Made by a program: the position numbers and the translations under genes
The notes under the pieces: generated by a model
What the model was told of the DNA's origin: nothing
The model's database searches: none
What the model saw: only the letters and a program-made list of their open reading frames with translations
Part shown: positions 1 through 21,643 of the stretch, piece by piece
Layout: each line of letters starts with the position of its first letter
How positions within the stretch are numbered: the first letter of the stretch is position 1
DNA from: a virus
IMG/VR virus record: IMGVR_UViG_3300032675_000152
Span: 1-21,643 of that record
Reading direction: 5' to 3' (one strand)
Length of the DNA stretch: 21,643 nt

Positions 1-808
1 GCTGTGCAGATATATTATGTTGTAGCCAAGGAACAATTTCTTCATTGGTTTGTGCTGTGATCTTGTGGTTAAAATACTTTTGTATCGCGGCCTTAGCAAC
101 ACTTTGCAAGCCAGCTAAAAACTCATCAGACAATTTGCCATACTGTGTAACTGCCTTGGTAGCAGCTCCAACTAACTGCACAGGTGTGTTTAATTTAAAT
201 TTTATACCAGCAGTAGGACTTAGTATTGCTACGTTGCCTTTGTTGGCTAGGCCAGTTTTGCCATCCCATGGAGTACCATTCATTTGGTGTACTGCCAAGA
301 TGCCAACTTTACCTGCAATCAATTGACCAATTGCAGATTTAACCGGAACATGATATTCCACTGTAGTTGGGCTGAATATAAACATACCGTTCTGTGGCTG
401 TAGTTCGCCGACTGACATTAAATCGCCTTTAAATATCGCTCGTTCTGTTACTGCGGCTTTTAACCCATTCCACACCAATGCAATCTTAGGATATAGATCG
501 GGACGTGCTGTACGTGATGACTTCATTGTAGTGTCGTATACTTCCCAGTCCTTTGCACTCTTGGCAAAGAAACCTTCAGGCATATATTTGTCATTGATAA
601 AGAATTCGCCAGCAGGTGTATAACCAAATATTAATGCAATGCCGCCATCCCACTTAATACTAACGGAGCCGGGATTGGCAATAACTTCTTGTAGGCCTCG
701 AACATACTTGGCCGCGCTGGCACTACCATCAAATATACTATCTTCTGGGTGCGGAATGCGTGTTGGTGCAGCAGCTTCAAACAGGTTATCTATAAATTCT
801 AATTTCAT
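1..808 (-). CDS. KxDG ligase-like nucleotidyltransferase, C-terminus cut by window edge
   Basis: This minus-strand frame stays open from the ATG at 808 to base 1, so 269 residues are visible and the C-terminus is missing. Residues 52-55 read KWDG, which fits motif I (KxDG, the adenylated lysine) of DNA/RNA ligases and capping enzymes. Residues 127-130 (KGDL) fit motif III, and IKFK at 202-205 is a possible motif V. From memory it resembles a family of uncharacterised cyanophage proteins with the same KWDG and GD(L/M)M blocks. The ATG overlaps the TGA of the upstream gene as ATGA, so it is translationally coupled in the late operon. The N-terminus (MKLEFIDNLFE|AAAP) resembles a T4 capsid-targeting peptide. 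The ligase-fold assignment is inferred from short motifs; substrate unknown. Confidence 0.6.
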   Translation of the reverse strand, partial: MKLEFIDNLFEAAAPTRIPHPEDSIFDGSASAAKYVRGLQEVIANPGSVSIKWDGGIALIFGYTPAGEFFINDKYMPEGFFAKSAKDWEVYDTTMKSSRTARPDLYPKIALVWNGLKAAVTERAIFKGDLMSVGELQPQNGMFIFSPTTVEYHVPVKSAIGQLIAGKVGILAVHQMNGTPWDGKTGLANKGNVAILSPTAGIKFKLNTPVQLVGAATKAVTQYGKLSDEFLAGLQSVAKAAIQKYFNHKITAQTNEEIVPWLQHNISAQ

Positions 809-2157
809 TTAAAATAACCCTTAACCATATCTAAACCTTGTTGTATTTTTTCTCTATCGCTATTAGCACGTGCAATAGCATCTGGTGTTGTAGCTTTATC
901 ACGTTTTTTACCGGCAATATCTATTTGTGCTTTTTCGTCGTAGCGTTGCAGGAACTTGGTTAAGAAGTCTTGCCCTGACAGGAAACCTGCCAAGTCGCCT
1001 TGACCGAACATATCATTCATGTCACAACTTTCAGCAAAGCCTTTAATACCCTGTACCAATTTACTAATCTTAACATCATTGACGTCATTGCCGGGATTTT
1101 GCTTTAATAGTGGACTAACCTTGGGATTCTTAATACCCAGGTTCTTGGCCAGATACATGAATGTATCATAGATAAATGTTGTTGGGCTAGTTGTAACTGT
1201 GACTACCTCTGTGTCTTTTTGTTTACTAAAAGGAACGTGTTGGCCATCTTGTACTTTTAATTGTACGCCAGCATGTTGAATACTTAGATCAAGTAGTTCT
1301 CCTAGTACGCTAAACATATTGCCATGCAATAAGCCTTTAACTCCGCGTTCGGGAGTAACACGACTCGCACCCCATTGTTCTAACCGCTCTGGGTGCCACA
1401 TAAAATCTACTTGTACAAATTGGTTGTTACCCAGGGCAAAGATAGGATGTCCTGCTTTACTTTCGCTTGTATCTACATAAGGAGCATGGCCTTGTTTAAC
1501 AAAGTCATCAGCCAGCTTGTTCCAGTATGCTGTAAATTGTCCGTAACTTTGACCCGCTGTTTCTGGACCAATCATTTGTAAATCAATATCACCATATACT
1601 TTGTCAGGATTTTCCTGAGTATCAGCTTCGTGATGTGCGCTGGATCCTGTGGGACGTCCGCGACGTACTGGACCCAATCCGTGTGGCTTTAAATACGCAT
1701 TAAAGTCTGCAACAAAACGGTCTACTACTTGCAGGGCTACTGCAACAATCCGAGGGTGTAGAACTGTACCTTGTGTTAAGGTTGTGTCCCAGCCACCTTC
1801 CCATAGTCGACCTTCTTCGCCGCGATTCTTGTCCCAGAAGTATTTGCCAGCATCGGTTTGTTCCGAACTGCGTTCAATTTTAAAACCTAGGCTTTTTACA
1901 TAATCATACATGATTGCAGCTATGCCTTGCCCGCGATACTTGTCGTCTACTGCCAAATCATAAGGCACCATAACGTTGCCATCTCGATCAAACTCTGCGT
2001 ATCCTAGTCTCCGTCCGTTTGATGATGCATAAACACTTGCATTTTTGCTATTAGTGTTGATACTTACTTGAATACCATCAACCTCTGCTGTTTTATTAAT
2101 CAACGCAGGTAGACTTGAATCTGAGTTCCACTCAAGAATAATATCTCTTATTTTCAT
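805..2157 (-). CDS. GNAT-like domain fused to Pol-beta-type nucleotidyltransferase
   Basis: The 450-residue protein appears to have two enzymatic parts. Residues about 40-100 look like a GNAT acetyltransferase core, with an acetyl-CoA loop RGQG at 75-78 following a hydrophobic strand (YDLAV). The central part carries the Pol-beta nucleotidyltransferase signature: GSS at 171-173, GDIDL with D190 and D192, and a third acidic residue D251 in VQVDF. The C-terminal 170 residues are unassigned. It starts at an ATG that overlaps the previous stop (ATGA) and its own stop overlaps the next ATG, so it sits in a tightly coupled late operon beside another Pol-beta-type enzyme. The N-terminus MKIRDIILE|W has the I-x-E pattern of T4 capsid-targeting peptides. 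The acetyl and nucleotide targets cannot be read from sequence. Confidence 0.62.
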   Translation of the reverse strand: MKIRDIILEWNSDSSLPALINKTAEVDGIQVSINTNSKNASVYASSNGRRLGYAEFDRDGNVMVPYDLAVDDKYRGQGIAAIMYDYVKSLGFKIERSSEQTDAGKYFWDKNRGEEGRLWEGGWDTTLTQGTVLHPRIVAVALQVVDRFVADFNAYLKPHGLGPVRRGRPTGSSAHHEADTQENPDKVYGDIDLQMIGPETAGQSYGQFTAYWNKLADDFVKQGHAPYVDTSESKAGHPIFALGNNQFVQVDFMWHPERLEQWGASRVTPERGVKGLLHGNMFSVLGELLDLSIQHAGVQLKVQDGQHVPFSKQKDTEVVTVTTSPTTFIYDTFMYLAKNLGIKNPKVSPLLKQNPGNDVNDVKISKLVQGIKGFAESCDMNDMFGQGDLAGFLSGQDFLTKFLQRYDEKAQIDIAGKKRDKATTPDAIARANSDREKIQQGLDMVKGYFK

Positions 2158-2921
2158 ATCTGATGGCCTAGCTTTCTAAACCATGCAGCTGTTCCCGGTG
2201 CTACGTCTTCGGGAAGGGTTAGTAACCCCTTGGCTTGGTCTTGTTTGGCTTGCGCTAACTTGCCTTCGCGGTCGGGGTCACTGGCTAATGCTTTTAATAC
2301 AGAAGCTACTGAGTTTAAATCTGCGGCGTGTGCGCCCGGGTTCAAAAGTACTTTTGCGGCTGCTTCACGGGTGTCTGCGACTACGGAGTTGTCGTCCCGG
2401 CGCATTACTGTACCACCAAATGCATCTACTTTAAGACCTAAAAATTTACCAATACTGTTTAATAGAATGAACAATTGATTGCCTTTGAATGCTGGATCAT
2501 CGTACATGCCACGTGGGCCATGCTGATGCCAGTCGGCAACTCTTTTAGCATCGGGTATGATCATTAAATCTACTTGTGCATATAATGTCTTACCATCTGC
2601 TAGTTTGTAAGGAACATCAACGTGTACGTTGCGACCTTTTACTGCTACTGCATAACCTTTAGCTTGGAAGTATTGTGCTAATGCTTGTTTAGCCTGCTTC
2701 TCATCTGCTACACCAAAGTTCTTTACTGTGACAGCTTGATCTAAAAACAAATCAATATCTCCACTTGCTACTTTATAACCAGCACTACCAATATCTGCCA
2801 TGACATGACGCTGTAGTCCACTTGGTAGATCTCGTTTAATTGTGTCTACTACTGCGGCAACATTTTCTTTTGCCACATCGCTTGTATTATCGAATACATT
2901 TCCACCTTCGTATAGGTACAT
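2154..2921 (-). CDS. Pol-beta superfamily nucleotidyltransferase
   Basis: This 255-residue protein shows the minimal nucleotidyltransferase triad: GS at 45-46, GDIDL with D55 and D57, and D118 in AQVDLMI. That arrangement is typical of small MNT/kanamycin-type or CCA-type folds and implies metal-dependent transfer of an NMP group; the acceptor is unknown. After the catalytic core a KGNQLFILLNSIGKFLG segment resembles a region of the downstream 450-residue protein, so the two may be distant paralogues. The ATG overlaps the upstream stop as TAATG. The opening residues MYLYE|GGNVF match the [L/I]-x-E prohead cleavage pattern, and the GGNVF block recurs, from memory, in nucleotidyltransferases of other T4-like phages. 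Confidence 0.68.
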   Translation of the reverse strand: MYLYEGGNVFDNTSDVAKENVAAVVDTIKRDLPSGLQRHVMADIGSAGYKVASGDIDLFLDQAVTVKNFGVADEKQAKQALAQYFQAKGYAVAVKGRNVHVDVPYKLADGKTLYAQVDLMIIPDAKRVADWHQHGPRGMYDDPAFKGNQLFILLNSIGKFLGLKVDAFGGTVMRRDDNSVVADTREAAAKVLLNPGAHAADLNSVASVLKALASDPDREGKLAQAKQDQAKGLLTLPEDVAPGTAAWFRKLGHQI

Positions 2922-3712
2922 TATTTCTGCATACCTAAACTAATATCATGCTGTTGACTTAAGAACTGTTGTAATGATTCAGGCTGAACCTTGCCACTTG
3001 CTAAATGAATCCATTGTCCTCGATCGTCAAGCCCATATTCTTTACCCTTACCTGTTGTAATGATAATGGGTTCTTGATTCTTAATTTGTACGCCAGCAGC
3101 TTGTGCTTGTTGTACAATATCTTGTGGCTGATCGGGTACAGGTGGTGTTGCCGTTGTTGCCGGTGTTGCCGTTTGTTCATCCCCGGGTTGTTGACCAAGT
3201 TGGTTGGCCATTTGCCCAAATACTTTCGACCCTTGAGCTGGTGCCGGCGCTTTAGCTGTAGCCTTTTTAACAGCAGGACCGTTTTCGATACCAGCTGATA
3301 CACGGGCAACAATGTTAGTTAAAAATTGACTTACCCCTTTAGGAGACATATCAGTTGGTTTTGGAATAGCAAATAACTGTGTACCATCGTGTCTTGTTGC
3401 TAGTTGTCTAGCATATTTTTGTAGGTTAGCCGGAGTGTTTGATGCTGGATTTGCCTGTACGCCTTGTGTCCATTTATTGACCCAAATTTTGGCATCTTCT
3501 TGATTTCGCTGTGTGGCTTGTTGCCCGGAAACCTTGGCCTGTCTTTCAGCTGTGCCAGGAACAAAACCTTTTACTTTGTTCCATAGACTTGCTCTTGCCG
3601 GAGTATCCTCAGGTGCTGGCGCCGCCTGTGCTGGTGCTGCCTGTGCTGGCGCCGCCTTGGGGGTTCCTGTGCCTGTGTTTATTGCTTCGCTAATAACTTC
3701 GTTAATCTTCAC
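2921..3712 (-). CDS. Pro/Ala/Gln-rich late protein of unknown function
   Basis: I do not recognise a catalytic domain in these 263 residues. The chosen start is a GTG at 3712 with GGAG eight bases upstream; the frame overlaps the end of the preceding gene. The first nine residues MKINEVISE|A match the I-x-E rule for T4 capsid-targeting peptides. A low-complexity Pro/Ala segment at about 18-40 contains a tandem AAPAQ repeat, and a second Pro/Thr-rich linker lies near 180-200. The middle (about 80-150) looks like a small helical domain. The last 50 residues look like a compact domain (IIITTGKGKEYGLDDRG, then QPESLQQFL). The composition, late promoter and leader-like N-terminus suggest a virion-internal or scaffold-associated protein, but this is inference. 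Confidence 0.6.
   Translation of the reverse strand: MKINEVISEAINTGTGTPKAAPAQAAPAQAAPAPEDTPARASLWNKVKGFVPGTAERQAKVSGQQATQRNQEDAKIWVNKWTQGVQANPASNTPANLQKYARQLATRHDGTQLFAIPKPTDMSPKGVSQFLTNIVARVSAGIENGPAVKKATAKAPAPAQGSKVFGQMANQLGQQPGDEQTATPATTATPPVPDQPQDIVQQAQAAGVQIKNQEPIIITTGKGKEYGLDDRGQWIHLASGKVQPESLQQFLSQQHDISLGMQK
3615..3658 (-). repeat. 15-bp tandem repeat coding for the Ala/Pro/Gln linker
   Basis: About three copies of a 15-bp unit (plus strand GCTGGYGCYGCCTGT) lie in the coding sequence of the 263-residue protein and encode the repeated AAPAQ stretch. The unit length keeps the frame, so copy number could vary without destroying the protein. Confidence 0.75.
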
Positions 3713-3950
3713 TTTTCATTCTCCGTACACCGCGTTTAAATTTCTCTGGTTCCTGGGTACGGATTGAATTGATTAATCGTCGTTCCAGCTCTCCTGCTTG
3801 CTCGGCATCGTAATTTTCACGTATATAATTGATTAGATTGATTGCTCCAGCGATTACGTTGGAGGCACGGCTTTCCACAAGATTCTCACGATCTTTGTGT
3901 ACTAGCAACGTGTCTAGTTCGTCTAATATGCTACGGGCCTTCTTTTGCAA
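3702..3950 (-). CDS. Small conserved phage protein, first gene of the late operon
   Basis: This 82-residue, charged, helical protein has no enzyme motif. Translation most likely starts at a TTG at 3948-3950, because GGAG stands six bases upstream and no ATG is available nearby. A TATAAATA late promoter ends about 24 bases before the start, making this the leading cistron of the late operon. The second half (RASNVIAGAINLINYI, then GELERRLINSI) resembles, from memory, small uncharacterised proteins common in T4-like cyanophages. Its last codons overlap the GTG start of the next gene by 11 bases. Function unknown. Confidence 0.7.
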   Translation of the reverse strand: MQKKARSILDELDTLLVHKDRENLVESRASNVIAGAINLINYIRENYDAEQAGELERRLINSIRTQEPEKFKRGVRRMKSED

Positions 3951-3973
3951 GGTATGCTCCAGTTGTTATGTTG

Positions 3974-3981
3974 TATTTATA
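3974..3981 (-). promoter_or_regulatory. T4-type late promoter box for the 3950-1 operon
   Basis: The minus strand reads TATAAATA, the exact T4 late promoter consensus recognised by the gp55 sigma factor with the gp33/gp45 activators. The expected transcript start is near 3967, leaving a short leader that contains the GGAG of the TTG-started gene. No -35 element is needed in this class. Confidence 0.75.
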
Positions 3982-4027
3982 TGTTAATTTATTTAATGAT
4001 ATTTCTCAACGCCAGTAAATATGCTAT

Positions 4028-5050
4028 ATGAATAATAATTTTTGTGTAATGCCGTTTTTTGGAGGCGAATACGATAAATCTGGGTTTATTACACCTTGCT
4101 GTTTAATGAAACCACACAAGATAGACGAAGTAAGATCCCAGATGCTTAACAATATTCGTCCAGAATGCTGTAAATCCTGTTGGGATCTTGAGGATCAATC
4201 CATTAAAAGCGATAGACAATTAAAAAACGAAACCTTTGATTTTTATGAAAATCGAGATATTAATTTTATATTCCAAGATTGTTGTCAAGGCAAATATAGT
4301 CCAAAAATTATAAAACTATACACTTCAAATCTTTGTAATGCAACATGTATTACATGCGGACCAACCGCTAGCACCAGCTGGGCAAAATTGAAAAGTATAC
4401 CAATTAATTTAGTTACTATGGGTGACGATTCCTTAAACAAAATTAATTTTTCCACAATAACGTCTCTGAGTTTATTAGGGGGCGAGCCCCTGTACGATAA
4501 AAACATTCTTATTATTTTACAACAACTATTAGATAAAAACAATACCTCGTGTTTTATAAGTATTGTTACCAATGGAAGTACTGAGCTTACTCAAAAACAT
4601 ATAGATATACTTTCCCAATTTAAAAATTTAAGTATCTGTGTTAGCATTGACGGAATTGGCCCGGTTTTTGAATATTTACGCTATCCGCTAAAATGGTCAG
4701 TTTTAATAAACAACATCAAATTATTTAAAGAATTTGCAACTTATGTGAGTGTTAGTTATACTATAAGCAATTTAAATATTTTATATTACCATGACACTAT
4801 TGGGTGGTTTAATCAAAACAATCTAACATTTAATACTAATATAGTTTCGCATCCTAGTTATTTTAATGTTAATTCATTGCCTCAGTCTATTAAAGATCAA
4901 CACCCCGAATTAAATCAATTTTTTAGACCCCACTTACCAATAGATGATCAAAATTTTATGTTAGCAATAAAAGAAATCAATGCACAAGATCAACTTAAAG
5001 GATTAACCGGTGCCAATTTCATACCTCGATTTACTAACATAATTCTTTAA
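4028..5050 (+). CDS. Radical SAM protein with N-terminal twitch-type cysteine cluster
   Basis: The 340-residue protein has the radical SAM 4Fe-4S motif CX3CX2C at C103, C107 and C110 (LCNATCITCGP), and a GGEPL motif at 151-155 for SAM binding. Before the barrel, cysteines at C6, C24-C25 and C47/C48/C51 match the arrangement seen in twitch-domain radical SAM proteins, where they hold an auxiliary Fe-S cluster. SIDGIG near residue 207 is also typical of the family. The substrate is unknown; the family includes peptide- and small-molecule-modifying enzymes. The gene is visibly more AT-rich than its neighbours and lies alone on the plus strand, overlapping the end of its minus-strand homologue by 17 bases. 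No Shine-Dalgarno sequence or convincing promoter is visible upstream. It may have been acquired separately. Confidence 0.85.
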   Translation: MNNNFCVMPFFGGEYDKSGFITPCCLMKPHKIDEVRSQMLNNIRPECCKSCWDLEDQSIKSDRQLKNETFDFYENRDINFIFQDCCQGKYSPKIIKLYTSNLCNATCITCGPTASTSWAKLKSIPINLVTMGDDSLNKINFSTITSLSLLGGEPLYDKNILIILQQLLDKNNTSCFISIVTNGSTELTQKHIDILSQFKNLSICVSIDGIGPVFEYLRYPLKWSVLINNIKLFKEFATYVSVSYTISNLNILYYHDTIGWFNQNNLTFNTNIVSHPSYFNVNSLPQSIKDQHPELNQFFRPHLPIDDQNFMLAIKEINAQDQLKGLTGANFIPRFTNIIL

Positions 5051-6092
5051 AATATTCGACTATGTCCGGAAAGACTTCTTTCCAACTGTTTTGCCGACGA
5101 TGTTCCCACGTATTAATAAAATTATCAATATCCGACAGATTACTATTTAATTTGGTGTTGAGCAATAACCTATTAACAATTCCGGCGGGCTCTGTTTTAT
5201 TAATTAAATCCCGCAGAGAACGAGGAGTCTTTTCCAAATCCCAAATACCCCAACAAGGGTGAACATTAATTTCCGTGGGATCTCCTAATCTATTAGTAGA
5301 AAATGTATTTTTAACCCAGTCTGTTAATCGATTATAATAAAAAACATTAAAAAGGTTTAATGTATGGTTAACCCTGAACATAACATTTACGGGAGCTTCC
5401 TTAACCAATCTTAGTAGATTATTTTCTACTTTGTCCCATTTTAATGGCCATCGTATATAATTAAATTGCTCCCCAATTCCATCAATTGATACTTCAAAAA
5501 ATACCAATTTAAACTGACTCCATGTATTAAATACTTCGGCAGTGGGATATATACTACCATTGGTGGTATACCAAATTTCAACTTGAGAGGGATCTGGGAT
5601 TTTCTTTAACACTTGTAGATGTGTATTTGTAAATAATGGCTCGCCGCCGAAAAACTTTATACGTCTAAGATGACTCAGATCAAGGTCGGCTAATACTGTA
5701 TTAATTGAATTAGGTACTATTGAATAGATTCTCTGGCTTTTTTTAAATTCTTTTTGCCACAATGTGCTTACGTCTGGTCCGCATGTAATACATGCTGCAT
5801 TGCAATTAAAGTCCAAACTTATATCTATAGCTACAGGTTTTCCAGGAATCGTATCGGGTATTATATCAAAACTAGCTTGTCTAAAACTACTAATACCCGA
5901 ATCTTCTTGTTGCTTACATACTCCACATTGTGGCGTCCAATTGTCAATTTGATGTAAGTGATCCAACGAGTTATTACCGTTTAACAGAATATCTTCCTTA
6001 TACCAACAACACGGTTTTACAATGATTCCTTGCTGGTTTTGGAAAATTGACCAACCATTGGTTAAAAATTTACAAAATTTGTTAGACGTCAT
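5034..6092 (-). CDS. Radical SAM protein, paralogue of the convergent gene
   Basis: This 352-residue protein repeats the plan of the neighbouring plus-strand enzyme: C97, C101 and C104 form CX3CX2C (NCNAACITCGP), FFGGEPLF sits at 147-154, and SIDGIG and YIRWPLKW blocks follow. N-terminal cysteines C7, C28-C29 and C56/C59 would coordinate an auxiliary twitch-type cluster. Its ATG overlaps the TGA of the helicase gene (ATGA), so it is probably co-translated with replication genes from the primase promoter. This differs from the solitary plus-strand homologue. The shared blocks suggest duplication or two acquisitions from one family, with sequence divergence hinting at different substrates. Nucleotide modification or modification of a host peptide are both possible; neither is shown. 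Confidence 0.86.
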   Translation of the reverse strand: MTSNKFCKFLTNGWSIFQNQQGIIVKPCCWYKEDILLNGNNSLDHLHQIDNWTPQCGVCKQQEDSGISSFRQASFDIIPDTIPGKPVAIDISLDFNCNAACITCGPDVSTLWQKEFKKSQRIYSIVPNSINTVLADLDLSHLRRIKFFGGEPLFTNTHLQVLKKIPDPSQVEIWYTTNGSIYPTAEVFNTWSQFKLVFFEVSIDGIGEQFNYIRWPLKWDKVENNLLRLVKEAPVNVMFRVNHTLNLFNVFYYNRLTDWVKNTFSTNRLGDPTEINVHPCWGIWDLEKTPRSLRDLINKTEPAGIVNRLLLNTKLNSNLSDIDNFINTWEHRRQNSWKEVFPDIVEYFKELC

Positions 6093-7525
6093 TCGGATTT
6101 AGCTTTCAGTCCAGCAATCATCTGTTTAAGTTTATTACTTTCCACACTACTTCCGGGAGGAGGTCCTGTATCTTTATCGAGAGTAAATCCATCTCTTGCC
6201 TTAGGCATACCATCATTTACTACTGTAGATGTCTTGATAGAATTTAAAATACTTGCAGATGGTTTACCATATCCGCCGCTATTACTGTCTCCGCCTTCTT
6301 CGCCTGCATCAGTAATACGCATGGTTTCAATATTGTACTCTAAGTCGATCTTTTGTCCTACACCTGTTGAACTACGTGACTTCATACATTGTATTTGATA
6401 CTTGCCACGTTCTTTCATAGCACGACTTGTAAAGATACCAAACACGTTATCCGCAGTATTAATCTTTGAAATACCACCTGCAATATGACTATGATCAAAT
6501 TCAATTTCTTCTACTGCACTACGATTCAACTGTGATGCTGTTACAAACAACACACCTAGTTCTTGCGATAAGTTACGCAATTCTTCTGCTACATATTTGT
6601 CTTTGATAAACTGATCATTTGGATTTACTTTAACACTCACTGGCATTACCAAGTCCAAGTAATCGCACATGATAAAGTCAACTGCGTTTCCTGTTTGTAT
6701 TTGATACTCTTTAATAAAGCTACGGATATCGTTTACGTTGCTCTGCGCCGGTAATGACTTAATACGATACTTTCCCGACTTCTTACCTACCATTTTAACT
6801 TTAAGTTCTGTAGTATCAATATCCTTACGAATTTCTTTAGTACCTGTGCTGGTTAACATGGCATCAGTACGCAGAGCCACTAGTTCTTCAGAGAGTTCTA
6901 AACTAATGTAAACACCACTTAACCCTGCTTGTAACCAACTCAATGCAATGTTCATCATAACAAGTGATTTACCTGACCCTGATCCGCCGGCAAAGATGTT
7001 AAGCTCACCTCGACTAAATCCGCCATACAAGATCTTATCCATCTGTGGCCAACCTGTTGATACTTGTCCGCCTGAGTTAAAGTACTTGTCAATACGTGCA
7101 TGTGGATCTGCAAAGTAATCTGTGCCTAGATCTTTTGTTAGGCCAATCTGTACTGCATCTTTAATTAGTTTTTCTACAGGATCGTAATCGCCTTCTTCCA
7201 ACAAGTCTGCTGCCTTAAGAATAGCCCTAGATAGTTCTTCTTTACGACTAAAACTTTCAAACTCCTTCATAAACCATTCTTGATGCCCGTCCCCGGCTTC
7301 GGGAATGGGTCTGAGATCTACACCTGTTACTGCTCGAATCTGTTCAAGTGTAGGTAATGTTTTATATTCAGCAGAGTGACTTTGAATAAACTTGGCCGCT
7401 TCTCTAACGCTGCCGTGGAAGTTCTCTGGATTGTAGATATTAGCAACACGCACATAACTTTGTGCATCTTGCATCATCATTTCTAAAAATAGTTTTTGTA
7501 GTTCGGGTGTGTAATCAGTAGCCAT
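6089..7525 (-). CDS. 41: Replicative DnaB-family helicase, T4 gp41-like
   Basis: At 478 residues this is close to T4 gp41 (475). Walker A is GGSGSGKS at 180-187, Walker B lies at 284-292 (FIMCDYLDL), and TASQLNR at 329-335 is the DnaB H3-type motif. The N-terminal 130 residues correspond to the primase-interacting helical domain. The C-terminal tail after about 415 is Gly/Ser/Pro-rich and probably flexible. The hexamer would unwind DNA 5'-3' on the lagging strand and pair with the primase encoded immediately upstream. The primase stop and this ATG are two bases apart, and the stop overlaps the following radical SAM start. I see no strong Shine-Dalgarno sequence. Confidence 0.93.
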   Translation of the reverse strand: MATDYTPELQKLFLEMMMQDAQSYVRVANIYNPENFHGSVREAAKFIQSHSAEYKTLPTLEQIRAVTGVDLRPIPEAGDGHQEWFMKEFESFSRKEELSRAILKAADLLEEGDYDPVEKLIKDAVQIGLTKDLGTDYFADPHARIDKYFNSGGQVSTGWPQMDKILYGGFSRGELNIFAGGSGSGKSLVMMNIALSWLQAGLSGVYISLELSEELVALRTDAMLTSTGTKEIRKDIDTTELKVKMVGKKSGKYRIKSLPAQSNVNDIRSFIKEYQIQTGNAVDFIMCDYLDLVMPVSVKVNPNDQFIKDKYVAEELRNLSQELGVLFVTASQLNRSAVEEIEFDHSHIAGGISKINTADNVFGIFTSRAMKERGKYQIQCMKSRSSTGVGQKIDLEYNIETMRITDAGEEGGDSNSGGYGKPSASILNSIKTSTVVNDGMPKARDGFTLDKDTGPPPGSSVESNKLKQMIAGLKAKSE

Positions 7526-7527
7526 AT

Positions 7528-8562
7528 TTAATTATATACTTTTTTCTTTCTAAGCTCAATTTTTAATCTGTTCGATTGTCTAGCGTCTATAATACTCTTA
7601 ATAACAAATAGCTTGCCGTATTCTTGTACTGCACTAGCTACGTCTTTGTGCTTGTCTTGCCATACCGGAAAACTAACACTCCACCCGTATTCCAATGCCT
7701 TGTCTACTAGATTGGCGCCGGCCTTGTCGGCATCAGGTACAACAATAACTTCACGACCCAAGCTGTCGATAATGTCTGCTTGTATTTCACTACACTCATT
7801 GCCTAAGATAGCAACACCATCTACAGCCATGGCATCAAACGGGCCTTCGACTACAATAACAAATTTACTATCTCGATGTTGATTGTCTGTGTTGAATACA
7901 TAGTTACCTTCGTGACTGTTGTGGTACTTGGGCTTTACATCTTCTGCAAAGGTACGAGCTGTATAACCAATAATTTGATTTTTCCATGTAAATGGAACAA
8001 TCACACGTTTATTCATGTTATGTGCCGTATCGGGTGTCCAGTAGAAATGATATTTATTTAAATCTATTTTTCTATCGTTAACATATACCACAGCAGCCAC
8101 GAATTCTAGTGGCATGTTTGTAAAGTCTTGGAGCCGATACATTAAACCAAGTTCTTCTAAGTTACTAGCATCTGGCGGCAAAGGCCTTGCTTTAAACTTT
8201 ATTTCTTCTTGTTCAATTACTTCTACTAGTTGTTCGGGTGCTATCAAGTCCTTAACACGGATAGCATCAATGACCAAGCGTTGGACTGTGCCATCATCTG
8301 CACCTAACCATGACAATAGTTTGCGAAACTTATATGTTAAATGACGACCCGGGACATAGCTGGCCTTAAATTGGCAATTGAAGCAATGGTACGAGACACC
8401 ACCATCTGCGTTCATAACTAGACCGCCACGACCACGTGTGTCTGCCGATTCACCGTTGTGTTGACAGCAAACGCCGTTGAAACTTATCCAACCTGAGCTA
8501 GAGTTAGTTTTACGTTTATGCGGTAATATTTGGGTTACGGCGTCGCGAATAGAGTTTAACAT
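7528..8562 (-). CDS. 61: DNA primase, T4 gp61-like, zinc finger plus TOPRIM
   Basis: The 344-residue protein has an N-terminal zinc-binding site formed by C32, C33 or H35 with C60 and C63 (VCCQHNGE and YHCFNCQF). It has a TOPRIM core with VVEGPFDA near 237-244 and PDADKAG at 276-282, which supplies the DxD metal site. Length and order match T4 gp61. It would lay RNA primers for lagging-strand synthesis together with the gp41-like helicase encoded next. The ATG at 8562 lies only seven bases beyond a good -10 box and has no Shine-Dalgarno sequence, so the message may be nearly leaderless, or the promoter serves differently. Confidence 0.92.
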   Translation of the reverse strand: MLNSIRDAVTQILPHKRKTNSSSGWISFNGVCCQHNGESADTRGRGGLVMNADGGVSYHCFNCQFKASYVPGRHLTYKFRKLLSWLGADDGTVQRLVIDAIRVKDLIAPEQLVEVIEQEEIKFKARPLPPDASNLEELGLMYRLQDFTNMPLEFVAAVVYVNDRKIDLNKYHFYWTPDTAHNMNKRVIVPFTWKNQIIGYTARTFAEDVKPKYHNSHEGNYVFNTDNQHRDSKFVIVVEGPFDAMAVDGVAILGNECSEIQADIIDSLGREVIVVPDADKAGANLVDKALEYGWSVSFPVWQDKHKDVASAVQEYGKLFVIKSIIDARQSNRLKIELRKKKVYN

Positions 8563-8563
8563 T

Positions 8564-8578
8564 CTGTATAGTATACAG
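8564..8578. promoter_or_regulatory. Perfect 15-bp palindrome over the primase -10 box, possible operator
   Basis: CTGTATAGTATACAG is a perfect inverted repeat with one central base. It covers the -10 box and the predicted start of transcription, where a dimeric repressor or activator could act. The core contains AT-rich -10 sequence, so part of the symmetry could be accidental. Confidence 0.4.
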
Positions 8579-8598
8579 GATTGTTTGAGTTACGTCAA
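8570..8598 (-). promoter_or_regulatory. Sigma70-type promoter of the primase-helicase operon
   Basis: On the minus strand TTGACG is followed after exactly 17 bases by TATACT. The element lies between the end of the 151-residue gene and the primase ATG. Transcription would start at or within a base or two of that ATG. Confidence 0.65.
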
Positions 8599-8601
8599 CT
8601 G

Positions 8602-9057
8602 TTATGGGGTTGTAGAATAGTAGGCCGGAAGTACTTCTAGATCCAAAGGAACACCATAATTATCATCAATGTAAACTGGTGTTACGTGTGTGACATTACC
8701 AGTTGTTTTGCTGGTACTAAAGGTTAATTTGTAGAAACGGTTTTCCAAACTGTCTATAGTAGCACGATCTAGTGTGAAATTGCCTTGACCTAACATTATG
8801 TTTGCCCAAGTAACTGGATATGAGCTGATAGTTGTTTGATTGGTAGGATCTTGTATTTGTGCAGTCATTGTGGATCCAGTTAAATCAATGGATTTTTGGT
8901 CCTGATTACGGACTATAACTTGTACGGGATTGTCTATGCCTTGATAGACTTTAATTGGTCGTGAATACACTTGGCGATTCCTTGTTGTAAATATCGTAGG
9001 ATCAAAAACTTGGACTTCCGCGGTATTTGGGTAGATGTATGCTTTTACGGTGATCAT
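8602..9057 (-). CDS. Probable virion structural protein, beta-rich, late expressed
   Basis: The 151-residue protein has alternating hydrophobic/polar segments typical of beta-sandwich phage structural domains. The stretch from about 35 to 75 (VYQGIDNPVQVIVRN, then DLTGSTMTAQIQD) recalls the N-terminal domains of baseplate or tail-fibre accessory proteins such as BppU. It is driven by its own TATAAATA late promoter 22 bases upstream, with a weak AAGAG ribosome site. The assignment rests on fold-like pattern and promoter class, not on a recognised family signature. Confidence 0.5.
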   Translation of the reverse strand: MITVKAYIYPNTAEVQVFDPTIFTTRNRQVYSRPIKVYQGIDNPVQVIVRNQDQKSIDLTGSTMTAQIQDPTNQTTISSYPVTWANIMLGQGNFTLDRATIDSLENRFYKLTFSTSKTTGNVTHVTPVYIDDNYGVPLDLEVLPAYYSTTP

Positions 9058-9078
9058 AGTTTTAGGTCTCTTATTCTA

Positions 9079-9086
9079 TATTTATA
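9079..9086 (-). promoter_or_regulatory. T4-type late promoter box for the 151-residue structural gene
   Basis: The minus strand reads TATAAATA, the exact T4 late consensus. The predicted transcript start is near 9072, about 15 bases before the ATG at 9057. Confidence 0.72.
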
Positions 9087-9116
9087 CGTTATTCTTTTGA
9101 TTGGCTGTATCCAGAA

Positions 9117-9124
9117 TATAAATA
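9117..9124 (+). promoter_or_regulatory. T4-type late promoter box for the GIY-YIG gene and following gene
   Basis: The plus strand reads TATAAATA. With the minus-strand box at 9079-9086 it makes a back-to-back late promoter pair separated by 30 bases. A start near 9130 would transcribe the homing endonuclease and the 124-residue gene. Confidence 0.7.
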
Positions 9125-9150
9125 AACAAGCACAACAATTATTGGACACC

Positions 9151-9786
9151 GTGGAAGATTTAACTCAACAGATAACAAAATTTTATGTATATTCTTATGC
9201 ACGATCCTCTAACGGAACGCCGTACCATATCGGTAAGGGCTGTGGTTGGAGAATGTTTAGTAAACAACACTCAGTCACTGTCCCCAAAGATAGATCTAAA
9301 ATACAAATAATAGCAAAAAATCTATCGGAATCTGAGGCACACCAATTGGAGGCAAAATTAATTTCTATTTTTGGTCGTAAAGATTTAGGAACTGGAATTT
9401 TACATAACCGTAGCAATGGCGGAGAAGGATCTAGCGGAGCATATAGATCTGCCGAAACTCGTGCTAAAATTAGTGCTAGTAATACTGGTAAAAAATTACC
9501 AAACAGATCAGAAATACACCGCAAACGATTGTCAGACTCGCAAAAAGGTATTAAACGTTTGCCATTGTCTAAAGAACATAGAGATAAAATAGGGCAAGCA
9601 CATAAAGGGAAAACAATTACTAAAGAAACTACAGATAAATGGCGTAAATCAATGGAACTACGCAAACAATCCGGGGTTATTGATATCCGCAATATTAAAA
9701 AAGTAACTTGTCCGCATTGTAATAAAACCGGCGGTGGTGGTAATATGACCCGGTATCACTTTAATAATTGTAAGAATAATGAATAA
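9151..9786 (+). CDS. GIY-YIG homing endonuclease with NUMOD3 motifs
   Basis: The GIY-YIG nuclease core begins at KFYVYSYARSSNGTPYHIGKG. A conserved arginine (GCGWR), the catalytic-region glutamate (HQLEAKLISIFGR) and the common NGGEG turn follow. Next come repeated NUMOD3-type DNA-binding helices (SAETRAKISASNTGKK, then SKEHRDKIGQAHKGK). The C-terminus has a likely zinc finger, CPHC with H and C in YHFNNC. This is a Seg-like free-standing selfish nuclease. The frame is open upstream to 8971, but that part lies before the late promoter and overlaps another gene. I place the start at the GTG at 9151, which follows a weak GGA; a TTG at 9142 is the alternative. The stop overlaps the next ATG by eight bases. 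Confidence 0.88.
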   Translation: MEDLTQQITKFYVYSYARSSNGTPYHIGKGCGWRMFSKQHSVTVPKDRSKIQIIAKNLSESEAHQLEAKLISIFGRKDLGTGILHNRSNGGEGSSGAYRSAETRAKISASNTGKKLPNRSEIHRKRLSDSQKGIKRLPLSKEHRDKIGQAHKGKTITKETTDKWRKSMELRKQSGVIDIRNIKKVTCPHCNKTGGGGNMTRYHFNNCKNNE

Positions 9787-10153
9787 CGAACAGACATCAG
9801 TACTTAGCTCCTACCCTTTCCTTTCTCACGTTACCTACGGTGGCAATGATTACATCGGAATTATTCAAAATTCTGATGAAGTTATTACAACTCTATACGA
9901 CTTTGGACTCTTAAGAGGAGATGAAGTTAAGAAGGTATTCCTAAGTTTAGGGGAAACGTGGTGGTGGGAAAGTAATAGATTAATCCCAATTAATGTATTT
10001 CTTAAAGCCGATTGGTCTTTGTTTAAAACTTGTCTACGTACTATGAACAGTAAAGACGTTGAAATTAAAATGGGCCCTTATGTGAGCCTAAAAGAAATGG
10101 CTAGCAAACGAAGCAAGCGTAAGAGCATCACTCTTATACGAAAAGTAAGCTAA
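9779..10153 (+). CDS. Small conserved T4-like phage protein
   Basis: I recall this 124-residue protein (blocks PFLSHVTYGGNDYIGIIQN, ETWWWESNRLIPINVFLK and MNSKDVEIKMGP) from many T4-like cyanophages, without a known function. It has no catalytic motif. The basic tail (KRSKRKSITLIRK) could bind nucleic acid. It follows the homing endonuclease with an eight-base overlap and probably uses the same late transcript; only a weak ribosome site is visible. The likely ancestral arrangement had this gene directly behind the late promoter, with the endonuclease inserted later. Confidence 0.75.
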   Translation: MNNEQTSVLSSYPFLSHVTYGGNDYIGIIQNSDEVITTLYDFGLLRGDEVKKVFLSLGETWWWESNRLIPINVFLKADWSLFKTCLRTMNSKDVEIKMGPYVSLKEMASKRSKRKSITLIRKVS

Positions 10154-10193
10154 ATAAAGGTGTAGTTCGCGATATTGGCGTATTAAGCCAAAA

Positions 10194-10784
10194 TCACACG
10201 CTATAACGTTCCTGGTTGGATAAAAGATTCATATTAACTACTACCAGGTGTGCATAGGCCACAGAATGGCTACGTTTGAAAAAATAACTGTCATCCTCGG
10301 GACGTTCCCAAACTGATTCACCAACCTCTTTCCAAGTTCGACCTATTAGGTGTCGTTTTGCCGGACGTATTACTGCCAACAACATAGCCATACGCACAAT
10401 ACTATTAACTGCTTCTGGCATTTGTATTAGTGTTTTATAGTGATTACCAATGTGTATTAGTTTTCCACAGAACTCTGGATCATACAGTTTGTCCCATTTG
10501 GGTTCCTGTGCAATAAGTTCTTGTAAATGTTCTTCACTCTTTATCTGCGTATATAACGATACGTTCAAAAAGTCCAGTTTAGCATAGCCGCGATCTTCTG
10601 CCGACTCATGGTCAATGCTGGCAATACCAGTAAATGGATCAACAGGAATGTCTGTGGCATATACTCCTGTATTGTGTCGAATTAAACGACCATCACGCAG
10701 GATGCTCGCAGGTGTAGTTTTAAGCAATGCAAGTGCTCGATCTCTATCGGGGAAGTCAATATCAATGTCTGATTTAAATTTCAT
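10194..10784 (-). CDS. Mini Pol III alpha (DnaE)-motif protein
   Basis: At 196 residues this is far too short for a replicative polymerase, yet it carries DnaE-like blocks in the DnaE order. SDIDIDF at 5-11 (D8, D10) resembles the PDxDxDF aspartate pair. HNTGVY at 37-42 resembles HxxGVV. YAKLDFLNV at 68-76 resembles KFDFLGL, with D71 matching the third catalytic aspartate. AVIRPAK at 137-143 resembles ALxRPGP, and FKRSHSVAYAHL at 169-180 resembles FNKSHSAAYAL. From memory the family is widespread in T4-like cyanophages as an unknown protein. Polymerase activity is unproven; a palm-derived binding or regulatory protein is equally possible. The ATG overlaps the preceding stop (ATGA). It is the last gene of the 17548-10194 run. 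Confidence 0.7.
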   Translation of the reverse strand: MKFKSDIDIDFPDRDRALALLKTTPASILRDGRLIRHNTGVYATDIPVDPFTGIASIDHESAEDRGYAKLDFLNVSLYTQIKSEEHLQELIAQEPKWDKLYDPEFCGKLIHIGNHYKTLIQMPEAVNSIVRMAMLLAVIRPAKRHLIGRTWKEVGESVWERPEDDSYFFKRSHSVAYAHLVVVNMNLLSNQERYSV

Positions 10785-11473
10785 AGATTTGCTTTCTGCA
10801 ATATATCCTTAACCCACTCAGTGTCTGCTAGATAATCTTTAAATTTGCGTTGCCAGTGGTCGGGATCAATCCACGGCAGGATTATTTGAACTTGTTCATC
10901 ACCCAGGTTATCCAGGAACTCAACTCCCGATGTGCAGTTATAAACGACCCACGGGCTAATGCGACCGGTAGCAATATGATGCACCACACGATTGCTGTTA
11001 CCATACCTAAAATAGTCGCTAAATCCATTCCTAAGTTCCAAATGATCTTCTGCATACGTTTGCATTTCATTTAATGCTCTCTCCAATGCGTCCTGTACTG
11101 CTTCTCTACGTAACCACTCGTGCAAGTAGGTGACATAGAACTCGTCTTTACACCAGTGGTCAATTTTCTTGTTGTTTTTTAATAGCCAGTCTAAGAAAGC
11201 TGTGGGATTAATGCCACGTATACCTACCATATGACGACCCCACTTAACAAACGCACCATAGTATGGGCTAGTTACAAAGTTCTCGTAGCTCTTTAACTTG
11301 GCGCTACCCTGTGTCATTTCATAAAACTTTAGATATGCTTTAAGTCCTAATTGCACACCTACTTCTTTTTCTTGTTGCCAACGACGCTTTTGTTCACAGA
11401 GATGCACAGCCAACGTACTTTCCTTGGCAAATGTTTTTTCACAATACCGACACTTAAATGATGTTGCAGTCAT
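10781..11473 (-). CDS. Zinc-finger protein of T4-like phages
   Basis: The N-terminus FKCRYCEKTFAKESTLAVHLCEQKRR is a zinc-finger-like unit: C8, C11 and H24 are spaced as in C2H2 fingers, while the last ligand may be C26 rather than the usual histidine. The remaining 200 residues are aromatic-rich and helical, with GSAKLKSYENFVTSPYYGAF and WGRHMVGIRGINP blocks that I recall from cyanophage homologues of unknown role. It may be a late-transcription or replication accessory DNA-binding protein, but nothing fixes this. Its start overlaps the end of the SGNH-like gene by 20 bases, and its stop overlaps the next ATG. Confidence 0.7.
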   Translation of the reverse strand: MTATSFKCRYCEKTFAKESTLAVHLCEQKRRWQQEKEVGVQLGLKAYLKFYEMTQGSAKLKSYENFVTSPYYGAFVKWGRHMVGIRGINPTAFLDWLLKNNKKIDHWCKDEFYVTYLHEWLRREAVQDALERALNEMQTYAEDHLELRNGFSDYFRYGNSNRVVHHIATGRISPWVVYNCTSGVEFLDNLGDEQVQIILPWIDPDHWQRKFKDYLADTEWVKDILQKANL

Positions 11474-12191
11474 TGATATACTTTACAAGATACTCGTTAA
11501 GAACAGCATGTTCTCCTGCTTTTGGGTGACGCATATGGTCAGGAGTTGATTGAGGTCCAATAAAATTGCCACCAGTAGATGAAGCCTTAGCAACACCTTG
11601 TTCATGCTGGTACCCAACTGCACACCAACGGAACCCATCAATGATACAATCTGTACTGGACAATAAACTTAATCTAGGATTTTCCAGTAGATATCTATAA
11701 CTATCATCAGCCTGTTGATATACCAATACGCGATGTCCTCTAGACTTTAAGCTATCTATAGTTGACAGTATACGATACAGTAAATCTTCAGTTCTGTCAA
11801 TTAAGCTATAGGCTTCTACCATTAGTTTTTGTTTAACAAACTTTTCACTTTCTGTTTTGTTCCAGAAGTGATCGTAACGATTAGCAAATTCCTGATTTTG
11901 CGGATTACACCAGCGTCCTTCAAACGAGTCAGCTTCAGTTGCTGGATCCATACCAAGAATAGGTATTTCGCCACGGCTTATAAAAGTTAATCCTAATACA
12001 TACAAAGTAGGTTCTGTTGCTCTATAACTATGCTTTAGTGTAGTTCTAATTATTCTGCTGTTGGCGCTACCACCGATGGCCAAACTTTCTGCATGTGGAA
12101 TACCCAATCGGTTAGCCAAGTCTACATGTCCGTTGCCAATGGCATATCCTTCCATGTAACTACATCCATTGACAACTAGATTCTTGATCAT
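11454..12191 (-). CDS. SGNH-hydrolase-like protein
   Basis: The 245-residue protein opens with a hydrophobic strand and NGCSYMEG, where S11 takes the place of the GDSL nucleophile. A GGSANSR block near 40-46 fits the oxyanion glycine/asparagine motifs, and DHMRHPKAGEH near the C-terminus supplies the D-x-x-x-H catalytic pair. Such proteins hydrolyse esters or acetyl groups on sugars or lipids. A second SGNH-like gene lies 2 kb upstream in the same run, but the two share only the fold motifs. The ATG overlaps the preceding TGA. The substrate is unknown, and a non-catalytic GCSY variant cannot be excluded. Confidence 0.66.
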   Translation of the reverse strand: MIKNLVVNGCSYMEGYAIGNGHVDLANRLGIPHAESLAIGGSANSRIIRTTLKHSYRATEPTLYVLGLTFISRGEIPILGMDPATEADSFEGRWCNPQNQEFANRYDHFWNKTESEKFVKQKLMVEAYSLIDRTEDLLYRILSTIDSLKSRGHRVLVYQQADDSYRYLLENPRLSLLSSTDCIIDGFRWCAVGYQHEQGVAKASSTGGNFIGPQSTPDHMRHPKAGEHAVLNEYLVKYINDCNII

Positions 12192-12661
12192 GTTAGCTCT
12201 TTGATCTTTTTATCATCCCATCCTAGCTCTTTTGCATAGGCCTTGAGATCGTCTTTAGTATTAATTTGTGCTAATAGTTTAATTTCATCTTCTTTTAAAT
12301 CAGGTCGTAGTGCTTTTAAGAATTTAACAGCCGTATTGTCGCCGGCACCTTTTTTCTTTGGAGTAATCCATTGGTGATATTGATTGCCCATGCCCGGGCT
12401 CACTGTTGTTGCTAATAACCATTGTAGCTTTTTGTGTTTTGCAGCACTAATCTCAAAGAAGTTCTTATTTAAGTTTTCGTTACAGCTCATTAGATAGTAT
12501 GCTTGCAGGTCTACATTGCCGCCAACTGCACTACCCCAACGAATCATTAAGAAAGGAGCAAACTTCTTCTTTTCCTGTTCATCAAGACTATCGTAAAACT
12601 CTCTGTTCTTACGATCAAACTGTGCCATTTCGTTTTTAATATCTAATTTATCTACGGTCAT
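12188..12661 (-). CDS. Possible clamp-loader small subunit (T4 gp62-like)
   Basis: This 157-residue helical protein has the block FLMIRWGSAVGGNVDLQAYY, followed by LM...N..L..NFF, LQWLLATTVSPG and W. Its spacing resembles T4 gp62 (FMVENALSQ...VYAMN...FNYLMAAVPRGKR...W). gp62 anchors the gp44 ATPase ring to load the gp45 sliding clamp. The rest is Lys-rich with a C-terminal helical stretch (EDEIKLLAQINTKDD). The match is a pattern reading from memory, and no gp44 or gp45 gene is in the window. It starts at an ATG that lies inside the short gene ending at 12648, with no strong ribosome site. Confidence 0.42.
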   Translation of the reverse strand: MTVDKLDIKNEMAQFDRKNREFYDSLDEQEKKKFAPFLMIRWGSAVGGNVDLQAYYLMSCNENLNKNFFEISAAKHKKLQWLLATTVSPGMGNQYHQWITPKKKGAGDNTAVKFLKALRPDLKEDEIKLLAQINTKDDLKAYAKELGWDDKKIKELT

Positions 12662-12818
12662 ATTTTAACTTATAGTATACAACAATTTTATCTAACTGCT
12701 CTTGTAACTCTGGATTTGTTTTTGCACGTCTGTGTATGTCGCCCCAAAGGCTTGCATGTTTCATCTCTGCAATTAATTGATTATGTCCAAATTTATCTTC
12801 TGTTATACTGGATGCCAT
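12648..12818 (-). CDS. 56-residue protein sharing a C-terminal motif with its upstream neighbour
   Basis: A short frame fills the gap between two genes: ATG at 12818, 16 bases inside the upstream gene, and TAA at 12648, 14 bases inside the downstream one. The product MASSITEDKFGHNQLIAEMK... continues into WGDIHRRAKTNPELQEQLDK and ends LKYDRR. The part from W to the end aligns with WTEILQAAKTNPALQDAIER and LYELQKG in the 91-residue product encoded just upstream, so the two genes share a domain. The overlaps at both ends and the conserved motif support real coding. Function unknown. Confidence 0.75.
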   Translation of the reverse strand: MASSITEDKFGHNQLIAEMKHASLWGDIHRRAKTNPELQEQLDKIVVYYKLKYDRR

Positions 12819-13078
12819 GGTGGTGGATCTTCGCCCTTTTGCAATTCATATAGTATTATAACACGTTCTATAGCATCTTGTAAAGCAGGATTGGTCTTTG
12901 CGGCTTGAAGTATTTCAGTCCACATTTTCATACGTTCTATTGCTTCAGTTTTTTGTCTGTAATCATAATCCCAGCCAATTGCTATTCTATCACCGGGGTG
13001 GGCACCTGCTTCTCTAGCATAGGTTACGCCGTCTGCTCGTTCGTAGATGTAAGTAGCACCCGGTTTAAGGTTGCCCAT
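12803..13078 (-). CDS. Small conserved cyanophage-type protein
   Basis: The frame extends to 13144, but I choose the ATG at 13078. It follows the upstream TAA by one base, has AAGG at a suitable distance, and gives MGNLKPGATYIYERADG, the start I recall for T4-like cyanophage homologues. The 91-residue protein has a basic/aromatic N-terminal half (YAREAGAHPGDRIAIGWDYD) and a helical C-terminal half (MWTEILQAAKTNPALQDAI) repeated in the next gene. No enzymatic motif is present and the role is unknown. Confidence 0.75.
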   Translation of the reverse strand: MGNLKPGATYIYERADGVTYAREAGAHPGDRIAIGWDYDYRQKTEAIERMKMWTEILQAAKTNPALQDAIERVIILYELQKGEDPPPWHPV

Positions 13079-13079
13079 A

Positions 13080-13580
13080 TTACCAAACCTTACCGTAGTT
13101 AATGACCTCGCTTTGACGTGAGATATCTTTGATAAAATATGCACACATAGGTTTATCGCCTTCGGTCAACGGAACTGCCAATAACTGTCCTGGTTTAAGT
13201 TTGGGGAAATACCATTTAACATCTTGATAGATATCCACAATTTCCACAGGAGCAAACTCTGGGCGGAAACTACTCAATGGGTTAAATGTAAACACATTAA
13301 ATCCGCGATCATTGATACTGGTTAGCGGAACAACTTCTAAATCGCCAAAGTCTGGTTCGCCGATAAGTATTTGCCAATCCACTGGCATACGAATAACATT
13401 GTTACCAATTCGCAATACTAATGCAGGACTGTTAAACGATTCTAGAAAGATTAAAGGAATATAAAAATAGTCCGGTTCTTTGGGATCACTGTTGTCTAGT
13501 ACACAAAATCTAACTTCATCAATTTCCTCAGGGATTTGATCCATTTCGTATGCTGTATTATCTAGTGTTAATATTCTCAT
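13080..13580 (-). CDS. Conserved T4-like phage protein of unknown function
   Basis: The 166-residue protein is strand-rich with conserved-looking blocks: YIPLIFLESFNSPALVLRIG, then PLTSINDRGFNVFTFNPLS, DVKWYFPKLKPGQLLAVPL and ISRQSEV. I recall similar blocks in cyanophage proteins near replication genes, without a function. No nucleotide-binding or catalytic signature is visible. The ATG overlaps the PIG-L stop (ATGA), and the stop is one base from the next ATG, so it is coupled on both sides. Confidence 0.7.
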   Translation of the reverse strand: MRILTLDNTAYEMDQIPEEIDEVRFCVLDNSDPKEPDYFYIPLIFLESFNSPALVLRIGNNVIRMPVDWQILIGEPDFGDLEVVPLTSINDRGFNVFTFNPLSSFRPEFAPVEIVDIYQDVKWYFPKLKPGQLLAVPLTEGDKPMCAYFIKDISRQSEVINYGKVW

Positions 13581-14116
13581 TGGTTTTCTTTTAATATAAG
13601 TTCCGCTTCCGGTGTTACAATATATCTACCTATATTACGATCTTGGAAGCCTATGATAACTTCGCTGTGTAATGGTAGTTCGTCTGCTGCAACAGAATCT
13701 AAGACTGTGTACTCTGTATTATAATTGAAAGTACTTGCAAAGTAAACCTTTGGTGTATCAATTGAGTTGGCTACTTCACAAACAAACCTGTGATGTATAT
13801 GTCCATAGTCGCCATCTTGATTATGGGTTAATATCAAGTCTGCTCCCGAGCTGGCTGTTATCAGATCTGCAGAAGCTTTGGTAATATCAAAACTGATCTT
13901 TCCCCTAACCATGTCTAACCATGTGTCAGTATTGCCCAAAAACGCTGTAGGTATATTACGACGATTCCAATAGGCTTCTAGTTCTTGTCCACGTGGGTCT
14001 GTTGCGTGATAGGTCAAGTAAACAATGGTCCAGTTAAATTTTGGATGGGCTTCAATAAAGGGCCAAGCAAATATAACACAATCATCAGGATGGGCTACAA
14101 GTGCAACTGCTCGCAT
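13577..14116 (-). CDS. PIG-L/LmbE-type deacetylase
   Basis: The first 13 residues MRAVALVAHPDDC carry the AHPDD zinc motif (H9, D11/D12). The usual following glutamate is a cysteine here. HNQDGDYGHIHHR at 98-110 supplies the third ligand region (H106/H109). The family removes acetyl groups from N-acetylglucosamine-type substrates, and some phage members act on modified sugars or nucleosides. At 179 residues it is slightly short for the family. It overlaps the end of the SGNH-like gene by 22 bases and is coupled to the next gene. The pairing with SGNH-like proteins suggests sugar or acetyl metabolism, but the target is unknown. Confidence 0.82.
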   Translation of the reverse strand: MRAVALVAHPDDCVIFAWPFIEAHPKFNWTIVYLTYHATDPRGQELEAYWNRRNIPTAFLGNTDTWLDMVRGKISFDITKASADLITASSGADLILTHNQDGDYGHIHHRFVCEVANSIDTPKVYFASTFNYNTEYTVLDSVAADELPLHSEVIIGFQDRNIGRYIVTPEAELILKENQ

Positions 14117-14892
14117 ATCTTCTTGTAATATATGTCTGCCAAATACTCTTGGCTCTTGGGATCACCGTGGTATCCAGGATCTACTTTACCGCTAAATGGC
14201 CAGGTATTGGTTGCATAAGCAGGAGTTTCTTCGTATTCCAGGGTCATGTATTTGTCAGGTACTACACTAGGTATAGCTTCACGAACAGTATTACTATTCC
14301 ATAGGTTATTTGCAACCAATAGGAAAGGTATTCCGGAATAGAACAACTGCATAATCCCGTCACGGATAATCCACTCGTCCTGCTGTCGCTTCCATTCACT
14401 ATCGTATAGAAAGTTTACATACTGCTTCATTGCCTGCTGTGTATTACGATCTATCTTGGCACTACGGTATGGGTGATCGTAATTCTCTACCAGGCTAAAA
14501 ATAGTTTCAAAAATCATACGATACGGATTCGTACCATAGTTAATATTGTCAATGCCCACGGTTCGATCATATCCATTTAGGTGGCTATGTTGTAGATGTT
14601 TTTGTAAGTCCGAGTTCCAACCTTTGTTTTCTTCTTTTGGTGGAACATATGGTGCTGCGGTTGCAGGGATTTCCATACGATCATGGAATGTAGGTGCAAT
14701 GATGGCGAACGCAGGCTTCTGTCTTAATACCTCATCTATCTGCACACGGATACCACCGTTACTGCATCCTTGCCTTGCCAGGATCTCTAAGTCCCATCCT
14801 AGTTTTTTTGCTAGTACTTCACCGTAGGCTGTGCCAGGTAGATCTTTTGCTGGTGCGCTAAAGCTACACCCGCACACGATTAGTTTTTTCAT
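14095..14892 (-). CDS. SGNH-hydrolase-like protein
   Basis: I choose the ATG at 14892, which overlaps the UvsW stop as ATGA, over a TTG two codons upstream. The 265-residue protein begins MKKLIVCGCSFS, with the serine at the GDSL position. RQGCSNGGIR near 40-50 fits the family's second block, and PTFHDRME fits a later strand. The C-terminal DPGYHGDPKSQEYLADIY supplies an aspartate/histidine pair as in SGNH block V. It probably acts on ester or acyl groups. Similar proteins occur in T4-like aquatic phages with unknown substrates. Confidence 0.62.
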   Translation of the reverse strand: MKKLIVCGCSFSAPAKDLPGTAYGEVLAKKLGWDLEILARQGCSNGGIRVQIDEVLRQKPAFAIIAPTFHDRMEIPATAAPYVPPKEENKGWNSDLQKHLQHSHLNGYDRTVGIDNINYGTNPYRMIFETIFSLVENYDHPYRSAKIDRNTQQAMKQYVNFLYDSEWKRQQDEWIIRDGIMQLFYSGIPFLLVANNLWNSNTVREAIPSVVPDKYMTLEYEETPAYATNTWPFSGKVDPGYHGDPKSQEYLADIYYKKICEQLHL

Positions 14893-16373
14893 TGCCAATT
14901 TGCTTTCTCAACTGTGAATGGATAGTTTGCTTCGTTGTAGAATTTCTTACGTGCTGTTAAGTGTCGCTTGGCGAACTTACAGGTTGATGTTACGTCCCAG
15001 ATTTGTACAAAGTCTTTGTCTTCCGCTTTACGGATCCCACGCCCAATGGACTGGATAACTCTAACAAAGGACTTACCGGGCTCAATAAGCACAAGATTAA
15101 AAATCCTAGGGATATTAATGCCCACAGCAGCAACACCATAGGTAGCAATAATAATCTTGTTAGTACTTGTTGCAATTTCATCGTATTCGTCTTTTCTATC
15201 ACCGGCTTTAGTTGCGCCGGATACAAATGCTACTTCAGGCTTGTCTTTGAGTAAACTAAACAAACTGCTTAGTTCTATTTGTAAGATCTTGCCTGTTTCA
15301 ATTCGGTCAACTAGGATAAGTGTATTACCACCTTCTTTGATCGAGTCAATCATCTTGGCCAAGTATGCCAGACGTTCTGCGTTAGTAGTTAAGTATTTAA
15401 GCTCAGACTGATAGTCCTTGTACTCAACGTGATCTACCATCTGTACAATGTTCACGTGACAGTTGGCTAAGTGTCCTGCTTCTTGTAATTCGCTGGCGCT
15501 TAACTTGCCTACTACTGTACCTAGGCTACAGAAAATGCTTACTTTTTCGTAATCTTCCTTGGGAATAGTTCCTGTTAATCCCCAACGCAAGGGTACCCGA
15601 GCAAACACACCTGTGAGCAGAGTCTTTAGGGCATCTGCTTTGGCCATGTGTACTTCGTCTACCATTACTAGAACAACATCTTCGATGAAGTCACCTATAG
15701 TAACATCGCCAATGCCGGCTTGTGTATTTTTTAATAAAATATTTAAACTTTGCCAAGTGCAAATAGTATGTGTCTTGCCAAATTCTTTACGGTCACCAAA
15801 GTACACACCCACATCAAGACCTAGATTCCGATAGTCTGCTTCTGTTTGTGTTACTAGGCTTTTGTTAGGCACAATTACAATGCTACGACCATATGGCTCT
15901 ATGTTTTTACTAAGTGCAGCAGTCATAATAGTCTTACCTGCACCTGTGGCAATTTCTTGTATGCTCTGCGGGTTTTGTAAAAAGTTGTTGATGATGTCAA
16001 CTTGATAATCACGGAACTTGATAGGTTCACCTACTTGTGGGTGTCCCTTGGGCCAAGTTTGATCTGCAAAAGTATCTTCAGTGAATTGATCAAACGTAAA
16101 TTGTGTTTTGTATTCACGCAGGTCTTCTACTTCAATATCGTAACCCTTGCTATCTATATAAGCAAGTATTTCGGGCAACAAGTTAATGTAACTGCTACCA
16201 CCTAGCTGAAAAAACGCAACCTTGCCGTCCCATCGTCCTAATCGTACACTAGGTTGATAACGTGCACCAGGAATTTCATATTTGAACTTCTTTACTAGAG
16301 CCGTGCGGTCAGCAAGTTCCAATCCTTCGATCTTTACGTTTACTTCATCTTTGATTATTAGTTTAGCTTGCAC
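14889..16373 (-). CDS. uvsW: UvsW-like SF2 DNA/RNA helicase
   Basis: The 494-residue protein has full SF2 motifs: the Q-like RDYQVDII, ATGAGKT at 142-148 (Walker A), DEVH at 239-242, TGT at 267-269 and QSIGRGIRK at 441-449 (motif VI). The N-terminal 100 residues with RLGRWDGKVAFFQLG match the UvsW-specific domain. Length is close to T4 UvsW (503). It unwinds branched DNA and R-loops and helps switch replication to recombination-dependent mode. The start is a GTG with AAAGGA eight bases upstream, overlapping the preceding gene by 16 bases. The stop overlaps the following ATG. Confidence 0.94.
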   Translation of the reverse strand: MQAKLIIKDEVNVKIEGLELADRTALVKKFKYEIPGARYQPSVRLGRWDGKVAFFQLGGSSYINLLPEILAYIDSKGYDIEVEDLREYKTQFTFDQFTEDTFADQTWPKGHPQVGEPIKFRDYQVDIINNFLQNPQSIQEIATGAGKTIMTAALSKNIEPYGRSIVIVPNKSLVTQTEADYRNLGLDVGVYFGDRKEFGKTHTICTWQSLNILLKNTQAGIGDVTIGDFIEDVVLVMVDEVHMAKADALKTLLTGVFARVPLRWGLTGTIPKEDYEKVSIFCSLGTVVGKLSASELQEAGHLANCHVNIVQMVDHVEYKDYQSELKYLTTNAERLAYLAKMIDSIKEGGNTLILVDRIETGKILQIELSSLFSLLKDKPEVAFVSGATKAGDRKDEYDEIATSTNKIIIATYGVAAVGINIPRIFNLVLIEPGKSFVRVIQSIGRGIRKAEDKDFVQIWDVTSTCKFAKRHLTARKKFYNEANYPFTVEKANWQ

Positions 16374-17548
16374 ACGTCGGGTCCTTTGGAGTTCTTAGTA
16401 TACACGTCTTTGGTAAAGTATACAATCTTTTCGGCTGTCTGTATCCAAACTTGTCTGTCACCGCCAAATAACATGCCTGCACTACTAACCATCAAGGGAA
16501 TATTATGTATTGGAGTACGTGGAATTTTAGTAGTATATACTACTTTAATATCATCAGTGATACCTGTATCCATTACTTTATTATTTAAGGTCATCATTGC
16601 CCCGGGGAATAACTTATTAAATTCAGTTTTTAATCTATCGCTTAAATCTGGTTCGTATACATATATCGGGAAACGGTTAGTGGCACGTGCATACTCAGCA
16701 ATATCATTAACAATCGTAGAATTGGTCATGCTATCTACTTTAAGCTGGCGGTTAGCGCACAGGCTATAGAATCGTGTACCAAACTCTGCAATAACTGTTT
16801 CTTCTATATCTCGTGCTATAGTGTAGCCCAGGATAGGAGCTAGGTCTATCAAGCGGAACAGGTTATCTGTGGTAATGCCACCTTCTTTTTCATTGAGATA
16901 TTCAATTAAACTGTCTGCTGCATTGGCAATCTCTATAACATCATTCTTATATCGTAGTTCAATTGCGTAAGGAGTTTGTTCTACTGCCAGAATAATATCC
17001 ATTAATTCATGTAGTGACGAATCTATTTCAAATTTATGTTGCTCGCAGAAAGCATACACCCAGTTGACATTCCATTCAGTTAACTCTAATTGCTGAACTT
17101 TTTCTTCACGAATAAACTGTATTTTACCATTGCTTGTTTTTCCGGCATCACGTACTTGTTCAATCTGTTGTACATTATACGGAAAGCGTAGTTTGATAAC
17201 ATCGTTTTCGACCCAGGCTCTAGTACTACGATCAATGTCCCTAATTGGCAACCGGTATTCTGGGTTGGTCTTAACTGGAGTAATGTCTACCCCTAATTTA
17301 AACAATTGACGTTCATATTTAATAACTAATTCTGTGGCCAGCTTGGCTTGTTTGTCTGTATAGCCTTTGTTGTTTGCTATGCTCTGTTCAGCAAGACTAG
17401 GCACAACCTTCATATCATACCGTGCAAGATTAATAGGACTTTCTCCTATAGTAAAGATACTGTGATTACTTTTACCATCTGGCTTACGATAACCAGCAAT
17501 GATTTCCATGTAATCTTCAACGTGCGTGTGCTTGTATATTTGTGCCAT
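16358..17548 (-). CDS. Conserved protein preceding uvsW, unknown function
   Basis: This 396-residue protein has no recognised catalytic motif. The middle is helical, and the C-terminal third (FPIYVYEPD, then IKVVYTTKIPRTP and SAGMLFGGDRQVWIQTAEKI) has alternating strands that could be a degenerate RecA-like lobe; no Walker A is present. I recall similar proteins directly before uvsW in T4-like cyanophages, which suggests a partner in recombination or replication. It is the first gene of an 11-gene run. A TTGATA/TACACT promoter ends seven bases before the ATG, and no Shine-Dalgarno sequence is visible, so the message may be leaderless. Confidence 0.72.
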   Translation of the reverse strand: MAQIYKHTHVEDYMEIIAGYRKPDGKSNHSIFTIGESPINLARYDMKVVPSLAEQSIANNKGYTDKQAKLATELVIKYERQLFKLGVDITPVKTNPEYRLPIRDIDRSTRAWVENDVIKLRFPYNVQQIEQVRDAGKTSNGKIQFIREEKVQQLELTEWNVNWVYAFCEQHKFEIDSSLHELMDIILAVEQTPYAIELRYKNDVIEIANAADSLIEYLNEKEGGITTDNLFRLIDLAPILGYTIARDIEETVIAEFGTRFYSLCANRQLKVDSMTNSTIVNDIAEYARATNRFPIYVYEPDLSDRLKTEFNKLFPGAMMTLNNKVMDTGITDDIKVVYTTKIPRTPIHNIPLMVSSAGMLFGGDRQVWIQTAEKIVYFTKDVYTKNSKGPDVCKLN

Positions 17549-17554
17549 AGAGTT

Positions 17555-17583
17555 AGTGTAACATAATTTTCAAAGGATATCAA
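17555..17583 (-). promoter_or_regulatory. Sigma70-type promoter of the uvsW gene run
   Basis: Minus strand TTGATA is followed after 17 bases by TACACT. It lies just past the terminator of the upstream lipoprotein gene. The predicted transcription start coincides with the ATG at 17548. Confidence 0.55.
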
Positions 17584-17585
17584 AT

Positions 17586-17614
17586 AAAAAGCCCCGAGTG
17601 GTTAAACCCGGGGC
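17586..17614 (-). terminator. Rho-independent terminator after the lipoprotein gene
   Basis: The minus-strand RNA forms GCCCCG paired with CGGGGC. An inner GGTT/AACC stem lies in the loop, and a run of five U and then AUUU follows. It ends the early membrane/lipoprotein transcript just before the promoter of the next operon. Confidence 0.85.
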
Positions 17615-17620
17615 ACAAAA

Positions 17621-17650
17621 CCATAACTCAGGAGCTAACGCGAGCTATGG
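17621..17650 (-). terminator. Second hairpin, tandem with the terminator
   Basis: In the minus-strand RNA, CCAUAGCUC can pair with GAGUUAUGG (nine pairs including one G-U) around a 12-base loop, followed by UUUU. It lies between the lipoprotein stop and the strong terminator. It may be a weak first terminator or a protective 3' structure. Confidence 0.55.
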
Positions 17651-17663
17651 GGTAAAACTTTTA

Positions 17664-18149
17664 TTAATCTAGTGGAATTGGACTAACAATAACACGTGGT
17701 TCGATATAAACTGGTTTTGGTTTGCCTGACTTGGTATCTACACATAATACCCAAGTGCCATCTGCACTTGCTGGACTATACAAACCATTTGGATCTGCCT
17801 GTGGCAATGTTACATACCCATGAGTACCATCACCACTGACACGCTGTGGGTTGGTGTATTGTGTAGCATAAGGGAGACCATAACCAACTGCATTACATAC
17901 CTTGTGCAACTTGCCATTCAAGTCTGTGATGTAGACAGTAGTAGCCACGTTTTGATCACGCAACTCAATGATGTCTTTCATCATACGCTTTTCAGCAAAG
18001 TTTGTGATTGCTGGCATACCAACAGATTCTACACCACGCAAGCTGAGTTCTTCTTGCTTCTTGCGTTCGATCTGTGTGGATGTTTCACGTGGTGCGTCAC
18101 AAGCTGTCAACGCAAATACAAAGGGCAATGCTAATAGAATTCGTTTCAT
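17664..18149 (-). CDS. Phage lipoprotein
   Basis: The 161-residue protein begins with a lipoprotein signal: KR, a hydrophobic stretch LLALPFVFAL and a lipobox LTAC with C17 as the lipidated residue. The mature part has FAEKRMMKDIIELRDQN, then VYITDLNGKLHKVCNAVGYG and PYATQYTNPQR. From memory it resembles small lipoproteins of unknown role in other T4-like and unrelated phages. Asp follows the lipobox cysteine (CDAP), which in enterobacterial hosts would favour inner-membrane retention. It is preceded by AGG and lies two bases after the stop of a membrane-protein gene. Possible roles are superinfection exclusion or envelope modification; neither is shown. Confidence 0.8.
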   Translation of the reverse strand: MKRILLALPFVFALTACDAPRETSTQIERKKQEELSLRGVESVGMPAITNFAEKRMMKDIIELRDQNVATTVYITDLNGKLHKVCNAVGYGLPYATQYTNPQRVSGDGTHGYVTLPQADPNGLYSPASADGTWVLCVDTKSGKPKPVYIEPRVIVSPIPLD

Positions 18150-18151
18150 AA

Positions 18152-18475
18152 TTACTTACCTGCCTTTAGTTGTTCATAAAAATTACGTAGGTTTGGGGGC
18201 ATCTTATCTTCTGGATATACACTAAAACGATGCAGTACAATAGCACGTAGAGCCTGCTTCTTATCTGCATCACCATTGATATATTCTACTTGCAAATTCT
18301 CTAAGTCACGAATCATACCATCGTTATACTGTTCAGACTCTTTGAATACTTGATTATCTACTGCACGATACTTAGGTACAAAGAACTTGTAACTTTCATA
18401 GCCTAGTAAACTAATACCAAACAAAATACCAATCGCTACAATAATACCGGTGATGCCTGTAAAAATATCTTTCAT
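18152..18475 (-). CDS. Single-pass membrane protein
   Basis: I choose the ATG at 18475 because TTGGAG stands upstream and it overlaps the TGA of a short upstream gene (ATGA); the frame stays open further up but has no signal there. The 107-residue protein has one membrane span (GITGIIVAIGILFGISLLGY) at about 7-27, then a charged soluble region of helices ending in PPNLRNFYEQLKAGK. It precedes the lipoprotein gene by two bases, so the two may act together at the inner membrane. The family is not recognised. Confidence 0.75.
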   Translation of the reverse strand: MKDIFTGITGIIVAIGILFGISLLGYESYKFFVPKYRAVDNQVFKESEQYNDGMIRDLENLQVEYINGDADKKQALRAIVLHRFSVYPEDKMPPNLRNFYEQLKAGK

Positions 18476-18573
18476 AATATGATCTCCAATAAAAATAAAA
18501 TAACTGCCAATGCTACGGCTAAATCTGTGTGCCCGGAAAATAGTACAATGAATACTACTATCCAAGCAAACAT
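18472..18573 (-). CDS. 33-residue hydrophobic membrane peptide
   Basis: A very short frame exactly bridges the AAA ATPase gene and the membrane-protein gene. Its ATG overlaps the ATPase stop as TAATG and its TGA overlaps the next ATG as ATGA. The product starts MFAWIVVFIVLFSG, then HTD, then LAVALAVILFLLEIIL, so it is two hydrophobic stretches around a short polar turn, fitting a hairpin membrane peptide. The double overlap fills a 97-base gap with no other content and makes coincidence less likely, though its size leaves doubt. A role with the adjacent membrane protein is inferred. Confidence 0.65.
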   Translation of the reverse strand: MFAWIVVFIVLFSGHTDLAVALAVILFLLEIIL

Positions 18574-19619
18574 TATGCTGCTCTCATACAAGTTACTTCT
18601 GACATGGCTTTCCATTTAAGTGGAAAGCTCTTTTTCAAGTCTGCAATCTTAATAGCCATACGCAAACTCATTTCACGGAACTTGTTTTGATTTGCTTCCA
18701 TGAACTCGATAATTTCATCTTGTTCAGATTGTTGGAATTCATATTCACTAAACAATTCGCCATCTTGGGCAATCTGCTTGATACGTAAAATCTTATCACG
18801 CATTGTATCAAGTGTCAAGTCCAGATAATGACAACGGGATTGTAATGCATCTAAGTGATCACGCAACTTTTGACTCTTCATTTTGTCAAACTTCAAGTTG
18901 GTAATAAAGATTACACTACCCTTAAACTCGAATGAGTTAGGAACTCCTTCACGACTTAGCATATGGCTATCAGATAACCAGCTAATCTTACGCTTCTTGC
19001 CAGAGTCTAATGCACCTTTAAGCAAGTTCAACGACACGTCATCTAACAAAATAGAGTCACAGTCATCAAACACTAACATACAGTTCGCATCACTGTGCTT
19101 ATATAATGCACAATACAAACCTAATGCACTGGTACTACCTTTAATTACTTCTGCACGTAAACGCTTGCCTGAGATTTGATCAAATAAACAAGCCTTTTCA
19201 ACAATGCGTTCTACGCCAAAGCTCTTACCTACTCCAGGAGGGCCACTTACAATCATTGCACGAATATCACCTGTGGTTGCCGCTGTAGTCATTTCGTCTA
19301 AGATTTCAAAACGCTGACGGATACGTTCCATAACCGCTTCGTCTGTTTCTGCGCCCAATGCTTCTAAAGCCTTGGCTTCAGCAATAGGAGTATTGCCAGC
19401 TTCAACAAACTCTACCTCGCTTACAAACTCATAATCACTCATACCTTCGACCTTAACACGGATGTCTTCTGGGAAGCCAGGAAACTTGTCACCATTCTTA
19501 ACAGTAACATAGCCACCTTTGGCTGTATTTTTGTACTGCTCTACTAACTGAAACACCTGGCCGCTTACATCTGTAGTGCGATATGCGCCAGCTTTAACAC
19601 GAATAAAAGATACACTCAT
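18573..19619 (-). CDS. AAA family ATPase
   Basis: I choose the ATG at 19619 (348 residues) because AAGGAG lies eight bases upstream; an extension to 19643 lacks a signal. Walker A is GPPGVGKS at 126-133, Walker B MLVFDDCD at 181-188, a sensor-1-like IFITN near 237-241, and an arginine-finger candidate in LQSRCHYLDL. The first 120 residues are a separate domain with beta-rich character (VKAGAYRTTDVSG, GGYVTVKNGDKFPGFPEDIRVK). It does not look like the gp44 clamp loader. Its substrate could be a protein complex or DNA. A strong early promoter directly upstream predicts early expression. Confidence 0.85.
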   Translation of the reverse strand: MSVSFIRVKAGAYRTTDVSGQVFQLVEQYKNTAKGGYVTVKNGDKFPGFPEDIRVKVEGMSDYEFVSEVEFVEAGNTPIAEAKALEALGAETDEAVMERIRQRFEILDEMTTAATTGDIRAMIVSGPPGVGKSFGVERIVEKACLFDQISGKRLRAEVIKGSTSALGLYCALYKHSDANCMLVFDDCDSILLDDVSLNLLKGALDSGKKRKISWLSDSHMLSREGVPNSFEFKGSVIFITNLKFDKMKSQKLRDHLDALQSRCHYLDLTLDTMRDKILRIKQIAQDGELFSEYEFQQSEQDEIIEFMEANQNKFREMSLRMAIKIADLKKSFPLKWKAMSEVTCMRAA

Positions 19620-19650
19620 TTTTAGCTCCTTCTTTATTAACAATACAACT

Positions 19651-19679
19651 ATTATACATTAAAACGAATTATGGGTCAA
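19651..19679 (-). promoter_or_regulatory. Early sigma70-type promoter for the AAA ATPase cluster
   Basis: TTGACC, 17 bases, TATAAT on the minus strand. The -35 overlaps the stop codon of the previous gene, and a leader closely matching that of the next gene upstream follows (AATGTATAATAGTTGTAT, then GTTAAT and AGGAGC). Confidence 0.82.
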
Positions 19680-19975
19680 GCCCCGTAATATACCGCATCA
19701 GCATTGGCTAGCTCTTCGGCCTGTTCCAACACATCAAAATCACTTTCTTCAACCGACCAACCCTGACGGCGCAATTCTGCGCGACCTTCTGAAGTTTCCT
19801 TCATTGTGTCGATAGCGTCATGGATTGCAGTAATCTGCTCTTCCAACCAACTACGATCACGCCATTGTTCAGGGGTAGCAAAACGTGGACGAAAACCATA
19901 ATAATCCTTGTGGAAATCGCTAAAGTAACCTTGCAATTCTTCTACATTATACTGGGCTAAATGGTTCTGACTCAT
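19676..19975 (-). CDS. Small conserved early phage protein
   Basis: The 99-residue acidic, helical protein contains YFSDFHKDYYGFRPRFATPEQW, a motif I recall from small proteins in many unrelated phages (SDxYKDxxGFRPR). No enzyme signature is present. It has its own promoter and AGGAG ribosome site six bases before the ATG. Function unknown. Confidence 0.8.
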   Translation of the reverse strand: MSQNHLAQYNVEELQGYFSDFHKDYYGFRPRFATPEQWRDRSWLEEQITAIHDAIDTMKETSEGRAELRRQGWSVEESDFDVLEQAEELANADAVYYGA

Positions 19976-20003
19976 AAATGCTCCTTTAATTAACTATACA
20001 ACT

Positions 20004-20032
20004 ATTATACATTAAATGGATTTATTGAACAA
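20004..20032 (-). promoter_or_regulatory. Early sigma70-type promoter
   Basis: TTGTTC, 17 bases, TATAAT on the minus strand, followed by a leader almost identical to that of the AAA ATPase gene and ending AAAGGAGC. It drives the 99-residue gene starting at 19975. Confidence 0.75.
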
Positions 20033-20038
20033 CCAAAA

Positions 20039-20227
20039 TTATTTTTGATTAGCACTATGAATCTGACAATGCTTGTACCCGCCATTCATGCTTTCAACCA
20101 TTGCACGGGCTTGCCCAACATGGAGTGCTTGTACAGTCATTTTAAGATTCTGTGTCGAACTTGAACCAGCCCAGCTACCTGAATCAGCACGTTGACCTAA
20201 ACTGTATGAAACTTCAAATAATTGCAT
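20039..20227 (-). CDS. Small early protein, unknown function
   Basis: The 62-residue product (start MQLFEVSYSLGQRADSGSW, end GGYKHCQIHSANQK) has no recognised domain. The pattern of a strand, Ser/Gly-rich loop and helix (HVGQARAMVESM) looks like a small folded domain rather than noise. AAGGAG lies seven bases before the ATG and a dedicated promoter lies upstream, which supports expression. Confidence 0.7.
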   Translation of the reverse strand: MQLFEVSYSLGQRADSGSWAGSSSTQNLKMTVQALHVGQARAMVESMNGGYKHCQIHSANQK

Positions 20228-20257
20228 TTGTTTCTCCTTGTTATTTACTATAACAAC

Positions 20258-20286
20258 AGTATAGCATTTTGGGAATTAACGGTCTA
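20258..20286 (-). promoter_or_regulatory. Early sigma70-type promoter, weaker -35
   Basis: TAGACC, 17 bases, TATACT on the minus strand. It shares the AATGC-TATA context with the promoter at 20990-21018. It lies in the gap upstream of the 62-residue gene. Confidence 0.62.
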
Positions 20287-20292
20287 CCAAAA

Positions 20293-20496
20293 TTAACTGT
20301 TTATAGTAATGTACGGGCTATAATCAGTGTCGTCTTTATGCAACACTATATTGGTCTTATCATTGACTTCTAACGCAGGAACATTATCCTTTTCATTATA
20401 CTCATAATCAATTGCATTAACCCAATCAGTAAACTCTCGATCTTGGGGGAAAGCATTATCATATTCTGTTTCAATAATCATATTCTTTAGTTTCAT
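20293..20496 (-). CDS. Small acidic early protein, unknown
   Basis: The 67-residue product begins MKLKNMIIETEYDNAFPQD and is rich in Asp/Glu/Asn. It could be a small inhibitor or DNA-mimic-like protein, but nothing specific is visible. The ATG overlaps the preceding stop as TAATG with GAGGAA just upstream, so it is co-translated with the gamma-glutamylcyclotransferase-like gene. Confidence 0.65.
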   Translation of the reverse strand: MKLKNMIIETEYDNAFPQDREFTDWVNAIDYEYNEKDNVPALEVNDKTNIVLHKDDTDYSPYITINS

Positions 20497-20960
20497 TATA
20501 GTTCCTCTGGAAAATACCTGGATTGTAATTGTTTCTGACGTTGTTTAATACTGTTAATTAATGTCAAACTTTCGTATATCTGATAATCATCGATATTATG
20601 TTCTTTATATCCTTCGAATAACATTTCTAAATACCCATCGCTAGGTAATTCGTCAATTTGTTCTCCGGCCATATAATATACCATACATTCTACAGCCTTA
20701 CCATTATGTAATACCCTAACTGTTTTCTTTAGATAATATGTAGGGAATCCTTCTAATGCATCTAACGACTTTTCACATTCTGCGGTAATATCCCATAATA
20801 CTCCTTGGCAATTATAGTCGGGATTTTCGATTATATCTGCGTGACGTGCGAATCGAAACTCGTGATTCATTAATACTGCTTTACCAAGGCTTTTAGCACT
20901 AGGACAACGATTGGCCATTTGGGCCTGGTTAGTATTCATACCGTACGCGAAGTACTTCAT
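20496..20960 (-). CDS. Gamma-glutamylcyclotransferase-like protein
   Basis: The 154-residue protein matches the GGCT/AIG2-like fold: YFAYGMN at 3-9 is the phosphate-binding-type loop (YGxN), and LDALEGFPTYY at 66-76 contains the catalytic glutamate E70. Such enzymes release 5-oxoproline from gamma-glutamyl amines, and T4-like phages carry several of unknown substrate. The middle GVLWDITAECEKSL is typical of the family. It has its own strong promoter and an AAGGA ribosome site. Confidence 0.85.
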   Translation of the reverse strand: MKYFAYGMNTNQAQMANRCPSAKSLGKAVLMNHEFRFARHADIIENPDYNCQGVLWDITAECEKSLDALEGFPTYYLKKTVRVLHNGKAVECMVYYMAGEQIDELPSDGYLEMLFEGYKEHNIDDYQIYESLTLINSIKQRQKQLQSRYFPEEL

Positions 20961-20989
20961 TAATAGTCCTTTTTATATAACATACGACT

Positions 20990-21018
20990 ATTATAGCATT
21001 TCGGGATTTATTGGTCAA
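20990..21018 (-). promoter_or_regulatory. Early sigma70-type promoter of the GGCT-like gene
   Basis: TTGACC, 17 bases, TATAAT on the minus strand, with the -35 lying inside the last codons of the upstream gene. A 23-base leader containing AAGGA follows. Confidence 0.83.
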
Positions 21019-21298
21019 TCACCAACAAGACTGCACTGACATCACCTTCGTTGTTAAAGTAGATGCGATTGTGCTTTAAATCAAGTCTCCAGTTTTCATT
21101 CCAAAAGTACCACTCTTTACTAAAGATAGGTACAGTCTTATCAGAATTAAGTTCGCGGTCGTCACCATACAATCGTCGAAACGCCAATTGGTATCTAACA
21201 CGCTCAGTTCGAGAGTGTTTTGCAGTACCGGCAAACTGTATAGCAAATTTCCATTTGCTACTACCTGCGTATCTACGGTCTAATTTAATTACTTTCAT
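21008..21298 (-). CDS. Small early protein, tandem paralogue of the next gene
   Basis: The 96-residue product starts MKVIKLDRRYAGSSKWKFAI and ends NNEGDVSAVLLVIDQ. Start, end and aromatic pattern parallel the 104-residue product encoded directly upstream, so the pair arose by duplication. No known domain is recognised. GGAG lies seven bases before the ATG, inside the preceding gene, which it overlaps by 14 bases. Confidence 0.72.
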   Translation of the reverse strand: MKVIKLDRRYAGSSKWKFAIQFAGTAKHSRTERVRYQLAFRRLYGDDRELNSDKTVPIFSKEWYFWNENWRLDLKHNRIYFNNEGDVSAVLLVIDQ

Positions 21299-21599
21299 CT
21301 AGTACTCCACTAAGAACGAGCATTGTAAGATCTGCTTCGTTGCGTAAATATATCCAATACGGGCGACGTGGGCATAAATCTTTAAAGTTCTTACTCTTAT
21401 TACCCCAGTTACCATACCATTGTACTCGTACCTTGCTCCACGAACAGTCAGGTCTTTGGTAGCTGGCTGTATTATATGTGTTTGAAAGATATGTGTCTGC
21501 GGCTCTGGCAGTATCGTCCCAGGCATCAAACCGTATGCCAATTGGGAAGCCCCATTTTTTAAAGGCTGTGTGTCTGCGGTTTAGCTTTACGATTTTCAT
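21285..21599 (-). CDS. Small early protein, tandem paralogue of the previous gene
   Basis: The 104-residue product begins MKIVKLNRRHTAFKKWGFPI and ends with a WIYLRNEADLTMLVL block that matches the corresponding region of its downstream neighbour. It is basic and aromatic, with no known domain. No Shine-Dalgarno sequence precedes the ATG, which lies about ten bases beyond the -10 box, so the transcript leader would be only a few bases. Confidence 0.68.
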   Translation of the reverse strand: MKIVKLNRRHTAFKKWGFPIGIRFDAWDDTARAADTYLSNTYNTASYQRPDCSWSKVRVQWYGNWGNKSKNFKDLCPRRPYWIYLRNEADLTMLVLSGVLDESN

Positions 21600-21608
21600 A
21601 ATACTGCT

Positions 21609-21637
21609 ATTGTACTATTTTGAGTATTTTTGGTCAA
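21609..21637 (-). promoter_or_regulatory. Early sigma70-type promoter of the tandem paralogues
   Basis: TTGACC, 17 bases, TACAAT on the minus strand. The -35 hexamer is identical to those at 19674 and 21013. The predicted start is near 21602, almost at the ATG. Confidence 0.75.
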
Positions 21638-21643
21638 CAAAAA

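Follow-up and report, generated by a model that had tools for sequence, protein, structure and literature searches.

A conserved convergent pair of N-terminal-twitch radical SAM genes in a cargo slot beside the helicase gene of T4-like to jumbo phages

Radical SAM proteins of the NF033640 family (N_Twi_rSAM, twitch domain-containing radical SAM protein) carry four N-terminal cysteines, the CX3CX2C motif and GGEP, and the family entry names no substrate. A literature search for a characterised phage enzyme of this family, or for a substrate of any N_Twi member, found none. The SPASM/twitch enzymes, among them anSME, SuiB, SkfB, MoaA and BlsE, share the core fold but bear their auxiliary domain at the C-terminus. 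Two N_Twi-like genes lying tail to tail, with an 8-nt overlap of their 3′ ends, are found in Vibrio phage KVP40 (KVP40.0260/0261, L003:7998-10104), next to a QueC-like gene and an NAPRTase gene. As variable cargo of aquatic T4-like phages, radical SAM genes have been described in pelagimyophages, where cassettes lie within a glycosyltransferase-rich host-recognition cluster (PMC7029224), and in an ocean virus study reporting a T4-like genome with 12 of them (PMC5332604). In the accessible portions of these two papers, the genes sit in a tail-fibre island or are merely counted, and neither a slot beside the helicase gene nor a pairing such as the one reported here is described.

The window analysed here spans an IMG/VR virus record in full (21,643 bases); megablast of it against phage records returned no match. 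The DNA comes from a water-borne phage of a widespread lineage extending from T4-like to jumbo phages. The features discussed below are the following.

3702..3950, minus strand: conserved 82-aa gene, one border of the slot (72% and 49% identity in related loci; slot scan)
3974..3981, minus strand: TATAAATA, T4-late-promoter-like, upstream of the 82-aa gene (motif search of the window)
4028..5050, plus strand: gene A, N-terminal-twitch radical SAM protein, 340 aa (NF033640 209.6 bits against a curated cut-off of 170; AF2 pLDDT 95, pTM 0.88)
4043..4180, plus strand: N-terminal four-cysteine cluster of A, codons of C6, C24, C48 and C51 (C-X12-G-X4-C ... CX2C), invariant in 48/48
4334..4357, plus strand: radical SAM motif CX3CX2C of A, C103/C107/C110, invariant in 48/48
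5034..5050: 17 nt shared by the 3′ ends of A and B, as many as in the related locus L018
5034..6092, minus strand: gene B, N-terminal-twitch radical SAM protein, 352 aa (NF033640 183.2 bits against the same cut-off; AF2 pLDDT 87.7, pTM 0.86)
5781..5804, minus strand: radical SAM motif CX3CX2C of B, C97/C101/C104, invariant in 28/28
5916..6074, minus strand: N-terminal four-cysteine cluster of B, codons of C7, C28, C56 and C59 (orthologue alignment)
6089..7525, minus strand: DnaB-like replicative helicase gene, the other border of the slot (phrog_19, E 6.5e-66), adjoining A and/or B in most related loci

A first-pass annotation had recognised here two homologous twitch-type radical SAM genes meeting tail to tail, with CX3CX2C, GGEPL and matching N-terminal cysteines in both products, one of them coupled to the helicase gene on the minus strand and the other solitary and richer in AT. 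The present analysis agrees on each of these points. Both reading frames are intact and convergent, the two proteins are 32% identical across 290 residues (E 7e-34, far past chance), and both score above the family cut-off. The ATG of B and the stop codon of the helicase gene fall within a 4-nt overlap (6089-6092), and A stands alone on the plus strand with a GC content of 30.6%, against 34.3% for B, 39.5% for the helicase gene and 39.3% for the window. A plus-strand reading frame at 5764-5952, antisense to B and conserved in L018, was set aside as the shadow of the conserved cysteine region of B.

In A the radical SAM motif reads CNATCITC and GGEPL occupies residues 151-155; in B they read CNAACITC and residues 149-153. 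The N-terminal cysteines C6, C24(C25), C48 and C51 of A correspond to C7, C28(C29), C56 and C59 of B. Across 48 orthologues of A and 28 of B, none of the seven iron-sulfur cluster cysteines is lost, save in one B row trimmed at its start, and GGE[PT] is found in 47/48 and 28/28, respectively. In orthologues of both genes the four-cysteine cluster precedes the radical SAM core, as in NF033640. The spacing in A is C6-X12-G19-X4-C24 followed by C48-X2-C51, which matches that of SPASM/twitch auxiliary clusters, but placed ahead of the core; B has C-X14-G-X5-C. Neither A nor B shows the auxiliary-cluster cysteines C-terminal to the core that distinguish SPASM/twitch enzymes, their auxiliary-type cysteines being N-terminal. 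The general Pfam model PF04055 (gathering cut-off 29.5) gave 24.6 bits for A and did not list B. Despite this shortfall, the radical SAM fold has the support of the fold match and of the NCBIfam model, which is more specific.

The AF2 models of both proteins are good. With Foldseek their radical SAM core matches anSME, SkfB, SuiB, MoaA and BlsE, with EpeE also among the nearest solved folds, at a TM of only about 0.4 over the whole protein, so that the SPASM/twitch enzymes are not close structural relatives and no solved relative informs on the substrate. A PDB sequence search with A and B likewise returned core matches only. Neither the PDB sequence search nor Foldseek found a solved structure of the N-terminal-twitch architecture, and the nearest folds do not decide the substrate.

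Viral contigs were scanned with A, with B and with two alignments, which yielded many orthologues. The mapped relatives have a fixed frame, in which the helicase gene is followed by an interval and then by the 82-aa gene. Where B is present, it lies directly after the helicase gene in most loci, and A, on the far side, points towards it; the 82-aa gene is kept with or without a radical SAM gene in the slot. The nearest cultured helicases, at 45-50%, belong to jumbo phages, PA5oct and Atu_ph07 for example. A scan with the helicase as query, meant to avoid the bias that radical SAM queries bring, gave 56 slots bounded on both sides. A or B occurs in 19 of these (A+B in 5, A alone in 1, B alone in 13); these figures count the slot L222 as A+B, since B is seen on its contig in L206, and before that change they stood at 4, 2 and 13. 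Another 19 of the 56 are empty, with border genes less than 100 nt apart. The other slots hold a SPASM-like radical SAM protein of a different family or genes that a reading of the sequences by eye labels SGNH-like, oxygenase-like, GIY-YIG-like and tail-fibre-like. This SPASM-like protein, seen in L214, L233, L247, L263 and L282, scores just below the cut-offs of PF04055 and SPASM. From these varied or empty contents we conclude that the slot is a site for cargo in which radical SAM genes abound. This helicase-side slot appears to be new, whereas the protein family itself is known. Given the other radical SAM, oxygenase-like and SGNH-like genes that occupy it, the slot after the helicase gene is a predictable place to look for more phage-borne chemistry.

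After removal of duplicates, A and B are adjacent in 41 distinct phage loci, 36 times convergent and 5 times in tandem; most of these loci were retrieved by searching with A or B, and those that are related do not count as independent. The 3′ overlaps vary in length between loci (e.g. 7, 14, 17, 20, 26 and 47 nt), so it is the pairing that is conserved rather than the exact overlap. Across 33 loci the pairwise distances of A and B correlate with r 0.59, and with a partial r of 0.57 once corrected for the helicase (permutation p 2e-4 each). In the helicase-based sample, B is present in 5/6 slots with A and in 13/50 slots without it (Fisher p 0.011). Kinship among loci makes the p values of both comparisons optimistic. 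Adjacency across lineages, together with co-divergence beyond that of the helicase, marks A and B as a co-inherited pair, and such a convergent pair appears to be new. The two genes also occur without each other, in 13 slots with B only and in more than ten loci with A only, which excludes a strictly obligate partnership. Bacterial orthologues of A were sought as well: one match, at 51%, is in L106, a contig of 3318 bases in a Bacteroidetes MAG that has the phage order A-B-helicase and is probably viral DNA binned with the bacterium; all others reach 31% or less.

A quick tree of 111 N_Twi proteins places A and B each on one side of a branch (99* SH-aLRT), as two phage clades separate from each other and from the remaining phage and bacterial sequences in the sample. 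A placement in two unrelated radical SAM families, considered at the outset as an outcome against the homology, did not occur. The grouping of A and B in one clade passes the AU test without rejection (p-AU 0.77), so the sequences leave an ancient duplication, and hence a common origin, as a possible history. The earlier suggestion of duplication with inversion or separate capture therefore needs to be amended: an ancient duplication is possible, but a recent one is excluded. Each window copy shares about 53% identity with its L018 orthologue, A and B only 32% with each other, and with two old clades adjacent in 41 loci, nothing recent happened in this phage. The low GC of A is by itself no sign of recent capture of foreign DNA either, since its orthologues hold the same place on the helicase side and B is AT-rich too.

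Expression signals differ between the two genes. TAAATA is found near -30 of the 82-aa gene in 63/63 distinct upstream sequences, mostly as NATAAATA, which resembles the T4 late promoter. It also stands 6-15 nt before the start of A in 31/50 sequences, a distance that is short and unusual for a promoter, and before B in 9/99. From its near absence before B, and from the position of B behind the helicase gene, we infer separate transcription: B would be read with the helicase and A from its own late-type signal, so that their times of expression may differ. Such a predicted difference in timing would weaken the case for a simple complex. The motif TATAAATA recurs on both strands, at 9086 (minus) and 9117 (plus), near a plus-strand gene at 9100-9786 that lies amid minus-strand genes, contains a NUMOD3 motif and reads like a GIY-YIG homing endonuclease.

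As to the substrate, the gene neighbourhoods of other N_Twi members give some indications. Near N_Twi genes of phages, the raw counts in 83 neighbouring proteins are 8 for radical SAM, 3 for carbamoyltransferase, 2 for GT8 and 1 for mannose-6-P isomerase, while bacterial N_Twi genes have neighbours encoding carbamoyltransferase, DegT aminotransferases, Asp/Asn hydroxylase and GDSL proteins. The window itself encodes a PIG-L deacetylase above the Pfam cut-off (13577-14116, minus) near two proteins that we read by eye as SGNH-like (11454-12191 and 14095-14898, both minus); these are possible sugar-tailoring genes. Inside the slot of A and B, in the window, there is neither a carbohydrate gene nor a gene of a known pathway. 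The N_Twi neighbours, the pelagimyophage cassettes and the PIG-L and SGNH-like genes weakly support a carbohydrate-type target; that the link comes from more distant N_Twi genes counts against a glycan target for A and B.

Sequence comparison makes it very probable that A and B are N-terminal-twitch radical SAM enzymes forming a conserved module. Each would cleave SAM at its CX3CX2C cluster, and the N-terminal cysteines would ligate an auxiliary 4Fe-4S cluster serving in substrate binding or electron transfer. That the two enzymes share one pathway, in which they would act sequentially or as a complex, is a proposal we moderately favour. The competing view is that their substrates are unrelated and that they are neighbours only through a shared preference for the slot, whose convergent position would tolerate insertion. 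The slot does take many unrelated genes and is often empty, slots or loci with only one of the two are common, and A lies away from the helicase in L025, L035, L046, L051, L060 and L071. Yet the distance correlation of A and B survives correction for the helicase, B accompanies A in the bounded slots beyond chance expectation, and the pairing persists in tandem order too; we therefore hold unrelated substrates to be rather unlikely. A joint action with a sugar, a nucleotide-sugar or a surface glycan of virion or host as target, and not a ribosomal peptide, is suggested by analogy with the N_Twi genes near carbamoyltransferase, glycosyltransferase and oxygenase-type genes; this choice of target, the least certain step, stays tentative. 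Taken as a whole, the best explanation we can offer is that A and B are a two-enzyme cargo module, inherited together in the slot that the helicase and 82-aa genes border, and act jointly on a sugar or glycan; our confidence in it is evenly divided.

Two other kinds of target deserve consideration. Many SPASM/twitch relatives mature peptides or proteins, and A and B could do likewise on a RiPP-like precursor or on a virion or host protein, as the peptide-acting anSME, SkfB, SuiB and EpeE among the nearest folds might suggest. The sugar- or nucleotide-acting BlsE, MoaA, viperin and DesII match about equally well, however, and between the border genes there is no candidate precursor peptide, as had been noted of the neighbours at first reading: the overlap of A and B and the gap of 77 nt from A to the 82-aa gene leave no room for one, and the 82-aa gene is also found where radical SAM genes are missing. 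A peptide or protein target is thus improbable. Modification of nucleic acid, either a phage DNA base or tRNA, which would shield the genome from host defence, fits the place of the pair by replication genes and the coupling of B to the replicative helicase. The radical SAM enzyme QueE is known in 7-deazaguanine pathways, and the distant convergent pair of KVP40 has a QueC-like gene and an NAPRTase gene as neighbours. But that pair, only about 23% identical, falls outside both the A and B clades and is an independent case; we recognised none of the genes for QueD, QueE, a transglycosylase or base modification in the vicinity of A and B, and since helicase-side slots hold many unrelated cargoes and are often empty, position says little. 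We regard a nucleic acid as the least probable of these targets. N-terminal-twitch radical SAM enzymes are common in aquatic phages, and the conserved pair is a minimal unit on which the joint pathway proposed above can be tested. A more specific form of it, with one enzyme made alongside replication genes and the other late, together performing an undescribed radical modification of a surface glycan or of another virion or host component, would give these enzymes their first function but is unlikely. The finding of a shared product of A and B would raise the importance of the pair.

Two further observations concern gene content beyond the slot. A minus-strand gene of the window at 805-2157 joins a GNAT acetyltransferase-like N-terminal part to a longer remainder. 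In another contig, of 288,815 bases (L043, region L101), we found thirteen NF033640 matches, seven of them above the cut-off, and five of these seven genes form one cluster with carbamoyltransferase and SGNH-like genes.
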